Source of the DNA: Deltaproteobacteria bacterium
GTDB taxonomy: Bacteria; Desulfobacterota; GWC2-55-46
NCBI GenBank assembly: GCA_016177845.1
Contig: JACOUO010000003.1
Location: 248,001-312,000, forward strand
DNA: 64,000 bases
Reading direction: 5' to 3'
The translations under genes were made by a program, and so were the position numbers. The notes under the pieces are model-generated. The model was given only the letters and a program-made list of their open reading frames with translations. It had not been told where the DNA came from and searched no databases. Below are positions 1 through 64,000 of this stretch, in pieces (position 1 is the first letter of the stretch; every line of letters starts with the position of its first letter).

Positions 1-1
1 G

Positions 2-1366
2 GAGATTGTAGATGTCAAATCAGAAACAGGCGATGAGAAAGAGAAAAAGGCAATAGTCTCATCTATACTGGAACAGGTTAAAAAGACTGGCGCGCCCATT
101 GTGGGAGTGCCGTGCTACACCCCGGAGTTCAAGGAAATAATCGACCTTTGCCATGCGATACGGCAGGGGAATCCCGGAGTCAAGATAGTGGTAGGCGGAG
201 TCCATGCCACTTTAAAATCCGAGGAGTTTTTCTTTGAAGGGAGCCCCATTGATTATGCGGTTATCGGCGAGGGAGAGCTGACGCTTCTTGAGCTTGTAAA
301 AAGCATCAAGTCAGGCACAGGAGATTTTTCAAAGGTCATGGGCATAGCCTTCTACGATAAGGCGCAGGAGGGCTTGATAAAAACAAAGCCCCGCCCTCTG
401 ATACACGACCTTGATGAGATGCCCTTTCCGGATTATTCCAAAGTCGATATGAAATATTACACCACCCCGAACCCGTACAATGTAAGGGGCATGCTGTTGT
501 CGTCGTTTTATGTGCTTGTGGGAAGGGGCTGCCCCTCGCAGTGCACATTCTGCGTAAGCGCTGAGCTGAGGAAGATAATGGCAAGCGGCAAGACCCTAAG
601 GTGCAGAAGCGCAAAGAATGTAGTCGATGAAATAGAGTTTCTTAAACAGAACTACTCCATTGACGGTTTTTACTTCATCGATGACAATTTTACGCTCCTG
701 CCAAAGCTCGTGGAAGAGATCTGCGAAGAGATGATAAGAAGGAATCTCAACCTTACATGGGCATGCTCTTCAAGGATAAATACGCTTTCGGAAAATCTTC
801 TGAGCAAGATGAAAAGGGCCGGCTGCTTCCAGATAGACCTGGGGGTTGAATCAGGCTCAGAGGCCGTTCTTAAGAGGCTTAAAAAAGGGATAAACGTAAA
901 TCAGATAAAAGAGGTCTTCAGGCTTTGCCATAAAATAGGCATGAGGACATTCTGCAATATACTTATAAATATACCCGATGAGACCGAAGAAGAGCTTAAT
1001 GAGACATTAAGGCTCCTTGATGAGATAAAGCCTTCGGTCACTTCATTCAATATTTTTATACCGTTCCTTGGAACTGAAATTTACGCGAATTCCGGGCTTA
1101 CGCTGGGCCCCGCGGACTATTATTATCTCTCGTTGCCGCCAAGGGAGCTGGTCAAGGAGAAGCGCTTCAGGTTTGCCAGGCATGAGATAGACTTCAGCCA
1201 GTTCTACTCGGCAAACCACAAGAAATACAATTCGCCTCTCGTATTTCTTCCCTCGTATTGTTCAAAACCGTATCTGACCCAGATTATGAGAAGCAAAAGG
1301 AAAAAGGATTACTTCTTCCAGGTAGGGCTGCTTGCCAAGGAATTCGTAAAGCAGATATCACAGTAA
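2..1366 (+). CDS. B12-binding domain radical SAM protein (5' end outside window)
   Basis: The reading frame is open to the first base of the window (codons from position 2), so the gene starts upstream; the GTG at 101 is internal. The visible N-terminal part (through VGGVHAT and YAVIGEGE) is the end of a cobalamin-binding Rossmann-type domain. The radical SAM triad CPSQCTFC lies at about 532-555 and binds the 4Fe-4S cluster that cleaves SAM. The following TIM-barrel half has the family-typical DLGVESGSE and a C-terminal region with FIPFLGTE. Class B enzymes of this kind do methylations or rearrangements, often in lipid, glycan or cofactor pathways. The 4-base gap to a membrane glycosyltransferase-like gene suggests a role in surface-polymer synthesis; the substrate is unknown. 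Confidence 0.85.
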   Translation, partial: EIVDVKSETGDEKEKKAIVSSILEQVKKTGAPIVGVPCYTPEFKEIIDLCHAIRQGNPGVKIVVGGVHATLKSEEFFFEGSPIDYAVIGEGELTLLELVKSIKSGTGDFSKVMGIAFYDKAQEGLIKTKPRPLIHDLDEMPFPDYSKVDMKYYTTPNPYNVRGMLLSSFYVLVGRGCPSQCTFCVSAELRKIMASGKTLRCRSAKNVVDEIEFLKQNYSIDGFYFIDDNFTLLPKLVEEICEEMIRRNLNLTWACSSRINTLSENLLSKMKRAGCFQIDLGVESGSEAVLKRLKKGINVNQIKEVFRLCHKIGMRTFCNILINIPDETEEELNETLRLLDEIKPSVTSFNIFIPFLGTEIYANSGLTLGPADYYYLSLPPRELVKEKRFRFARHEIDFSQFYSANHKKYNSPLVFLPSYCSKPYLTQIMRSKRKKDYFFQVGLLAKEFVKQISQ

Positions 1367-1379
1367 AGGAGTGAACGGT

Positions 1380-4300
1380 ATGCTGGAAAAAATTGGAAAA
1401 TACAAGTTCCCGCTCCTTTTGGCAGTGTTGGGCCTGGTGCCCGTATTCTGGTTTAAGCATGATTACATAAACGGCGGGGACTTTACCTTCCCGATGGCCT
1501 CCATGAAAGACGCATGGACAGGCTATGCCCATATCTGGACGGATAAATGGGGGCTTGGGCTTGTAAACTCAAGGGCAATACCGCAACTCCTTTTCATGGT
1601 CCTCTTTACTGTCGCTGATAATATCGGCATATCCACGGCCATATCTGAAAGGATTCTGTTCTATTCCCTTTTTGCGATGTCAGGCCTGAGCGTCTATTAC
1701 CTTGTAAAGCTTATGCCGTTTAAGGAGAATAAAGATTTGACGGCAGTTGTTGCGGGGTTGTTCTACATGTTCAATCCTTTCAACATCGTCTTTTACTGGC
1801 ACATCCTTGACGGCATGGTCTTTGTCTATGCGTTCCTGCCAGCGCTCCTTGTGCTCTATCTTAAGTGGATGAAGTCAGGGCGGCTCATCTATCCTTTTCT
1901 GTTCTTTATTCTGCCGTGGTTTGGCGGGTACACATTCAGTAATCCCCTTGTGCTGCCTATCCTTTGGACGCTGCTTCTCGTATTTACCCTCATTTTGAAA
2001 GGGGACAGGACTGCTTTAGCCTGTTCAGGCTTTTACATCAAGGCTCTTGCGGGCTGGATGCTATTTAATGGGTGGTGGCTTGTTCCTCTATTCGGAAGCA
2101 TCAGGGATGAATACTCCGGCCTTTCAGCGACCATCGGCTCTACGTGGGATACTTTAAACGCCTTCAGCTCACATACGTCATTTTTGAATCTATTCAGGAA
2201 TACCGATCTTTACTGGGCATTCAAAAGCAGGTTCATGGGGGATTTGTATTACACATACTCTGAGTCCTATTCGACATTCTTTTTTATCCTCATAAGCTTT
2301 GTCTTGCCTGTAATGATGTTCTTCCCCTTGTACCTAAGGGTAAAAACGGGCCGGAGGCTGCCAAAGTTCATTATCCTGCTCTACGGGCTGACTCTGGTCT
2401 ACATTTTTTTCGCCAAGGGCACACACTCTCCTTATGGGAACGAGCTTTACAATCTGCTCTTTAAATTGCCTCTGCTGCCTGCGTTCAGGGCGCCTGTGCA
2501 TAAGATAGGGACACTGCTCAGTATAAATTACGCTATTCTTTTTGGTTACGGGCTTGTCTGCTTTTATGAGTTTATCAAACAAAGGTCAAGGAACCTGTCA
2601 TTTGCCGCAACCGGCATGCTCGGGGCAATGGCGATAATGATATACCCTTACCCGCTCTGGACCGGAGAGGTCATTCACAATGGAGGGAAGAACTATCCTT
2701 CATTTCAGGTCAGCGTGCCTGATTACTATTATGAAGCGGCAGAGTGGATGAATAATGAAAAGGAATATTTCAGGTATTATACTCTCCCTCAGTCCCCAAC
2801 ATTCAATGTGGCTTATGATTGGGAGAACGGTTATATCGGTTCAGACCCGAAGGTATTTATCTTTTCAAAGCCGGGCGTGTTCTCTGCCGTGGATGAGAGG
2901 GCGCAGCTGCCGTACACCCTTTTAAGCGATACAGATGAAAAAGACATCTCTAAAATATTAGCCCTGCAGAATGTAAAATACCTTATTCTCCATAACGACA
3001 TAAGCGAAAAGCTGTGGGATATCTTTACCGGAAGAAAGATATCTTCGGGCGCTCTTAAGGCAAAACTTGCGGAGCAGAACAATATCGAATATGTCAAAAC
3101 AGTCGGCAAGCTCGATTTTTACAAGGTCTCAGATGAATCCTTTCTCCCGCATGTGTATCCCGCAAAACACAAGGCAGTATTGGCTGATTCGGAACTGAGG
3201 GCCATGCCTGCGCTTGCCGGCGCAGGATACCTCAACGGAAATACTGCAATCGTTCTTTTGAATCAGCAGAATGGGAATAAGATGCTCGCCCTGGCTGAAA
3301 AGAATTCACTAACAGATAAGCTGCTTGTGGTGAACAGGAGTTTTAATGATGTAGTCCTTGATACTGCAAGCATATTTTCCAGAGACGCTCAGATAAGCGG
3401 TAAAAAACCGTTCTGGACGCTTGTAGATAAAAAGGGCAGCTTTGAATTCAATTCTGAAAAGCCTGAAACGAAAGAGATATGGCTGAAGGCTGAAGGTGAG
3501 TTTTTGGAGGCAATAGAATCGGTAAATATAGGAGAGATGAAATTCCCAATTCAACTCAAGTCAAAGAGGGATAAATGGGTCAAGGCAGGGGAAGTCTTAT
3601 TTAAAAAGGGGATAAATAATATCAGCCTTAAGTTCAGGAAAGGATTAATCAAAGTCCAGGATAACTTCAGCGTTGAGGTAATGCTTATCTCTACAGTTGA
3701 GCGCAGCACTTACGAGGAGCGTATAAAGACAAAGGAACTTAATTACCTCTACTTTAAAGAAAAGGAAAGGGGTAAACCGAGAATATTTCCCGGCAGCAAA
3801 GAGCAGGAGAACGAAGAGGCATTTAACATGACAAGAGATGGGGTCTATAGGATAAAAGCATCTGTCGTGAATGGAGCGGGCAGTAAGCCAGACATGACTA
3901 TCTCAGTTGATGGAAATGCCCTGACCTTACGAAAAGAGCAGGATGCCGGGAAGATAAACTATAGCTCTAAAGTATTATTAAAAGAAGGCGCGCACAGGGC
4001 GGGCTTTAATTTTGAGCCAGACATATTCGGGATTAGCCGTCCTGAAATGGATGAAACAGATTTGCCTGATGTGGCGTTTACGAGAATAAGCCCGACAAAA
4101 TACATTGCGAATGTAAAAGGAGCGAAGACGCCTTTTCTGATAATCTTAAGCGAGAGTTACCACGACGGATGGAAGGCGTCTGTAAAAGGCGGCCCTGAAT
4201 TCAAAACTCATTTCGAAGCGAATATGTACGCTAACGCGTGGCTTATCGAGCCGGATAGAAAAGAAAATTTCGAAGTGGTGATCGAGTACGCGCCACAGAG

Positions 4301-4394
4301 GCTTTTTACCGCAGGCGTAATAACCTCCTTAACCTCACTCCTTTGTTTCCTTGGCTACATCGGGTTAAAGAAGAAATCCGGGGAAGTGAATTGA
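1380..4394 (+). CDS. large GT-C-like membrane protein (YfhO/AftD-like)
   Basis: About 1004 aa. The N-terminal 400 residues hold roughly ten hydrophobic membrane segments with aromatic and charged extracytoplasmic loops (e.g. the DYINGGDF loop near the N-terminus). The C-terminal 550 residues are mostly soluble with beta-rich, carbohydrate-binding-like stretches and end in one more hydrophobic segment and a basic tail. The motif SYHDGWKA near residue 930 resembles the conserved end of YfhO/DUF3367-type proteins. The family is thought to use polyprenyl-phosphate sugars to modify glycans outside the membrane. GTG at 1371 is possible, but AAGGAG at 1367-1372 sits 7 bases before ATG 1380, so I prefer ATG. 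Exact activity unknown. Confidence 0.75.
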   Translation: MLEKIGKYKFPLLLAVLGLVPVFWFKHDYINGGDFTFPMASMKDAWTGYAHIWTDKWGLGLVNSRAIPQLLFMVLFTVADNIGISTAISERILFYSLFAMSGLSVYYLVKLMPFKENKDLTAVVAGLFYMFNPFNIVFYWHILDGMVFVYAFLPALLVLYLKWMKSGRLIYPFLFFILPWFGGYTFSNPLVLPILWTLLLVFTLILKGDRTALACSGFYIKALAGWMLFNGWWLVPLFGSIRDEYSGLSATIGSTWDTLNAFSSHTSFLNLFRNTDLYWAFKSRFMGDLYYTYSESYSTFFFILISFVLPVMMFFPLYLRVKTGRRLPKFIILLYGLTLVYIFFAKGTHSPYGNELYNLLFKLPLLPAFRAPVHKIGTLLSINYAILFGYGLVCFYEFIKQRSRNLSFAATGMLGAMAIMIYPYPLWTGEVIHNGGKNYPSFQVSVPDYYYEAAEWMNNEKEYFRYYTLPQSPTFNVAYDWENGYIGSDPKVFIFSKPGVFSAVDERAQLPYTLLSDTDEKDISKILALQNVKYLILHNDISEKLWDIFTGRKISSGALKAKLAEQNNIEYVKTVGKLDFYKVSDESFLPHVYPAKHKAVLADSELRAMPALAGAGYLNGNTAIVLLNQQNGNKMLALAEKNSLTDKLLVVNRSFNDVVLDTASIFSRDAQISGKKPFWTLVDKKGSFEFNSEKPETKEIWLKAEGEFLEAIESVNIGEMKFPIQLKSKRDKWVKAGEVLFKKGINNISLKFRKGLIKVQDNFSVEVMLISTVERSTYEERIKTKELNYLYFKEKERGKPRIFPGSKEQENEEAFNMTRDGVYRIKASVVNGAGSKPDMTISVDGNALTLRKEQDAGKINYSSKVLLKEGAHRAGFNFEPDIFGISRPEMDETDLPDVAFTRISPTKYIANVKGAKTPFLIILSESYHDGWKASVKGGPEFKTHFEANMYANAWLIEPDRKENFEVVIEYAPQRLFTAGVITSLTSLLCFLGYIGLKKKSGEVN

Positions 4395-5102
4395 ATGCAA
4401 TACGGCTATATGAATACTAACCAGTTGAAGGCTGCGGCAGTCCTGCGAAACGCTCTGGCCCATTCGGTCTTTTTCATCATCGCTCTTATCCTTGCCTATA
4501 ATACTTACAAGGAGTATCTGCGCGGATGGGACGGCGAGTATCTGATACGCCCGGAGTTCAAGGCGCTGATGAAGGCGAGCTTCCCGTGGGCAGTTCTTAT
4601 CTTTTTTGCGGTTTACCTTTTGCACAATCTGATTATCAGGGGAAAAAAGAGCGAGAGCAGCAACGGCTGGAGCGGTAGAATGGTGCTGTTCTACGCATTC
4701 ATAGCCAATTTTGCATTTATTTCGAGCGGGCAGCATGTGCTGGCTATTCAGAACATCTCAATTCTGTATTTCTCTTTTTTCCTTATTGTCTGGTCAAGGG
4801 CCAGGAACATAAGCATAGATCTGAGCCCGATTGACTCGATGAAGGGCGAACTGCTGGACATGGATTTCAAAAAAACATTCAAGCTCCTTGCAGTTTGGTT
4901 CCGGAAGCTGGTTAACGAGGACAGGCTTTCATCTTTTCTAATAAAATCATTTGGTGTTTTGATGTTCGTGTGCGCTGCCCTGCTGTGCTTCGGAGCCGAC
5001 AAGTTGGCTGAGAGGCTTGGAAATCTCGCTTATTTCTCCATTGCCGCAGGCATTGCCATTGAGACATATCATGCGTACAGGCATGAGGGGGATGAGAAGT
5101 GA
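4395..5102 (+). CDS. hypothetical multi-pass membrane protein
   Basis: 235 aa. About five hydrophobic segments: near residues 22-40, 60-80, 95-115, 118-132 and a C-terminal pair around 185-220, with a charged cytoplasmic-looking stretch at about 140-180. I recognise no enzyme motif. ATG 4395 directly follows the stop of the upstream gene (TGA 4392-4394) and GGGGAAG precedes it; an in-frame ATG at 4410 is an alternative. The last codons overlap the GTG of the next gene (5099). It sits between two GT-C-like proteins, so it may be an accessory subunit of that surface-glycan pathway; this is inference. Confidence 0.65.
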   Translation: MQYGYMNTNQLKAAAVLRNALAHSVFFIIALILAYNTYKEYLRGWDGEYLIRPEFKALMKASFPWAVLIFFAVYLLHNLIIRGKKSESSNGWSGRMVLFYAFIANFAFISSGQHVLAIQNISILYFSFFLIVWSRARNISIDLSPIDSMKGELLDMDFKKTFKLLAVWFRKLVNEDRLSSFLIKSFGVLMFVCAALLCFGADKLAERLGNLAYFSIAAGIAIETYHAYRHEGDEK

Positions 5103-6889
5103 AGGCTCGCCGTTTTGAATTATTTTATTTTATCTTTGCCGTTCTCCTTACGGTAGCATACACATGGCCTCTTGCGACAGACATGACAGGGATGTTCTTC
5201 GGTTTTCCCTGGGACGCGCTTGGCAGCATTAGGGATTTCTGGTGGCTTAAGTTCAGCTACGTATCAGGGATACCGTACAGCAGGCACATATATAACGGTT
5301 ATCCGTTTGGCGTTGATATGGCAGGCTCTCCGTTCCCATACATCCATAACGGGCTTGGTTTTTTACTCACATCTCTTGCGGGCGAGGTCGCCGCATATAA
5401 TCTGATTAAGCTTGCCAGCTTTCCTCTGCTCGCTCTTTCCGCGTACTTTCTGTTTTATTACCTTACAAAACATCAGCTTGTAAGCGCGGTCTTTGGCCTT
5501 GCTTACGCGTTCTCTCCATTCCATGTTATCCACATGATGGCGCATTTTACGAACCTTTACTGGCTGCCGCTCGTAATCCTATTCTTTCTTAAGATGCTCG
5601 ATGAAGGAGGGATGCGCAATGCCATTCTCTTCGGATTATCTTTTGGGGCGTGCTTTGTCGATAATGCTTATTATGGGTATTTTTTCGGCCTGCTTATCCC
5701 CGTATTTGTGATTATAAAGGTTGCAGGAAAAAATACTGTCCTTGACTATGAGCGGATGAAGCTCTCGTTAGTAAGCTTGTTCATTTTTATGATTGTTGTT
5801 TTGCCTCTGTTATACCCCGTTATGAAAAATGTAATTGCCAATGAAGGGTGGACCGGTTTTGAAGGGTATTCAAAAAGCTTTGCTGACCTTTTCATATTTT
5901 CGGCAAAGCCGCTGGACTACATCATGCCTTCCAGACATAACCCTTTCCTCGGCTGGCTATCCCCTGATATGGGGCTTGGCGCGCTCAAAGGCCACAGGTA
6001 TACAGAGCATACATTATACATTGGCTGGAGTGTGCTTGCCCTTGCGGGGTTTGCGCTATTTCGTTTTTTTAAAAAAAACGGGAAAGGTACGGAACAGGAC
6101 AGGAACACAGTATGGATGTTTTTTTTTATCGCGCTTTGCGCTGTGATATTGTCCGCCCCGCCTTTTATTCCGCTAAGCGGTTTCAGCATTGACAGCAGCA
6201 CAAGGGAAATTACTGCGCAGCATAAGATTTCTTTGCCGCAGTATTTTCTCTACGGCATACTTCCCGTCTTCAGGGTCTATGCCCGAATAGGCTCGATAGT
6301 GCTGCTTGCGGCTTTTGTACTGGCTGCGTTCGGGTTAAGGGAATTATTGTCAAAATCAACTGAGAGGTTGCGGCCGCTGATACTGGTTGCTGTCTCACTG
6401 GTTTTGTTTGTTGAATTTTTTGAATTCCCTCAATTCAGGCTTACAAAGACTGATGTGCCTGAGGTGTACAAATTCCTTGCAGCATCCTCTGAAAGCTTCC
6501 CTATTATTGAATATCCGCTTGGAGACAGGAATGACCCTTATACGACCTATGAGTATAATTTTTACCAGAGGATACATGGAAAATACCTTGTAAACGGAGG
6601 GGCAAAAGGCACTGCGGCTGACGCGTTCAGGATAAAAATAGCTGATATTTCAAAACCTGAGGCCATTGCGGAACTTGATAAAATAGGTATCCGTTACATC
6701 GTGCTGCATAAAGACAAGTATGTTAAGGGCGCGGAAATAGTTCGCCTGGACTGGCTTACAACGCCTCCGAGGAACAAGTTATTCCCGCCGGAATATAATG
6801 ATGGCAGGGTGCCTGACCTAAGCGCCATAAAGGACAGGATTACAAAAGTAAAGAATTTCGGCGACACTGAGGTATATGAGATCAAATAG
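5099..6889 (+). CDS. GT-C-like integral membrane protein
   Basis: 596 aa. GTG start overlapping the previous stop (GTGA), implying translational coupling. About eleven membrane segments cover residues 8-430. The last 150 residues are a soluble C-terminal domain with short YfhO-like stretches such as IRYIVLHKD, the kind of phrase also seen in the 1004-aa neighbour (KYLILHND). An early acidic loop (residues 38-48) is where GT-C enzymes usually carry catalytic Asp. The similarity to its neighbour suggests two related lipid-linked sugar transferases. It could instead be a non-catalytic YfhO-like protein. Confidence 0.65.
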   Translation: MKARRFELFYFIFAVLLTVAYTWPLATDMTGMFFGFPWDALGSIRDFWWLKFSYVSGIPYSRHIYNGYPFGVDMAGSPFPYIHNGLGFLLTSLAGEVAAYNLIKLASFPLLALSAYFLFYYLTKHQLVSAVFGLAYAFSPFHVIHMMAHFTNLYWLPLVILFFLKMLDEGGMRNAILFGLSFGACFVDNAYYGYFFGLLIPVFVIIKVAGKNTVLDYERMKLSLVSLFIFMIVVLPLLYPVMKNVIANEGWTGFEGYSKSFADLFIFSAKPLDYIMPSRHNPFLGWLSPDMGLGALKGHRYTEHTLYIGWSVLALAGFALFRFFKKNGKGTEQDRNTVWMFFFIALCAVILSAPPFIPLSGFSIDSSTREITAQHKISLPQYFLYGILPVFRVYARIGSIVLLAAFVLAAFGLRELLSKSTERLRPLILVAVSLVLFVEFFEFPQFRLTKTDVPEVYKFLAASSESFPIIEYPLGDRNDPYTTYEYNFYQRIHGKYLVNGGAKGTAADAFRIKIADISKPEAIAELDKIGIRYIVLHKDKYVKGAEIVRLDWLTTPPRNKLFPPEYNDGRVPDLSAIKDRITKVKNFGDTEVYEIK

Positions 6890-8291
6890 TGTTTTTAATA
6901 ATACTTTCTGGATACTCTTTGGGAGCGCGTGCAACAAGGTCTCAAGCATTGTCCTGCTTTATCTGCTTTCAAGGTATCTGGGAGTAGGGGATTTCGGCAA
7001 ATTCTCATTTGTGTTTTTCTACATCTCACTTTTCGGGGCTGTTGCCGAGATGGGGCTCACACCGATACTTATAAAATATTTAAGCGTTAATGACAAAAGG
7101 TGCGGAGAAGTACTTGGCAGGGGCATACTTATCGGAGGCGCTTGCACCATTTTCGCCATACTGCTTGCGTGGACAGGGGCTTTGCTCCTGGGCTATGCGC
7201 CTGATATCAGGCATTTGATATTCATAGCATCATTGAACCTGCTGATATCGTTCAGGGATGTGACTTTCCGCTGGATTTTAGAGGCTCCGTACAGGGCAAG
7301 GCTTAAGATGGCCTTTCCCGTGCTACTCGGCATAATCTCCGAGACACTCGGCCTGGTCTTTATCATATTCATAATCTCGGCAAAAGGCTCTCTTGATACA
7401 ATAATAGCTGCGTATGTCCTGAGCAACCTGCCCGGTTTCATGCTATTGGCCATAATGTCAGTCAGGTCGACAAGGCCGTCTTTCAGGGATAAAAGCATCA
7501 GTTCAGCTGTAATCTTTAAAGAGGCCCTGCCCATCGGTTCTTCAAACATCCTTTCTTCGATATATTTAGTGCTGGGATCCCTTGTGCTCTTTCATTACAG
7601 CGGCCCCGAAGATGTCGGCTACTATGCCCTTGCGTTCAGGCTGACTGTATCGCTGAGGATAATCCCCGAGGCAATGATGCACTCCATATTTCCGTTGCTG
7701 GCAAAGGCATTTCAGGGAGATATCAAAGGAATCAGCCATATATATGCCGTGGCAATACGGTACGGCTCGCTTATAGCTTTTCCGCTGGTGCTGGGTACGA
7801 TGATAGTAGCAAAGCCCGTAGCGCTCCTCCTTGGAGGGGAGAGTTTTCAGCCTGCCTCTATTGCGCTCTCAATTATGATATGGGCTACTTTTATATCTTT
7901 TTTTAATACGGTTGTCCGTTTCACTTTCAATGCCATAAATCTACAGAAGTATAATTTTATAATTTCCATAATAATGATTAGTGCTTCAGCGGCGTTTTCA
8001 TTTTTGCTCATACCGAAGTACGGGTTTGCCGGTGCGAGCCTTGCGCTTGTCGCCTCCGAGTTCACAGCCATGGCCGCAAGCTTTATTGTGGCAGGCTCGT
8101 TTGGGCTTGCAGTGCCGTTCAGGATAATTTCTAAATACTTTATTGCTTCATTGGGGATGTCTGCGGGCATCCTTTTCCTTCAGAGCCTTTCACTGCAGCT
8201 ACTGATCGGCATGGTCATCTACATTGCGATAGTAGTCCTTATAGGCGGGGTTCAAAAGGATGAGCTTGTGAGCATGCTTCAGAGGGGATGA
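6876..8291 (+). CDS. polysaccharide/lipid-linked oligosaccharide flippase (Wzx/MATE-like)
   Basis: 471 aa with twelve or more evenly spaced membrane segments, starting at the N-terminus with the family-typical SRYLGVGDFG loop. It belongs to the polysaccharide-export arm of the MOP superfamily, which moves undecaprenyl-linked glycans from the inner to the outer face of the membrane. ATG 6876 lies inside the end of the upstream gene (14-base overlap), so it is the last gene of the 2-8291 operon. With the two GT-C-like proteins it makes a logical pair: flipping of a lipid-linked unit, then extracytoplasmic sugar transfer. Confidence 0.8.
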   Translation: MRSNSVFNNTFWILFGSACNKVSSIVLLYLLSRYLGVGDFGKFSFVFFYISLFGAVAEMGLTPILIKYLSVNDKRCGEVLGRGILIGGACTIFAILLAWTGALLLGYAPDIRHLIFIASLNLLISFRDVTFRWILEAPYRARLKMAFPVLLGIISETLGLVFIIFIISAKGSLDTIIAAYVLSNLPGFMLLAIMSVRSTRPSFRDKSISSAVIFKEALPIGSSNILSSIYLVLGSLVLFHYSGPEDVGYYALAFRLTVSLRIIPEAMMHSIFPLLAKAFQGDIKGISHIYAVAIRYGSLIAFPLVLGTMIVAKPVALLLGGESFQPASIALSIMIWATFISFFNTVVRFTFNAINLQKYNFIISIIMISASAAFSFLLIPKYGFAGASLALVASEFTAMAASFIVAGSFGLAVPFRIISKYFIASLGMSAGILFLQSLSLQLLIGMVIYIAIVVLIGGVQKDELVSMLQRG

Positions 8292-8297
8292 CCTGTC

Positions 8298-8326
8298 TGT
8301 GATAAAAACCTGAAGTATGATATAAT
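8298..8326 (+). promoter_or_regulatory. possible sigma70 promoter for the small Cys-rich gene
   Basis: A perfect -10 TATAAT (8321-8326) with a weak -35 TGTGAT (8298-8303) at a 17-base spacing. It would give a leader of about 95 bases before the GTG at 8427. Confidence 0.4.
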
Positions 8327-8426
8327 CCTGCCATGAGGTTATTCGCGGCGAGATTTTTTTGGGTTTTTAACTGCCAATGCGGATAGAGAAGGAATTATAA
8401 AGTCAGAAAAAAATTGAGGATAAGCC

Positions 8427-8702
8427 GTGAAGATTTGTTTTTATTGCAGGAAAGAAGTGGAAATAAACGCAAGGCCCGGCAGGGGAGAATCATGCCCGCA
8501 CTGTCTTGCCGACCTCAAGGTGTGCCTTAACTGCAGATTTTACAGCGAGAGCACCTATAACGGCTGTTCAGAGCCCTCGGCTGACCGGGTGTTGCAGAAA
8601 GACAGGGCCAACTACTGCGAATATTTTGAATTCCGGGATGCCAGCCGCGGCTCCACAAATGAAAACGACCTGCAGAAACTTAAGGACCTTTTTAAGAGCT
8701 AA
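8427..8702 (+). CDS. small zinc-ribbon-like Cys-rich protein
   Basis: 91 aa with eight cysteines in a regular layout: C4xxC7, C23xxC26, C33xxC36, C47 and C64. This is enough for two four-Cys metal sites, probably structural zinc. The C-terminal 25 residues are polar and end in a short helix (LQKLKDLF). GTG start with GAGG about 7 bases upstream; no better start exists in frame. I recognise no named family with certainty. Its TAA (8700-8702) overlaps the TAG of the convergent histidine kinase gene, so there is no room for a terminator between them. Confidence 0.7.
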   Translation: MKICFYCRKEVEINARPGRGESCPHCLADLKVCLNCRFYSESTYNGCSEPSADRVLQKDRANYCEYFEFRDASRGSTNENDLQKLKDLFKS

Positions 8703-11491
8703 GCCTTCTCAAGCACCTGATGGACTGTTTTGCTGAGTTCCGTCAGCCTGTATGGTTTTGCTATCACCGCGCTGAAACCGTACTTTCCGAAATCCGACAT
8801 GATAGAATCATCGGAATATCCGCTGGACACAATGGCTTTCACCGAAGGGTCGAATTCCAGCAGTTTCTGAATTGCTTCTTTTCCGCCCATGCCTCCGGGA
8901 ATCGTAAGGTCAATTATTACGGCGTCGAAGGGGGCTCCATGTGAGTGCGCTTTTTTATAAATATCTATTGCCTCTGTGCCGTCCTTTACGGTCTCGACAT
9001 CATATCCAAGCTCAATGAGTATCTTTCCCGCTACATCCCTTATTATCTCTTCATCGTCCATGATGAGTATCTTCCCCTTGCCTTTGATCGGATGTTCATC
9101 TGCAGGCTTAGGCATTGCCGCCTCTTTGGATGAGACGGGAAGATAGATGGAGACTGTCGTGCCTTTACCGGGTCTGGAATCAAAGGAGATATTGCCGTCA
9201 TGGTTTTTTATAATGGAGTAAACTGTGGCAAGCCCAAGGCCGCTGCCTTCTTCTTTTGTCGTGAAATAGGGGTCGAATATCTTTGAAATGTTCTGCTCGG
9301 GTATGCCTATTCCGGTATCCTTGATCTGTATTTTCAGGTATTTCCCTTTCTTCAATGGAAGAGGATTGTTCTCGTCAAGCACGGCATTTTCAGCGGATAC
9401 CTTTATTATTCCGCCTTCCGGCATTGCCTGTTCAGCGTTTATGACAAGGTTATGAATGACCTGGCTCATCTGGCCTTCATCGACCTCTACGGCCCATAGG
9501 TCAGGGCTTATGCAAAAATCGCATTTTATATTTGTGCCCCTTACGACAAAGTCAGCTGACTCCTTTATCAGTTCTGAAATTGAGGCTGTCTTTTTTACGG
9601 GAGCCCCGCCTTTAGAGAAAGTCAGAAGCTGTAATGTAAGGTCTTTTGCCCTGAGAGAGGCTTTCTCAAGGTTGTTGAGTATGTCGAAAATCTTCTCTCC
9701 GGGTTTTGTGAGGAGCTTGGCAAGGGATACATTGCCCACAATGCCGGTGAGGAGGTTATTAAAGTCATGAGCTATTCCGCCGGCAAGAGTGCCGATCGAT
9801 TCAAGCTTTGTGGCCTTTATAAGTTCTTCTTCCCTCTTCTTGCGCTCGGATATCTCCCTGATAATTCCGATGAAAGAGGCTTCTCCATGCCAGAGAGTTT
9901 TTGAGAACGCTATCTCTACGGGTACTACATTGCCGTCTTTCTTTGCTATCAGCGTTTCATACTGCTTGGGGAAAGGGGCTCCGTTAAATGCCTTTTTGTA
10001 ATGCTCAATATCTTCCCCGGATTTTTCAGGAGAAGAATAGTGCTGTATCTCTGTCCCGGTTATCTCATTTGTCGAATACCCCGAAAGTTCTGAGAACTTC
10101 CTGTTCGAATAGACTATTTTTCCAGAATTGCCCGCGAGTATGGTTATTCCGTCATTCGCGTTCTCGGCAAGCGCCCTGAAGTTCTCTTCGCTCTCCCTGA
10201 GCGCTTCTTCCATCCTTTTGCGCTCGGTCATATCCCTGAGAGATGCGAGGAAAGCCTTTTCTTCGCCCCAGTCGATATCCACAACAAGCATTTCAGCAAA
10301 CGCTTTTCCTCCATCCTGCCTCAGTATCTCTACATCTTTGGTGCCGACCGAATCTATTGGGAACTGGAAGCTCTTGCCGACAAGTTCTTCGGAAGTAAGG
10401 CCGAAGAGCGTCTGGGCCGCCCTGTTGGCGAAAAAAACGGTCCCGTCCTTTCCGACCACAAGGTTGGCGTCGGCATTGATCTCCAGAAGCAGTCTGTACT
10501 TTTTTTCTGAAGCCTGCAGCTGTTCGGTCCTCTCATAGACGCGCTCTTCGAGCTGTTCATTGAGAAGCTGCAGTTCCCTCTGCATTATGATCAGGTCGTG
10601 ATTCTGGTGGACGGCATTTTCATATGTTGAAAGGAGAAAGTTAAGTATCTGCTTTCGGCCCGAAGTTATGAGATATTTTTCACCTGAGAAAGCGACCTCA
10701 ATCCCTTCGTGGCAGGATTCATCAGATACATTCGATGATGACAACAGCGCCTCTATCTTGCTTAAAAGGTAATTGTCATCGTAAGGCTTCGTGAAGTACC
10801 CGTCAGCAACGACAGAGGCTTTCCTCAGTATTTCTTTCCTGTCCATGAGAGAGGTTACGAGGATAACGGGCGTGTTCCTGAGCTTTTCATCGCGTTTCAG
10901 CTCATATGCCAGTTCATAGCCGTCCATGACCGGCATGAGTATATCGCTGATAATGATATTGGGCCTGATCTTGCGGGCAGCCTCAAGCCCTTCTTTTCCG
11001 TTTATGGCTATGTCAACAAGATAGCCGTGGTCTTCCAGCATATATTTAAGCTGTTCGGCCTGCGTAGGGCTGTCCTCAACAACTAATATATTTATTTGTT
11101 TGCCGGCTTCCTGATTTATCTTGAGGTCTATAACTGCCTGAATCCTCGCAAGGAGCAGCATCTCGTTATAGGGTTTGACGATGAAATCATCAGTGCCGCA
11201 TTCAAGGCCCCTGATTATTTCCTTGGGGTCTGAAAGCTGAGTAAGGAGAATAACTGTAATATCCTTGAGGCTATCCGTGTTCTTTATCATCTTGCATAGC
11301 TGGTATCCGTCAACCTCCGGCATCAGGATATCGCTTATCACAAGCAGCGGCTTTCTCTTTTTTATGAGCTCAAGGGCTTCTCTGCCGTCAGAGGCAATGG
11401 CAATGTCATATTCAAGCTGTCTAACTATCGATTCAAGCTGCCTTGCCTGAGTGAAACTGTCTTCTACGATTAAGATGTATTCTCTGTTCAT
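8699..11491 (-). CDS. hybrid sensor histidine kinase with three receiver domains
   Basis: 930 aa. Order: receiver 1 (residues 4-118, phospho-Asp in VISDILMPEVDG, D54), receiver 2 (about 130-250, IIISDILMPVMDG), a coiled linker, two PAS domains (about 325-440 and 445-560), a HisKA-like dimerisation domain with H-box GGIAHDFNNLL, a HATPase with N-box LVINAEQAM and G-box GSGLGLATVYS, and a C-terminal receiver (VIIDLTIPGG). No membrane segment, so cytoplasmic. It is the last gene of the chemosensory operon, 62 bases after cheB. It occupies the place where Wsp operons carry the output regulator WspR. The N-terminal receivers are the likely entry point for phosphate from the CheA; this is inference. 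Confidence 0.9.
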   Translation of the reverse strand: MNREYILIVEDSFTQARQLESIVRQLEYDIAIASDGREALELIKKRKPLLVISDILMPEVDGYQLCKMIKNTDSLKDITVILLTQLSDPKEIIRGLECGTDDFIVKPYNEMLLLARIQAVIDLKINQEAGKQINILVVEDSPTQAEQLKYMLEDHGYLVDIAINGKEGLEAARKIRPNIIISDILMPVMDGYELAYELKRDEKLRNTPVILVTSLMDRKEILRKASVVADGYFTKPYDDNYLLSKIEALLSSSNVSDESCHEGIEVAFSGEKYLITSGRKQILNFLLSTYENAVHQNHDLIIMQRELQLLNEQLEERVYERTEQLQASEKKYRLLLEINADANLVVGKDGTVFFANRAAQTLFGLTSEELVGKSFQFPIDSVGTKDVEILRQDGGKAFAEMLVVDIDWGEEKAFLASLRDMTERKRMEEALRESEENFRALAENANDGITILAGNSGKIVYSNRKFSELSGYSTNEITGTEIQHYSSPEKSGEDIEHYKKAFNGAPFPKQYETLIAKKDGNVVPVEIAFSKTLWHGEASFIGIIREISERKKREEELIKATKLESIGTLAGGIAHDFNNLLTGIVGNVSLAKLLTKPGEKIFDILNNLEKASLRAKDLTLQLLTFSKGGAPVKKTASISELIKESADFVVRGTNIKCDFCISPDLWAVEVDEGQMSQVIHNLVINAEQAMPEGGIIKVSAENAVLDENNPLPLKKGKYLKIQIKDTGIGIPEQNISKIFDPYFTTKEEGSGLGLATVYSIIKNHDGNISFDSRPGKGTTVSIYLPVSSKEAAMPKPADEHPIKGKGKILIMDDEEIIRDVAGKILIELGYDVETVKDGTEAIDIYKKAHSHGAPFDAVIIDLTIPGGMGGKEAIQKLLEFDPSVKAIVSSGYSDDSIMSDFGKYGFSAVIAKPYRLTELSKTVHQVLEKA

Positions 11492-11553
11492 CTCATATCC
11501 CTTTTATATTTCTTGTCAGAAAACGCCTGGCTTTCACCCGCGAGGGCTTCATA

Positions 11554-12627
11554 TTATGCCTTGTTCTCTTCAGTGCCATTTTTCTTTAAGGCAATACTCT
11601 CAAGAGCTGAGGGTATTCTCTCCGGGGCAAGCACAAGAGTTTGAGCATCGAGCCTCAAAGCTTCTCCGGGCATGCCGTAAACCACGGAACTCTCCTTATC
11701 CTGAACGATTGTGGCCGCGCCTTGCAGTTTCATTGATCTAAGTTCTTCGGCCCCGTCCTTTCCCATTCCGGTAAGGAGCACTCCGATAAGATTACCCCCG
11801 AATGCGCTGACCGCTGACCTGAAGAGATAGGAGACCGAGGGACGGGTACCGTTTTCGGGAGGGGCGCTACTGAGCACTATCTTATTCCCTTCGATTCCCA
11901 TGTGCTTGTCATCAGGAGCGAAATAAATATTGCCCGGACGCAGCACTGTACCGTTTGCAGCGATATGCACGGGATGTGATGTCGTCTGGGCCAGCCATTC
12001 AACAAGCCCTTCAATAAAGCCTTTGGAAATATGCTGGACTACAAGCACCGGAAAGGGAAAGTTCTTTCTGAGGCCTGCAATAATTGTCTGGAGAACCGGC
12101 GGGCCTCCGGTAGAGGCGCCGATAGCGACCGCCTTTACGCTTGGAGGCACGCCAATAATATTCAAATCTGAAGGAATTGCGGGTGGAACCGATTGGGAAT
12201 ACCGTTCCCGGGGCCATCTTTTAATGACCTTTACCTCGGACATGAGCTTTACGGTCTGAATCAGGTTTTGAATCGCCTCGCTGTGGTCAGGCCTGTCCGC
12301 CCCGAAGGGTTTCTCAAGTATTGCTACTGCCCCGGCTTCCATTGCCATAAACGACTTTTCAACATCTTTTTGGTTATAACTTGCGCTTACGATGACAATG
12401 GGTACAGGGTTTGTCTCCATTATCCTGCGGGTAGCCTCAAGCCCGTTCATCTTGGGCATGTTTATGTCCATGGTTATGACATCAGGCTTTGTCTCGCTTA
12501 CGAACTTGATCGCTTCTTCGCCGTTCTCAACGATGCCGATAACGCGGATATTCTCGTCTGACTCAAGTATGTATTTAAGATATTGGCGCGCCACCATGGA
12601 ATCTTCGACGATCAAGGTATTTATCAT
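11554..12627 (-). CDS. cheB: CheB chemoreceptor methylesterase/deamidase
   Basis: 357 aa. N-terminal receiver with phospho-acceptor D54 (ITMDINMPKMNG) and conserved Lys in EKPFGA. The linker runs to about residue 160. The C-terminal methylesterase domain has the catalytic triad in GASTGGP (S172), VVQHIS (H199) and GMGKDGA (D291). CheB removes methyl groups from the receptor encoded two genes upstream and provides adaptation feedback; it is activated by phosphate from CheA. Normal length, all catalytic residues present. WspF is the equivalent in Wsp systems. Confidence 0.95.
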   Translation of the reverse strand: MINTLIVEDSMVARQYLKYILESDENIRVIGIVENGEEAIKFVSETKPDVITMDINMPKMNGLEATRRIMETNPVPIVIVSASYNQKDVEKSFMAMEAGAVAILEKPFGADRPDHSEAIQNLIQTVKLMSEVKVIKRWPRERYSQSVPPAIPSDLNIIGVPPSVKAVAIGASTGGPPVLQTIIAGLRKNFPFPVLVVQHISKGFIEGLVEWLAQTTSHPVHIAANGTVLRPGNIYFAPDDKHMGIEGNKIVLSSAPPENGTRPSVSYLFRSAVSAFGGNLIGVLLTGMGKDGAEELRSMKLQGAATIVQDKESSVVYGMPGEALRLDAQTLVLAPERIPSALESIALKKNGTEENKA

Positions 12628-12716
12628 AAATATTCCTGTCTGAATGCACTTTTTTTGTAAATATAAGCTAATTCCCGAGAGGGTTAAATGTACAGTATAG
12701 GTGCATTAAGAAAAAA

Positions 12717-15020
12717 TCATATCAGTCTTTTAATGACCTCAAGCAGATTGCTTTGGTTGAAGTCGCTCTTTACTATATAGGCGTTAGCGCCGACATTGAT
12801 GCCCTTCTCCCTGTCCTCACGCGTCTCAAGGGCAGTAACAAGCACGATAGGGACTTCAGAGATGTGCTTGTCGCTTCTTATCCTGGCTGTAAGGTCGAAC
12901 CCGTCCATTCTGGGCATTTCGACATCTGAAATTACTATATCGAACTTTTCAGTTTTCAGGGCGGTTATGGCATCAATTCCGTCAACGGCAGTCTTTACGG
13001 TGTATCCGGCTGATTCAAGTATATTCTTAAGAAGCATTCTTGAGGTGATTGAGTCTTCCGCTACAAGAACGGATTTTTTCTCTCCGTCTGCTTCCGCAAT
13101 GACAGGGGCCGGCATAGAGGCTGAGGAAGGCATCTTTATAGCTGACCTGATCAGGTCATTCACATTGAGTATGGGAACGGGCTTGCCCGACCCGAGTATT
13201 GCCGCTCCTGAAATATTACGCACGCGTGAGAGCTGTTTGCCTATGCTCTTCACAAGCACTTCCTGTTCATTGACTATTTCATCAGTCCCGAAAGCTATTT
13301 TCTTATCCGCTGCCGAGAGCACGACTACAAAAACTGAATCAGAAGGCATAAGCGCCTTTTTGGGATTGAGCTCAAGTGTCTTATCGAGGCTCGCAAAAGA
13401 AACAGGGGAGCCGTTTAAGGGTATCGTCTCCTTATTTTCTACCGTTATTATGTCATTCTTTCTGACCCTTAAAGTCCTCTCTACATTCGTTGTGGGAATT
13501 ATGAAGAGCTGGTCAGCCGCCCTCACCAGTACGCCCCTGAAAGTAGCTACCGTCAGCGGAAGTATGATGCGGAATCTCGTCCAGCCGTTCAAACATGTCT
13601 CGGCTGATACGGAGCCGCCGAGCTTTTCAGCCTTTTCCCTCACTATGGCAAGCCCGAGCCCTCTCCCTGAAATATCGGTTATTATGGGGCTTGTGCTTAC
13701 GCCTGAGTGGAAGATCAGGTGAAGCGCTTCCTGATCCGTCATTGCTTCCGCCTCAGACATTGAGATGATGCTGTTTCTTACCGCGGCGTCTTTTACCCTT
13801 GAGATATCTACCCCGCAGCCGTCATCAGAGATAATCAGTTCTATCTTATTGCCTTCAACAGGTGTGATGTTGATATTTATTACGCCGCGCCTCGGCTTGC
13901 CGTTTACAAGCCTTACTTCGGGGCGTTCTATGCCATGGTCAACAGAATTTCTTACCAGATGGATAAGCGCGTCTTTCATCTCTTCGAGGATGCGCCTGTC
14001 AACTTCGATGGAATCCCCGTGAATGATGAGGTCCGCTTCCTTGCCCTGAGAGTGGGAGATATCCCTGATAAGGATCGGGAAACTCTCAAGTAAACTGGAG
14101 AAGGGAAGCATCATCGCCTGTTTGGTGTCGTCAAGGAGCCCGTCAACCATCCTGTCAAGGCTCTTGTTATGTATCCTTGAAGACTTCGAAAGCGCGAAAA
14201 GAGTGTTCTCGATGGACTTAATATTGTTAAGCGTGGAATTGAAAAAATCCTGAAGTTTGGCTGATTGCGTATTGTGTATCTGCCTGCGGTCCCTGACATC
14301 GGCATTCCTGGAAGGCATTAGCTCCAGGTAGGCCTTAGTGAATTCATTTCTAAGAAATTGTATCCTGGCGGTAATATCCTTTAAATTCTCAAGATGCTGG
14401 TTTGAGGCAAGTTTTACAGTGAGCATCTCCTCTGCCTGAAGGAGCAATTTCCCAAGTTTCGATGTGGATATCCTGATAGTATCCGAGAAATAGGTCTGTC
14501 TAAAAGAGAGTTCTTTGGTGTCTGCCGATACCGCTGAAGGAGCAGCGCTTCTATTATTTGTCAGAATGTGCGCCGTTTTTTTATCTTCGGGCAAAAGCTC
14601 CTTCCTCTCCAATGCCGCTATTCCCTCAAGAAGCTTAAGAAGTCTGTTCTTTTCAATTCCGGGCTGGCCCGGCTCAATGGCAACTATGCTGTTTATGAGC
14701 TCGATTGCCGAGTAGAAGAGGTCCAACAGTTCCTGTGAAAGGGCGGCTTCCCCGCGCTTGAGGCCTGAGAACAGGCCTTCAATCGATTGGCATATCGATT
14801 CTATCTCAGAAAGGCTTACCGCCCGCGAAGCTCCCTTAAGACTGTGAGTAGCCCTGTAGATGGTCTCCACCAATTCTCTTTGGGCTTCGGCAGACGGGGC
14901 TTTTTCCAGTTCGACAAGCCCTGCTGAAATAGTCTTAAGATGCTCTCTGGCCTCGATCTTGAAAGTCGAGAGGAGCCTTTTCCTGAATTCGGATTCTTTT
15001 GTGTTTTTTGTGTCAGGCAT
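12717..15020 (-). CDS. cheA: hybrid CheA histidine kinase with C-terminal receiver (WspE-like)
   Basis: 767 aa. Hpt domain at the N-terminus with phospho-His in ATHSLKGA (H59). Then a linker and dimerisation helices, and a HATPase with N-box HLVRNSVDHGIE and G-boxes ISDDGCGVD and GRGLGLAIV. A CheW-like SH3 domain (about 490-625) and a C-terminal receiver with VISDVEMPRMDG follow. There is no separate P2 CheY-binding domain. The fused receiver is typical of alternative-cellular-function chemosensory kinases such as WspE, where it tunes or sinks phosphate. It lies 18 bases downstream of the receptor gene. Confidence 0.95.
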   Translation of the reverse strand: MPDTKNTKESEFRKRLLSTFKIEAREHLKTISAGLVELEKAPSAEAQRELVETIYRATHSLKGASRAVSLSEIESICQSIEGLFSGLKRGEAALSQELLDLFYSAIELINSIVAIEPGQPGIEKNRLLKLLEGIAALERKELLPEDKKTAHILTNNRSAAPSAVSADTKELSFRQTYFSDTIRISTSKLGKLLLQAEEMLTVKLASNQHLENLKDITARIQFLRNEFTKAYLELMPSRNADVRDRRQIHNTQSAKLQDFFNSTLNNIKSIENTLFALSKSSRIHNKSLDRMVDGLLDDTKQAMMLPFSSLLESFPILIRDISHSQGKEADLIIHGDSIEVDRRILEEMKDALIHLVRNSVDHGIERPEVRLVNGKPRRGVININITPVEGNKIELIISDDGCGVDISRVKDAAVRNSIISMSEAEAMTDQEALHLIFHSGVSTSPIITDISGRGLGLAIVREKAEKLGGSVSAETCLNGWTRFRIILPLTVATFRGVLVRAADQLFIIPTTNVERTLRVRKNDIITVENKETIPLNGSPVSFASLDKTLELNPKKALMPSDSVFVVVLSAADKKIAFGTDEIVNEQEVLVKSIGKQLSRVRNISGAAILGSGKPVPILNVNDLIRSAIKMPSSASMPAPVIAEADGEKKSVLVAEDSITSRMLLKNILESAGYTVKTAVDGIDAITALKTEKFDIVISDVEMPRMDGFDLTARIRSDKHISEVPIVLVTALETREDREKGINVGANAYIVKSDFNQSNLLEVIKRLI

Positions 15021-15038
15021 TAAAAACCGCCAAGCGCT

Positions 15039-16676
15039 TTATACTTTATAGTGTTCGATGATCTTTTTGAGTTTCTGGCCAAGGTCGTTTAAGTTGCGTA
15101 CGGTGATCTCCACCTGCTTTGTGCTTGCCGCGTTCTGGGTCGATGCCTGCTTTATGTTTATCATCGCCAGGGCTACCTGGTCCATGCCCACAAGCTGCTG
15201 CTGGTTTGAGGCGGCTATCTGAAGCACTGCCTGTGAGGCCTCCGAGATGCTCCTTGAAAGTTCCTGTATTGATTCACCCGTCCCTGAAGACTGGCGGACA
15301 GTGGCTTCAACTGCCTTTGTGCCTTTTTCGGTTGCCATTACAGCGGTGGTGCTGGCCTTCTGTATGTCATTGAGGATAGTGCGAACCTGTTTTGTCGCCT
15401 GCTTTGACTGCTCCGCAAGGCTCTTTATTTCCTGAGCTACCACTATGAAACCTTTCCCATGCTCGCCTACCTTGGCGGCCTCTATCGAGGCATTTACCGC
15501 CAGCAGGTTCGACTGTTCGGCAAGGTCGTCCACAGTGGCGATTATCTCTCCGATTGCCTGGTTATGCTCGCTTAGCTTGACGATTGTCTCGGCAATGTAC
15601 TCCATCTGTTCCCTGATCCTATTGATGCCGTCGATTGTCTCGTTTACAAGCTTTGAGCCGTTCTGTGAGACTGAGACTGCGTTCTGGGATATCTCGGATA
15701 CATGCTTTGCCTTTTGGGTGGCGAGGTTAGCGGTCTGTTTGACCTCTTCAACCGTGGTTGTAGTCTCTGCCACGGATACAGCCGTCTGCTCCGTGCCGGA
15801 TGCCAGCTGCGCGGTAGTAGCCGCAATCTCGTTTGAGGAAGACGCAAGAACGGTCACCGCTTCAAGCAGGTCGCGCGTCTGCTTTTGTAGCTTTTCTACC
15901 ATCGCGCCGAACATCTGCTGAAGCACCCCGACCTCATCAGGCCTGACGGCAAACTTTGTATTAACCGTGAGGTCGCCTGCCGCAATTTTTTCCGCAAGGC
16001 TTGAGATATCCTGCAGAGGTTTTGCTATTATCTTATTGAGGAACATGGCTATTATACCGCTTCCGATTATTGCTAAAACTCCTAGAACAATGAATATCCT
16101 GACTGATTGCGTAGCGTCCGCATCTGAAACCCTTATATGCTCCTGGGCTGTATCAACAGATTCTTTGCCGAGTTCTTCGGAAATGGAGCGCATCTTCTGG
16201 AAACGCTCTGCCTGCACACCGAAGGCCAGTTTCTTCGCATCCACGAGCTTGTTCTCATAAATAAGGGGGATAAGCTGGCTGTCCCTTGTCTGTTTGAAGG
16301 CAAGCCTGATCGAGTTCAGCTCATCGAGGCGTTTAAGTATCGTAGGCTCGTGCTTGTTCCGCTCGTAAAGCCTTAAGAGGGTCTTGTCAAGGCCTTCCGA
16401 GCTTTCCCGGATTTTCTGGTTTTGTATCTCTTTCTGGGCATTGTTGCCTGCCATTATCATGGTAAGCAGAGCGGTCCTGACCTCATCTTCCATGCTTACC
16501 AGCCGCATGAGGTCTACGCTGTTTGCGAATTCATGATTGAAAACTTCGTTTTGCGCCTCTTTAACTCCTATAAGGCCCCTCATCGCCGTAATGATGATGA
16601 TTATCATCAGGGCAATAACTACGCCGAAACTGAGAAGAAATTTCGAGCGTGTGGACATGTTTGTGAACCAATTCAT
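15039..16676 (-). CDS. methyl-accepting chemotaxis protein (WspA-like)
   Basis: 545 aa. Two membrane helices (about 12-32 and 190-212) bracket a four-helix-bundle sensor of about 155 residues. A HAMP domain (about 213-265) follows, then a long coiled-coil signalling domain whose hairpin tip reads [24 protein letters not shown]-like (key residues about 390-415). Glu/Gln pairs in the methylation helices are present. The C-terminus (HYKV) lacks a CheR/CheB tether pentapeptide. The periplasmic ligand is not predictable. It lies between cheW and cheA in the operon. Confidence 0.93.
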
Positions 16677-16718
16677 AAAAATCCTCCTGATAAAAATACA
16701 ATGCTTTTTCTGCGAGTT

Positions 16719-17345
16719 CTATAGTTCTATATTCTCGTTTACAATTATCTTCCTGTCGTTCAGCAGCTTGTTCGCGTCTAACACTGTAAGCCTGTCGTTC
16801 AGTATTCCTTTGAGGTACTCCTCCCTTATCCCGGTAAGCATGGGCAATGAAGGTTTAAGCTCGCTTGATTTGATTTCCTTGACCCCGACGATGGCATCTG
16901 CAAGTATGCCGAACTCCATTGCCGGAGAATGTATTATTATGACCTTATTGAGGTCGGTAATCCCTTTTTCCGGCAGCCCGAAGAATTTTTTGATATCTAT
17001 GACCGACAGTACGTTGCCCCTTACATTGATTATGCCCAGCACAAAAGGCGGAGTGCATGGAACAGGCGTGATGTCGTGCAGGGGATATATTTCCCTGATA
17101 TGCTCCGAGGCGATGCCGTACCTTTCGTGAGCGAGGATGAACTCCACTATCTCAAAAGTCTCCTCTTCTTCAGCCTGCTTTTCAGGCGTGGCAAACTTTT
17201 TTGCCCTGGTTTTGAGAACTTCATCCAGTTCTTGCTTAGTGAACTGCCGCCCTGAATGAAGGGAGCCCACCGCGTTTATCCTGCGATGCACCTCTTCCCA
17301 GTCGATATGTTTTTTAGACACCGGTTCTTTTTTTTTGTCAGCCAT
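16719..17345 (-). CDS. cheW: CheW-like coupling protein with N-terminal extension
   Basis: 208 aa. The CheW SH3-like domain covers about residues 65-205 and contains VLGIINVRGNVLSVIDIKKF, the receptor/kinase-binding core. About 62 N-terminal charged residues rich in Lys and Glu precede it, longer than a standard CheW (150-165 aa). It couples the receptor to CheA. Only 3 bases separate it from the upstream cheR stop region. This is one of two different CheW proteins in the operon, as WspB and WspD are in Wsp systems. Confidence 0.92.
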   Translation of the reverse strand: MADKKKEPVSKKHIDWEEVHRRINAVGSLHSGRQFTKQELDEVLKTRAKKFATPEKQAEEEETFEIVEFILAHERYGIASEHIREIYPLHDITPVPCTPPFVLGIINVRGNVLSVIDIKKFFGLPEKGITDLNKVIIIHSPAMEFGILADAIVGVKEIKSSELKPSLPMLTGIREEYLKGILNDRLTVLDANKLLNDRKIIVNENIEL

Positions 17346-17348
17346 ATT

Positions 17349-18848
17349 TTAAGCTCTCTGGAGCGCCATTGAGTCTATTATTGTAGCAAGCCTTCCGGCT
17401 GTAATCCCGTCGGACTCGGGAAGCGTTTCTTCGGGACCGCAGGACAGGAGAAGCTCCTTGGCATTATTAAAGGACTTCATGGCTGCCTTTGCGTCCCCCT
17501 TGCTGAGCATCAGATTGCCTAACACAAAGTAAGCGATTATGAAGTTCGGGTCCAGATAAAGCGCTCTTTTGAGAGAATTTATCGCCTGTTCAATAAGGCC
17601 CTGTTCCTGAAGGATGGTTGCGCTCATGTAGCGGAAGGCAGGGTTGAGCTTGTCCGCCTCTACCGCTTTTTCACACCACTGAAGCGCGCTGTCCAGTTTT
17701 CCGAGATTAGCGTTTGTTTTTGCGAGCAGAGCGTTTATTATTGCTTCATCAGGCTTTGCCTGATGAAGCAGCTCAAGGGCTTCGATAGCCTCAGAATATC
17801 TGCCCTGTTCAAATAGTTCGAAAGCCACTTTGTAAGTAGGTACTGCCTCTTGAGGATTTTCGGTCTCTTTACTTGCAGATATGCTTTTTGCAATGACAGG
17901 AGCAAATTCCGTTCCTGTGTCTATCACAGGGGAGTATGATTCTGCCCTGAAGTTAAAAGTGTGTTCAGGGAGCGTATGTTTGAAGTCCTCACGCCTCTCC
18001 AGCGCGTTGGTTTTTCTATAAAGAATGGCGCCGGGAAAGTTTATTATGGCGAATTGGGAATAAAGGGACCTTAAGCTTTCCGTAGCGCTTACCGAAAGCC
18101 ATCCCTCGTCAACAAGGGCCTTATAAAAGCCTTGTACCGCCCTTTTTGCCTTTTCCGTTGAAAAATACATAAGGACATTTCTGCAAAAGATAACGTCCAT
18201 GGCATTCGTATTGTTAAGCAGGGACGGATAAGTATCCTCGGCAAGGTTTAAGTATGAGAAGGACACCATCTTCTTAATCTCGGGGACAATTTCGTAATAC
18301 CCGTCCTTTTGCATGAAGTATTTGGCTTTAAGCCATTCAGGGGCCTCCCTGAATGCCCACTCCGAATATGTTCCGCCAGCCGCCTTTTTAAGTGAGCGCG
18401 GATTGATATCGGTTGCGAGTATGCTTATGTTCCAGTCCCTGTAATCGGGCAGCATTCTTGTGATGAGAATGGCAAGCGAGTAGGCTTCTTCACCGGTTGA
18501 ACACCCAGCGCTCCAGAACCTTAAACGCTGCTCCTTGCCCCTCCTTGCGTTGATTATCTCCGGAAGGATTGTTTCCTCAAGGGCCTTAAAGCTCTCCTTC
18601 TCCCGAAAAAAGTAGGTCTCCCCGATAGTGAGATGGCTTGCAAGGGTCTCTATGTCGCTTTTGGACAGCTTTGTATTCTTAAGCCACTCAATGAATTCAC
18701 TTGTATCTGAAAAGCCCAGGTCCGGGGCAGCTGACCTGAGTCCTCGTTCAAGGTCAGACAACCTGTCTGCGGGAAAGTGCAGCCCTATCAAAGAAGATAT
18801 AAGCTCGCTCAAGCCTGACAGCAGATTGGGATCATTTATCATTCGCAT
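17349..18848 (-). CDS. cheR: CheR methyltransferase with C-terminal TPR repeats (WspC-like)
   Basis: 499 aa. N-terminal helical CheR domain with GETYFFRE, then the SAM-binding core with FWSAGCSTGEEAYS and the DVIFCRNVLMYF motif, ending at about residue 275. Residues 275-335 look unstructured. Residues about 335-480 form three or four TPR units (e.g. ALQWCEKAVEADKLNPAF, AINSLKRALYLDPNF). It methylates receptor glutamates. The CheR-TPR fusion is a hallmark of Wsp-type systems. ATG 18848 and ATG 18842 are both possible starts. Confidence 0.93.
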   Translation of the reverse strand: MRMINDPNLLSGLSELISSLIGLHFPADRLSDLERGLRSAAPDLGFSDTSEFIEWLKNTKLSKSDIETLASHLTIGETYFFREKESFKALEETILPEIINARRGKEQRLRFWSAGCSTGEEAYSLAILITRMLPDYRDWNISILATDINPRSLKKAAGGTYSEWAFREAPEWLKAKYFMQKDGYYEIVPEIKKMVSFSYLNLAEDTYPSLLNNTNAMDVIFCRNVLMYFSTEKAKRAVQGFYKALVDEGWLSVSATESLRSLYSQFAIINFPGAILYRKTNALERREDFKHTLPEHTFNFRAESYSPVIDTGTEFAPVIAKSISASKETENPQEAVPTYKVAFELFEQGRYSEAIEALELLHQAKPDEAIINALLAKTNANLGKLDSALQWCEKAVEADKLNPAFRYMSATILQEQGLIEQAINSLKRALYLDPNFIIAYFVLGNLMLSKGDAKAAMKSFNNAKELLLSCGPEETLPESDGITAGRLATIIDSMALQRA

Positions 18849-18892
18849 TGCTCAGCATCATTCGAGTTATTTATTTACTGCGGGTTTCTTTT

Positions 18893-19351
18893 TTACTGCT
18901 TTTCAATTGCTTCATTCAGCATGGCCTCTTCCTCGATTGAGAGGAATTTGTCGAGATTATGGATAAGGACTATGCCGTCATTGAGCCTGATTATCCCCTC
19001 TACATGGCTGAGCCCCGGCACTACATCCTGAGCAGCCGTAATGTCTCTTTCCGAAGTGTCGACAACCGAGGCCACGGAATCAGCTATGACGGCTATTTTC
19101 CTTTTAGAGGTGTTGGCTATTATAAGCTTGTCGTTCAGGTCTGCCGCCTTCGGGGTTAAGCCTATCCTTTTACGGATATCGGCAACAGGTATTATCTTCC
19201 CATGCAGGTTGATAACGCCTGTTATTATCTCGGGTGCTTTGGGCAAGGGTTTGGTTTCAATGATGGGGATGACTCTGTCGACACAGGAGATTTCAAGCCC
19301 TAATCTAAGGTCGTCAAGAGTAAAGACAATGAATTGGGTCAATACATCCAT
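18893..19351 (-). CDS. cheW: CheW coupling protein, first gene of chemosensory operon
   Basis: 152 aa, essentially a bare CheW domain (ITGVINLHGKIIPVADIRKR core). Promoter-proximal gene: a TATAAT promoter lies about 70 bases upstream at 19425-19453. Together with the longer CheW at 16719-17345 it gives the two-CheW composition typical of Wsp and related alternative chemosensory clusters. Confidence 0.93.
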   Translation of the reverse strand: MDVLTQFIVFTLDDLRLGLEISCVDRVIPIIETKPLPKAPEIITGVINLHGKIIPVADIRKRIGLTPKAADLNDKLIIANTSKRKIAVIADSVASVVDTSERDITAAQDVVPGLSHVEGIIRLNDGIVLIHNLDKFLSIEEEAMLNEAIEKQ

Positions 19352-19424
19352 TCAAATATTCCGTTTAGGCCGTTTCAAAAAAGCACGAAACCGGCATACA
19401 GGGCCAATGGTTTGTTTGTGCCTT

Positions 19425-19453
19425 ATTATATTACTTTCAGGGTATTATTGCAA
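19425..19453 (-). promoter_or_regulatory. sigma70 promoter of the chemosensory operon
   Basis: Read on the minus strand: -35 TTGCAA (19453-19448), 17-base spacer, perfect -10 TATAAT (19430-19425). Predicted start of transcription is near 19418, giving a 65-70-base leader. It is the only good promoter seen before the seven-gene operon. Confidence 0.65.
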
Positions 19454-19513
19454 AAGTAAAAAGACAAAAAGAATTAAATAGTTGGATGGACTACCCTTGG
19501 GAAGAAAAAGGGT

Positions 19514-20836
19514 TTAGGCCTTGACTATTTTCCTGCTTTTTATTCCTGCTGTCGCATTCCTTGTATCAACAACAAGATTACTGTTCTCAACAATCCATTT
19601 GAAATCATATGAACTGTGGTCTGTCGCTATGAGGGTGCAGTCGTATTTTTTAAGGCTTTTTTCGGTAACAGGGGTTGAGCGCATCCTGAACTCTTTCCTG
19701 TGGCTTACGGCAACAGGTATGAAGGGGTCGTTATAATCGACTTTCGCGCCCTTTTCCCTGAGGAGCTTTATCAATTCAAGCGCAGGGGATTCCCTTAAGT
19801 CGTCTACATTCTTTTTATAAGCTACGCCAAGGACAAGTATATTTGAGTCCTTGACGCTCTTTCCTACATTATTGAGCGCATCCATTACCTTTTTGACCAC
19901 AAAGTAAGGCATATTGGTGTTTATCTCTCCGGCAAGCTCAATGAACCTTGTGGAGAAGTTATATTCCCTTGCCTTCCATGTGAGATAGAACGGGTCTATG
20001 GGTATGCAATGCCCGCCAAGGCCCGGGCCGGGATAAAATGCCTGAAATCCGAAAGGTTTTGTCTTTGACGCCTCTATTACTTCCCATATGTCCATATTCA
20101 TCCTGTCGCAGAGCATCTTAAGCTCATTGACCATCGCGATATTGACCGACCTGTAGATATTCTCAAGGAGCTTTGACATCTCGGCAACTTTTGTAGATGA
20201 GACGGGTACAATCTTGTCGACTATTGTTGAGTAGAGCGCGCACCCTGCCTTGAGGCATTTGGCGGTTACGCCGCCGACTATCTTAGGCGTTGTCTGTGTG
20301 TTGAAATCGATCCTGCCCGGGTCTTCCCGTTCGGGGGAGAAGACAAGATAGAAGTCAGAGCCGGCCTTAAGGCCCTTTTCCGTGAACATGGGCAGTAAAA
20401 GCTCATCGGTTGTTCCGGGATAGGTAGTTGACTCAAGTGAGATGAGCTGGCCTCTCCTTATGTATTTGGCTATTTCCTTGCCCGTTTCCTCAACATAGGT
20501 CAGGTCAGGCTCCCTTTTATCAGACAGGGGAGTTGGCACGCAGATGATTATGGCATCAGTCTCGGCAAGCCTCGACATATCGGTCGTAGCAGTAAATACC
20601 GGGTTTTCCTTTTTTACAAGGGTGGCTATTTTTTCTGAAGGGATGTGCCTTATATATGATTTCCCGCTGTTGAGTGCATCTGTTTTTTTAGGGTCGATGT
20701 CAAAGCCTATGACCTTGAACCCTTCTTCACAGAACCTCAGAACTATGGGAAGCCCCACATATCCGAGGCCGATTACCCCGACCTTGGCCTTCCTGTTTTC
20801 GATAGCTTCGAGCAGGTTTTCAAATCTCTGCGGCAT
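19514..20836 (-). CDS. nucleotide sugar dehydrogenase (UDP-GlcNAc/ManNAc 6-dehydrogenase, WbpA/WecC-like)
   Basis: 440 aa. N-terminal NAD-binding Rossmann fold with VGVIGLGYVGLP (residues 18-29). The central domain contains STTYPGTT and FSPEREDPG, and the catalytic-loop Cys is in PGPGLGGHCIPIDP. The C-terminal UDP-binding domain has VLGVAYKKNVDDLRESPA. The enzyme oxidises C6 of a UDP-sugar to the uronic acid in two NAD steps. PGLGGHCIPIDP and RESPA fit the WbpA/WecC branch (N-acetylated sugars) better than UDP-glucose dehydrogenase. SD GGAGGT lies 8 bases before ATG 20836; an ATG at 20843 is out of frame. It probably feeds surface polysaccharide synthesis. Confidence 0.88.
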   Translation of the reverse strand: MPQRFENLLEAIENRKAKVGVIGLGYVGLPIVLRFCEEGFKVIGFDIDPKKTDALNSGKSYIRHIPSEKIATLVKKENPVFTATTDMSRLAETDAIIICVPTPLSDKREPDLTYVEETGKEIAKYIRRGQLISLESTTYPGTTDELLLPMFTEKGLKAGSDFYLVFSPEREDPGRIDFNTQTTPKIVGGVTAKCLKAGCALYSTIVDKIVPVSSTKVAEMSKLLENIYRSVNIAMVNELKMLCDRMNMDIWEVIEASKTKPFGFQAFYPGPGLGGHCIPIDPFYLTWKAREYNFSTRFIELAGEINTNMPYFVVKKVMDALNNVGKSVKDSNILVLGVAYKKNVDDLRESPALELIKLLREKGAKVDYNDPFIPVAVSHRKEFRMRSTPVTEKSLKKYDCTLIATDHSSYDFKWIVENSNLVVDTRNATAGIKSRKIVKA

Positions 20837-20889
20837 TAAACATTACCTCCGGGAAACGGTTAGCTTTTCTACAGGCTTCAATAATACTA

Positions 20890-20914
20890 TTTTATTGGTG
20901 AGTAGCCAATAAAA
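20890..20914. repeat. perfect inverted repeat upstream of the nucleotide sugar dehydrogenase
   Basis: Arms TTTTATTGG (20890-20898) and CCAATAAAA (20906-20914) with a 7-base loop, 54 bases before the start codon. It could be an operator or a leader hairpin. There is no plus-strand gene for which it would serve as terminator. Confidence 0.5.
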
Positions 20915-21055
20915 ATTGAATTTGCGAATAAAATTTAATCGGGTGCCCGGCAAAACCATAAGGGCTGTCAAGAGGTTATAAAGTAAAACTACCTTGCCGA
21001 CAAAAGGCCATTTATGCGGGTATTTTAAATAGGGGTGAGAGGCGCTAAAAACGGC

Positions 21056-23860
21056 TCAGCTTCTCTTTTCGCCGATTAAGAGGGCAGTTGGAAAAGATTT
21101 AAGGACATCAGATAGTTGCAGGCTTTTGGCGGCTTCAAACGGCGTTCCCGTAAAGACCTCCTTGAGATTGAACCCTAGGAAGTCGAAGGGAAGGATTATT
21201 TCCGTTTCTCCCCATGCCCCTTGCCCGAACGGATATTCGCCTGTTTTGACAAACGATGCTGTCAGGCGGGGGGCAATTGAGATGGCAATACTATTTCCGT
21301 TCTTTCGGGCAAATGCTATTAAGTGCTCCTTGAAAGGGCCTTTTGCCTCAAGGGCAAAGTATTGGCCTTTTGTGAAGAGCTCAGGAAGCCTTTTTCTCTC
21401 TTTTAAGGCTGTATGGATGAGATAAAGCTTTATCCTGCCGTCCTCAGGCGAGCGCAGGATATCAGTTAAAAAACCGCTCAGGTCTTCTGCTGCTTTATTC
21501 TTGATGTCCTTAAGCAGCGCGCCCCTCTTGCCAAAGTCCACGGGACGGCGGTTGTCAGGGTCCACAAGGTTAAGATCCCAGACCTCAGTGCCCTGATAAA
21601 AATCAGGAATGCCCGGAGCGGTCATCTTGATCAATGTCTGGGAAAGGGAATTGAGCATGCCGTACCACGCGACCTTCTTCTGAAAGGGGAGGAATTCCCT
21701 GAGAAATTCATTGCCTTCTTTTTTTTCAAGCATCCTGTTTATGAAGTTCAGGTATGTTTCCTCGTATTCGGAATCAGGTTTGAGCCATGCGGTGTGTATC
21801 TTTGCTTCCCGCACAGCCTTAACGATGTAAGCCTTTATTCTTTCTACGAAAGACGCATAGTCCTCATCATAAAAAGGGAACGCTGCAATAAGCGTCTGAT
21901 ATAGAAAATACTCGTCATTTTTATCAGGGACATTTATGCCGTTTGAGAGCCTCTTTTTTTTCTTGTTGATGGTATGCCATTTTTTTATGTTCTCTTCCCA
22001 TTCATCCGAAAGTTCTGAGAGGACATTGAGCCTTGCTCTGGCGTCCTCGCCCCTTTTTGTGTCATGGGTAGATGAGGCGCTCATTGAAAAAGGGCTTATC
22101 TCCGCTCTTTTTTTATTGAACGCATGCAGGGCTTCTATTGTTTCGCCAAACCTGCCCGGCTCTCCGCCGACTTCATTGAGAGAGAGGAGCCTGTTATAAA
22201 CATAAAAAAGCGTATCCTCTATCCCTTTTGCCATGAGAGGGCCTGTGAACTGCTGAAACCTCATCACAAAATGCAGCCACTCTTTTTTTTCTTCCTCCGT
22301 CATGTAGTCCTTGTATTCAAGCATCAGGACTTTCTCTATAAATTTAAGCTCATTGAGAAGGGCGGGGTTTCTTTTCACTGCCTTTTTTACAGCGTCTTTT
22401 ATGTGTCTTATGTCTATGAGAGTGAATGACTCGGGGGAGATGTATGTCCTGTAGACGGGGAAGAATGCCATTACTTCTATAATGGCCCTTTTTAGGCCGG
22501 GCAGAGTAATGTCGCTGCCGTACCTGTCTTTGCTGAGCGTAAATTTAAGGAGTTGAGCGAGGTTGCTGACATCGCTCGTCATATCCATCTCGGTTATAAG
22601 CTTTTTCTTCTCGTAGAACAGTTCATAATAATGCGACCTCAATCTGGTAAAACCGGTGTATGTTCTTGTGAACCGGTTTTCTTTTCTTCTGTCGCAGAAC
22701 ACCCCGTTTACCATGTTGAGAAAGTCATAGCCTGTGGACCCTTCAACAGGCCACTGCGTTGGGAGCTCTTCCCCGTAGCCTAATATTTTCTCAACGGCTA
22801 TGTAGATATCCCCTGTCTTTTCCTTAAGCCTTTTAAGGTAGTTGAGCGGGTTATAGAATCCGTCAATATGGTCGATTCGTACCCCTGTTATATGTCCGTC
22901 CTTAATAAGCCTGAGCAGCAGGGCGTGAATATGGCTGAACACATCTTTTTGCTCGATTTTCAGCGTTATCAGTTCGTTTATGTTGAAAAATCTCCTGTAA
23001 TTTATCTCTTCGGCAGCGACTTTCCAGAATGAGAACTTGAAGAACTGCTCCGAGAGAAGCCTGTCGAGCATATTAAAGCTCTCAGGGTCGCCTGCCTTGC
23101 CGTTGAAAAGGGAGATGTTCTCATCAAGATACTCTTTTATGTCGCTATTCCTGGCGTATAGCTCCCAGAGTATTCTCTTGATGAAGATGACCTGATCGTA
23201 TAATTCGTTAAGCTCGCTTGCGGATGGCAGGTTTTTGAGCACATAGAGTATCCCAAGCAGTTTTATGAAATCAGGGTTGTCCCTTCCGAGCTTGTTCTTA
23301 AGCCTTTTGATGTCATGGGAGAGTATGTTCACATAAGAGTCGATTTTCAGGGGAAATCTGAAGGAGAAGTAGTGAGCGAAAAAGCCCATGTTGTCGTACA
23401 TGAGCTTGATCTCTCCGCTCTCAAGGGCCTCACCGTAGAATCTGCCGAGGAACGGGGCGAGCACCCTGTCCTGAATGCCTTCGTAGGGGTGGTCCCATTC
23501 GATATCGAAAAAACCGGCGAACCTGGAGTTTGCGCCTTTTTCAAGCACATCCATGAGCATTGTGTTGTTGCTGTCATACGCCATGTGGTTGGAGACAACA
23601 TCCTGCAGCCAGCCCATCCCCCTTTTTTTAAATTCTGAGGAGAGCTTATAAAAATCCTCTTCAGGCCCAAGTTCAGGGTTTATCTCATTCTGATCAACGA
23701 CATCATAGCCGTGCAGGCTCCCGGAGCGCGCGTTGAAAATAGGGGATGAATAGATGTCTGATATCCCAAGCTCCTCGAGGTAGCCGACTATTGAGAGGGC
23801 GTCATTGAATCCGAAGAGGTGGTTGAACTGGAGCCTGTATGTCGCGCAGGGGACTCTCAT
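21056..23860 (-). CDS. treY: malto-oligosyltrehalose synthase
   Basis: 934 aa, GH13 family. It isomerises the terminal alpha-1,4 bond of maltodextrins to alpha,alpha-1,1, making maltooligosyl trehalose. Seen: YRLQFNHLFGF start, SSPIFNARSGSLHGYDVVD, the catalytic-region motifs VRIDHIDGFYNP and IAVEKILGYGEELP, STHDTKRGED, and the C-terminal PGIPDFYQGTEVWD. ATG 23860 is chosen over the longer frame from 23914: it starts at the canonical MRVPCATYRLQF and forms a TGATG overlap with the stop of the GH57 gene. Last gene of the trehalose operon. Confidence 0.95.
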   Translation of the reverse strand: MRVPCATYRLQFNHLFGFNDALSIVGYLEELGISDIYSSPIFNARSGSLHGYDVVDQNEINPELGPEEDFYKLSSEFKKRGMGWLQDVVSNHMAYDSNNTMLMDVLEKGANSRFAGFFDIEWDHPYEGIQDRVLAPFLGRFYGEALESGEIKLMYDNMGFFAHYFSFRFPLKIDSYVNILSHDIKRLKNKLGRDNPDFIKLLGILYVLKNLPSASELNELYDQVIFIKRILWELYARNSDIKEYLDENISLFNGKAGDPESFNMLDRLLSEQFFKFSFWKVAAEEINYRRFFNINELITLKIEQKDVFSHIHALLLRLIKDGHITGVRIDHIDGFYNPLNYLKRLKEKTGDIYIAVEKILGYGEELPTQWPVEGSTGYDFLNMVNGVFCDRRKENRFTRTYTGFTRLRSHYYELFYEKKKLITEMDMTSDVSNLAQLLKFTLSKDRYGSDITLPGLKRAIIEVMAFFPVYRTYISPESFTLIDIRHIKDAVKKAVKRNPALLNELKFIEKVLMLEYKDYMTEEEKKEWLHFVMRFQQFTGPLMAKGIEDTLFYVYNRLLSLNEVGGEPGRFGETIEALHAFNKKRAEISPFSMSASSTHDTKRGEDARARLNVLSELSDEWEENIKKWHTINKKKKRLSNGINVPDKNDEYFLYQTLIAAFPFYDEDYASFVERIKAYIVKAVREAKIHTAWLKPDSEYEETYLNFINRMLEKKEGNEFLREFLPFQKKVAWYGMLNSLSQTLIKMTAPGIPDFYQGTEVWDLNLVDPDNRRPVDFGKRGALLKDIKNKAAEDLSGFLTDILRSPEDGRIKLYLIHTALKERKRLPELFTKGQYFALEAKGPFKEHLIAFARKNGNSIAISIAPRLTASFVKTGEYPFGQGAWGETEIILPFDFLGFNLKEVFTGTPFEAAKSLQLSDVLKSFPTALLIGEKRS

Positions 23861-26289
23861 CAGGAGACCTTCACATGCACGAAGTTGCCGAGGTCGCCGA
23901 AAGCGCCTGCCCATCTGCTTGCGGCCCCGTCTCCTTTTTTTATTTTTTCATTTATTTGCGCATAGAGTTTTTTCCCTATAGCGAAGTAGATGTTCTGCGT
24001 CTTCCACAGGTTCAGCCTTACGGGAATAGGCGCAAGAAGTTTGAGCACATCCCTTATCCGTTCAATCCGTTCTGAATTTTCAGGGTCTATCTCAAGCTTT
24101 TCCATCTCTGAGTTGACCCATGCGCTTGCCTTGAATCCGATAGTATCTCCGTCAATCGTAATGGATAGCTTGCGGGAGTTATTTATAAGGTCCTCAAGCC
24201 GTTCTTTTTCGAGATGGTCGCCAAACTCCCTCTTGAGGTCGAGATTCAGTATGTATTCCGCACTTGCCAATATCGGCCTTGGCAGAGGGATTGAAAGCCT
24301 CCTCAGAAAATCCATGATAGCGTAATTGTCCTCGAATATCTGGCGGTAAGAAGATTCTATCTCTTTATACCTCTGCTGAAGTATCTGGTTTATTATCTTT
24401 CTCTGTTCATCCTTGAATATATGCCAGAGATTGTAAGTATTTGTGCCGAAGTGCTTGTCCATCGCCCTTATCAGGTCAGGTATGTCGCCCTTCTCAAACA
24501 CAGAGCGCATATCTTTTTTCATAACCGAATAGCCTGCCTCGTCAGTGAAATACCTGATTCCGCCATTTAAGTTATGTTCTCCCAGATGGAGTACCGCAAA
24601 GGAAAGATCTGCCTCTTCCCATGTGATATTGGAGGCCAGCTTGGTCCTGCCTATCGCAAGCTTGAACCTGCCGCCCCCCAGTTTTTCATAATCCTCATTT
24701 CGGGCAGTGTAGCAGTAGATGCTCACCTTTTCAGTATTATCCTCCTGAAAAAGGGATGATATGGCATAATGTGCGCCAACCCTTAAAAGATCAAGCCGTA
24801 CGGGTTTTACGAACATCTCAAAGGCGTTTTTTGCGTTTTCGCAGACATTGCTCGGGGCTGTTTCCAGAATGTTTAGGTACTCAGGCTCAAGGCTTACGCC
24901 TGTGATATCCTGCGCCAGCTGCATTGCCCTTGCGGCGTAGTTCATGACCTGAACAGTTTCTATGCCGGAGACCTCGTCAAAGAACCATCCGCAGCTTGTG
25001 TACATCAGCATCGCGTTCCTCTGCATGCCAAGCAGCTTAAGCGTCTTTACCTTTTCATCGAAATTAAGCTCTCTTCTGGCGTGTTTCTTTAAGAACACCT
25101 CCACATTTTCACGCGACCTGTTCAGTATCACATCTATATAATCATTGCGGGCTCCCCACGGGTCTTTCAGGTACTTAAGCGCTTCATGCTCAAAGATAAG
25201 CACAAGGCTGTCCCTCAGCCAGTCCATCGCATCTTTCAGTGGAGCCCTCCAGGCCTGCGTCCAGCCCGGGTGCCCGCCGCTGTTGCATCCGCAATTAATC
25301 CTCCATCTTTCAACACCGTGTATGCAGCTCCATGAGGAATTGTCATGTATCTCAGCCATGTACTCGGGAGGGCACTTCTCAAGGAATTCGGAATAGTTGG
25401 TGAGTTTCGCAAGCTTTTCATTTTCTATATAGTACAGGCAGTATGAAAGCGCCATATCCCCGTGGTGGTGATGGTGCCCGTAGGACTCGCCGTCCGTTGC
25501 GATTGTTACCAGTGCGGGCCTCTCGTCAACCTGTGCCGGAAAAGCCGATGCAAGCCTTCGGGCGAATGCTTCTCCGTTATTGAGAAGCCCGCCAAAACCA
25601 ACCTCCTGGGATATCTCGCCGTTATAGAAGAAGAGCGAGATATTCCTTCCTGACGGAAGGCTGCAGCGGTAAGCCATTGTCGGGTCAATCCTTCTTTCTT
25701 CGGAGAGGTTCTCCCATTTGCCGTCCTTGCCAAGCTTTTTAACCCTTTTTGCCTGACGGGGCGCGAGGATGGTGAACTTGATGCCAAGCTCCGCCAGTAT
25801 CTCAAGGGATTCGGTGTCAGCCGCCGTCTCAGGCAGCCACATGCCCTCAGGTTCCCTGCCAAAGCGTTTTTTGAAATCCTTTATGCCCCAGATGACCTGA
25901 GTATATTTATCACGCTTATTGGCAAGCGGCATTATCATGTGATTATAGACCTGCGCGAGCGCGGAGCCGTGGCCTGAGAAGTTCTTTGTGCTCAGTCTGT
26001 CAGCCTCGATGAGAGCCTTATAGACATCAGGCTTATTCCTCTCCATGCCGTAAAGAAGCGTTGGGCCGAAGTTATAGCTTATCTTTGAATAGTTGTTGAT
26101 TATGTCTATTATCTTCATATCAGGCCCGAGGATCCTTGCTGCGGCGTTTGGGCCATAGCACTCCGCCGTTATCCTCTCATTCCAGTCATGATAAGGATAG
26201 GCCGAGTCCTGAAGTTCTATCTCCTCCAGCCAAGGGTTTTCTCTCGGGGGCTGATAGAAATGGCCGTGAATGCAGATATATTTATCCAT
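23860..26289 (-). CDS. GH57 glycoside hydrolase with DUF3536-type C-terminus
   Basis: 809 aa. N-terminal GH57 barrel with HGHFYQPPRENPW and GMWLPETAADTESL (the Glu is the likely nucleophile region). A HHHHGDMA stretch and TSCGWFFDE follow, and a long alpha-helical C-terminal half of DUF3536 type begins near residue 500. GH57 enzymes cut or transfer alpha-1,4 glucans. Lying between treZ and treY with 1-base spacing on one side and overlap on the other, it very likely supplies or trims maltodextrins for trehalose synthesis or recycles glycogen. Hydrolase versus 4-alpha-glucanotransferase cannot be decided. Confidence 0.9.
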   Translation of the reverse strand: MDKYICIHGHFYQPPRENPWLEEIELQDSAYPYHDWNERITAECYGPNAAARILGPDMKIIDIINNYSKISYNFGPTLLYGMERNKPDVYKALIEADRLSTKNFSGHGSALAQVYNHMIMPLANKRDKYTQVIWGIKDFKKRFGREPEGMWLPETAADTESLEILAELGIKFTILAPRQAKRVKKLGKDGKWENLSEERRIDPTMAYRCSLPSGRNISLFFYNGEISQEVGFGGLLNNGEAFARRLASAFPAQVDERPALVTIATDGESYGHHHHHGDMALSYCLYYIENEKLAKLTNYSEFLEKCPPEYMAEIHDNSSWSCIHGVERWRINCGCNSGGHPGWTQAWRAPLKDAMDWLRDSLVLIFEHEALKYLKDPWGARNDYIDVILNRSRENVEVFLKKHARRELNFDEKVKTLKLLGMQRNAMLMYTSCGWFFDEVSGIETVQVMNYAARAMQLAQDITGVSLEPEYLNILETAPSNVCENAKNAFEMFVKPVRLDLLRVGAHYAISSLFQEDNTEKVSIYCYTARNEDYEKLGGGRFKLAIGRTKLASNITWEEADLSFAVLHLGEHNLNGGIRYFTDEAGYSVMKKDMRSVFEKGDIPDLIRAMDKHFGTNTYNLWHIFKDEQRKIINQILQQRYKEIESSYRQIFEDNYAIMDFLRRLSIPLPRPILASAEYILNLDLKREFGDHLEKERLEDLINNSRKLSITIDGDTIGFKASAWVNSEMEKLEIDPENSERIERIRDVLKLLAPIPVRLNLWKTQNIYFAIGKKLYAQINEKIKKGDGAASRWAGAFGDLGNFVHVKVS

Positions 26290-26290
26290 T

Positions 26291-28126
26291 TCAGTCTCCC
26301 TCTTTTATATATACGGCCATGCTCAGACCGTTTATTTTAATCTCTGTGTTTTGGGTGATCCTATCGGGAAGTTTTGAGCCTGCACCCATCCAGGCTGAAT
26401 CAGCCGAATCAATGGATTTGACCCACTTCCCTTCGGATAGCGTTATGTTAAGCGTCTTTTCTGAGGCATTGAGGTTGTATATGGCTATTGCATGGCTGTT
26501 CGTGCCTGAACGCCTGCTCATGAGTATTATCTTTTCCTGCTCAAACCCCGAAACCTCAAAGTCGTCATTTTTATAATCAAGCAGGGCAGGGATGCTCCTT
26601 CTCATCTTGATGAGCACCTTATAAAAACCAAGCAGGATATTGTGCTGCCCTTGTTCTCTTTTCTCCCATTTAAGCTTTGACTGCATGAAGGTGCTTATGC
26701 TCTGAGGGTCAGGCGGCTGTCCCGCCCATTTGAAATCCTTGAATTCCTCCATGCGGCCCGCCTTGGTAGCCTCTATCAATCCCATATCCGAGTGGTCAAC
26801 GAAGTAGAGGAAAGGGGAGTCCTCCCCATATTCCTCGCCCATGAATATCATCGGTATGTAAGGTGAAAGGATTGTGAGGCCTGCGGCAAGCTTTAATGCC
26901 TCAAAAGTCAAGCGAACGGCAAGCCTTTCTCCGAGCATGCGGTTTCCAACCTGGTCATGGTTCTGTATAAATACTATGAAGCGGTCCTTGGGGATATGTT
27001 TTGAAGACGCCCCGAAACTCCTTTTCCTGTAATTCGAATACTGGCCTGAATAAACATAACCCTCGCGTAAACTTTTTATTATCAGGGCAATATCTCCGAA
27101 GTCAGCGTAGTAGCCGACCCTGTCGCCGGCGAGCGCGGCTACTACCGAATGATGAAAGTCGTCGCACCATGCGGCGTCTATTCCGTAACCGTATAGCTCA
27201 GTGCCCCTTATTATCCTGGGGTCGTTAAGGTCGCTTTCGGCTATCAGGCAGCAGCTACGGCCCAGTTCATGCCCGAGCTCCATTGTTTTTTCTTTCAGGA
27301 GCTTAAGGAAAGGGGTTGCGCTGAAATCGTATATGGCGTGAATGGCGTCAAGCCTCAGCGCATCCACATGGTAGTTCTCAAACCAGTTGAAGGCGTTCTG
27401 TATGAAAAAATTTCTAACCTCATCGCTGTATTCTCCGTCAAAGTTTACGGCAGCCCCCCACGGCGTCTTATATCTTTCGGTAAAATAAGGCCCAAAATCC
27501 GAAAGGTAATTCCCTTCAGGGCCGAGGTGGTTGTAAACCACATCGAGTATTACGGCTATCCCTTTTTTATGGCATTCATTCACAAGTCTTTTAAAGCCAA
27601 GCGGCCCGCCGTAGCTGTTTTGAACGGCAAACGGAAATACCCCGTCATACCCCCAGTTCCTTTTACCGGGGAATTGGGATACCGGCATAAGCTCAATAGC
27701 GTTTATGCCAAGGTCGCAGAGCTCATCAAGCCTTTTGATGATTGCATCAAAAGTCCCCTCAGGCGTAAAAGTGCCTGCATGTATCTCATATATGACCATC
27801 TGGGATAAGGGGATGCCTGCCCATATGTTATCCTCCCATTCAAATGCGGTGTGGTCCACTATCTCTGAGGGGCCGTCAATGCCGAGCGGCTGACAAAATG
27901 AAGCAGGGTCAAATCTCTCAATCCTGTCATTTAACATGAAGAGATAACGGGAGCCCGGCTTGATGTCTTCTCCTGTTGCCTTCCAGTAGCCGCAATTGTC
28001 CTGCTTCATAGGGATGTAAATGGCGGCCCTGTCAGTTAAAAGCTTTAAGGAAAGCTTTTCCAGAAATGGCGCCCAAACCGTGAATTCACAGGTGTTTTTA
28101 CCTGAATAAATAGCACCGATCTTCAT
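26291..28126 (-). CDS. treZ: malto-oligosyltrehalose trehalohydrolase
   Basis: 611 aa, GH13. N-terminal CBM48-like domain (CEFTVWAPFLEKL), then the barrel with IELMPVSQFPGKRNWGYDG, DVVYNHLGPEGNY, the nucleophile region DALRLDAIHAIYD, the acid/base Glu in LIAESDLNDPR, and QNHDQVGNR. It releases trehalose from the product of TreY. First gene of the operon: its TGA is 1 base before the GH57 ATG. The 224-base gap upstream carries two hairpins but no clear promoter. Confidence 0.95.
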   Translation of the reverse strand: MKIGAIYSGKNTCEFTVWAPFLEKLSLKLLTDRAAIYIPMKQDNCGYWKATGEDIKPGSRYLFMLNDRIERFDPASFCQPLGIDGPSEIVDHTAFEWEDNIWAGIPLSQMVIYEIHAGTFTPEGTFDAIIKRLDELCDLGINAIELMPVSQFPGKRNWGYDGVFPFAVQNSYGGPLGFKRLVNECHKKGIAVILDVVYNHLGPEGNYLSDFGPYFTERYKTPWGAAVNFDGEYSDEVRNFFIQNAFNWFENYHVDALRLDAIHAIYDFSATPFLKLLKEKTMELGHELGRSCCLIAESDLNDPRIIRGTELYGYGIDAAWCDDFHHSVVAALAGDRVGYYADFGDIALIIKSLREGYVYSGQYSNYRKRSFGASSKHIPKDRFIVFIQNHDQVGNRMLGERLAVRLTFEALKLAAGLTILSPYIPMIFMGEEYGEDSPFLYFVDHSDMGLIEATKAGRMEEFKDFKWAGQPPDPQSISTFMQSKLKWEKREQGQHNILLGFYKVLIKMRRSIPALLDYKNDDFEVSGFEQEKIILMSRRSGTNSHAIAIYNLNASEKTLNITLSEGKWVKSIDSADSAWMGAGSKLPDRITQNTEIKINGLSMAVYIKEGD

Positions 28127-28158
28127 TTAATACCCTGAACAGGCCAAGAAAGGAAAAG

Positions 28159-28193
28159 GAGCAGGGGAGGTTTTTAAAAACAAAACCCTGCTC
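28159..28193. terminator. long hairpin between phosphoketolase and treZ
   Basis: Arms GAGCAGGG (28159-28166) and CCCTGCTC (28186-28193), with complementary T/A runs inside the loop. On the minus strand it is followed by CTTTTTCCTTT. It is a likely (bidirectional) terminator or a leader structure of the trehalose operon. Confidence 0.4.
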
Positions 28194-28228
28194 TGGATTT
28201 TAGGTTTTTATGGTTTCGGCCAGAAAAC

Positions 28229-28246
28229 CTCAGGCATCAGCCTGAG
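28229..28246. terminator. hairpin downstream of phosphoketolase
   Basis: Perfect 7-4-7 stem-loop CTCAGGC-ATCA-GCCTGAG about 105 bases after the phosphoketolase stop. On the minus strand it is followed by GTTTTCTGG. Plausible weak terminator. Confidence 0.4.
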
Positions 28247-28350
28247 AGTTCAAAAAGGAAAAAACAGATAAGAAAAAGGTATAAACCTAAAGAAAAGTCT
28301 ATACCTGTATTCGGATAAGTCAAATCAGGAGAAAAGCTTAGAAATCAGGG

Positions 28351-30705
28351 TTATCTGCCGCTCCATTTCCATTCTCTTATGTCAGGCAGGTCGACTCCTT
28401 TCCTTGTGATATAGAGGCGGTGCTCTATGAGTTTCATTTCGTATTTTTGGACGAGCTTGTCGGCCAATGAGGCAACCTTCGGACTGCGCGCGGCGATTTT
28501 GCGTGCGGCCTGAATAATGAGGTGATATCTGCTGGTACGATTCATCACATGCATGTCAAAAGGAGTAGTGGTAGTTCCCTCCTCGCGGTATCCGTTAATA
28601 TCAAACCGTTCATTATGCGCGCGCTCAAAGACAAGCTGCTTGACTGCGGCAGTATAGCCGTGGAAATTAAATATGACGGGGCAGTCAACAGGGAACAGCC
28701 TGTTGAAGCGGTCCTCATCAAGCCCGAGCGGATATTTTTGCGGTATTCCGAGGACAAGGAGGTCGATTACATTTACTACCCTTATCCTCCACTCCGGGGC
28801 TTCCTCACGCAGTATCTGCGCCGCGGCCATGACCTCAAGCATGAGATTGTTGCCGCAGCCTGCAAGCACAAGCTCAGGGTCCTCACCGTTATTTGTGCTT
28901 GCCCAGTCCCAGATGGATGCCCCTGCCCTGCAGTTCTCTATTGCCTCTGCCATGGAGAGCCACTGTTCCATGGGCTGTTTGGAGGCGATTATTAGATTGA
29001 TGTAGTCAGTTACCTGCATGCAATTGTACATGGTGCATAGTAAGGTGTTGGCGTCAGGGGGCAGGTAGATCCTATAGGTATGCCCTTTTTTTGTAAGGAG
29101 CGTATTGATAAATCCCGGGCCCTGATGCGAGTATCCGTTCTGGTCCTGCCTCCATGCCTCTGATGTAAGGATGAAGTTCAGGGAGGATATCGGTTTTCTC
29201 CACGGGGTCTCGATAGCGGATTTAAGGAATTTAGCGTACTGGTTTATCATGCCGTCAACAATGGGCAGAAAGGCCTCGTAGCATGGGAACAGGCCGTGCC
29301 TGCCTGTAAGCAGGTATCCCTGAAGCCAGCCCTGGCAGTTATGCTCGCTTAATACCTCAAGCACCCTTCCTTCTTTTCCTATCTTCTCAATGGCGTCAGG
29401 AGAGCCGGCAGGCCAGACATACTGCCTGTTGGTCACATCGAGAACCGCGCCAAGTTTGTTTGATTCAAGCTCATCGGGGCAGACTATGCGGAAGTTCCTC
29501 TCATCGCTGTTTGCCACTACGAGTTCCTTGAGATAATCCCCAAGCGCTTCCATTGCGCTTGCCTGCGTTACCCCCTTTTCTGTTATCTTCACCCAATGCT
29601 CATGGAGTTCAGGAAGATTAAGGGGGCGGCGGACTCTGCCTCCGAAGCTGTGCGGGTTCATGGACATGCGAAGATTGCCTTTAGGGCATAAATCCAGTAT
29701 GTCCTGCGCGGGCTTGCCAGTCTCATCGAACAACTCCTCAGGCTTGTAGGATTTAAGCCAGCGTTCGATTAGACGGAGGTGCTCAGGGTTCTCCAGCAGG
29801 TCCTTTCCCGGCACCTGGTGCGACCTGAACGAGCCTTCTATCCTTTTATGGTCTATCTCCTTCGGCCCTGTCCAGCCCTTTGGCGTCTTAAGGATTATCA
29901 TCGGCCATCGAGGCCTCTCAGGCATATTGCCCTGGCGGGAGGCATTCTGAAGTTCCCGTATCTGATTGTAAGCCTTATCCAGAGTGGCTTCCATAACTTC
30001 TTGAATATTCTCGCTTATTGAGACTATCTCCGGCAAGTAGCCGTAGCCTGTAAACAGGGCGCGAAGCTCATCGTCGCTCATTGTTCCGAAGATGGTAGGA
30101 GAAGCTATTTTAAAGCCGTTTAAGTGCAGTATGGGAAGCACTGCCCCGTCGGTAGCGGGGTTTAAGAATTTATTGCTATGCCATGCGCCCGCTGTAGGGC
30201 CGGTTTCAGCTTCGCCGTCCCCTATGATGCATGCCACAATCAGGTCAGGGTTGTCGAGCGCCGCCCCATATGCTGTTGAAAGCGCGTAGCCGAGCTCGCC
30301 TCCTTCAAGGATAACCCCGGGCAGGGCTGGGTTAAGATGGCTCGGGAATTTTCCCGGCCATGAGAACCACTGCATGAATTTTCGGAGCCCTGTTTTGTCC
30401 TGCGTCAGTTCCGGGAAGAATTCCGTCAGAGTGCCTTCAATATACATGTTGGCAAGGTTTGCCGCTGCCCCGTGGCCCGGCCCCGTGATGAGCAGTACGC
30501 TTGCCTGTGATTTCAGGATAAGTTTGTTGAGGTGCAGGTATATGAAATTAATGCCCGGGGCTGTTCCCCAGTGGCCGAGTATCCGTTCTTTTATATCTTC
30601 TTTTTTCAGCGGTTCCTCAAGAAGAGGATTTGCCCTCAGGTATATCTGGGCTGCCGCAAGGTAATTTACCGCCCTGAAGTATCTCTCGACAGAAGCTTTG
30701 TCCAT
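28351..30705 (-). CDS. xfp: phosphoketolase (Xfp/Xpk)
   Basis: 784 aa, thiamine diphosphate enzyme that splits xylulose-5-P (and often fructose-6-P) with phosphate to acetyl-P plus glyceraldehyde-3-P or erythrose-4-P. Seen: GPGHGAAAN, the TPP/Mg site CIIGDGEAETGP with AWHSNKF, PKGWTGPKE, and HQGPGFINTLLTKKG in the C-terminal half. The ATG at 30705 is preferred over 30720: GGGAGG sits 6 bases before it and the protein begins at MDKASVERYF. No acetate kinase or phosphotransacetylase is seen nearby, so the acetyl-P user must be elsewhere. Confidence 0.95.
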   Translation of the reverse strand: MDKASVERYFRAVNYLAAAQIYLRANPLLEEPLKKEDIKERILGHWGTAPGINFIYLHLNKLILKSQASVLLITGPGHGAAANLANMYIEGTLTEFFPELTQDKTGLRKFMQWFSWPGKFPSHLNPALPGVILEGGELGYALSTAYGAALDNPDLIVACIIGDGEAETGPTAGAWHSNKFLNPATDGAVLPILHLNGFKIASPTIFGTMSDDELRALFTGYGYLPEIVSISENIQEVMEATLDKAYNQIRELQNASRQGNMPERPRWPMIILKTPKGWTGPKEIDHKRIEGSFRSHQVPGKDLLENPEHLRLIERWLKSYKPEELFDETGKPAQDILDLCPKGNLRMSMNPHSFGGRVRRPLNLPELHEHWVKITEKGVTQASAMEALGDYLKELVVANSDERNFRIVCPDELESNKLGAVLDVTNRQYVWPAGSPDAIEKIGKEGRVLEVLSEHNCQGWLQGYLLTGRHGLFPCYEAFLPIVDGMINQYAKFLKSAIETPWRKPISSLNFILTSEAWRQDQNGYSHQGPGFINTLLTKKGHTYRIYLPPDANTLLCTMYNCMQVTDYINLIIASKQPMEQWLSMAEAIENCRAGASIWDWASTNNGEDPELVLAGCGNNLMLEVMAAAQILREEAPEWRIRVVNVIDLLVLGIPQKYPLGLDEDRFNRLFPVDCPVIFNFHGYTAAVKQLVFERAHNERFDINGYREEGTTTTPFDMHVMNRTSRYHLIIQAARKIAARSPKVASLADKLVQKYEMKLIEHRLYITRKGVDLPDIREWKWSGR

Positions 30706-30943
30706 AATGTTCCCTCCCATTCACTTTTACGGCAGAATATCTATTAACTTTATCAGATTCCCTGCAAAGTTGCTTAACACGGCCTTTATGTAATCTATCT
30801 GTAACCGGTGAGCTGATAGTATATAAAATTGTTCTTAAACTCATCTTTTAATCATTAAAAAAATGTTTAAAGTTATTCCGGGTTTGTTCCGATATGAGAT
30901 AGTGGTTTCATGTAAAAAATAAATTCCTTTCGAGATATGTGAT

Positions 30944-32884
30944 ATGGAAACTAAATCTATTTCCAAGGCCCAATTAATGTCTGAGATAGGCGAGCTTCGG
31001 TTAAGGATCAGAGACCTTAAGAAGCTCATTACGGAAAAACAGATTTTCAGAAGCATAGCTCAATGCAATAGTTCAAATGAGGGGAATTTTTCAGGTAATC
31101 CGGCCAATTGTGAATTCCCTCCTCAGCAGGAACTGGTAGAGGTGCTTAGCTCAGAGCTGGAGAAAACAAGGAAGCTTTTAAAAGAGGAGATATTGGAGCG
31201 CAAAAAAGTCGAGTTCGAGGTGAAAAAGCTCTCAATGGCAATGGAGCAGAGCGCGAACCTCATTTATATTATAGACACTGACGGCAGGATCGAATATGTG
31301 AACTCCACATTCGAGATGCTTACCGGATACACGAACCGCGAACTTGAGGGCAAGGCTCCGTGGAGCATGATAACCGATGAAGCAGGCCCCAAAGACGCTA
31401 ACCTGTGGTCAAGGATTCTTTCCGGGGAAGGATGGCAGGGGATACTCAAGAATAAAAAGAAGGATGGCGGATTTTTCTGGAGCAAGGGGGGAGTCTCTCC
31501 CATAAAAGACGAGACCGGCAGGATTACCCATTACCTTGCGGTGCATGAGGATATAACCGAGAAGCGGATGTCGAATGAAAAGATACTCTACCTGGCGCAT
31601 TATGACAGCATAACGGGACTGAATAACAGAACGCGCTTCATAGAGCTTCTGAATGCATGGATTGAGGATGAAGGTTCCTGTAACAATACAGGGGTCCTAT
31701 TCCTGCTTGATATAGACCAATTCAAGTTCATAAGCGATTCCTACGGCCACGGAATGGGAGATGAATTCCTGAGAAGGATAGGCAAGATGCTTCAGCTTAC
31801 TTTCAGGTACATAAATTCCCGCTATTATCAGCAGGAGATAAATGAAGGCATGCTATGCCGCTTAAGCGGGGACGAGTTTGCCGTTTTTCTTCCGTCCATC
31901 AGCAAGGTTGAAAGCGTGGAGATAGCGGAGCATATAAGAAAGGGAATAGAGTGCTTTTATCAGGCGGATGTGCCTTGCCATCTCACGGCGAGCATCGGTG
32001 TGGCAATATATCCCGACCACGGCGCAACTACGACTGAGCTTCTGACAAAAGCGGATGCCGCCATGTACCGCGCCAAAGACCTTGGACGGAACAGGTTTCA
32101 TTTCTACAGCCCTGAAGAGCGCGAGATCGAGCAGATGCATACAAGATTGAACTGGAAGGAAAGCATCCTGATGGCCCTTAAAGAGGACAGGTTTGAGGCA
32201 TGGCTTCAGCCTATACTTGACCTCCGGACAGGCAGGATAATGCATTATGAGGTGCTTGCGAGGATGAGGGCAAAGGACGGAAGTATTATCCTCCCCGGCC
32301 CTTTTATCGATATTGCCGAAAGGTTCGGGCTTATGAGCTCCATATCAAGGGTGATTATCGAGAAGGCAATGAGGCTTCAGGCGGATGAAAACGCAAAGGG
32401 CAATCCGCTGAGCTTCTGCATCAATGTGTCAGGCAAGGAGCTCGGGGATAAGGAATTGCTTTATTTCATACAATCAAAGATACATGAGATAGGGATAAAT
32501 CCCAGTCATCTGATATTCGAGATCACGGAGACAGCCTCAATCCATGACCTTGAAAGGGCAATGTCATTCATAAAGGCGCTCAAGGCAATGGGCTGCCATA
32601 TCTCGCTTGACGATTTCGGCATCGGGTTCACATCTTTCCTGTATCTCAAGGAGATGGATGTCGATTTCATAAAGATAGCAGGCTCATTCATAAAGAATAT
32701 CGAAAAAAACCTGAACGACCAGCTCTTTGTAAAGGCAATAACAGATGTGGCAAAGGGCATGGGGATAAAAACAATCGGGGAATTTGTAGAGAAGGAAGAG
32801 ATAATAGGATTCCTTAAAAAATTCGGCGTTGATTACGCTCAGGGTTATTTCATAGGCAAGCCTGCACCCGGAATTCTCAGTTAA
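30944..32884 (+). CDS. PAS-GGDEF-EAL cyclic-di-GMP protein
   Basis: 646 aa, no membrane segments. N-terminal coiled coil (about 1-100), PAS (about 100-210, with ITEKRMSNE at its end), GGDEF domain (about 215-385) with active-site RLSGDEF, EAL domain (about 395-640) whose signature reads YEVLARM. The SGDEF variant is common in active cyclases. In EVL the catalytic Glu is kept, and ETA, DDFGIGF and DFIKI are also kept, so both activities are possible. It is divergent from phosphoketolase across a 238-base gap with no strong promoter. It is the only c-di-GMP enzyme near the Wsp-like operon, but is 12 kb away. Confidence 0.88.
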   Translation: METKSISKAQLMSEIGELRLRIRDLKKLITEKQIFRSIAQCNSSNEGNFSGNPANCEFPPQQELVEVLSSELEKTRKLLKEEILERKKVEFEVKKLSMAMEQSANLIYIIDTDGRIEYVNSTFEMLTGYTNRELEGKAPWSMITDEAGPKDANLWSRILSGEGWQGILKNKKKDGGFFWSKGGVSPIKDETGRITHYLAVHEDITEKRMSNEKILYLAHYDSITGLNNRTRFIELLNAWIEDEGSCNNTGVLFLLDIDQFKFISDSYGHGMGDEFLRRIGKMLQLTFRYINSRYYQQEINEGMLCRLSGDEFAVFLPSISKVESVEIAEHIRKGIECFYQADVPCHLTASIGVAIYPDHGATTTELLTKADAAMYRAKDLGRNRFHFYSPEEREIEQMHTRLNWKESILMALKEDRFEAWLQPILDLRTGRIMHYEVLARMRAKDGSIILPGPFIDIAERFGLMSSISRVIIEKAMRLQADENAKGNPLSFCINVSGKELGDKELLYFIQSKIHEIGINPSHLIFEITETASIHDLERAMSFIKALKAMGCHISLDDFGIGFTSFLYLKEMDVDFIKIAGSFIKNIEKNLNDQLFVKAITDVAKGMGIKTIGEFVEKEEIIGFLKKFGVDYAQGYFIGKPAPGILS

Positions 32885-32967
32885 AAAATATACCGTTCAC
32901 TTCTTCTGTTGAAAAACTTACCTTATCTCCATTAGAATACCCCTGAATATTTTTTACGGGGCGTCGC

Positions 32968-33639
32968 TTGCAGCTCTCTTTTATTTTTAAACATAACGAA
33001 AAAAGCTTAAAGGAATATCTCGAAAGTTCGTTAGGGTCGATCATTGACCTTACCACAACCGAGAATTCTTCAAGGATGCTCTCTGTGCGCCTCAGAGGCG
33101 GGATCACTTATTTAAGGGTGCACAGGATATTCCTTGAGGCAGGTGATAAAATCCTTGACGAGATATCCCAATTCATCAGGAAAAGGCGCGGCAGGACGCC
33201 TCTGATAAACGAATTTATCAGGGCGAACTCGGAAGGGATAAAAGCAAACTCAAAGAGAAAGCTGAGTGTCAACCCTGAGGGCAGGCACTACGGGCTTAAG
33301 GTGTTTTTCGATTCGATTAATGAAGAGTATTTCGGGGGCAGGATTTCAGCTTCAATCACATGGGGGAAAAGGACCTCGCGCAGCTCCGTAAGGAGAAGGA
33401 CGCTGGGCAGCTACAGCTTCAATACAAACCTGATAAGGATAAATCCCCTGCTGGATAACAGGAAAGTCCCGCCGTACTTCATTGGTTTTATCGTTTACCA
33501 TGAGATGCTGCACGCCGCAGTGGGTGTAGGCGGCAGACCAGGCAGGCGCTCCATCCATTCAAAGGAATTCAGGAGGCGCGAAAAACTCTATAAAGACTAT
33601 GAAAAGGCAATTGCCTGGGAAAAGGCTAACAGGATCTAA
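32968..33639 (+). CDS. SprT-like zinc metallopeptidase domain protein
   Basis: 223 aa. The C-terminal 125 residues match the SprT/Spartan-like fold: FFDSINEEYFGG, then HEMLH (H178, E179, H182) and a downstream His in SIHSKEF as likely third zinc ligand. The N-terminal 100 residues are basic and unassigned. The only possible start downstream of an in-frame stop is TTG at 32968; the first ATG (residue 37) would cut into the domain. The family includes DNA-protein crosslink proteases in eukaryotes; the bacterial role is unclear. Its TAA overlaps the TAG of the convergent DedA gene. Confidence 0.75.
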   Translation: MQLSFIFKHNEKSLKEYLESSLGSIIDLTTTENSSRMLSVRLRGGITYLRVHRIFLEAGDKILDEISQFIRKRRGRTPLINEFIRANSEGIKANSKRKLSVNPEGRHYGLKVFFDSINEEYFGGRISASITWGKRTSRSSVRRRTLGSYSFNTNLIRINPLLDNRKVPPYFIGFIVYHEMLHAAVGVGGRPGRRSIHSKEFRRREKLYKDYEKAIAWEKANRI

Positions 33640-34277
33640 GAGGCTTGCCTCCTGTGGCGGATTACCTCTATAAGGCCGGGAAGTATGGATACAAAGATAA
33701 TGCCGAATATAACAAGCGTGAAGTTATGCTTCACTATCGGGAGATTCCCGAAGAAGTAGCCGCCGAATACAAATAAGGATATCCATGCTATTGCGCCCAC
33801 AATATTATAAAGCAGGAATTTGCCGTAAGACATTGCTCCGATGCCTGCGACAAAAGGCGCAAAGGTCCTTACAATAGGCACAAATCTTGCGAATATGATT
33901 GTCTTACCGCCGTATTTTTCATAAAACCTGTGCGTCTTATCAAGATAATCTTTTTTAAATATCCTGCTGTTCTCCTTTTGAAAGACCTTTGGCCCCAGAA
34001 AGTGCCCTATACCGTAGTTTACCGTATCCCCGAGTATCGCCGCTATGCTCAGTCCCACCAGAACCGCTTCTATTTTAAGTGAGCCGAGCGCGGCAAAGTT
34101 GCCGATAGCGAAGAGCAGTGAATCTCCCGGAAGAAGAGGGGTCACTACAAGGCCTGTTTCGCAGAATATTATCAGAAATAAAATAAGGTATGTCCATATC
34201 CCAAAATCCTGAATAAGGATATTGAGGTGTTTATCAAGGTGCATGAAAATTTCGATAAAGTCTTTCAGGAATTCCAT
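33636..34277 (-). CDS. DedA family membrane protein
   Basis: 213 aa, five to six hydrophobic segments. Typical features: FCETGLVVTPLLPGDSLLFAIG near residue 40 (acidic residue and PGDS loop), GDTVNYGIGHFLG, and FARFVPIVRTFAPFVAGIGAMSYGKF near residue 135. DedA/SNARE-associated proteins act in lipid-carrier or phospholipid translocation and membrane homeostasis. The organism's surface-glycan genes would need such undecaprenyl-phosphate recycling, but no direct link is seen. Confidence 0.9.
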   Translation of the reverse strand: MEFLKDFIEIFMHLDKHLNILIQDFGIWTYLILFLIIFCETGLVVTPLLPGDSLLFAIGNFAALGSLKIEAVLVGLSIAAILGDTVNYGIGHFLGPKVFQKENSRIFKKDYLDKTHRFYEKYGGKTIIFARFVPIVRTFAPFVAGIGAMSYGKFLLYNIVGAIAWISLFVFGGYFFGNLPIVKHNFTLVIFGIIFVSILPGLIEVIRHRRQAS

Positions 34278-34455
34278 AAACCCCCATCTGAAGCTCTTTT
34301 AAAGTCGGGCAGCCCGCACTACAGGCATACACTATAATTTATCTTTAAATATGAGTCAATACAATGGTTTCCGGCATCTGTCCAGGATAAAAAAGGGTGA
34401 GATGCTGAATATGCAAGCTATTGGTAAAACAAGGCTTTTTTGTCCTATGTGCGAT

Positions 34456-34483
34456 TTGACACCATGGAAACTCAATATATAAT
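34456..34483 (+). promoter_or_regulatory. strong sigma70 promoter for the DUF1328 gene
   Basis: Perfect -35 TTGACA (34456-34461), 16-base spacer, perfect -10 TATAAT (34478-34483). Predicted leader about 75 bases to ATG 34564. It is the best consensus promoter in the window. Confidence 0.75.
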
Positions 34484-34563
34484 CAAATTAGATGTATAAA
34501 AAGCATATGCTTTTCACCGAATTACCGCTTTTGCAAGGCGGGTGTTTCCAAGAGAGGTGGATT

Positions 34564-34734
34564 ATGCTTTCATGGGCTATAACATTCTTGATTATAGCGA
34601 TTATCGCGGCAGTATTCGGGTTTGCAGGAATAGCCGGCACAGCGGCATGGATAGCAAAGTTGTTGTTTGTCGTCTTTTTAGTGCTCTTTATTGCCTCCCT
34701 CATCTTTGGGCGCAGAGGTACGCCAACGGTTTGA
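34564..34734 (+). CDS. DUF1328 (YtjA-like) small membrane protein
   Basis: 56 aa, two hydrophobic helices (about 5-25 and 31-50) joined by a small-residue loop with FGFAGIAG, ending RRGTPTV. This is the standard DUF1328 form, starting MLSWA. ATG 34564 is preceded by GAGAGG; the longer frame from 34492 has no SD. It sits alone between a consensus promoter and a good terminator, so it is a strongly expressed single-gene unit. Such peptides are stress-associated inner-membrane proteins of unknown mechanism. Confidence 0.85.
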
Positions 34735-34839
34735 GCTTTTGCAATCTATAACCCAAAGTCGCGAGATTACCTGAAAATCCAATAAAACCAGAGGGGCCCG
34801 AAAGGGCTCCTGCAAAAAACCGGATTGATGGATTCGGTT

Positions 34840-34879
34840 AAAGAGGCAAGGTAAAACCAACCTGAAACCTCTTTTTTTT
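34840..34879 (+). terminator. rho-independent terminator after the DUF1328 gene
   Basis: Stem AAAGAGG (34840-34846) with CCTCTTT (34868-34874), plus inner GGT/ACC pairing, ending in a run of eight T. A smaller GNRA-type hairpin (AGGGGCCC-GAAA-GGGCTCCT) lies 50 bases before it. Confidence 0.7.
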
Positions 34880-34927
34880 ATTTCCTGCAGATAAAATACC
34901 GCATGCGCAATATTTGAGGTGGCTGCC

Positions 34928-35968
34928 ATGAGAATGCCCGGCGTTGATGTCATTAAGGCAATCGCTATTTTAGGGGTGATATGCATACACACCAACCCTT
35001 TCGGCCCAAAGGAATTTGACAGCTTCATTCATCTGAAACTGCTGTTCCATTTCATCAATCAGGCATCCAAGTTCGGCGTTCCCTTCTTTTTCATTGCCTC
35101 AGGTTTCTTCTTCGGCAGGTCCCTTGGAAAAGGCGGTGAGCCGATTGATATATTTCTGAAATATTTTAAAAGGCTCTTGCCTGTATTTATTATCTGGTCG
35201 GCCGTATTCAGCCTGATACCTGCCAATAAGGCTGTGATGGCAAACGGTATTCTAAGCGGGTTTTTGGCAGTAACGATTAAGGCTATAAACAGTATCATTG
35301 AAGCCCCGTTCCTATTTCTCATGAACGGCACATGGATTCACCTGTGGTTCCTGCCTGCCCTTATTGTGGGGCTTGCAATCGTTGCGGTCTTTTTATCGCT
35401 TAAAATTGAAAGGTATTTGATTTATTTTGCCTTGTTTTTATTCATTATTGGCCTGCTTGGGGGGGCTTATTCCCATCTGCCCATAGGGTTTGAGCTTGAT
35501 TTCAATACAAGGAACGGCCCCTTTTTCTCTACCCTTTTCATTGCAATCGGGTGGATATTGTCAAATCTGAAGAGAGAAGATTATCCAACCGCGGGGGCGG
35601 CTTTCCTGATGGCAGTTTCAGGGCTGATATTACAAAGTTTTGAGGCAGTCCTGCTTCTTAAATATTACGGGATGAAGATGCACCTGCATGACTACCTTAT
35701 AGGCACTTTGCCGTTTGCCGCAGGCGTGTTCCTGTTGGGTCTAAACTACTCTGAGATGGGAAAGGAGGGGGTATTGCAGAGGCTCGGAAAATTCACCCTC
35801 GGCATATATGTCTCACATACTCTGATAATGATGCCTGTATTCAAATTCAGGGCATATTTTGACCATAGCCTGTTCCAGGTAATCTACCCTCTTCTGGTGT
35901 ATGCGGTTTCAGCCCTGCTGACATACCTGTTACTCAAAAACCGCTTTACAAAGTTTCTTGTGGCATGA
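34928..35968 (+). CDS. acyltransferase 3 family membrane protein
   Basis: 347 aa, about ten membrane segments. It begins GVDVIKAIAILGVICIHT, where the His after the first helix is the conserved catalytic-type His of the family, and has GFFFGRS after helix 2. These proteins O-acetylate or succinylate surface glycans or lipids. ATG 34928 is preferred over GTG 34919 because GAGGTGG lies 5 bases upstream of it. No adjacent partner gene. Confidence 0.8.
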   Translation: MRMPGVDVIKAIAILGVICIHTNPFGPKEFDSFIHLKLLFHFINQASKFGVPFFFIASGFFFGRSLGKGGEPIDIFLKYFKRLLPVFIIWSAVFSLIPANKAVMANGILSGFLAVTIKAINSIIEAPFLFLMNGTWIHLWFLPALIVGLAIVAVFLSLKIERYLIYFALFLFIIGLLGGAYSHLPIGFELDFNTRNGPFFSTLFIAIGWILSNLKREDYPTAGAAFLMAVSGLILQSFEAVLLLKYYGMKMHLHDYLIGTLPFAAGVFLLGLNYSEMGKEGVLQRLGKFTLGIYVSHTLIMMPVFKFRAYFDHSLFQVIYPLLVYAVSALLTYLLLKNRFTKFLVA

Positions 35969-36016
35969 AATAATAGGAAAATAAGGCAAAATAAACCGTA
36001 CGATCAATAGGTTTTT

Positions 36017-36053
36017 AGGTTTAAACCTGCCGGACGATATGTTATGATATAAT
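36017..36053 (+). promoter_or_regulatory. promoter region with palindrome before the AAA+/M41 gene
   Basis: Perfect -10 TATAAT (36048-36053). Upstream is a perfect 12-base palindrome AGGTTTAAACCT (36017-36028) where the -35 would lie; the -35 itself is poor. Suggests a regulated promoter. Confidence 0.45.
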
Positions 36054-36077
36054 CAAATCTGAAAAAAGGGTGTGCCT

Positions 36078-38213
36078 ATGAACGCCAGAGACTTCGAAAA
36101 TGAGATACGAATCCATGTAGAAGCCAGATACCCTGTCCTATGGCTTGTTTCCTTTGAGGAGCGCAGAGTTGAAAGGATAGTTGAAAGTCTCTGCGATTCG
36201 ATGAAGTTCAACTTCTGGTCATGGTCGGTCTCCCGTGGACTTTACGGTGGAGAGAAGAAGAAACGCGAGCCCATGGGCAAGGAAAAGATACTCACCACCA
36301 TTGAAGAGAAGATATCAAAGGGCGACAACCAGAATAACCTTTTTCTTTTAAAAGATATCACGAGCTATTTCGGCTCGCATGAGTTCCTGAGAAGGTTCAG
36401 GGACTTACCTTCCATTTTTGACGAACGCAATACCGTCAATACCGTTTTTATATTATCACCTACATTGGCTGAGATACCTCCTGAGCTTGAGGAGGATATT
36501 GTAGTCCTGGAGCTGTCTTTGCCTGATTATGACGAGATAGCCGACATGGTCTCAAAGACCTACGGCCACCTTATCCCAGCAAGCTGGCACGCCTCCACAA
36601 AATCAATCCTTTACAAGTCCCTGCAGGGGCTTTCAATGGATAACATCAGGCGAGTCATAAGAAAGGCCATAAGCCTCAACAACGGCGCTCTCAATGAAGA
36701 CTGCATCTCCTACATTCAGGATGAAAAACAGCAGATAATTAAAAAACAGAGAATACTTGATTATTATCCGCATAAGGAAACAATAGAGAATATCGGGGGA
36801 CTCAGCGAGATAAAGAAGTGGTTTATCGAAAGGGAGCATGTATTTCGCTTAAGCAGGGATAAGATAGAGACCCTCGGCCTTGATGTTCCGAAAGGGCTTC
36901 TCCTTATAGGCGTGCCCGGTTCAGGTAAAAGCCTTTGCTGTAAAGCGCTTGCAGGCATATGGAACCTTCCCTTATTAAGGCTTGATGTAGGAAGGCTCTT
37001 CGGCTCAACTGTCGGAGAGTCTGAAAAGAACATAAGAAGGTGCATACAGCTTGCGGAAGCCGTAAGCCCCTGTATACTCTGGATAGATGAAATTGACAAG
37101 GCATTCGGCGGCGTGACAGGCTATCAGGGCGATTCCGGCACCCAGATGAGGGTCTTCGGGACATTCATTACATGGCTGCAGGAAAAAGAGCACCCTGTAT
37201 TTGTCATATCCACTGCAAACGACCCCAAGAACCTGCCTCCTGAGCTTTGGAGGAAAGGAAGGTATGACGAGGTATTCTTTGTCGATCTTCCGAGCGCGGA
37301 GGAGAGGGAAGAGATATTCAGGATACACCTTGAAAGAAGGGTGCAGAACTTAAACAGGCTCAATATAAGGGAGCTTGCCCAGAACAGCCAGGGCTTCACG
37401 GGCGCAGAAATTGAGCAGGCTGTAAAAGATGCCGTAGTGACAACATTTAACGGTGTCCATCAGGGCGACAACTCAAAAGAGACAGAGGAGTATATTGACG
37501 GTCTCTTAAGCCTTGATGTCACGCAGGAAACACTTGTTAACTGCATAAGGCATATAACGCCTCTTTCGGTGCTTAAGAAAGAGGAGATAGAGGATTTAAG
37601 GACATGGAGCCATCAGAGGGCAAGGCCGGCATCCAAGTCCCTGTTCCTGCAGAGGGCAGAGATGCTCTCCGATATCGAAAAACGCAACATCGCCATACAC
37701 GAGGCAGGCCATTCGCTTCTTATGAAGTACCACTTCAACAGGACGCCTGCTTTCATAAGCGTTGATAATTACAAGAACTACAGCGCCTACATCCCTGTTG
37801 ACGAGTCGATAAGGACCACATACACCAAGAGAGACCTTGAAAAAGAGATCGGCGTTATACTTGGCGGCATGGTGGCGGAAGATGAGATATGCGGGAACGA
37901 TTCAAAGACTGTAGGGGCTTCGCATGACCTTATTCAGGCAACAGGCATAGCCAGAAAGATGGTTGTTGAGTACGGCTTCGGCGAACTTATGAGCAACAAG
38001 AGCCTGATGGTATTGCAGGAGTTCGCGCTCACTTCGGGAGGCGAGGTGCTCGATGATATCCAGAAGATACTCGATAATGCCAAGGAAAATACGGGCGGCA
38101 TTATTACGAGGAATAAAGAGGTCTTGATGGCGCTTGTTGACAGGCTCGTTGACGATGTGCTTATGAACAGTGACAGCATTGCCAGGTTTTTCCAGGAACA
38201 CCCCTTGGATTAG
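36078..38213 (+). CDS. soluble AAA+ ATPase fused to M41 (FtsH-type) peptidase, Ycf46-like N-terminus
   Basis: 711 aa. Residues 1-225 resemble the N-terminal domain of Ycf46-type AAA proteins (EARYPVLWLVSFEE), with no membrane helix. The AAA+ module (about 235-500) has Walker A GVPGSGKS (278-285), Walker B CILWIDEID (332-340) and RKGRYDEVF. The C-terminal domain (530-711) carries the zinc protease motif HEAGH (541-545) and the third ligand Asp in GASHDLIQAT (D617), as in FtsH. FtsH normally has two N-terminal membrane helices; here they are replaced. ATG 36078 follows AAAAGGG by 7 bases; GTG 36072 is less likely. It heads the cluster with DUF1257, DUF2997, radical SAM and Hsp70-like genes. Confidence 0.88.
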   Translation: MNARDFENEIRIHVEARYPVLWLVSFEERRVERIVESLCDSMKFNFWSWSVSRGLYGGEKKKREPMGKEKILTTIEEKISKGDNQNNLFLLKDITSYFGSHEFLRRFRDLPSIFDERNTVNTVFILSPTLAEIPPELEEDIVVLELSLPDYDEIADMVSKTYGHLIPASWHASTKSILYKSLQGLSMDNIRRVIRKAISLNNGALNEDCISYIQDEKQQIIKKQRILDYYPHKETIENIGGLSEIKKWFIEREHVFRLSRDKIETLGLDVPKGLLLIGVPGSGKSLCCKALAGIWNLPLLRLDVGRLFGSTVGESEKNIRRCIQLAEAVSPCILWIDEIDKAFGGVTGYQGDSGTQMRVFGTFITWLQEKEHPVFVISTANDPKNLPPELWRKGRYDEVFFVDLPSAEEREEIFRIHLERRVQNLNRLNIRELAQNSQGFTGAEIEQAVKDAVVTTFNGVHQGDNSKETEEYIDGLLSLDVTQETLVNCIRHITPLSVLKKEEIEDLRTWSHQRARPASKSLFLQRAEMLSDIEKRNIAIHEAGHSLLMKYHFNRTPAFISVDNYKNYSAYIPVDESIRTTYTKRDLEKEIGVILGGMVAEDEICGNDSKTVGASHDLIQATGIARKMVVEYGFGELMSNKSLMVLQEFALTSGGEVLDDIQKILDNAKENTGGIITRNKEVLMALVDRLVDDVLMNSDSIARFFQEHPLD

Positions 38214-38252
38214 AAGTTGAAAAGCGGCGCTGAACCTAAAAGGGAGGAGAGC

Positions 38253-38588
38253 ATGTCCTTTTACACCGTTATCAAAACAGAGCTGAACAATAAAAAGTAC
38301 ATATTGTGCGCGCTTGCGGAACTCAAGAGAAGGGGAGAGATCTCAAGCTATGTGCAGAATGAAAAGAAGAATACGATAGAAGTTGACAGGGACGGGGATA
38401 AGATAAGCGTGCAGGAAAAATCGGGCGCATTTGAGATTGGAGGGGACAACAGGGTGTTAAACCAGTTCTCAAACAGGCTCAAGCAGGTCTACGCGCTTGA
38501 ATCCATAAAAGACAATCTGCCTCTTGACTTTGAGATAGCCAACGAAACGGAAACTGCGGGTGAGATAGAGATTCTGCTTAAAGGCTGA
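38253..38588 (+). CDS. DUF1257 (Ycf35-like) protein
   Basis: 111 aa. Starts MSFYTVIKTELNNKKYILCALAEL, typical of DUF1257/Ycf35, a small alpha/beta protein of unknown function found in bacteria and plastid genomes. The SD GGGAGGAG fixes ATG 38253 rather than the upstream in-frame start at 38217. It lies 39 bases after the AAA+/M41 stop and before the DUF2997 gene. This pairing with an AAA ATPase is a recurrent neighbourhood as I recall it. Confidence 0.8.
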   Translation: MSFYTVIKTELNNKKYILCALAELKRRGEISSYVQNEKKNTIEVDRDGDKISVQEKSGAFEIGGDNRVLNQFSNRLKQVYALESIKDNLPLDFEIANETETAGEIEILLKG

Positions 38589-38645
38589 AAAACGAAAATG
38601 AGATTGTTGAATTTGAGACGCTCCTTAAAGGCTAAAAAACAAAAA
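38577..38645 (+). repeat. short local duplication after the DUF1257 gene
   Basis: About 22 bases around CTTAAAGGCTGAAAAAC (from 38577) recur with few changes from 38624 (CTTAAAGGCTAAAAAAC), 47 bases apart. The first copy covers the DUF1257 stop codon. It looks like a small tandem duplication that moved the DUF2997 gene further downstream. Confidence 0.5.
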
Positions 38646-38656
38646 GGAGATTGCCG

Positions 38657-38839
38657 ATGGACAGACAGATAAGAATAAAGATAACGCCTGACGGCAGGGT
38701 AGAGATAGATTCTTCGGTTTTTACCGATTGCAAGGAAGTAGCCGAACACCTGACAAAGACGCTTGGTAAGATGGAGAGCTTCTCCATCAAGGAAGACCAC
38801 CTTGATGAAGAGATAAAAGTGAAGGTAAACAGGGATTAG
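38657..38839 (+). CDS. DUF2997 small protein
   Basis: 60 aa. It begins MDRQIRIKITPDGRVEID and continues with TKTLGKMESF, matching the DUF2997 pattern of a single beta-hairpin plus helix. ATG 38657 is preceded by AAAAGGAG; TTG 38651 is the longer alternative. Function unknown. Usual companion of DUF1257. Confidence 0.75.
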   Translation: MDRQIRIKITPDGRVEIDSSVFTDCKEVAEHLTKTLGKMESFSIKEDHLDEEIKVKVNRD

Positions 38840-38867
38840 GCTTTCAATAGCGGCACCTTTGGTTTTT

Positions 38868-39434
38868 ATGGGCGAAGAGCTCCTTAATATACATGCCATT
38901 TTGCCTCATTCAAGGGTCAACGGCCCGGGCAGAAGGCTTGTTGTTTTTTTCCAGGGCTGCAGCAGGGCCTGCAAAGGGTGCTTCAATCCTGAAACCCATT
39001 CATTTGACATAAAGAACAATTATACAGCCGAAGATATACTTGCCAAAGCGGCAAGCGGGCTTGAGGGCATTACCGTAAGCGGAGGGGAGCCGTTCCTTCA
39101 GCCTCGGGGGCTTTTGAAGCTCTTGGGGCTTGCTAAGGCAAAAGGGCTTTCTACGGTTGTTTATTCAGGTTTTAAGTTCGAAGAGCTTTCAGCGATGAAA
39201 GACGCAAAGCAATGTTTAAGCCTCATAGATGTATTGATAGACGGCGGCTTTGAGGAAGATAAATTGGAACCGACCCTCCTTGCGAGGGGCTCAACGAACC
39301 AGAGGCTCCATTTCCTCTCAGGCCGATATACTTTAAATGACTTTTACATGCCGGGCAAGGCCGAGGTGATAATCAGCGAAAGCGGAGCAGTCACCGGTAC
39401 AGGCTTTGGCAGCATATTTCGGACAGGCAAATGA
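38868..39434 (+). CDS. NrdG-like 4Fe-4S radical SAM activase
   Basis: 188 aa. The cluster motif CSRACKGC (C31, C35, C38) has CxxxCxxC spacing, and the motif TVSGGEPFLQP is typical of small radical SAM activating enzymes (NrdG/PflA type). No NrdD or PFL partner is nearby. Instead it is translationally coupled (ATGA, 39431-39434) to the Hsp70-like gene, implying a joint function. ATG 38868 has no clear SD; TTG 38859 is an alternative. The target may be a protein of this cluster; that is inference. Confidence 0.8.
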   Translation: MGEELLNIHAILPHSRVNGPGRRLVVFFQGCSRACKGCFNPETHSFDIKNNYTAEDILAKAASGLEGITVSGGEPFLQPRGLLKLLGLAKAKGLSTVVYSGFKFEELSAMKDAKQCLSLIDVLIDGGFEEDKLEPTLLARGSTNQRLHFLSGRYTLNDFYMPGKAEVIISESGAVTGTGFGSIFRTGK

Positions 39435-42085
39435 ACGACGAAGAGATAAGAGAGTTAAAACAGGCGCTTCACGCGATAAGGGATGAGACCGACCAGAACC
39501 TTTTGAGAGGGCTTATCGTAAATACGGCAAGGATGCTGCCCAAGACAGTTGAGTTCCTTGATTCATTTAAACTTGCGTACGAGCTGCTTGATAAAATTTC
39601 AGACCAGTCGGAAAGAAGGATAGCCCTTCTTGATTTTGTAAAGGAGATCCCTGCCTTCGGCCTTTATCAGCCCCTTTTTAAAAAGGCGATAGACGCAGCC
39701 CTGACAGCGGCTGACGACCTTGATGAACAGCACAGAAGGACCACCGAGCTCCTGTGGATAGCAAACGGAGTGCCTGTCACCGACGAATTCCTTTCAATAA
39801 GGCTTCAGGCATGGAGGCTTGCTCTTGACCTTCCCGACAAGCCCAGGTTCAGAGAGCCTTCTCTTGAGAAGATTGCAAAATTCCTCCCAAAGGCCAGTGA
39901 TTTTGATTTTTTCAGGAGATACACACTCCTTGGGATAGCTAAGCAGATGCCGAAGGAAGGCGTATTCAAAGATGCCTACATCGAGGCCATAAAACTTGCG
40001 ATAAAGGCCTCAACCGTCTTATCCGAGCCCCATCACAGGAGGTATGTCCTCCTTTTCATCGCGAATGAGATACCTGACCCTGAGCAATATTTCGATATAT
40101 ACCATCTGGCTTACGAGGAAGGCTACAAAGCTACCCTTGAGACAAAAGACCCGTTTGCAAAGCAGTACGGCATTCTTGAGATGCTTCAGGCAATCCCCAA
40201 GACGCCCGGCTTTTTTCCATTGATTCAGGAGGTAGCGGAGCAGGCGCTTACATTCTTTACCGTTAAGAAGTGGATGGAGGATGTAGAGGTTTTTGATGTA
40301 GTTGATTATATACTCTCCGCTGAGGAGCTGGGTATCAATGATTCCAAATTAAGAAGGTTCAACAGGGAGAAGTACGCAAAGATACTCTCGGCAGAGCTTG
40401 ATAAGCTTGGGCCTGTGATAAATGACACTCGCTTCATCGAGACATTAAAGCCCTACACCCATGTATGGATACAGCCTAAGTTCTTAAGGGATGCCGTTAA
40501 AAAACTGGTGGAGCACCTTGAGTCCCTTTCCAGGAAATTCCACGGCAGGGAAATAGAGCGCCCAATATTTGTGGCAGAGGCTCATCCCGAAGGCGGCACC
40601 CATCTCATCCACAAAAAAGAATCTCCGACACTTGAATGCATTTCAATTGACCTTGGGGCTACTAATACAGTCGTGATGAGGAAGAAGGGCGACGCACAGC
40701 CTGATTATGTGCCTCTTCCGTCAATATCGGCTACATACGACAGGGTACAGATAGTGCCTACAGTCTTAAGTTCTGAGACCAATACCATAGGCACCGATGT
40801 AAACGACCCATCCCCGATAGTCAATATCAAGCAGATGCTCCTTGAGGGAAACCCAAAAGGAAAGGAGTACATGGAGAGGTTTTTCAAGATACTTTACCAG
40901 CACCTTAAAAAGGCTACCGCCACTACAGGCTGGTTCTCGATACTGCCCAAAAACTTAAGCGACCTTATATATGTAACCGTCCCTGTCGGGTACAATGATT
41001 ACAGGACAGCCATGAAGGAGATAACCGATAGAGTTGCCAAAGGCGCTAAGATAGAATTAATAGAAGAGCCTCTTGCCGCCGCGGTCGGGTATCAGGTAGT
41101 CGAAGCAAGGGATAAAGTCATAATGGTCATCGACTTTGGAGGAAGCACCCTCAATACGATGATACTGAGGCTCAATCTCGCCGAGGTCCATATAGTTGCA
41201 AAGCCTGAAAGGGCGCAGCTCCTGGGGGGCCATGATATCGATGTATGGCTGGCGGAGTTCCTCGCTAAAAAAGCTGACATCACCGATGAGAACCAGTACA
41301 AGCTCATAACAAAGGCAGAAGAGATAAAGATAGAGCTTTCAAAGAGGAATGAAGTGCCCTTTGAATGGGATGGCAGGCAGATATGCAAGGTGACAAGGGA
41401 AGAGCTTGAGGAAGTGCTCGACAGCCATGAGTTTTATAAGATAGTGGACAGGACCATCACAAATGTCATCAGAAGGGCAGAGCAGGTAGGACTTAAGAAA
41501 GACAGGATAGAGGCAATACTGCTTACAGGCGGCTCATCCCAGATACCGTCATTTAAGGATAAGGTAGGCGATATCTTCACCTCCTTGAGAAAGCAGAACC
41601 AGATATATGACCACAGTCCCCTTTCAGCTGTAGGCTTGGGGGCCGCGCTTTACGGCACCAGGGATATAACTGACAGGCATCTTGGAATGGCATATGCCGT
41701 AAAGTACGCCACAGATGATAAAGATAACCCATATTCATACAGCATACTGCTTGAGAAAGGCGAGCTCCTGCCGCTTGAAAAGACCTATAGCATAAGGTCA
41801 GCCAAAAAACTTGGCGTTAAAAACGAGGTATTCATCGAATTTTTTGAAGTGCCTGAAAGCCTCCTTACGAGAAGGTGGGTAATGGAGGGGGGAATCGAGT
41901 TCATAAAGCAGGAACTTAAGCATACAACCGATATTACCCTTAATGCACTCAAGACAGTGACCCTTTCATTCAAGGCCCCTGTTGATGCAGAGACAGAGGT
42001 GACCCTTTCAATTGATGAAGCAGGCCGCTTGAGCGTGAAGTATGATAACGGCACTAGCCTCGAGACAGGCGTAAGGCTCCAGTAA
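39431..42085 (+). CDS. Hsp70-like ATPase with N-terminal helical repeats
   Basis: 884 aa. Residues 26-275 hold six helical repeats with the pattern LLxIAxxIPxxxxF...A (starts near 26, 64, 106, 165, 206, 247). The actin-like ATPase domain begins near 403: phosphate-1 motif SIDLGATNTVV, phosphate-2 VIDFGGSTLNT (about 565), adenosine motif LLTGGSSQIPSF (about 697). The C-terminal 130 residues resemble a short beta-rich substrate-binding domain without a DnaK-like lid or EEVD-type tail. Not DnaK itself: the N-terminal 400 residues are extra. Start overlaps the previous stop. Probably a specialised chaperone working with the AAA+ protease in this cluster. Confidence 0.85.
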   Translation: MNDEEIRELKQALHAIRDETDQNLLRGLIVNTARMLPKTVEFLDSFKLAYELLDKISDQSERRIALLDFVKEIPAFGLYQPLFKKAIDAALTAADDLDEQHRRTTELLWIANGVPVTDEFLSIRLQAWRLALDLPDKPRFREPSLEKIAKFLPKASDFDFFRRYTLLGIAKQMPKEGVFKDAYIEAIKLAIKASTVLSEPHHRRYVLLFIANEIPDPEQYFDIYHLAYEEGYKATLETKDPFAKQYGILEMLQAIPKTPGFFPLIQEVAEQALTFFTVKKWMEDVEVFDVVDYILSAEELGINDSKLRRFNREKYAKILSAELDKLGPVINDTRFIETLKPYTHVWIQPKFLRDAVKKLVEHLESLSRKFHGREIERPIFVAEAHPEGGTHLIHKKESPTLECISIDLGATNTVVMRKKGDAQPDYVPLPSISATYDRVQIVPTVLSSETNTIGTDVNDPSPIVNIKQMLLEGNPKGKEYMERFFKILYQHLKKATATTGWFSILPKNLSDLIYVTVPVGYNDYRTAMKEITDRVAKGAKIELIEEPLAAAVGYQVVEARDKVIMVIDFGGSTLNTMILRLNLAEVHIVAKPERAQLLGGHDIDVWLAEFLAKKADITDENQYKLITKAEEIKIELSKRNEVPFEWDGRQICKVTREELEEVLDSHEFYKIVDRTITNVIRRAEQVGLKKDRIEAILLTGGSSQIPSFKDKVGDIFTSLRKQNQIYDHSPLSAVGLGAALYGTRDITDRHLGMAYAVKYATDDKDNPYSYSILLEKGELLPLEKTYSIRSAKKLGVKNEVFIEFFEVPESLLTRRWVMEGGIEFIKQELKHTTDITLNALKTVTLSFKAPVDAETEVTLSIDEAGRLSVKYDNGTSLETGVRLQ

Positions 42086-42117
42086 CCTCTCATTTTCCTC
42101 TCCCTGAATTGCCTTTT

Positions 42118-42160
42118 TGTGACCCCGGTCACATTAAAAAAAAGGGCTCTCGTGTATACT
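42118..42160 (+). promoter_or_regulatory. CRP/FNR-family site and promoter of the TPR gene
   Basis: A perfect TGTGA-N6-TCACA palindrome (42118-42133) followed by -10 TATACT (42155-42160). The site centre is 34.5 bases before the last base of the -10, which puts it at about -41.5 from the predicted start, the class II activator position. The -35 is poor, as expected for an activator-dependent promoter. Confidence 0.7.
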
Positions 42161-42285
42161 CATTCCTGTAACATGCTTCTCTTGCTGAAGCCACACCGCT
42201 TAAATTAAGCTCTAAAATCCAAAGCTACAGTTATTTAAGTTAGTGATATTCTTGATATATTTTTTAATTTGGAGGAGGTGCGGCT

Positions 42286-42717
42286 ATGCAAACTAATGAG
42301 GTCATTGAGAAAGGCGTCAGGCTTGCCCGGGACGGGCGATACTCGGATGCCCTAAAGGTTTTTGATGAGGACCTTTGCTTCACGCAGCACCCGGCAGCTA
42401 TGTCCCATTATGCATTGTGTCTGGCCCATGTAGAGGGTAACTTCGACAAGGCCATCTCTCTTTGCCTTATGGCCGCCGAGAAGGAGTTCTACAATCCGGA
42501 GATATACCATAATCTCGGAAGGATATTCCTCCTTAACGGGCAGAAGGCTGTTGCTGTAAGGGCGTTCAGAAAAGGGCTTAAGTTTGACAATTCAAACGGT
42601 GCGCTCCTTGAGGAGATGAGAAGGCTTGGCCTGAGGAGAAGGCCGGTTGTTTCGTTCCTCCCAAGGCAGAGTGTTCTCAATAAATTCCTCGGTAAGATCA
42701 TTGAAAGGCTGGCTTGA
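42286..42717 (+). CDS. TPR-repeat protein
   Basis: 143 aa, no signal peptide. Three to four TPR-like helical pairs (ARDGRYSDALKVFDE, HVEGNFDKAISLCLMAAE, NGQKAVAVRAFRKGLKFD) and a basic C-terminus. Strong SD GGAGGAGG before ATG 42286. It has its own activator-type promoter 120 bases upstream and a strong terminator just after, so it is a single-gene unit despite following the Hsp70-like gene. Probably a scaffold; partner unknown. Confidence 0.75.
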   Translation: MQTNEVIEKGVRLARDGRYSDALKVFDEDLCFTQHPAAMSHYALCLAHVEGNFDKAISLCLMAAEKEFYNPEIYHNLGRIFLLNGQKAVAVRAFRKGLKFDNSNGALLEEMRRLGLRRRPVVSFLPRQSVLNKFLGKIIERLA

Positions 42718-42757
42718 TATAATTTATTAAAAAAAGCCCGAATACAAATAATTACCC

Positions 42758-42783
42758 GAAACCCCCGCATAAACGGGGGTTTC
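42758..42783 (+). terminator. terminator after the TPR gene
   Basis: Perfect 10-bp stem GAAACCCCCG / CGGGGGTTTC with a 6-base loop, followed by TTAATTTC. Confidence 0.65.
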
Positions 42784-42868
42784 TTAATTTCAGCATATTT
42801 TTGCTCAGGTGTGAGTATGGTGTCGCTGCGGGGAGTAGGGGGGATATGCCGCCTCCCCACAAGCCGTC

Positions 42869-42893
42869 ATTCCCGAATGTCTGTATCGGGAAT
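42869..42893. repeat. ATTCCCGA palindromic repeat, copy 1
   Basis: Arms ATTCCCGA and TCGGGAAT around a 9-base loop, flanked by GTC on the left and CC(A/G)GTATT on the right. The same unit occurs at 43476-43500. Confidence 0.7.
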
Positions 42894-42959
42894 CCAGTAT
42901 TAAAGATTCTGGACTGCCCCTTTCGTTGGGGAAAATATTGAAAGCAATCTGGTTTTTAC

Positions 42960-42980
42960 CCCCTCACCCCAGCCCTCTCC
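42960..42980. repeat. C-rich 21-base repeat, copy 1
   Basis: CCCCTCACCCCAGCCCTCTC plus a final C; the identical sequence is at 43417-43437. In copy 1 the following GGGGAGAGGG pairs back to make a hairpin; copy 2 lacks the second arm. Confidence 0.65.
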
Positions 42981-43008
42981 CACAAGGGGAGAGGGGAAGA
43001 AAAATATT

Positions 43009-43040
43009 GTCATTGCGAGGAGCGAAGCGACGAGGCAATC
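43009..43040. repeat. GTCATTGCGAG dispersed repeat
   Basis: Begins GTCATTGCGAGGAGCGAAGC and ends GAGGCAATC. Related units occur at 43326-43352 in the same orientation and at 43379-43411 inverted. This type of short intergenic repeat is widespread in metagenomic Nitrospirota and Deltaproteobacteria as I recall. Confidence 0.6.
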
Positions 43041-43325
43041 TTTTTTTGTATTTTGTCTCTACAAAACCCCGAGGGCGCCAGTGGCGAAGCAGCCCATAAG
43101 GGAGGAAGGGTGAGCGAGCCGAGGCTGCAGGAGCGTAAGCGACTTAAGCTTTGAGGTGAACGGATTGGGGAGGAGCGGGGTTGCGCATCCATTCGCCCGA
43201 AAGAGCCCGGCAGGGCGTTAAAGTTAAAACAACACTGGACTAAAAATAGGTATTTAAAAAAGCGTTCCGCTGCGAAGCGCCCCTTAGTATAAATTTTTAA
43301 ATACAAAACTAAATACAAAAAAACC

Positions 43326-43411
43326 TGTCATTGCGAGCGCAGCGAAGCAATCCGGTTTTTACCTCCAACCGGATTGCAGATTGCTTCGGTCTTATAGCCC
43401 TCGCAATGACA
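43326..43411. repeat. large imperfect palindrome built of two inverted GTCATTGCGAG units
   Basis: Left end TGTCATTGCGAG, right end CTCGCAATGACA. The centre has a perfect 11-bp stem GCAATCCGGTT (43347-43357) / AACCGGATTGC (43367-43377). Resembles a MITE or REP-pair (BIME-like) structure; no transposase is present. Confidence 0.65.
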
Positions 43412-43416
43412 ATTTA

Positions 43417-43437
43417 CCCCTCACCCCAGCCCTCTCC
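43417..43437. repeat. C-rich 21-base repeat, copy 2
   Basis: Identical to 42960-42980, but truncated: the downstream G-rich arm is replaced by unrelated sequence. Confidence 0.65.
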
Positions 43438-43475
43438 ATAGGTCTGGAATCAACTAAAACCCCAATTAAACTGTC

Positions 43476-43500
43476 ATTCCCGAATATTTTTATCGGGAAT
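43476..43500. repeat. ATTCCCGA palindromic repeat, copy 2
   Basis: Same arms, same 9-base loop length and same flanks as copy 1 at 42869-42893, but a different loop sequence, so the stem is conserved while the loop drifts. Confidence 0.7.
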
Positions 43501-43522
43501 CCGGTATTTTGAGTAATTGTAG

Positions 43523-43539
43523 GGTGGGCCGCGCCCACC
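43523..43539. repeat. GGTGGGC-CGC-GCCCACC hairpin
   Basis: Perfect 7-3-7 stem-loop at 43523-43539, part of the repeat-rich block, flanked on both sides by AGTAATT. Confidence 0.55.
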
Positions 43540-43600
43540 AAGTAATTCGCAAATCGCCCTTTGTAGGCTATGAAACATGGTATGTCAGGAAGAAGGTAGG

Positions 43601-43745
43601 TCAGGCCCTGGTATCAAAACTTAAGGTTTTTTCGCGATGACCAGGGCCTGAAAATCGGGGGCCTATTAGTTTAGGCATTTGAGACCGCCGGGACCATCCT
43701 CAGTCCTCGGCTAACAGTGGGATATGAATGAAAGGAGCCTTAAAA
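43601..43745. ncRNA. candidate structured RNA
   Basis: A perfect 12-bp stem TCAGGCCCTGGT (43601-43612) / ACCAGGGCCTGA (43640-43651) with an inner AAAAC/GTTTT stem. Two smaller hairpins follow: GCCTA/TAGGC at 43661-43676 and GGAC/GTCC inside a CCG/CGG clamp near 43690-43710. No matching RNA family is recognised. On the minus strand it would be the 3' UTR of the secreted-protein gene; on the plus strand an independent RNA. Confidence 0.3.
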
Positions 43746-43751
43746 ATTATC

Positions 43752-44228
43752 TTACGGCAATGGAGCCGTAGCGAGCGGATCTACTACCGGGGTCCTTGTC
43801 GGAAGCGGAAGCGGGTCCCTTGTCGGAAGAGCCTGCTCACCCATCACGGTAATCTCTATCTCGCACTCTTTACATGATTTTACTTTAACTTCCATCTCAT
43901 TGTCCGCGAGCAAAGTCACATCGTAATTGAGGGTTTGGACATTCTTGTTAAAATCCCTTTCCTTTGCGATGTCCTCTCCGTTAAGCTCGACCTCTGCGCT
44001 GGCAACCCTTGAATGCTTGCCTGAGTCCCCGCCATTTTTTACAATGAGTACGCCTTTACCTGGCACCGGAGCAGTGAAATTCAATTTCGCTTCTTTTTTG
44101 TGTCCGTCGTTCTTTGTCTTTGAGATATAGACCGGTCCGTAGATTGCGGCCATTTCCGCCTGAACAGCCCCAACCGCAGCGAAAGTGCAGAGTGATGCGA
44201 GTATTACCAGGCTTTTGAATCTCTTCAT
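43752..44228 (-). CDS. secreted hypothetical protein
   Basis: 158 aa. Signal peptide (MKRF, hydrophobic run LVILASLCTFAAVG, cleavage after VQA). The mature part is a beta-rich domain of about 105 residues with one Cys pair in KSCKECE, then a Pro-rich tail (LPLPTRTP and similar). No family recognised; possibly a small carbohydrate- or surface-binding domain. SD GGAGG about 8 bases before ATG 44228. Promoter with a CRP/FNR-like site lies just upstream (44268-44310). ORFan-like, but the signal peptide, SD and promoter make it a convincing gene. Confidence 0.75.
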   Translation of the reverse strand: MKRFKSLVILASLCTFAAVGAVQAEMAAIYGPVYISKTKNDGHKKEAKLNFTAPVPGKGVLIVKNGGDSGKHSRVASAEVELNGEDIAKERDFNKNVQTLNYDVTLLADNEMEVKVKSCKECEIEITVMGEQALPTRDPLPLPTRTPVVDPLATAPLP

Positions 44229-44267
44229 GTGCTGTTCCTCCTGTGCAGAGTAATTATTTGCAGCCCT

Positions 44268-44310
44268 TTTATAGCACCGGAGGTAAAAACATACAGTGAC
44301 GAAAGTTACA
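44268..44310 (-). promoter_or_regulatory. CRP/FNR-family site and promoter of the secreted-protein gene
   Basis: On the minus strand: TGTAA-CTTTCG-TCACT (44310-44295), eight of ten matches to TGTGA-N6-TCACA, followed by -10 TATAAA (44273-44268). Site centre to the last -10 base is 34.5, exactly as in the TPR-gene promoter, i.e. about -41.5. Confidence 0.6.
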
Positions 44311-44390
44311 GGAAGGTTATAAGGTTTCGAGAAATTTTCAACTGAGGATGGATTAAAGAGAAATGGAAGTATCTGAATTGCTTGACTATT

Positions 44391-44960
44391 CTATAATTTG
44401 AGGATTAGTTCGGAAAGTTTGCGCTTGGGCACATGATGGGCCTGTTCCTCATCCCGCCAATATTTTACATCGCCTCCTGCCATCTCTTCTATCACAACGG
44501 TCTCTTTGGGTCTTCCGAGGGCAATGACGAGAAGTATTTCAAATTTTGCAGGTATCTTGAGGTTTTTCCTTAATCCTTCCCTGTCTGCGGATGACAGAAT
44601 GCAGCCCCCAAGCCCCTGCTCGACAGCTCCAAGGAGTATTGATTGAGCTGCTATGCCGTGGTCGCAGTTCACCGTTTTGCTGATCTCTGTGTCGGTTAAA
44701 ACAATAATATAAGCTGAGGGTCTTTCGCCCTCAACAGGCCCCTGCCATTCCTTAAGGTAGCCTGCCCACTTTAAATGGGGGAATATCAGGGCGTTTTTTT
44801 CAGCTTCATTGGAAAGGATGTACCTTAAAGGCTGAAGATTGGCTGAAGAAGGCGAAAGCCGTGCCAAATCCACAAGCCCTTTCAGGGCTTCCATGCTTAC
44901 AGATTCATCCTCCCGGAATCTCCTGTAGCTCCTGTTTTTTCTGATAAGTTCCTTCATCAT
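44391..44960 (-). CDS. nitroreductase family protein
   Basis: 189 aa. N-terminal ELIRKNRSYRRF with FMN-phosphate-binding Arg residues, ARLSPSSANLQPLRY, and C-terminal GLGGCILSSADREGL and VIALGRPKE. These are the FMN-binding motifs of the NfsB/Frm2-like flavoprotein family. It uses NAD(P)H to reduce nitro compounds, quinones or unknown substrates. Second ATG at 44957 is equally possible. Stands alone; no operon partner. Confidence 0.9.
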   Translation of the reverse strand: MMKELIRKNRSYRRFREDESVSMEALKGLVDLARLSPSSANLQPLRYILSNEAEKNALIFPHLKWAGYLKEWQGPVEGERPSAYIIVLTDTEISKTVNCDHGIAAQSILLGAVEQGLGGCILSSADREGLRKNLKIPAKFEILLVIALGRPKETVVIEEMAGGDVKYWRDEEQAHHVPKRKLSELILKL

Positions 44961-45005
44961 GGGAGTTCATTTTGCCAGATTTTAATGGCTTCTTCCAGCA
45001 TTAAA

Positions 45006-45035
45006 TTGGAGTGAAAAAAGGAAAACTGTTATAAT
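45006..45035 (+). promoter_or_regulatory. promoter for the DUF2156 gene
   Basis: -35 TTGGAG (45006-45011), 18-base spacer, perfect -10 TATAAT (45030-45035). Start of transcription near 45042 would leave about 10 bases before ATG 45052. Confidence 0.5.
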
Positions 45036-45051
45036 GAGTTCGAGTTAAAAG

Positions 45052-45933
45052 ATGGAGGCGCAGTTGTCCGAAATCCCAAAATACCCTGATTTTTCAGAGA
45101 TTACCATAGAGCTTCGCCCAATCCTGCACCCGCTTTTCAAACAGCTTGACAGCAGCATCTCTGAATTCAGCTTCGCGAATATCTATCTTTTCAGGAAGAC
45201 CCACAATTACAGGGTCACACAGCTTGAAGACGGCCTCATTGTGATTGCAGGTAAGGATAAAAAGCCCTTTTTCATGGTCCCGTTCGGCATTCCTGAAGAG
45301 GAGATGCTCAAGGAGCTCTTCCAAAAATTCTCGTCCATGAAGGCTGCAACCGCTGAACAGGCCCATAATCTCTCTTTAGAATATATAGTAGAAGAGGACA
45401 GGGATAATTTCGATTACCTCTATTCCCGTGATGAGCTCTCAAAACTTTCCGGCAGAAAATACCATAAGAAAAAAAATCTCGTAAACTTCTTTACCGGCAC
45501 ATACACCTATGTCGGAAAACCCCTTCTTGACGAATACATAAAAGACGCGCTCTTTGTGCTTGAACAGTGGAGGGCAGGGCAGGCAGATGAAGGGGACTAC
45601 GAAGCGGCCAAAGAGGCGCTTGAACGCTCAAATGAGCTGCAATTGTGCGGCGGCATCTATTATGTAGAGGACGGGCCTGCGGCATTCGCGCTTGGCGAAG
45701 AGCTTGAGCCGCATACCTTTGTCCTCCATTTCGAGAAGGGGATTGGGGATTATAAAGGGCTGCTTCAATTCGTAAACCAGAGCTTTGCCTCGATACTGCC
45801 TGAAAAATATCAAATCATCAACAGGGAGCAGGACTTGGGGGATGAGGGCTTAAGGAAGTCAAAGCTCAGCTATAAGCCTTCTGGCTTCGTTAAAAAATAT
45901 CGGATTTACCCGAAATCTTCCTCTGAAAAATAA
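45052..45933 (+). CDS. DUF2156 (LPG synthetase C-terminal-like, GNAT fold) protein
   Basis: 293 aa. Pattern of the DUF2156 family: SEFSFANIYLFRKTHNYRV near residue 40, LSGRKYHKKKNLVNFF (about 130-145), HFEKGIGDYKGLLQFVNQSFA, and C-terminal INREQDLGDEGLRKSKLSYKP. The fold is that of the catalytic domain of phosphatidylglycerol lysyltransferase (tandem GNAT). It probably transfers an aminoacyl or acyl group; substrate unknown. ATG 45052 has little SD and a very short leader; TTG 45064 with GGAGG 5 bases upstream is a serious alternative. Confidence 0.85.
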   Translation: MEAQLSEIPKYPDFSEITIELRPILHPLFKQLDSSISEFSFANIYLFRKTHNYRVTQLEDGLIVIAGKDKKPFFMVPFGIPEEEMLKELFQKFSSMKAATAEQAHNLSLEYIVEEDRDNFDYLYSRDELSKLSGRKYHKKKNLVNFFTGTYTYVGKPLLDEYIKDALFVLEQWRAGQADEGDYEAAKEALERSNELQLCGGIYYVEDGPAAFALGEELEPHTFVLHFEKGIGDYKGLLQFVNQSFASILPEKYQIINREQDLGDEGLRKSKLSYKPSGFVKKYRIYPKSSSEK

Positions 45934-46131
45934 GCTTGCAACATTCCTTAAAAAATTGTACTATTCGCGCCACAAGCAATTCCCTCTCTTTTCCAAATGA
46001 AAATATAACCGAATGCCAATTTAATGTTTAGGAAGCATTTACATGTAATGCCTTGCCTTTGTGTGCGCTGAAGGTGTGCTTGGAGATAAGCACAATTTTA
46101 ATAAATGGGTATAACAGGAGAACTCGGTAAA

Positions 46132-47412
46132 ATGGAAACAAATCTTATTATCGCACTGGTCGTATTCGTAGCCGTATACGCCCTGCTTATCTGGGATAAG
46201 ATAAACAGGGCAGTTGTGGCGCTCATCGGCGCCTCAGCCCTTGTCATCCTCGGCGTCCTGAATCAGGAAGCCGCCATACACGGGATTGACTTCAACACAA
46301 TAGGTCTCCTGATAGCAATGATGGCAATAGTCAACATCTGCCAGAAGACAGGCATGTTCCAGTTCATGGCAATAAAGGCGGCAAAAGCAGTTGGTGGAGA
46401 CCCCTGGAGAATACTGGTGGCTTTATCAGTGGTTACCGCAGTATTATCAGCGCTTCTCGACAATGTCACAACAGTGCTCCTTACAGTTCCGATTACTTTC
46501 CTTATAACAGATGAACTTAAACTTAATCCTTATCCGTACCTTGTAGCGCAGGTATTCGCGTCAAACATAGGCGGAACCGCAACCCTTATAGGCGACCCTC
46601 CGAACATCATGATAGGAAGCGCGGTTGGCCTTGCGTTCATGGATTTTGTTTACAATGTCGGCGTAATAGTCCCTGCAATTTTGATAGGCACCCTTATCCC
46701 CATGTACTTCATTTATGGCAAGAAGCTTAAGGTCTCTGATGAGCTTAAGCAGAGGATAATGGCCTTTAATGAAAAAGACGCCCTGCAGGATCGCGTGCTC
46801 CTTAAAAAATGCCTTGTGGTGCTTGCCATCACAATCGGCGGTTTCCTTATGCAGAAGCCTCTCCATCTTGAGGCCGCAACAATAGGCCTTTTCGGAGCTG
46901 CAATTCTTATGCTCATAACAAAGGAAGACCTCCATCAGGTTATGGAGAAGGCGGAATGGACATCGATATTCTTCTTCCTTGGCCTTTTCGTAATAGTTCA
47001 CAGCCTTGTTGAGGTCGGGCTTATAAAGACCTTTGCCATGAAGACCCTTGAGCTTACAGGCGGGGATATGAAGGTTACAGGCATGACGATACTCTGGGTC
47101 TCGGCCATTGCCTCGGCCTTTATAGATAATATCCCGTTTGTCGCTACCATGATACCGCTTATTAAGGACATGGCGCCGGGCCTCGGCGGTCCTGAAGCCA
47201 TCCAGTCTTTGTGGTGGGCGCTTTCTCTCGGTGCCTGCCTTGGCGGAAACGGAACCCTTATCGGAGCATCGGCCAATGTCGTTGTAGCGGGCATGGCGCA
47301 TAAGAACGGGCACGAGATGAGCTTTGTAAAATTCACGCTTCTCGCTTTCCCGCTCATGCTTATATCAATCGTCATATCGACTATTTACATGTACTTCAGG
47401 TACTTTTCTTAA
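46132..47412 (+). CDS. ArsB/NhaD (SLC13-like) ion transporter
   Basis: 426 aa, eleven or so membrane helices. Seen: VCQKTG-like NICQKTGMFQFMAIKAAK, LSALLDNVTTVLLTVP, ASNIGGTATLIGDPPNIMIGSA, then the second repeat with IDNIPFVATMIPLI and GGNGTLIGASANVV, the inverted-repeat signature of the IT superfamily (ArsB/NhaD/CitM). Could be a Na+/H+ antiporter, arsenite or anion permease. The lack of ars genes nearby favours NhaD-like. ATG 46132 has AGGAG 11 bases upstream; ATG 46105 has no SD. Confidence 0.88.
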   Translation: METNLIIALVVFVAVYALLIWDKINRAVVALIGASALVILGVLNQEAAIHGIDFNTIGLLIAMMAIVNICQKTGMFQFMAIKAAKAVGGDPWRILVALSVVTAVLSALLDNVTTVLLTVPITFLITDELKLNPYPYLVAQVFASNIGGTATLIGDPPNIMIGSAVGLAFMDFVYNVGVIVPAILIGTLIPMYFIYGKKLKVSDELKQRIMAFNEKDALQDRVLLKKCLVVLAITIGGFLMQKPLHLEAATIGLFGAAILMLITKEDLHQVMEKAEWTSIFFFLGLFVIVHSLVEVGLIKTFAMKTLELTGGDMKVTGMTILWVSAIASAFIDNIPFVATMIPLIKDMAPGLGGPEAIQSLWWALSLGACLGGNGTLIGASANVVVAGMAHKNGHEMSFVKFTLLAFPLMLISIVISTIYMYFRYFS

Positions 47413-47419
47413 ATCCGGC

Positions 47420-47450
47420 TGCCCCTTGTGAAATGAACCCGCAAGGGGCA
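47420..47450 (+). terminator. hairpin after the ArsB/NhaD gene
   Basis: TGCCCCTTG / CAAGGGGCA, 9-bp stem with a 13-base loop, just after the stop; no T-run, so a weak or Rho-assisted terminator. Confidence 0.45.
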
Positions 47451-47455
47451 AAGCC

Positions 47456-47484
47456 TTACTAACGGGTTATCTTTTTGTTATAAT
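47456..47484 (+). promoter_or_regulatory. promoter for the CBS gene
   Basis: Perfect -10 TATAAT (47479-47484) with poor -35 TTACTA at 17 bases. Start of transcription would lie about 8 bases before ATG 47500, giving a very short leader that includes the SD only partly. Confidence 0.35.
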
Positions 47485-47499
47485 ATGATAGGAGGATCT

Positions 47500-47967
47500 A
47501 TGATAGCGGCTAATGTAATGTCAACAGGCGCTCACACCCTTACCAAAGAAAAGACAATGCTTGACGCGTTCAAGCTCATCAGCGAGAAAAAGGTAAGGCA
47601 GATACCTGTTGTGGATGCCGGCAATATCGTACAGGGAGTGATTACGCCGAGAAAGCTCATGAAGGCGATACTTCCCAGGTACATAGCAGAAGGCATGATA
47701 GAGGATGTGAAGTTCGCCCCTGAACTGCCGGAGTTTGTGGAAAACATAGACCAGCTTGCTTACAAGAGCGTCGAACAGGTGCTTGATACCGAATTCGTGA
47801 GCGTCTCGCCCGAGACCTCAACGATGGAGATAGCGGCTTTGTTTGTAAATGCAAAAAAGCCCATAGAATCCATACTTGTAGTTGATCATAATAAAAGGCT
47901 TCTGGGGATAATATCCCCATGGGATGTGTTTAAGAGGCTGTGGGAATACGCAGAGAAAAAGAATTAG
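47500..47967 (+). CDS. two-CBS-domain protein
   Basis: 155 aa: a CBS pair covering about residues 1-70 (VMSTGAHTLTKEKTMLDAF, QIPVVDAGNIVQGVIT) and 95-150 (ILVVDHNKRLLGIISPWDVFK). CBS pairs bind adenine nucleotides and act as regulatory sensors. ATG 47500 with TAGGAGG 5 bases upstream is preferred over ATG 47485. It follows the ion transporter by 87 bases and may regulate it; inference. Its end overlaps the next gene by 28 bases. Confidence 0.88.
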   Translation: MIAANVMSTGAHTLTKEKTMLDAFKLISEKKVRQIPVVDAGNIVQGVITPRKLMKAILPRYIAEGMIEDVKFAPELPEFVENIDQLAYKSVEQVLDTEFVSVSPETSTMEIAALFVNAKKPIESILVVDHNKRLLGIISPWDVFKRLWEYAEKKN

Positions 47968-49124
47968 ATAACACGATAGGGATTTACATCCATATACCTT
48001 TTTGCGTAAGCAAATGCCCTTACTGCGATTTCAGATCGGTGGTAAGCGCACAAATACCCGAGAAAAGATACACAGGATGCATTTTAAAGGAACTCTCTTT
48101 TTTGCTTAAAAAGGAGAGTTCCTTTTTTATTGAGAAAAGGCCGCTTGAGTCCGTCTATATCGGCGGCGGCACGCCCTCATTGCTCTCACCCCCGGCAATA
48201 TCTTTCCTGATAGATTCCATCCGGAAAGAATTCAGCCCCGTTAAAGATATCGAGATTACCCTTGAGGCCAACCCGGATACCATAGACTTTGAAAAGCTCA
48301 AAGGCTTCAAAGAGGCAGGGATAAACAGGTTAAGCATAGGGCTGCAGTCCGCAAACGATAAAGACTTGAAAGCCCTTGGCAGGCCGCACTCAGCCGCAAA
48401 GGGGCTTAAGGCCTTTGAGGAGGCAAGAAAGGCAGGTTTTGAGAATATCGGCCTGGACCTTATTTTTGGTGTTCCGGGGCAGAGCCTTGCAGATTGGGAG
48501 CACTCGGTAAAAAAGGTGATTGAGCTTCGCCCTGAGCATATATCCATGTACGGCCTGACAATAGAAGAAGGCACTCCTTTCCATGATATGCAACAGAAAG
48601 GGGCTTTGGCTCTGCCCGGTGAAGAGGCTGAGGTCGAGATGTTCAGGCTTGGGATAGAGCTGTTCAAGGCAGGAGGCTGGCATCACTATGAGATATCAAA
48701 CCTTGGGCTCCCGGGATTTTACAGCAGGCACAACAACAGGTATTGGCTTGGCAAGGATTATCTGGGCCTTGGCGTAAGCGCCCATTCATACCTCTCAAGG
48801 CCCGATTGGGGAAGGCGGTGGTGGAACGAGCTTGCCCCTTCTTCCTACATGGCTCGCATTGAGGAGCAAGGCATTGCCATAGCAGGGTGCGAAGACTTAA
48901 GCAGGGATGATGCTGTCAATGAAGCCCTCATTCTGGGCTTAAGGATGCTTGAAAGGGGTATAAACGGAGAGGATTTTAGAAGGAAATTCGGAGTCTATCC
49001 CAAGGAGGTATTCAGGAACTGGGCGGAACTTGAAGAAAAAGGCTTTGTCCGAAGCAGCGGACAAGACCTGCTCCTGACCTCTGAAGGTGTCCTTGTAGCC
49101 AATGAAATACTGCTCAGGATCTAA
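47940..49124 (+). CDS. hemW: HemW-like heme chaperone / coproporphyrinogen oxidase-like radical SAM
   Basis: 394 aa. Begins with YIHIPFCVSKCPYCDF (C22, C26, C29 bind the 4Fe-4S cluster), then YIGGGTPSLL, LEANPDTID, INRLSIGLQSANDKDLKALGRPH, and GLDLIFGVPGQS. C-terminal HemN-type domain with GEISNLG-like YEISNLGLPG and SRHNNRYW. It has only three cluster cysteines in the motif, as HemW does, rather than the extra Cys of HemN, so a heme-trafficking role is more likely than the oxidase. GTG 47940 is the only possible start in frame. Confidence 0.9.
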   Translation: MGIRREKELDNTIGIYIHIPFCVSKCPYCDFRSVVSAQIPEKRYTGCILKELSFLLKKESSFFIEKRPLESVYIGGGTPSLLSPPAISFLIDSIRKEFSPVKDIEITLEANPDTIDFEKLKGFKEAGINRLSIGLQSANDKDLKALGRPHSAAKGLKAFEEARKAGFENIGLDLIFGVPGQSLADWEHSVKKVIELRPEHISMYGLTIEEGTPFHDMQQKGALALPGEEAEVEMFRLGIELFKAGGWHHYEISNLGLPGFYSRHNNRYWLGKDYLGLGVSAHSYLSRPDWGRRWWNELAPSSYMARIEEQGIAIAGCEDLSRDDAVNEALILGLRMLERGINGEDFRRKFGVYPKEVFRNWAELEEKGFVRSSGQDLLLTSEGVLVANEILLRI

Positions 49125-49171
49125 GTATTTCCGTGCTTTTCCGCAAACCTGAAAAACGGTTTTTTCTATTC

Positions 49172-49200
49172 TTGACAATGGTTTATACCATTGGTATCTT
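49172..49200 (+). promoter_or_regulatory. hrcA promoter with operator-like palindrome
   Basis: Perfect -35 TTGACA (49172-49177), 17-base spacer, -10 TATCTT (49195-49200). The spacer contains a perfect 7-4-7 palindrome CAATGGT-TTAT-ACCATTG (49176-49193). It is not the CIRCE element (TTAGCACTC-N9-GAGTGCTAA) normally bound by HrcA. Confidence 0.7.
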
Positions 49201-49279
49201 TTAAACTTGGCCCTGGGGGAGTTTCCAATGGCTTGCCAATCGTCCCTCCCGGCACTATATTATAAGTAAATGTAGAAAT

Positions 49280-50308
49280 ATGGATATTTCATCGGAAAGA
49301 GCTAAAAAGATACTGAGCGCGATTGTGCTCGATTTTATAAGAACGGCTGAGCCTGTAAGCTCCAAGGCCATTGCCACAAGGTATTCTTTTGGCTTAAGCC
49401 CTGCCACTATCCGCAGTATCATGGCGGAGCTTGAGAAAGAGGGCTATCTTATTCAACCCCATACCTCCGCAGGCAGGATACCCACTGACAAGAGCTTCCG
49501 TTTTTATGTGGACAGTCTCCGAGAGCTTGAGGAACCGCCTCAAGTGGATAAAGACCTCCTGAAAAAGAGTTGTGAAGAACCGCTTGCGATAGACAATATC
49601 CTGACCGAGACGGCCAAGGCCCTCTCTACGCTTACAAGCTGCGCAGGGCTTATGCTTGTGCCGAAAAAGGATAGTTTCATCATAAAGCAGATAAACTTCA
49701 TCCCCATGGAGAAGACCAGCCTGATGGTCGTAATTGTCTCAAGGCTTGGTCTTGTGCAGACAAGGCACATAAGGATGGAGACGGAAGTCAAAAAGCTTGG
49801 CCTTGAAAAGATAACCAATTATTTAAACTCAATAGCCGAAGGGCTTACCATAAGAGAGTTGAGGGCTCGCATCATCGAAGAGATGCGCAATGTAAAGAAC
49901 CTCTACGATGAACTGCTTTCAAACGCGCTTCGCCTTGGAGCGATGGCGCTTGAGCAGAACAAATCGGCAGCAGATGAGCTTTATGTCGAGGGCAAGGCCA
50001 ATATATTGGGGCAGCCTGAATTCAAGGATGACCTTGAGAGGATGAGGCTGCTTTTCGCGGCCTTCGAAGAGAAGAGCCTGCTTCTGAAAATACTCGATAA
50101 ATCAATGGAAGAAAGCGGAATTCACATCTATCTTGGCTCTGAGAGCATGGTAAAGGAATTTGAGGGGCTGAGCTTTGTGACCGCTCCCTACGGTAGAAGC
50201 GGAGAGGTTCTGGGGACCCTTGGCGTTGTAGGGCCGGTCAGGATGAACTACTCCAGGATAATCCCGATCGTTGACTATACAGCCGGGCTTTTGAGTAAAA
50301 ATTTCTAA
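49280..50308 (+). CDS. hrcA: heat-inducible transcription repressor HrcA
   Basis: 342 aa. N-terminal winged helix (AKKILSAIVLDFIRTAEPVSSKAIA, LSPATIRSIMAELEKEGYLIQPHTSAGRIPTDKSFRFYV), then a GAF-like domain and dimerisation region with the C-terminal SFVTAPYGRSGEVLGTLGVVGP motif. Normal length. HrcA normally represses groE and dnaK operons through CIRCE. Here it heads hrcA-grpE-dnaJ. No CIRCE is present upstream, so it may not autoregulate. Confidence 0.96.
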   Translation: MDISSERAKKILSAIVLDFIRTAEPVSSKAIATRYSFGLSPATIRSIMAELEKEGYLIQPHTSAGRIPTDKSFRFYVDSLRELEEPPQVDKDLLKKSCEEPLAIDNILTETAKALSTLTSCAGLMLVPKKDSFIIKQINFIPMEKTSLMVVIVSRLGLVQTRHIRMETEVKKLGLEKITNYLNSIAEGLTIRELRARIIEEMRNVKNLYDELLSNALRLGAMALEQNKSAADELYVEGKANILGQPEFKDDLERMRLLFAAFEEKSLLLKILDKSMEESGIHIYLGSESMVKEFEGLSFVTAPYGRSGEVLGTLGVVGPVRMNYSRIIPIVDYTAGLLSKNF

Positions 50309-50413
50309 TCGTTTCAGGCCTATTATTTCCTTTTAAATCTCCGGCTGAATTTGACTCGCATTTCGGCACATTGTGCATATTTATTTTTTTAAAAAAATTG
50401 ACTCAGGGGTATT

Positions 50414-50995
50414 ATGAACGAAAAGAACTCTAACAGGAACGGCGAAGAATACAAGGGCGAAGGCGCTCAGGAACAACAGGAAGAGATGAAGGATGAGCTG
50501 TTTGAGGCGCCTGAGCAGGAGGTCATCCGCTTAAGGTCTGAGCTTGAGGCAAAGACAAAAGAAGCTGAGGAGAACTATAATAAATTCCTCAGGTCCGTGG
50601 CAGACCTCGATAATTACAGGAAAAGGGCCGAAAAGGAAAAAGCCGATGCCATAAGCTACGCCAACGAGAGCATAATGGAAGATATACTTCCTGTTGTCGA
50701 TAATTTTGAAAGAGCCCTCGTCCATGCCAACAGCGAGCAGAATGTAGAGTCGCTCAGGCAGGGCGTTCAGCTTATAATAGACCAGATGTACGCCGTACTT
50801 AAGAAGTTCGGACTGCAGGAGATAAAGTCAGTCGGCGGAAAGTTCGATCCGTCTCTCCACCACGCTATAAGCCAGGAGGAGAGCGAAGCAGAGCCTGACT
50901 CAGTTGTAAAGGAATTTCAGAAAGGCTATCTCCTAAAGGGAAGGCTCCTTCGCCCCGCAATGGTTGCGGTCGCGAAAAAGCCGGAGACCCACTAA
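50414..50995 (+). CDS. grpE: nucleotide exchange factor GrpE
   Basis: 193 aa. Acidic N-terminal tail (1-45), long coiled coil (46-115) with NKFLRSVADLDNYRKRAEKE, and a beta domain with VGGKFDPSLHHAI and VVKEFQKGYLLKGRLLRPAMVAV. It exchanges ADP for ATP on DnaK. 105-base gap after hrcA contains an ATTTTTTT/AAAAAAAT palindrome (50383-50398) and GCAC-ATT-GTGC. The SD is moderate (AGGGG). Confidence 0.96.
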   Translation: MNEKNSNRNGEEYKGEGAQEQQEEMKDELFEAPEQEVIRLRSELEAKTKEAEENYNKFLRSVADLDNYRKRAEKEKADAISYANESIMEDILPVVDNFERALVHANSEQNVESLRQGVQLIIDQMYAVLKKFGLQEIKSVGGKFDPSLHHAISQEESEAEPDSVVKEFQKGYLLKGRLLRPAMVAVAKKPETH

Positions 50996-51027
50996 AAATT
51001 TAACCACAGGCGGATAAGAGCAATTAT

Positions 51028-52131
51028 ATGGAAGAGAAGGATTTTTATAAGATTCTCGGCGTTGACAGGAATGCCACGGACGATGAAATAAAAAAGGCTT
51101 ACAGAAAGCTCGCGCATGAGATGCATCCTGACAAGCACAGCGGAGACAAGGACAAGGAAGAGAAGTTCAAGCTGGTCAACGAGGCATACGAGACCTTGAA
51201 AGACCCTGAGAAGAGGGCGCAGTATGACCGTTTCGGCTATGTAGGCTCCGGCCCCGGTTTCAGGGATGCGGGCGGCTATGGCGGCGGGGACTTTAATGAC
51301 CTCTTTGGAGAGGTCTTCTCGGAATTTTTCGGAGGGCAGAGGAGAAGGCCCGGGCCTGAGCGCGGCGCTGACTTAAGATATGACCTCCAGATAGCATTTG
51401 AAGAGGCCGCATTCGGCACTGAAAAAACAATCAATATACCGCGCACAGTTGCCTGCGGCACCTGCAGCGGCATAGGGGCAAAGCCCGGCACATATCCGCA
51501 GACATGCAATACCTGCAGGGGCACAGGGCAGGTCAGGTTCCAGCAGGGATTCTTTGCCGTTTCAAGGCCGTGCTCCACATGTGGCGGAAAAGGCACGGTA
51601 ATAAAAGACCCTTGCACAGAGTGCAGGGGCACAGGCCATATAAGGACTCAGAGCACTCTTACCGTAAAGATACCGGCAGGCGTTGATACGGGCTCAAGGC
51701 TTAGGCTTACAGGCGAAGGCGAATACGGCGAAAGGGGAGGCCCTCCGGGCGACCTTTACATAATAATCTCAGTCACTCCGCACTCGATATTTAAAAGGGA
51801 GAATGACGACATAATCTGCGAAGTGCCGATAAGCTTCCCTCAGGCGGCGCTTGGAGCTGAAATAGATGTGCCTACGCTCGAAGGCCCAGTAAAATTGAAG
51901 ATACCCGCGGGCACTCAGTCAGGAAAAGTGTTCAGGATCAAGCACAAGGGCATAGCCTCCCTCCATACGGGGAGAAGGGGAGACGCCCTTGTCATCGTGA
52001 AGGTCGAAACCCCGACAAAGCTCAGCAGGAAGCAGAAGGAGCTTCTTGAGGAGTTCGCAAGCGTAAGCGCGGAGGACTCCACGCCGCTTAAAAAGAACTT
52101 CTTCTCAAAGGTTAAGGACATTTTTGAATGA
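51028..52131 (+). CDS. dnaJ: chaperone DnaJ
   Basis: 367 aa. J domain (1-70) with HPD at 33-35, Gly-rich linker (75-110), four zinc-binding CxxCxGxG motifs (CGTCSGIG, CNTCRGTG, CSTCGGKG, CTECRGTG) and the two C-terminal beta domains. Complete class A DnaJ. The last base triplet overlaps the start of the next gene (ATGA). No dnaK lies between grpE and dnaJ or anywhere in the window; the Hsp70-like protein at 39431 is a different type. Confidence 0.97.
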   Translation: MEEKDFYKILGVDRNATDDEIKKAYRKLAHEMHPDKHSGDKDKEEKFKLVNEAYETLKDPEKRAQYDRFGYVGSGPGFRDAGGYGGGDFNDLFGEVFSEFFGGQRRRPGPERGADLRYDLQIAFEEAAFGTEKTINIPRTVACGTCSGIGAKPGTYPQTCNTCRGTGQVRFQQGFFAVSRPCSTCGGKGTVIKDPCTECRGTGHIRTQSTLTVKIPAGVDTGSRLRLTGEGEYGERGGPPGDLYIIISVTPHSIFKRENDDIICEVPISFPQAALGAEIDVPTLEGPVKLKIPAGTQSGKVFRIKHKGIASLHTGRRGDALVIVKVETPTKLSRKQKELLEEFASVSAEDSTPLKKNFFSKVKDIFE

Positions 52132-53699
52132 AATTAAAAGTAGCTATCCTCTGCCTTGCTTTTATCATCTGCTCTGTTTTTCCGGTCGGGACAGCATCTT
52201 ACGGCGCTGAAAGGGACCTGCCTTCGATATTTGAAGAACTCGATATCAAAGGGCCTGAAAAAAATACGGTAGAAGAGCTTGAGCAATATATCCGTTCCCA
52301 CGCATTCGGCGAATCTGTTGATGAGGCTCTCTTAAGGCTGGCAAGGATACACGCACAGGGCAAAGATACAAACAAGGCAATAGACACTTACCAGAAACTC
52401 CTTGAGCAATTCCCTGACAGCAGGTTTAAATTTGACGCGCTCTATGAGCTTGGTACGCTCAGATACAAGACAGGCAAGCTCAAGGATGCCAAATCCCTTG
52501 TAAGCGCGGTCTCTGCAAGCAGGGATGTCACCGTAGGGCTTAGGGCAAAGGCCGCAAGGCTTTTAAAAGAGATTGAGTCCGCTTCCAATGGGAGCATTTT
52601 AAATACTCCCGCAATAGGTGTGCTTCTCCCGTTAAAGGGGAATTATAATCAATTCGGGGAGGACGCGCTAAGCGGAGTGCTGCTTGCCGCTGATGTGTTC
52701 GGAGACAGGAACGGCAGTGTCGAGGTCATTGTAAAAAATGTCGGCGCCGACCCTTCAACGGTGGAGGGCACTGTAGCCGAATTATCCGCTAACAACAGAG
52801 TTGCCGGCATCGTTGGCCCGCTTTTAAGCTCCACTGCCTTTGAAACAGCAAGGCAGGCACAGAAAAAGGGCATCCCGGTAATCACGCTCTCGCAGAAAGA
52901 CGGGCTGCCCGAAGTCGGCGATTATGTATTCAGGAATTTTTTAACGCCCCGGCAGCAGGCCTCAGGCCTTGCCGAGTATGCTGTAAAAAAACTTGGCAAC
53001 AAAAGGATAGTCATGCTCTATCCCCAGAGCAATTACGGAATAGAGCTTGCGAAGCTATTTGAAAAAGAGGTCAAAAGATACGGCGGCGAGGTGGTAAAGC
53101 AGGTCCAATACGCGCAGGGCGCAACCGACTTCAGCGAAGAGATGAAGAGAGCCTTTGCTGTGCAGGTAAAGGAGCGCAAGGAAGGCAGAAAGAGGGTAAA
53201 AGAATTTACGCCTACGCTTAAGGCGGACGCTCTTTTTATCCCTGACTCATACGAGGCTGTAAACCTTATCACCCCGTACCTTGATTACTACGGCATCAAA
53301 GACATTCAGCTCCTTGGTTCAAATGGCTGGAACTCCCCAAAGCTTGTCGAGGCAGGCGCAAAGGGAGTCGAAGGCGCGATATTCGTTGACGGCTTCTATG
53401 CCGACAGCTCACGCGAAGGAACTGAGGAATTTACAGGAAGGTTCAAGCAGGTCTATGGCAGGGCTCCGGGCGTGCTTGAGGCGCAGGCCTATGACGCGGC
53501 ACGGATACTTATACTGGCGGCAAACGGCGAGAACAATGAAATGCCTGACAGGCTGGCTGTAAAGAATAAGCTCCACCAGATAAAGAACTTCAATGGGGCT
53601 TCGGGTAATCTGAGGTTTGACGGCAACGGAGAGGCAGTAAAAAACCTTTTCATATTGACCGTAAAAGACGGGCAGATTACGGAAGCGCCCAATAAATAA
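52128..53699 (+). CDS. penicillin-binding-protein-activator-like periplasmic protein (TPR plus type 1 binding-protein fold)
   Basis: 523 aa. Signal peptide with hydrophobic run [17 protein letters not shown] and cleavage near SYGA; no lipobox Cys at the cleavage point. TPR-like residues about 40-150 ([31 protein letters not shown]), then a periplasmic binding protein type 1 domain (160-523) with [37 protein letters not shown] and [10 protein letters not shown]. Same layout as LpoA-like activators and Leu/Ile/Val-binding-like receptors. Coupled to dnaJ by overlap. Confidence 0.85.
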
Positions 53700-53718
53700 A
53701 TTTTCCAAGAGAGGTAGT

Positions 53719-54192
53719 ATGGGTCTGACTCACATAGACGAAGGCGGCAAGGCCAGGATGGTTGATGTAACTGAAAAGGCTGTTACGGAGAGGGTTGCCG
53801 TAGCCAAGGGAAGCGTCATAATGAAGAGAGAGACGCTTGACCTCATACTTGCCAATGAAGTGAAGAAGGGCGATGTGCTTGGGGTCGCAAGGGTTGCAGG
53901 AATCATGGCAGGAAAAAAGACAGCCGAGTTAATCCCGCTTTGCCATCCGATAAACGTTTCCAGCATCTCCGTTGATTTTGAGACAAATAAGGAGCTTCCC
54001 GGAATAGATATAACCGCGACCGCTAAAATAGCCTCCCAGACAGGCGTTGAGATGGAGGCGCTTACCGCTGTATCGGTTGCGGCGCTTACCATTTATGATA
54101 TGTGCAAGGCCGCTGATAAGGCGATGACGCTTACCAATATCAGGCTTGTCAAGAAAACAGGCGGGAAAAGCGGCACCTTCACCAGGGAATAG
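53719..54192 (+). CDS. moaC: cyclic pyranopterin monophosphate synthase MoaC
   Basis: 157 aa. [38 protein letters not shown] (substrate-binding), [22 protein letters not shown] and GGKSG are the full set of MoaC motifs. It makes cPMP from the 3',8-cyclo-GTP produced by MoaA in molybdenum-cofactor synthesis. SD GAGAGG before ATG. MoaA is not in the window. Confidence 0.97.
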
Positions 54193-54208
54193 CTGTTTAA
54201 ATTTATTA

Positions 54209-54238
54209 TTTACACAAACAATATTTTTCGGTTATACT
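54209..54238 (+). promoter_or_regulatory. promoter of the DksA-like gene, apparently leaderless
   Basis: -35 TTTACA (54209-54214), 18-base spacer, -10 TATACT (54233-54238). Predicted start of transcription near 54245, about 2 bases before ATG 54247; no SD is present. Confidence 0.55.
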
Positions 54239-54246
54239 CTTGGATT

Positions 54247-54615
54247 ATGGATAAAGAGAAGCTCGAGTATTTTCGGTCGATACTGAACGGTAAGCTTGAA
54301 GAGCTGTTAAGCGGCGCTGAAAGAGCTGTTTCGGGAATGAGTGAGGAGAAGGAAGAGAACTATCCTGATCCGACTGACAGGGCGACACACGAGACCGACA
54401 GGAACTTCCTTCTAAGGGTTAAGGACAGGGAGCGCAAGCTCATCACAAAGATCAATGAGGCCCTTAAAAGGATAGATGACGGTTCGTTCGGTATCTGTGA
54501 GTTGTGCGGTGAGTACATTTCCGAAAAAAGGCTTGAGGTGAGGCCTGTAACAACCTGCTGCATTGAATGCAAGAAAGAAGAAGAAGAGCAGGAAAAGGCC
54601 AAGGTTCACAAATAG
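54247..54615 (+). CDS. DksA/TraR-type zinc finger transcription factor
   Basis: 122 aa. Long helical coiled-coil (1-80), then the zinc finger: CELCG and CCIEC around EYISEKRLEVRP, and a charged C-terminal helix. Coiled-coil DNE/EKE-like acidic tip is present. It binds RNA polymerase secondary channel and modulates rRNA and stress promoters with ppGpp. Shorter than E. coli DksA (151 aa), close to other bacterial DksA-like proteins. Its putative leaderless start is noted with the promoter. Confidence 0.92.
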   Translation: MDKEKLEYFRSILNGKLEELLSGAERAVSGMSEEKEENYPDPTDRATHETDRNFLLRVKDRERKLITKINEALKRIDDGSFGICELCGEYISEKRLEVRPVTTCCIECKKEEEEQEKAKVHK

Positions 54616-54714
54616 CAGCTTCGAACTTATTCAGGACTTAAAGCGCATTCCGTGATGTCAACACATCGAAGGAGTTGTCTTCCTATTTTTATTTAAATAT
54701 CCAAGAAGGTAAAT

Positions 54715-55713
54715 ATGCCTGAACTAAGGAAAGACCCAATAGTAGGAAGATGGGTTATAATATCAACAGAGCGCGGCAAACGGCCTTCAGAGTTCGAATT
54801 TTCCCAGCCTTCCGTCAAGGTAGGCTTTTGTCCTTTTTGTCCCGGCAACGAACCTAAAACCCCCCCTGAAATACTTGCCTACCGTAAAAACGGCGGCGGC
54901 CCCAATTCATCAGGCTGGCATATAAGAGTTGTGCCCAATAAATACCCTGCTCTCAAGGTGGAAGGGGAGCTTAACAGGGAAGGGGACGGCGTTTATGACA
55001 AGATGAACGGCGTTGGCGCGCATGAGGTCATAATAGAATCTCCTGACCACAGGGACACCCTTGCCACTATCAGTCCGAGGCAGCTTGAGGAAGTCCTCTG
55101 GGCTTACAGGGACAGGATAATAGACCTTAAGAGGGACCAGAGGCTTCGCTACATACTTATTTTTAAAAACCACGGAGAGGCCGCAGGCGCCTCCCTTGAG
55201 CATTCCCACTCGCAGCTTATAGCGCTTCCCATCATCCCCAAAAGGGTGGCTGAGGAGCTTGACGGAGCCCTTGAATATTACAATTTCAAGGAGAGATGCG
55301 TATTCTGTGATATAATACGGCAGGAAATAATGCAGGGCGTCAGGGTGGTAGCGGAAAACCGTGATTTCATAGCGGTATCTCCGTATGCCCCTAAATCGCC
55401 TTTTGAACTGTGGATACTTCCGAAGGTCCACGAATCCAATTTTGAGAATTGCCAGAAGCACCATTACGAAAACCTCTCGATAATCTTCTCCGATGTGCTC
55501 AAGAGGATGGACAAGGTCTTAAACTATCCTCCGTACAATTTCATACTCCATGCGGCTCCTCTGAAAGACGGTGCAACGCAGTATTATCACTGGCATTTTG
55601 AGATAATACCAAAACTGACCAAAGTGGCCGGTTTTGAATGGGGCTCGGGCTTCTACATCAATCCGACGCCTCCTGAAGAGGCTGCCAAATTCTTAAGGGA
55701 TGCCAAGGTGTAG
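54715..55713 (+). CDS. galT: galactose-1-phosphate uridylyltransferase
   Basis: 332 aa. N-terminal ELRKDPIVGRWVIIS, zinc site CPFCPGNE, catalytic HIT-like HSHSQL near residue 162 (preceded by GEAAGASLE), and second-half motif HYHWHFEIIPKLT. It swaps UMP between UDP-glucose and galactose-1-P, or acts more broadly as a sugar-1-P nucleotidylyltransferase/ADP-glucose-type phosphorylase homologue; substrate not certain. SD AAGAAGG upstream. GalK and GalE are not in the window. Confidence 0.9.
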   Translation: MPELRKDPIVGRWVIISTERGKRPSEFEFSQPSVKVGFCPFCPGNEPKTPPEILAYRKNGGGPNSSGWHIRVVPNKYPALKVEGELNREGDGVYDKMNGVGAHEVIIESPDHRDTLATISPRQLEEVLWAYRDRIIDLKRDQRLRYILIFKNHGEAAGASLEHSHSQLIALPIIPKRVAEELDGALEYYNFKERCVFCDIIRQEIMQGVRVVAENRDFIAVSPYAPKSPFELWILPKVHESNFENCQKHHYENLSIIFSDVLKRMDKVLNYPPYNFILHAAPLKDGATQYYHWHFEIIPKLTKVAGFEWGSGFYINPTPPEEAAKFLRDAKV

Positions 55714-55751
55714 GCACCAGTTTCCTTGCCGTTCCCGGCTGTTTCGGGCAG

Positions 55752-55782
55752 CAAAACTCCGCTCCACCGTTTCGGAGTTTTG
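55752..55782 (+). terminator. terminator-like hairpin that contains the next gene's SD
   Basis: CAAAACTCCG (55752-55761) / CGGAGTTTTG (55773-55782), perfect 10-bp stem. The GGAG in the right arm is the only SD for ATG 55785, so the structure may either end galT transcription or mask the ribosome site. Confidence 0.5.
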
Positions 55783-55784
55783 TC

Positions 55785-57041
55785 ATGGAATATGATATAA
55801 TAGAAAAAGTGGTGGAATTGGCGGTGGCCGAGCATGAGCTTGAAGGCAAGCTTGTGAAGGCTGCTGAACTTATCGCCTATTCCTTTGGTTTTGACCGCTG
55901 TGAGTTCTACTTGTGGGATGAGGGGAAACAGGTCTTTACGCTCAAGGCTCATTTCGGCGGGGATTCAAACCATAAGATATATGCGCAGGACGAAGGGATT
56001 CCCGGGGCTGTAAAGGCGCAAAAGGGCGTATTTGAGGCGCAAAGCCTCGATGAGCTTGAGGAAAAAGGCGTTACGGACAGGGACATGGAGGGTTTCAGGA
56101 GCGTTTACGCCCTTCCGCTCCATGACAGGCACAACTTCTACGGGATTTTATCCCTGAAGTCTAGAAAACGCCTTGCACTTTCAATAAAACGAAGGCACAT
56201 AATTCGTATAGTCGCCCTTGAGCTTTCATGGGCCATCAGGTACGATGAGCTTATAAGGAACCACCAGAAGATTCACAGCGACCTTGCCGAAATACAGAAA
56301 AAGTTCGCTAATGCCGAAAAGCTTCTTGCCTTGGGCGATATGGCGGCAACATTGGCCCATGAGATAAGAAATCCGCTGATAAGCATAGGCGGATTCGCGG
56401 GAAGGCTGAAAAAACAGCTTGGGCCTGACACAAAAGGGGCTCTGTATTTAGACAGAATTAATATCGAAGTCTCAAGACTCCAGAAGATAATGGACGGCAT
56501 TACCGGGTTCCTTAAGGACAGCGCGCTGGAACTCAGGTCTAACGATATCAACGAAGTAATAGAAGAGTGTTTAAAGATTTTCAACCCTGATTTCCGTTCA
56601 TACGGGATAAGGGTGATAAAGGATTTTCATAAAGGGCCGCTCCACATAATGGCTGACAGGGAGCAGCTTAAGATTGCTTTTGACAATCTGATTGCCAATG
56701 CGGTACAGTCCATGGAAAAAAACGGCGGTTCGCTTATCATAGCTACCGCGCTTTCCGGGGACCTGGTAACAATAAGCATAGCTGACAACGGCGGCGGCAT
56801 TGACCCGAGATATCTCGGGTATATCTTCAATCCGTTCTTTACTACTAAAGAGCACGGCACCGGGCTTGGGCTGCCGATAACGAATTCCATAGTGAACAGG
56901 CACAAAGGCGTCATAGAAGTGGAAAACAACGCCGGTGTCGGAGTGACATTTACAGTCAAGCTGCCGAGGGCGGAGGCAAAATTGCCGGTTGTCCTTTTGA
57001 CGGATAAAATTGCTGAAAGCGGGCCGGGGAAATTCAGGTAA
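55785..57041 (+). CDS. GAF-domain sensor histidine kinase
   Basis: 418 aa, no membrane segment. GAF domain (about 15-150) with FDRCEFYLWDEGKQVFTLKA and ALPLHDRHNFYGILSLKS, a coiled linker, HisKA with H-box LAHEIRNPLISIGG (His about 190), HATPase with N-box FDNLIANAVQSM, G-boxes DNGGGIDPR, GTGLGLPITNSIV. Probably a cytoplasmic sensor of a small ligand or redox state. Pairs with the response regulator 39 bases downstream. Start region overlaps a hairpin (see 55752-55782). Confidence 0.9.
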   Translation: MEYDIIEKVVELAVAEHELEGKLVKAAELIAYSFGFDRCEFYLWDEGKQVFTLKAHFGGDSNHKIYAQDEGIPGAVKAQKGVFEAQSLDELEEKGVTDRDMEGFRSVYALPLHDRHNFYGILSLKSRKRLALSIKRRHIIRIVALELSWAIRYDELIRNHQKIHSDLAEIQKKFANAEKLLALGDMAATLAHEIRNPLISIGGFAGRLKKQLGPDTKGALYLDRINIEVSRLQKIMDGITGFLKDSALELRSNDINEVIEECLKIFNPDFRSYGIRVIKDFHKGPLHIMADREQLKIAFDNLIANAVQSMEKNGGSLIIATALSGDLVTISIADNGGGIDPRYLGYIFNPFFTTKEHGTGLGLPITNSIVNRHKGVIEVENNAGVGVTFTVKLPRAEAKLPVVLLTDKIAESGPGKFR

Positions 57042-57080
57042 CCCGGTCAGCTTGGATTGTTATCGCATTAGGGGTCTAAA

Positions 57081-57443
57081 ATGAAAAAGAGGATTCTTGT
57101 TGTCGATGATGAGGAAGGTCTCAGGCTTCTTTACAAAGAAGAGCTTGAAGACGAGGGATGGGAAGTAGAGCTTGCGGCCTCAGGCGAGGAATCGCTTGAA
57201 AAGCTTGAGAGCGATTCTATTGATCTCGTACTCCTCGATATCAAGATGCCGGGCATGGACGGAGTTGAGGTGCTCAGGCGGGTAAAGGAGAGATGGAAGG
57301 ACCTGCCCGTAATCCTTTGCACGGCGTACCCGCACTATAAGCACGACTTCGGCACATGGGCGTCTGACGCTTATGTAATTAAGTCGTCAGACTTAACGGA
57401 GCTTAAACAAACCATCAGGGACATACTCGGAAAAAAAGAATAA
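57081..57443 (+). CDS. stand-alone response regulator (CheY-like)
   Basis: 120 aa, receiver domain only. DD at 9-10, phospho-acceptor D53 in VLLDIKMPGMDG, Thr in ILCTAYP, conserved Lys in VIKSS. No output domain. Cognate kinase is almost certainly the upstream GAF histidine kinase. It ends 4 bases before the epimerase gene, so the three genes form one operon. Confidence 0.93.
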   Translation: MKKRILVVDDEEGLRLLYKEELEDEGWEVELAASGEESLEKLESDSIDLVLLDIKMPGMDGVEVLRRVKERWKDLPVILCTAYPHYKHDFGTWASDAYVIKSSDLTELKQTIRDILGKKE

Positions 57444-57447
57444 CCCC

Positions 57448-58335
57448 ATGATACTAATCACCGGCGGGACAGGTTTTGTCGGGACGAATCTTATCGGCAG
57501 ATTATTGAAAGATTCCCAACGCGTACGCTGTCTGGTAAGGAATCCCGGTAAGGCTGAGCGGCTCAAGGAAAAAGGAGTCGAGCTCATCCGCGGCGATGTA
57601 ACAAACCCCTCCTCAGTTCTCGAAGCGATTACCCCGGAAATAGATACCGTAATACATCTTGTAGGCATCCTCGCGGAGCCAAAAGGCCAGACCTTCAGGT
57701 CTATCCATGTGGAAGGCACGCGCAGTGTAATAGAGGCGTGCAAGGCAAAGGGAGTAAAACGCTATCTCCACATCAGCGCCCTTGGCACGCGAAAGAACGC
57801 AAGGAGCGAGTATCACAAGACCAAATGGGAGGCTGAAGAGCTTATCAGGGCGTCAGGCCTTGAATATACCATTTTCAGGCCGTCGGTAATGTTCGGCAAG
57901 GAAGATAACTTTACAAATATGTTCGCAAGGATTATCAGGCTTTCTCCCGTAATATTTATACCCGGTAATGGAAAGAACAGGATGCAGCCTGTCCATGTCA
58001 TGGATGTAGCTGAGGCGATGGCGCTGTCCATCAACAGGGCTGAGGCGAAAAACAGGACATTTGAAGTGGCAGGGCCTGATATTTATACCTTTGATGAGAT
58101 TATGGATAAGATCTGCGAAGCGCTTGGAAAAAAAAGGGCGAAGGTTTGCATCCCCATGCCTTTGATGCGTATCGGGGCAATGCTGGCAGAGTCAGTCCTT
58201 CCGACCCCGCCTATTACAAGAGACCAGCTTCTTATGCTGGAGGAGGATAATATCACCTCTGATAATGCCCTTGTAAAAGTGTTCGGCATGAAGCCCAAGG
58301 GCTTTGTGGAAGGCATGAAGACATACCTTAAGTAA
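57448..58335 (+). CDS. NAD(P)-binding epimerase/NDUFA9-like SDR protein
   Basis: 295 aa. Rossmann motif ILITGGTGFVGTNLIGRLL, VIHLVGILAEP, VKRYLHISALG, and SEYHKTKWEAEELIRASGLEYTIFRPSVMFG as catalytic YxxxK-like segment (YHKTK). This is the atypical SDR subgroup that includes the complex I subunit NDUFA9 and sugar-nucleotide or isoprenoid reductases. Substrate uncertain. No SD is visible before ATG 57448; translation may be coupled to the upstream stop. Confidence 0.88.
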   Translation: MILITGGTGFVGTNLIGRLLKDSQRVRCLVRNPGKAERLKEKGVELIRGDVTNPSSVLEAITPEIDTVIHLVGILAEPKGQTFRSIHVEGTRSVIEACKAKGVKRYLHISALGTRKNARSEYHKTKWEAEELIRASGLEYTIFRPSVMFGKEDNFTNMFARIIRLSPVIFIPGNGKNRMQPVHVMDVAEAMALSINRAEAKNRTFEVAGPDIYTFDEIMDKICEALGKKRAKVCIPMPLMRIGAMLAESVLPTPPITRDQLLMLEEDNITSDNALVKVFGMKPKGFVEGMKTYLK

Positions 58336-58372
58336 CTTTCCTGAAATAATCCTGCCGATTTCAATAAATCGC

Positions 58373-58401
58373 TTGCGATAGCCTCGGTTTTTTGGTAAAA
58401 A
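58373..58401 (+). promoter_or_regulatory. putative tRNA-Ala promoter
   Basis: -35 TTGCGA (58373-58378), 17-base spacer, -10 TAAAAA (58396-58401); about 30 bases before the tRNA start. Confidence 0.4.
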
Positions 58402-58432
58402 TTTCTATTAAGTTTCAGTCCTGACAATTTAA

Positions 58433-58508
58433 GGGGGGTTAGCTCAGATGGGAGAGCGGCTGGTTCGCAATCAGCAGGCCACCGGTTCGATCCCGGTACC
58501 CTCCACCA
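58433..58508 (+). tRNA. tRNA-Ala (anticodon CGC)
   Basis: 76 nt with encoded CCA. Acceptor GGGGGGT pairs with ACCCTCC and includes the G3:U70 pair that identifies alanine tRNA. D arm GCTC/GAGC, anticodon stem GCTGG/TCAGC with loop TTCGCAA, T arm ACCGG/CCGGT with TTCGATC. It is the attachment site of the element: its last 45 bases are part of the 55-bp direct repeat. The 5' end is native, so this copy is intact. Confidence 0.95.
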
Positions 58509-58518
58509 GAAAAATCAA
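58464..58518. repeat. attL core repeat
   Basis: 55 bp: the 3' 45 bases of tRNA-Ala from the anticodon loop plus GAAAAATCAA. Exact copy at 63697-63751. Confidence 0.93.
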
Positions 58519-58548
58519 AGGGTTACGGCGTCAGTCGTAGCCCTTTTT
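58517..58548 (+). terminator. element-borne terminator behind tRNA-Ala
   Basis: AAAGGGTTACG / CGTAGCCCTTT stem (11 bp, one G-T pair), 8-base loop, then TTTTT. It stands in for the native terminator that was displaced to 63752. On the minus strand it can end the integrase transcript. Confidence 0.7.
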
Positions 58549-59626
58549 CATTGGACTGTGCTAAAATTGTGCTAATCCTGTCCAAGATCTCGACTCCATC
58601 CCTCAAGCTTTCAGGATAATGGTGGGCATACCGCTGAGTCATCCTGATATCCTTGTGGCCCAAAAGCTTTCCAATCTTATAGAAGTCTATTCCAGCTTGA
58701 GCAAGGCGAGTAGCAAAGGTATGTCTGAGGTCGTGGAACCTGAAATCCTCAATCTTAGCTCGTTTTAAGGCCTTGTAGAAAGCCCTTAGAAGATTACAGG
58801 CTAATATCTTGTTCCCGGCCTCATTGATGAAGACATAATTATTATTTATGCTCCTAACCTTTGCTTTAGACTTCAGAAGCTCCAAAGCCCGCTGATTCAA
58901 GGGTATGGTTCTTTTCTCGCCGTTCTTAGACCGAACAACAGTAGCGGTTTTTCTGAACAGGTCAACATGAGGACATTCAAGGGATAGTATTTCATCTTGC
59001 CTCATACCAGTGTTGAGGGCGAAGATAACGACCTCTTGTAACCAATACCTTGGCTCAGTCTTGTTCTCTTCGATTGTAGGATAAAGAACGCAATTATCTA
59101 TAAGCGTCTTTTCCTCTTCGAAGGTGAGCCATCTATCCCTTGCGTTTCTTACCTTTTCAGGACTAACCCTATCAACAGGATTTTCCTTGACCCATTCCCA
59201 TTCCCGCATGGCGAGATTGAAAGCATGACGTAAAAGGCCTCTACGGGAATTTATTGAAGAAGCTGAAAGCCCTCTGTTCCTGCAAGTTGTTTTGTATTCA
59301 GAGATAAGGCGAGGAGTTATTTCTTTCAAAGGCGTATTACCGAAAAATTCCTCCATCTCCTTTACGATTATCCTGTCAGACCTAACCGTATTTGGTCGCT
59401 TGTTTGGGACAGAGTGTTCATTTATATACTTCTCCAATAACTCGCCAACGGTCTTTTCTTCGCCTTCAAGCTTTTCAAACCACTTGCCCTCCGTGATTTG
59501 AGTTAGAACCTTTGCATGGATCTTTTCCGCAAGCTTCTTATCAGTTGCCCCTGTGGATTGCCTTATCTGCTTGCCGTTATAGCTAAATCTCATCCACCAG
59601 ACCTGGTCTCTCTTAAAAAGTCCCAT
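58523..59626 (-). CDS. int: tyrosine recombinase (integrase)
   Basis: 367 aa. N-terminal arm-binding-like segment (1-55), core-binding domain (about 60-150), catalytic domain with Arg209 (NTGMRQDEILSL), His298-x-x-Arg301 (FHDLRHTFATRLA), His324 and the nucleophile Tyr333 (MTQRYAHH). Complete active site. The stop lies 5 bases from attL. Start ATG 59626 forms TAATG with the excisionase stop and has SD GGAGG. It catalyses insertion and excision at the 55-bp repeat in tRNA-Ala. Confidence 0.96.
   Translation of the reverse strand: MGLFKRDQVWWMRFSYNGKQIRQSTGATDKKLAEKIHAKVLTQITEGKWFEKLEGEEKTVGELLEKYINEHSVPNKRPNTVRSDRIIVKEMEEFFGNTPLKEITPRLISEYKTTCRNRGLSASSINSRRGLLRHAFNLAMREWEWVKENPVDRVSPEKVRNARDRWLTFEEEKTLIDNCVLYPTIEENKTEPRYWLQEVVIFALNTGMRQDEILSLECPHVDLFRKTATVVRSKNGEKRTIPLNQRALELLKSKAKVRSINNNYVFINEAGNKILACNLLRAFYKALKRAKIEDFRFHDLRHTFATRLAQAGIDFYKIGKLLGHKDIRMTQRYAHHYPESLRDGVEILDRISTILAQSNEKGLRLTP
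58555..58575. repeat. arm-type repeat near attL
   Basis: Contains two TGTGCTAA units (TGTGCTAAAATTGTGCTAA); 21 bp (with AC before it) identical to 63547-63567. It lies inside the last codons of the integrase gene. Confidence 0.7.
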
Positions 59627-59835
59627 TAATCCTCCTTCCTGAGACCTTGACTTAGGCTGGTTTCCCGTTTGGATGGATTATACCTCTTGCCCTTTGCCTG
59701 TTCAATAGCTCTCTTGACTATCAGATGCCCGTTAAGCTTGTAAAAAGGAATAGTGTCGTAATGCACCCATGAATAAAGGGTAGATTCTTTTACTTTTAAG
59801 AAGTCAGAAAGTTCTTTTATGGTAATCAGCTTCAT
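59626..59835 (-). CDS. xis: excisionase-like helix-turn-helix protein
   Basis: 69 aa. MerR/excisionase-type winged helix: ITIKELSDFLKVKESTLYSWVHYDTIPFYKLNGHLIV, basic C-terminus. Position directly before int, overlapping starts and stops on both sides (ATGA with Rep, TAATG with int), fits a recombination directionality factor. It may also repress the element's promoter. Confidence 0.85.
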   Translation of the reverse strand: MKLITIKELSDFLKVKESTLYSWVHYDTIPFYKLNGHLIVKRAIEQAKGKRYNPSKRETSLSQGLRKED

Positions 59836-60965
59836 ATATCTTTTTCTTGCTCTAATGGCTTATTGTATTTTTTCTTTTTAGAATTGATCTTGGTCACTAA
59901 ATAATCATTCTCGTCCTGATAATAAGACGAGTTCTCAGTATGTTTTTTTAGAAATTCTTTGGCATCTCTGCAAAATTCAAGTACGACAGTATCATTTATA
60001 GAATCATAGCCTTTGAGTGCAGCGTAATTTGTCAGATAGCCCATGCCATTTAAAAATAAAGTGCTGACGATAGGAACTCTCGACCTGCTAATATCTCTGA
60101 TTATTCCTGTATAGTTACCATCACCGAACTTGACCTGTTCTATTTCAGCCCAAAGGGGATGGGTTTGCCACCTTGTACGATTTTTGGTTTTTTCTTCATA
60201 AGCAAGTCTTAACCATTTTTGAGTGCAATACAGCCATATGTCATTACTGCATTCACCTAATTCAAAAGCCTTGTTGATTGATAACTGCTTAAGGACTTCT
60301 CTTTTTAGCTGAAACTCAAGTCTCCAAACATTCAGGGTTTTATCCCATCCGTTTTTGCTCCAAAAGGCCATGAGGTAGTCTTTTTTGCTTTTTTCAATTT
60401 CGATGGTCTTGTTATAAAGCCTCGCTGATATATCACCACCGAGACCGATTGAGAAACCTGTAAATCTGTCCCCGCTCCAATGATTATTGAATCCCTTACT
60501 CCTTGTGATCCAAGATTTCTTATTTATAGCCGATAAATCAGTCTCAGTAATAAAATCTACAAAAAAATCTGCCCTGCTTACTGTTTCTTCTTCAATCCCG
60601 TCTAAAAGTTCCTTCATAGTTCCTCTTAGTTGATTCATAGCTATAGAAACCCCGAAGCAGTTCAAGAGATCGCTTGATAGCTGAACGTATATAGTAGGAA
60701 GCATTTTCTTTTTGCTTGCTGATATCTGAATATGATACCAACTGTCAACAAGAACATAGGCATATCTTCCTTTGCCCCTGTCCTTGACCTCAAATGTATG
60801 CTCATCAATGGTGATTGTAGCCAGAGCCTGCACTTTTTCATCATCTGATTGAGCAAACAATTTCTTTTGTTCCAGCTCCTCTTTGAACCTTTCATTTAAT
60901 GTCCCTTTGAAGGATAAATAGAGGCTATCTATGCCTTTGTGAACTTTTTTAAATATTTCAGTCAC
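59832..60965 (-). CDS. Rep_trans-like replication initiator / MOBT-type relaxase
   Basis: 377 aa. Motifs in the order of the PF02486 group (pT181 Rep, ICEBs1 NicK): SRADFFVDF (130-138), ARLYNKTIEI (181-190), WRLEFQLKRE (214-223). NicK-type proteins nick oriT and also start rolling-circle copying; plasmid relatives only replicate. GTG 60965 start with GGAG 9 bases upstream. The C-terminus is Lys-rich. The 336-base GC-rich stretch upstream with nested hairpins is a natural target. I cannot decide between initiator and relaxase from sequence alone. Confidence 0.75.
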   Translation of the reverse strand: MTEIFKKVHKGIDSLYLSFKGTLNERFKEELEQKKLFAQSDDEKVQALATITIDEHTFEVKDRGKGRYAYVLVDSWYHIQISASKKKMLPTIYVQLSSDLLNCFGVSIAMNQLRGTMKELLDGIEEETVSRADFFVDFITETDLSAINKKSWITRSKGFNNHWSGDRFTGFSIGLGGDISARLYNKTIEIEKSKKDYLMAFWSKNGWDKTLNVWRLEFQLKREVLKQLSINKAFELGECSNDIWLYCTQKWLRLAYEEKTKNRTRWQTHPLWAEIEQVKFGDGNYTGIIRDISRSRVPIVSTLFLNGMGYLTNYAALKGYDSINDTVVLEFCRDAKEFLKKHTENSSYYQDENDYLVTKINSKKKKYNKPLEQEKDI

Positions 60966-61104
60966 TTACGATTTCTCCATGTAATTTGAGGGTGCTGTGT
61001 TACTAAGCGGCGCACCCTGGTTGATTTTACGCCTACGCTTCTGGCCTTATTCTCAGCTTTTGTGCTCTGCCAGCTCTTTTTAAAGACGGTTTCGCTTCGC
61101 TTAC

Positions 61105-61294
61105 ACCAAGGGGCGAAGCCCCTTGGTTATCCCCCGTTCGCTTCTGCCGACCTCGTGCCAATGCGCAACGGGAAAGCTCCTTAGCCCTGATTAGCGTTAG
61201 TGGCCGTTGCTGGTTGATAAGGGAAAATACCTTGTTGCCCTCAAACTGCCAATGTGCGCCCGCCCCGCAGTAGCGGGGCAGAACCCCCATTGGC
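61105..61294. other. candidate replication/transfer origin with nested hairpins
   Basis: GC-rich island in an AT-rich element. Perfect 10-3-10 palindrome ACCAAGGGGC-GAA-GCCCCTTGGT (61105-61127). Further on, GCCAATG/CATTGGC (61248-61254, 61288-61294) encloses GCCCCGC-AGTA-GCGGGGC (61262-61279). GCCAATGCGC also occurs near 61153. The layout resembles a double-strand origin or oriT. It contains no convincing gene. Confidence 0.5.
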
Positions 61295-61301
61295 GTAGCT
61301 C

Positions 61302-61556
61302 TTAGCCAGCGACTTTGTCTTGTGGCACTATAGACAGATAGAGTTTTCTATTTCGCTCTGAAATGCCTATTACAGTAAAGTTGACCACTTCGGTTTCCTT
61401 GTAGCTGTAGAATGTCTTTTTATCCAAGATCTGACCGATATACATATTTTTGTTGTTATCAGTATCTATAATGAAAAGCTCTGTTAGGAACTGGTTCCCA
61501 CGCTTGGTCTCAATTTCCCTTTTTTCACATCCGATTATTGTTGCCCTTATTTGCAT
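61302..61556 (-). CDS. small OB-fold-like protein, possible single-strand DNA-binding protein
   Basis: 84 aa. Alternating hydrophobic strands (MQIRATIIGCEKREI, QFLTELFIIDTD, VVNFTVIGISERNRKLYLSIVPQ), the pattern of a five-strand OB barrel. SD AAAGGAGG lies 8 bases before ATG 61556; the GTG at 61565 overlaps the SD. First gene of the element's replication unit, upstream of Rep. ssDNA binding would suit rolling-circle replication; function is inference. Confidence 0.6.
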   Translation of the reverse strand: MQIRATIIGCEKREIETKRGNQFLTELFIIDTDNNKNMYIGQILDKKTFYSYKETEVVNFTVIGISERNRKLYLSIVPQDKVAG

Positions 61557-61593
61557 TCCTATCACCTCCTTTCCGCTCTGGCCTGAAATAAAA

Positions 61594-61645
61594 AAAGCCA
61601 GAATCGCTTGTTATTGGAAAGTGCTTAACAAGCAATCCTGGCTTT
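61594..61645 (-). terminator. leader hairpin / attenuator upstream of the replication genes
   Basis: 20-base arms (61594-61613 and 61626-61645) with 18 matches and a 12-base loop. On the minus strand the stem ends in seven T, only about 30 bases before the SD of the OB-like gene. Transcription of the OB-rep-xis-int unit from upstream must cross it. Confidence 0.6.
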
Positions 61646-61768
61646 GGGATCGCGGGGAAAAAGTTAAATTAGCGGAGTCCCCTTTTGCTCCACTGCCTTC
61701 ATAATATAATTAAAGTTTACACATGTCTTATATCTAATTTTAGCTGACTACTCTTGATTTCTATCAAG

Positions 61769-62059
61769 TCATTTTTCGTCCTCGATTTTTTTCCAGATTT
61801 TTTTGCCTTCGCCTTTGATCATTATTTCAATATCAACTAATCGGTCAATGTGTTTTAGAAAAGAGCCATAAAAGGCCAGATTATTCCTCAACCCGAATTC
61901 TGATTTTTTAAGATTGGGAATAGCCCTATTAAGATCCCGAATATAGGCCCGTATGACATAACCCACATTCAAATCAGGATCGCCGTATTCGCTCAGGGCT
62001 TTTCTGAGCTTTTCGAATTCCTCTTCATCGAGGCGCAGTGAGTAAGTCTTAAGTCCCAT
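61769..62059 (-). CDS. ribbon-helix-helix regulator
   Basis: 96 aa. N-terminal KTYSLRLDEEEFEKLRKALSEYG matches an Arc/CopG beta strand and helix; a longer C-terminal helical region (50-96) is Lys- and Glu-rich. Likely dimeric DNA-binding repressor or copy-control protein of the element, or a relaxosome accessory factor. No SD is visible before ATG 62059; a TTGACA at 62094-62099 (minus strand) suggests a nearby start of transcription and a nearly leaderless mRNA. Confidence 0.65.
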   Translation of the reverse strand: MGLKTYSLRLDEEEFEKLRKALSEYGDPDLNVGYVIRAYIRDLNRAIPNLKKSEFGLRNNLAFYGSFLKHIDRLVDIEIMIKGEGKKIWKKIEDEK

Positions 62060-62228
62060 GCTAGTAATTATTCTTATTACAAAAGAAATAATATGTCAAG
62101 AAAGAACTTTGAGTACCTACAAATAGATTTGTTATCCATCAACTTATATTATCTTATTAGTAGATCGAATTTGGCATTCTCTGCGGGAGGAGCATAAAAG
62201 CAGTTCAACTTAGAATAAAGTTCCAAAA

Positions 62229-63419
62229 TCATTTTCTCTTCTTCGGAGTTTTAGGGGGTTCTTTTTTACATTTATCAGAAGATGTTGGCTCTTCGTAAAA
62301 CCAGAAGAAGCCATTGTTATGAGCCTTTTGGCATGTATCGATTTCGTCCAATAATGTAGAATGTTTCAGCTTATCAGCATTTGACTCCATTAAGCTAATA
62401 TCATTTTCTATATCTTCTCTTGTAACTTCGCGATTTGTGCAGGCTACAGTAGGATAAGTAAGTATTATTTTATCTTTTATTATATATGTATTTTTACAAG
62501 TATTTTGAGCAGCCTTATTGCAGGCTGGTTTCCATTTTTCATAATCACTATAGTATTCATTAACTCGCCAGTTTTCAGGGAATCGAGATTTAAGATCAAG
62601 CAAGCGCTTGATACGCTGTTCAGAAGGTTTTTCATTAATACATATTTTTTCGAACGATTCTCGAAAAGGTAAAATGGAACCATGAAAGTCTTTTATGAAA
62701 TAAGGATCCATTTCAGAATCGTTTTTTTTAATAGAGAGTGGAGAAAAAGGAGATGATGTTGTTATAGTTATAAGTCTGCAAAATTGGTACATATCATTAA
62801 AAAAAACAGTTGCTCCTTTAATATCGGCTGTGTTTATTAAGTCCGGGTCGGCTTCAGAGACATCTATTTTTTTTAATTCTATGTCTTTATTTAATTCATA
62901 ATAGTACATATCACCATTTTCTGAGCCATAGTTTGAGCATATCTTTTTAAAATCATTACAGATTTTTGAGCTAGAAAAAGTTTTTTGATTAAAACAGTCG
63001 AGCGAATTAGAATAAAGAGAAATAGTTTTGTCAAAAATATCTTTTATTTGCTGTTCAGAGGCTGTTTCAATGTTAAAATTTTGAAAATGATAAGAAGGAA
63101 TAAGTATATAAATACCAAATTTCTCATATAGGGAATTTATCAGGGATTCGTATTTTTCCCTATACTCATTAGCACGTTTTCCATTTTTGATATTTTTTGC
63201 TATTAGTTGATCTAATTTAGAAGCTTCTTGCATCAATTTTACAATTTCAGCAGTAACCTTTTTTGTATTTTTTAGTTCCAAAATAACTTCTTGGTGATAA
63301 TCCTTATATTTAGGCAATAAGTCATTATAGAGCTGATTCTCGCTCTCAGTTGCATACGCAGCTACATAAAAAAACATTAAAAAAAATCCAGAAGCCAAGA
63401 TAGTTAGCAAGTTTTTCAT
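62229..63419 (-). CDS. secreted Cys-rich protein of unknown function (element cargo)
   Basis: 396 aa. Signal peptide MKNLLTILASGFFLMFFYVAAYA with cleavage after AYA and no lipobox, so soluble periplasmic or secreted. The mature part is mostly alpha-helical, with a coiled-coil-prone stretch at about 30-100 and ten cysteines (e.g. DCFN, FCRL, PACNK, DTCQK) that could form disulfides. Lys- and Pro-rich tail. SD GGGAGG fixes ATG 63419 over the frame start at 63473. Much more AT-rich than the chromosome. No known family recognised; candidate cargo. Confidence 0.75.
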   Translation of the reverse strand: MKNLLTILASGFFLMFFYVAAYATESENQLYNDLLPKYKDYHQEVILELKNTKKVTAEIVKLMQEASKLDQLIAKNIKNGKRANEYREKYESLINSLYEKFGIYILIPSYHFQNFNIETASEQQIKDIFDKTISLYSNSLDCFNQKTFSSSKICNDFKKICSNYGSENGDMYYYELNKDIELKKIDVSEADPDLINTADIKGATVFFNDMYQFCRLITITTSSPFSPLSIKKNDSEMDPYFIKDFHGSILPFRESFEKICINEKPSEQRIKRLLDLKSRFPENWRVNEYYSDYEKWKPACNKAAQNTCKNTYIIKDKIILTYPTVACTNREVTREDIENDISLMESNADKLKHSTLLDEIDTCQKAHNNGFFWFYEEPTSSDKCKKEPPKTPKKRK

Positions 63420-63546
63420 TGTACCTCCCAAAAAGATTGACTGTAATGGATTAATAATAGTCAAGATATTCATGTAAGACTATCATTTTTTAATAGTGTT
63501 TGCGAATTTTTTATATGGGAAATTTAATAGGGGTTCACCCAAAGTT

Positions 63547-63567
63547 ACTGTGCTAAAATTGTGCTAA
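63547..63567. repeat. arm-type repeat near attR
   Basis: Identical 21-bp copy of 58555-58575 (tandem TGTGCTAA units), 130 bases inside attR, followed by a TTTTGCC/GGCAAAA hairpin (63569-63588). Confidence 0.7.
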
Positions 63568-63696
63568 ATTTTGCCAAAACAGGCAAAAAATCAGAAAACA
63601 GACAATTTCTTTAACAGGTTCTAACTGCTTGATTTTTAAAGCAAAACGGGAAAACCAGCCATAAATCAAGGAGTTGTGTTTTTGGGCTTTTTGCCC

Positions 63697-63751
63697 TTCG
63701 CAATCAGCAGGCCACCGGTTCGATCCCGGTACCCTCCACCAGAAAAATCAA
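63697..63751. repeat. attR core repeat
   Basis: Exact 55-bp copy of 58464-58518. It carries only the 3' part of tRNA-Ala and is not a functional tRNA gene. Confidence 0.93.
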
Positions 63752-63783
63752 CCCCCCTGCGGTGAAACCGCAGGGGGGTTTTT
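63752..63783 (+). terminator. native tRNA-Ala terminator displaced by the element
   Basis: Perfect 12-bp stem CCCCCCTGCGGT / ACCGCAGGGGGG with a GAA loop, followed by TTTTT. It begins directly after the attR core, i.e. directly after the tRNA in the empty site. Confidence 0.85.
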
Positions 63784-63785
63784 GG

Positions 63786-63824
63786 TTGACCGCGATTGTT
63801 TTTTCGTATATATTCAGGATATAC
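63786..63824 (+). promoter_or_regulatory. brnT-like promoter with inverted repeat
   Basis: -35 TTGACC (63786-63791), 17-base spacer, -10 TATATT (63809-63814). GTATAT-ATTCAGG-ATATAC (63806-63824) overlaps the -10, as an autoregulatory operator would. Confidence 0.6.
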
Positions 63825-63828
63825 AATT

Positions 63829-64000
63829 ATGAAAAAGCAAGAAGACATTTTTTCAAATGTAGAAGGCTTTGACTGGGATAAGGGCAATATCATAAAGAAT
63901 TGGGAAAGGCATAGTGTCGGCCATCTCGAATGCGAAGAAGCTTTTTTTAATGCACCGCTACTGGTATATGATGACGCAGCCCATTCCATAGCAGAAGATC
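63829..64000 (+). CDS. BrnT-family toxin (3' end outside window)
   Basis: First 57 residues visible. FDWDKGNIIKNWERHSVGHLECEEAFFN is the typical BrnT/DUF497 start (F-x-W-D...K-N-x-x-K/R-H, then E-A-F). BrnT is an RNase toxin normally followed by an antitoxin gene brnA, which would lie past the window. No SD stands out. It is the chromosomal neighbour of tRNA-Ala before the element came in. Confidence 0.8.
   Translation, partial: MKKQEDIFSNVEGFDWDKGNIIKNWERHSVGHLECEEAFFNAPLLVYDDAAHSIAED

Follow-up and report, generated by a model that had tools for sequence, protein, structure and literature searches.

A 5.2-kb insertion at the 3' end of a tRNA-Ala(CGC) gene in an uncultured Deltaproteobacteria bacterium (GWC2-55-46) is, with a probability of roughly 0.8 in our estimate, a small integrative and excisable rolling-circle mini-replicon that resembles an AICE (actinomycete integrative and conjugative element) minus the transfer gene. 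This reading is drawn from sequence, that is, from the element ends, empty sites in relatives, the active site and predicted fold of its Rep, a hairpin origin and a family of related copies. The insertion lies in assembly GCA_016177845.1, contig JACOUO010000003.1, positions 248,001-312,000, and this whole analysed stretch of 64,000 nt is here called the window. The element measures 5,233 bp, is delimited by two identical 55-bp copies of the tRNA-Ala(CGC) 3' end, and has the following features in window coordinates:

58433..58508, + strand: tRNA-Ala (CGC), the integration target, intact (ARAGORN; Rfam RF00005, E = 6.7e-12)
58464..58518, + strand: attL, 55-bp repeat (exact direct repeat)
58517..58548, + strand: terminator-like hairpin directly 3' of the tRNA, presumably element-supplied (AAAGGGTTACGG..CGTAGCCCTTTTT, read from sequence)
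58523..59626, − strand: tyrosine integrase (Int), 367 aa (PF00589, E = 6e-39; phrog_1, E = 1e-79; catalytic motifs)
58555..58575, + strand: left arm-type direct repeat (21-nt exact repeat with 63547-63567)
59626..59835, − strand: excisionase-like HTH_17 protein (Xis), 69 aa (profile matches; family kept after Rep)
59832..60965, − strand: Rep, a divergent Rep_trans/MOBT-type rolling-circle initiator, 377 aa (residues, 4cij profile, fold)
60966..61301, − strand: origin island (DNA-level conservation in the relative G005 and in a Rep-less tRNA-Leu element; z = −2.5)
60990..61017, − strand: probable double-strand origin, a hairpin (GGGTGC-N16-GCACCC, loop containing AGTAAC; pattern counts and covariation)
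61302..61565, − strand: small OB-fold protein, 87 aa (AF2 pLDDT 81; Z 9.8 to PriB)
61769..62059, − strand: putative RHH/CopG-like protein, 96 aa (sequence pattern)
62229..63473, − strand: orphan cargo gene, 414 aa (AT-rich; no convincing family)
63543..63698, + strand: conserved right end of the element family (contains the arm-type repeat 63547-63567)
63697..63751, + strand: attR, second 55-bp copy (exact direct repeat)
63750..63780, + strand: terminator right of the element (14-bp perfect stem)

The 55-bp repeat consists of the last 45 nt of tRNA-Ala(CGC) and 10 nt past the gene end, and the duplication reported in the preliminary description of this DNA is exact at both positions. A further direct repeat, 21 nt long and likewise exact, lies inside both element ends: ACTGTGCTAAAATTGTGCTAA (58555-58575 and 63547-63567). 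Its 20-nt version has no further copies in the window at up to three mismatches (0.00 expected from shuffles), and a 19-nt core is also present in related genomes. The right end additionally holds the inverted repeat CTTGATTT..AAATCAAG. The hairpin directly behind the tRNA appears from its sequence to be a terminator-like structure brought by the element; it is not among the calls of a terminator scan. The terminator at 63750..63780 probably belonged to the tRNA before the insertion moved it away, given that most empty sites in relatives have a terminator-like hairpin right behind tRNA-Ala(CGC). Sub-threshold Rfam matches to tmRNA and a His leader fall on the attR tRNA remnant and on this terminator, and were dismissed as spurious. 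The empty sites themselves, which the preliminary description had proposed to look for, are common: in 19 of the 20 readable relatives, the 2-7 kb that follow tRNA-Ala(CGC) contain nothing related to Int or Rep, and the single occupied one (G009) has a related Int, 84% identical, at that place. A free circular copy or attP was not found in the draft assembly.

Int, the Xis-like protein, the att sites and the empty sites in relatives together make up an integration and excision module of the element's own. Int is complete, with the R-K-HxxR-H-Y motifs all present, and Xis is assigned by its HTH_17 match only; both agree with the preliminary description. The xis gene shares 1 nt with int and 4 nt with rep.

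The assignment of Rep was resolved only by profiles and fold, as the direct single-sequence Pfam search with the window Rep returned no family at E <= 1, PF02486 included. The 4cij profile matches Rep at E = 4.8e-5, and the predicted structure (AF2 pLDDT 92; Foldseek E ~1e-10) has a fold of the RepSTK1/RepDE type, with 4cij, 4cwe and 4cwc as the top three folds (Z 14.2, 12.5 and 12.0, the first being to RepSTK1) and the next row at 6.8. The conserved residues D13, D137, Y184-x-K186-x-x-E189 and E217 form the full Rep_trans/MOBT active-site set (motifs defined in PMC6499999 and PMC4797284), that is, three acidic metal ligands (motifs N', I and IV) and the catalytic YxKxxE (motif III). No N-terminal HTH was seen. 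PF02486 is matched by 7 of 22 Rep relatives (best 1.2e-4), and we ascribe the missing match of the window Rep to HMM sensitivity, given that residues and fold are those of the superfamily. Profile, motifs and fold thus confirm Rep as a member of the Rep_trans/MOBT (PF02486) superfamily, in line with the Rep_trans-like (NicK-type) protein first described. An HUH-type Rep was considered and set aside, because the motifs and fold are Rep_trans instead.

The origin-like island of the preliminary description is real, and its likely origin is the hairpin at 60990-61017, located 24 bp upstream of rep. An origin-type hairpin stands at the same place in all 43 testable loci of the window's Rep clade; more broadly, a hairpin precedes Rep in 56 of 98 loci, compared with 0.9% of control windows. 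The stem shows covariation in four of its six pairs and is 99.4% paired, a score reached by none of 500 shuffles, and a like hairpin also precedes the Rep of the free 1.7-kb plasmid pTHEBA.01. These patterns indicate that the hairpin is very probably where rolling-circle replication starts. Known nic/dso sites of the Rep_trans/MOBT class lie in GC-rich hairpins whose loop contains CT'AA (PMC9371924). Five of the loci (L049, L164, L168, L194 and L211) carry CTAAC, compared with AGTAAC in the window, where the predicted nick would probably fall at AGT'AAC. With this origin signature, a simple pattern search can find such elements, Rep-less ones too, and Rep can be tested together with its origin directly in vitro.

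Beyond the island, the modelled structure of the OB-fold protein suggests that it is probably an ssDNA-binding protein or a Rep auxiliary; a 70% identical copy occurs in a decayed element and a partial one in G005. The RHH/CopG-like product is a putative copy-number or origin-binding regulator, judged by sequence pattern, and the tRNA-Leu element holds a copy of it with 85% identity. Neither gene figured in the earlier gene list. The cargo gene likely starts at 63419, which gives a signal-peptide-like N-terminus. It has no convincing match in Pfam, NCBIfam, PADLOC, plasmids or the PDB, and no relatives in the Rep loci or plasmids searched; matches to phrog_2767 (E = 3e-4 over 83 residues) and Colicin-E1 (E = 0.19) were judged not meaningful. 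Among the element's ORFs we recognised no mating-apparatus or phage structural genes, as previously described, and no FtsK/SpoIIIE-like TraB translocase, coupling protein, oriT accessory gene, pI/Zot morphogenesis ATPase or coat genes.

The element belongs to a family. Reading individually extracted stretches, we found some ten related integrations with a common right end in the host genome, where the right-end sequence lies at about a dozen places; it is also common to loci of relatives. Several of these siblings bear defence genes. One tRNA-Leu integration has lost rep and kept the origin hairpin, which may simply not yet have decayed. Integrase-less units with repeats around unrelated DNA, an arrangement that the preliminary description had named as counting against its reading, do occur in the host genome, both as tRNA-Leu unit 2 and within the tRNA-Ala(GGC) array. 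We read them as non-autonomous family members and not as a refutation, because they have the same right-end sequence and stand in tandem with integrase-bearing or degraded units. The relative G005 provides a second case, SSB-Rep-Xis-Int in tRNA-Pro, with an exact 45-bp repeat at a right end that lies on another contig.

The preliminary description had proposed a new family of very small mobilisable elements in this lineage. Family membership holds; confinement to the lineage does not, given that the gene order Rep-Xis-Int-tRNA recurs in several phyla, and mobilisability is unproven. Int lies downstream on the same strand in 53 of 67 testable Rep loci, a tRNA adjoins 35, and the Xis family is conserved after Rep across the Rep loci. 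Genome contigs gave matches to the Rep alignment and none to the Rep sequence alone. Viral contigs, likewise, gave none to the Rep protein or the 20-nt arm motif, and five loci to the Rep alignment, none of the five with detectable Zot. Related Reps are also found in the free plasmids pTHEBA.01 (Mesotoga) and p11802_2 (Synechococcus).

Excision, nicking, replication, action in trans and the route between cells we infer from these parts. The overlapping rep-xis-int genes would switch on excision and replication jointly. After excision, Tyr184 of Rep would nick the hairpin loop and start rolling-circle replication. The OB-fold protein would help Rep or bind the strand that is displaced, and copy number would be under the control of the RHH-like protein. 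The Rep-less tRNA-Leu relative, which has the origin hairpin, could use a Rep supplied in trans. The element and its host-genome family have the right end and integrase in common. A further, rather doubtful proposal is that the element, as the member that encodes Rep, acts as master of a family resident in this genome: the Rep would replicate in trans the Rep-less sibling, which has only the origin hairpin, shared right end and integrase, and a single replication and integration machinery, used in common, would move phage-defence cassettes (AbiGi, RES, perhaps other cargo) from one tRNA gene to another.

A reading that we consider a real possibility, if not the favoured one, is that of an integrative mobilisable element, in which Rep would also be a MOBT-like relaxase, the hairpin also an oriT and the OB-fold protein a relaxosome auxiliary (cf. 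OrfL/OrfM of ICESt3), with export by a conjugative helper. In Tn916 and ICEBs1, Rep_trans/MOBT proteins act in replication as well as in transfer, and Rep_trans is also known from some streptococcal IMEs (PMC5704250); ICESt3 requires OB-fold auxiliaries (PMC12614216), and the element combines Rep motifs, hairpin and OB-fold protein. However, VirB4 (PF03135) was not found in the host genome, the element has no recognised coupling protein or oriT accessory gene, and the Rep family also occurs in 1.7-kb plasmids typed as non-mobilisable. With ICEBs1, Tn916, ICESt3 (MOBT) and the streptococcal Rep_trans IMEs the element shares the active-site motifs D, D, YxKxxE and E, a hairpin with a loop that may be of the T'AA type and an OB-fold partner near the relaxase/Rep gene; it differs in having no recognised conjugation genes and no N-terminal HTH seen in Rep, in the loop core AGTAAC instead of CT'AA, and in a host that is not one of the Firmicutes.

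A reduced inovirus satellite, left with Rep and an ssDNA-binding protein and taking Zot and coat from a helper phage, is very improbable. The related Rep of the Thermus filamentous phage Zuza27 adjoins an ssDNA-binding protein, Zot-bearing loci with a related Rep exist (L050-L053 and L055), some inovirus loci are tRNA-adjacent with a tyrosine integrase, and the best viral fold match is to Inoviridae. Yet the Reps of the Zot-bearing integrations fall into a clade of their own, a result on which we set direct inovirus descent aside; Zot is detectable in 0 of 44 rows of the window's clade, Zot (PF05707) was found in 0 of 30 genomes of the host's family, no coat genes are recognised in the element, and the OB-fold model is like PriB/SSB. 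Decayed Int in several host-genome siblings and a broken copy in G017 would fit a once-mobile element retained as an immobile relic for its cargo, which is improbable here given a copy with undamaged ORFs throughout, exact repeats, a perfect origin hairpin and rep, xis and int still in their overlapping order.

The rolling-circle mini-replicon that we favour is best set beside the AICEs (for example pSAM2), which replicate autonomously after excision, have the order att-tra-rep-int-att and form tandem integrations (PMC3218068). It has a tyrosine integrase at a tRNA 3' end, Xis and a rolling-circle Rep as they do, and differs in the lack of a recognised FtsK/TraB-type translocase, the divergent Rep_trans initiator, the Gram-negative host and the size of 5.2 kb. 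The plasmids pTHEBA.01 and p11802_2 have a related Rep, in pTHEBA.01 with the hairpin at the same place, but exist as free 1.7-1.8-kb circles that carry no integrase. The element provides a defined replicon of initiator, hairpin origin and integrase for a widespread class of tiny tRNA-integrated islands that have no visible transfer genes and whose varied cargo includes defence genes. It also links integrative islands to rolling-circle plasmids and filamentous phages through a replication module that all three share outside the Firmicutes. Tycheposons, which are tRNA-bordered, tyrosine-recombinase-based cargo elements (PMC10872708), resemble it in this architecture, a resemblance only, whereas the element combines a Rep_trans replication module and an origin hairpin.

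The element that a preliminary description had placed in tRNA-Ala(CGC), with an exact 55-bp direct repeat, is real and better defined than at first description. The repeat holds the final 45 nt of the tRNA and 10 nt beyond, and the predicted excised circle is 5,233 bp. A second exact repeat, ACTGTGCTAAAATTGTGCTAA, has one copy just within each element end and is a tandem pair of GTGCTAA units, a position and structure that fit expectation for arm-type integrase sites. From cargo to tRNA, the minus strand carries a 414-aa orphan, a 96-aa RHH-like protein (which we infer to be RHH), an 87-aa protein, a 336-bp intergenic island, Rep, Xis and Int, with overlaps of 4 nt between rep and xis and 1 nt between xis and int.

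Features of the tRNA-Ala(CGC) element (window coordinates)
58433-58508, tRNA-Ala(CGC)
58464-58518, first 55-bp copy (attL)
58523-59626, minus strand, integrase (Int)
59626-59835, minus strand, Xis
59832-60965, minus strand, 377-aa initiator (Rep)
60990-61017, hairpin 5' of rep, taken as the double-strand origin
63697-63751, second 55-bp copy (attR)
63750-63780, strong terminator right of attR

We read the terminator right of attR as the tRNA's own, displaced by the insertion, and the terminator-like hairpin at the left as brought in by the element. A BrnT-toxin-like ORF, recognised by eye, begins a short way past attR, beyond the element (63797-64000), and runs on into locus L086 (6797-7375).

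Readable DNA downstream of tRNA-Ala(CGC) was obtained from 20 same-family genomes, mostly with the same epimerase gene as left neighbour. Relatives of the element's proteins are absent after the tRNA in 19 of the 20, over readable stretches of mostly 5-7 kb (2 kb in G013), and most of those 19 sites have a terminator-like hairpin directly 3' of the tRNA. GAAAAATCAA, which follows the tRNA in attL and attR, is also present in one family genome (G008); in another (G009) the same tRNA is occupied, at a contig end, by an integrase 84% identical to Int. In G019 the post-tRNA sequence is similar to an element's left terminator and could be the scar of an earlier insertion.

As a single sequence Rep has no match in Pfam; a 22-member Rep profile matches RepSTK1 (4cij, E=4.8e-5), and seven of the 22 relatives match PF02486. 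Residues D13, D137, Y184, K186 and E217 are invariant across the 22 divergent homologues, joined by E189 in a 37-row set, and the invariant residues map one-to-one onto the Rep_trans/MOBT motifs N', I, III (Y-x-K-x-x-E) and IV, which were defined through mutagenesis and crystallography (PMC6499999, PMC4797284). The AlphaFold2 model (pLDDT 92) gives Z scores of 14.2 (4cij), 12.5 (4cwe) and 12.0 (4cwc), the next entry scoring 6.8. The element's predicted biochemistry matches Rep_trans/MOBT.

The hairpin 5' of rep has a 6-pair stem and a 16-nt loop with AGTAAC, a form found in the window, the close relative G005, anammox Planctomycetota (Brocadia, Scalindua) and many Pseudomonadota; additional members of the window's clade have a variant loop or a shorter stem. 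Searching close to the Rep N-terminus for GTA[AT]C, CTAAC, CTAAT or GTAAT in the loop returned a hairpin in 56 of 98 Rep loci compared with 20 of 2,265 control windows. Counting the variant and short-stemmed forms, all 43 testable members of the window's 44-row Rep clade have the hairpin (locus L158 is short of upstream DNA). Among 27 distinct hairpins, 99.4% of cells are paired, in a set picked for the 28-nt form, which favours this percentage; double changes occur in four of the six stem pairs, and no shuffle or slide approaches the covariation score. The nic/dso known for Rep_trans and MOBT proteins is CT'AA within a GC-rich hairpin loop (PMC9371924). CTAAC lies at the same loop place in five Rep loci (L049, L164, L168, L194 and L211), and such a hairpin precedes a related Rep in the free Mesotoga plasmid pTHEBA.01. 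We infer the nick position in the hairpin.

Modelling from two sequences gives the 87-aa protein an OB fold (pLDDT 81), nearest to PriB/SSB (Z 9.8, rmsd 2.2 over 77 residues); the protein stands next to Rep again in G017 (decayed) and G005 (cut by the contig end). Since the ICESt3 MOBT relaxase is assisted by OB-fold proteins (PMC12614216) and the Thermus filamentous phage Zuza27 has a ssDNA-binding protein next to Rep, an auxiliary or a strand-binding role would, by analogy, be plausible.

The host is an uncultured Desulfobacterota-type bacterium, and a Geobacter genome counts as belonging to its phylum. Used as a DNA query, the element has many partial copies in its host genome. About a dozen places have in common a right end, up to 150 bp long, that contains the arm repeat and the CTTGATTT..AAATCAAG inverted repeat and is attached to differing tRNA remnants (Ala(CGC), Leu, Ala(GGC), Glu and others).

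Further elements in the host genome
tRNA-Leu, L096 5425-12520, contig C18: two tandem units, whose att copies measure 62 bp (exact) and 63 bp (97%)
tRNA-Ala(GGC), L099 5408-19001 and L100, contig C16: four more att copies arranged in a tandem array
tRNA-Glu: element split across contigs, left end on C10, right end on C3

Examples of the cargo of these units are AbiGi with a protein carrying a RES domain, an AbiLi-like AAA protein with a weakly DUF4276-like one, QueC/OGG/TIR, and a UG19 reverse transcriptase with AbiGi; on the contig with the right end of the G005 element, a type III restriction-modification-like locus lies beside that end. A tRNA-Arg element (L103 84-923, contig C23) encodes a very different Rep_trans-like protein of 280 aa (YDKLKE, same motif order), accompanied by Xis and an N-terminally truncated Int.

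Several smaller observations concern these host-genome stretches. The tRNA-Ala(GGC) array has repeated cargo pairs (by eye, peptidase-like plus secreted beta-propeller-like), with similar pairs at C24 and in C18 unit 2. QueC, OGG-like and TIR genes beside a right end (L098 4155-5967, C20) resemble a type IV CBASS-like set, and the UG19-type reverse transcriptase and AbiGi adjoin the tRNA-Glu right end (L101 1974-4896, C3); at L101 6582-6931 a near-exact 175-bp tandem duplication runs across an att remnant. L102 1-159 and L103 1140-1250 are 99-100% identical to window 59475-59726, at the int start and xis end, against 50-75% for the remaining Int; the modules may have been exchanged, or assembly close to the contig ends may have produced the pattern.

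The origin hairpin has exactly two copies in the host genome, the window's own and one in the tRNA-Leu element (C18:762858-762885). The first unit of that element holds Int, the final 20 Xis residues, an RHH-like protein 85% identical to the window's, RES, AbiGi and the right end; Rep and OB-fold genes are absent from it. Its origin island is 73% identical to the window's over 265 bp, and its hairpin 27/28 identical. This would fit a model in which the window's Rep replicates the tRNA-Leu element in trans; that element may instead have lost rep recently, with no action in trans.

Among GTDB genomes, 116 Rep relatives were recognised and the best 80 of 116 retained. A same-strand tyrosine integrase follows Rep in 53 of the 67 loci with sufficient downstream DNA, the Xis family occurs at 44 Rep loci, and a tRNA adjoins in 35 (12 isotypes). 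Mini-elements that combine Rep_trans, Xis and Int with a hairpin origin that can be recognised are widespread, and the window's copy is intact. In a quick Rep tree, built without bootstrap and weak at its deep forks, the window pairs with G005 (SH-aLRT 96), the anammox elements come next (99), and all lie inside the 44-row clade (98). Zot was not detected in that clade, nor in 30 genomes of the host's family, and VirB4 was not found in the element's own genome; the Zot-bearing integrations L050-L053 and L055 form a separate Rep clade. The anatomy follows the att-tra-rep-int-att plan of AICEs (PMC3218068) but without a tra gene; because no TraB is recognised among the element's ORFs we do not claim an AICE, and because no Zot or coat gene is recognised there we do not claim an inovirus. 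IME membership is likewise not claimed.

L050-L053 and L055, filamentous phages integrated into genomes elsewhere in the phylum, use the same Rep family; at some of these loci a tyrosine integrase neighbours Rep and a tRNA adjoins. In a tRNA-Phe element of Lysobacteraceae (L167 3811-4926), a retron type VI-like reverse transcriptase lies 5' of Rep.
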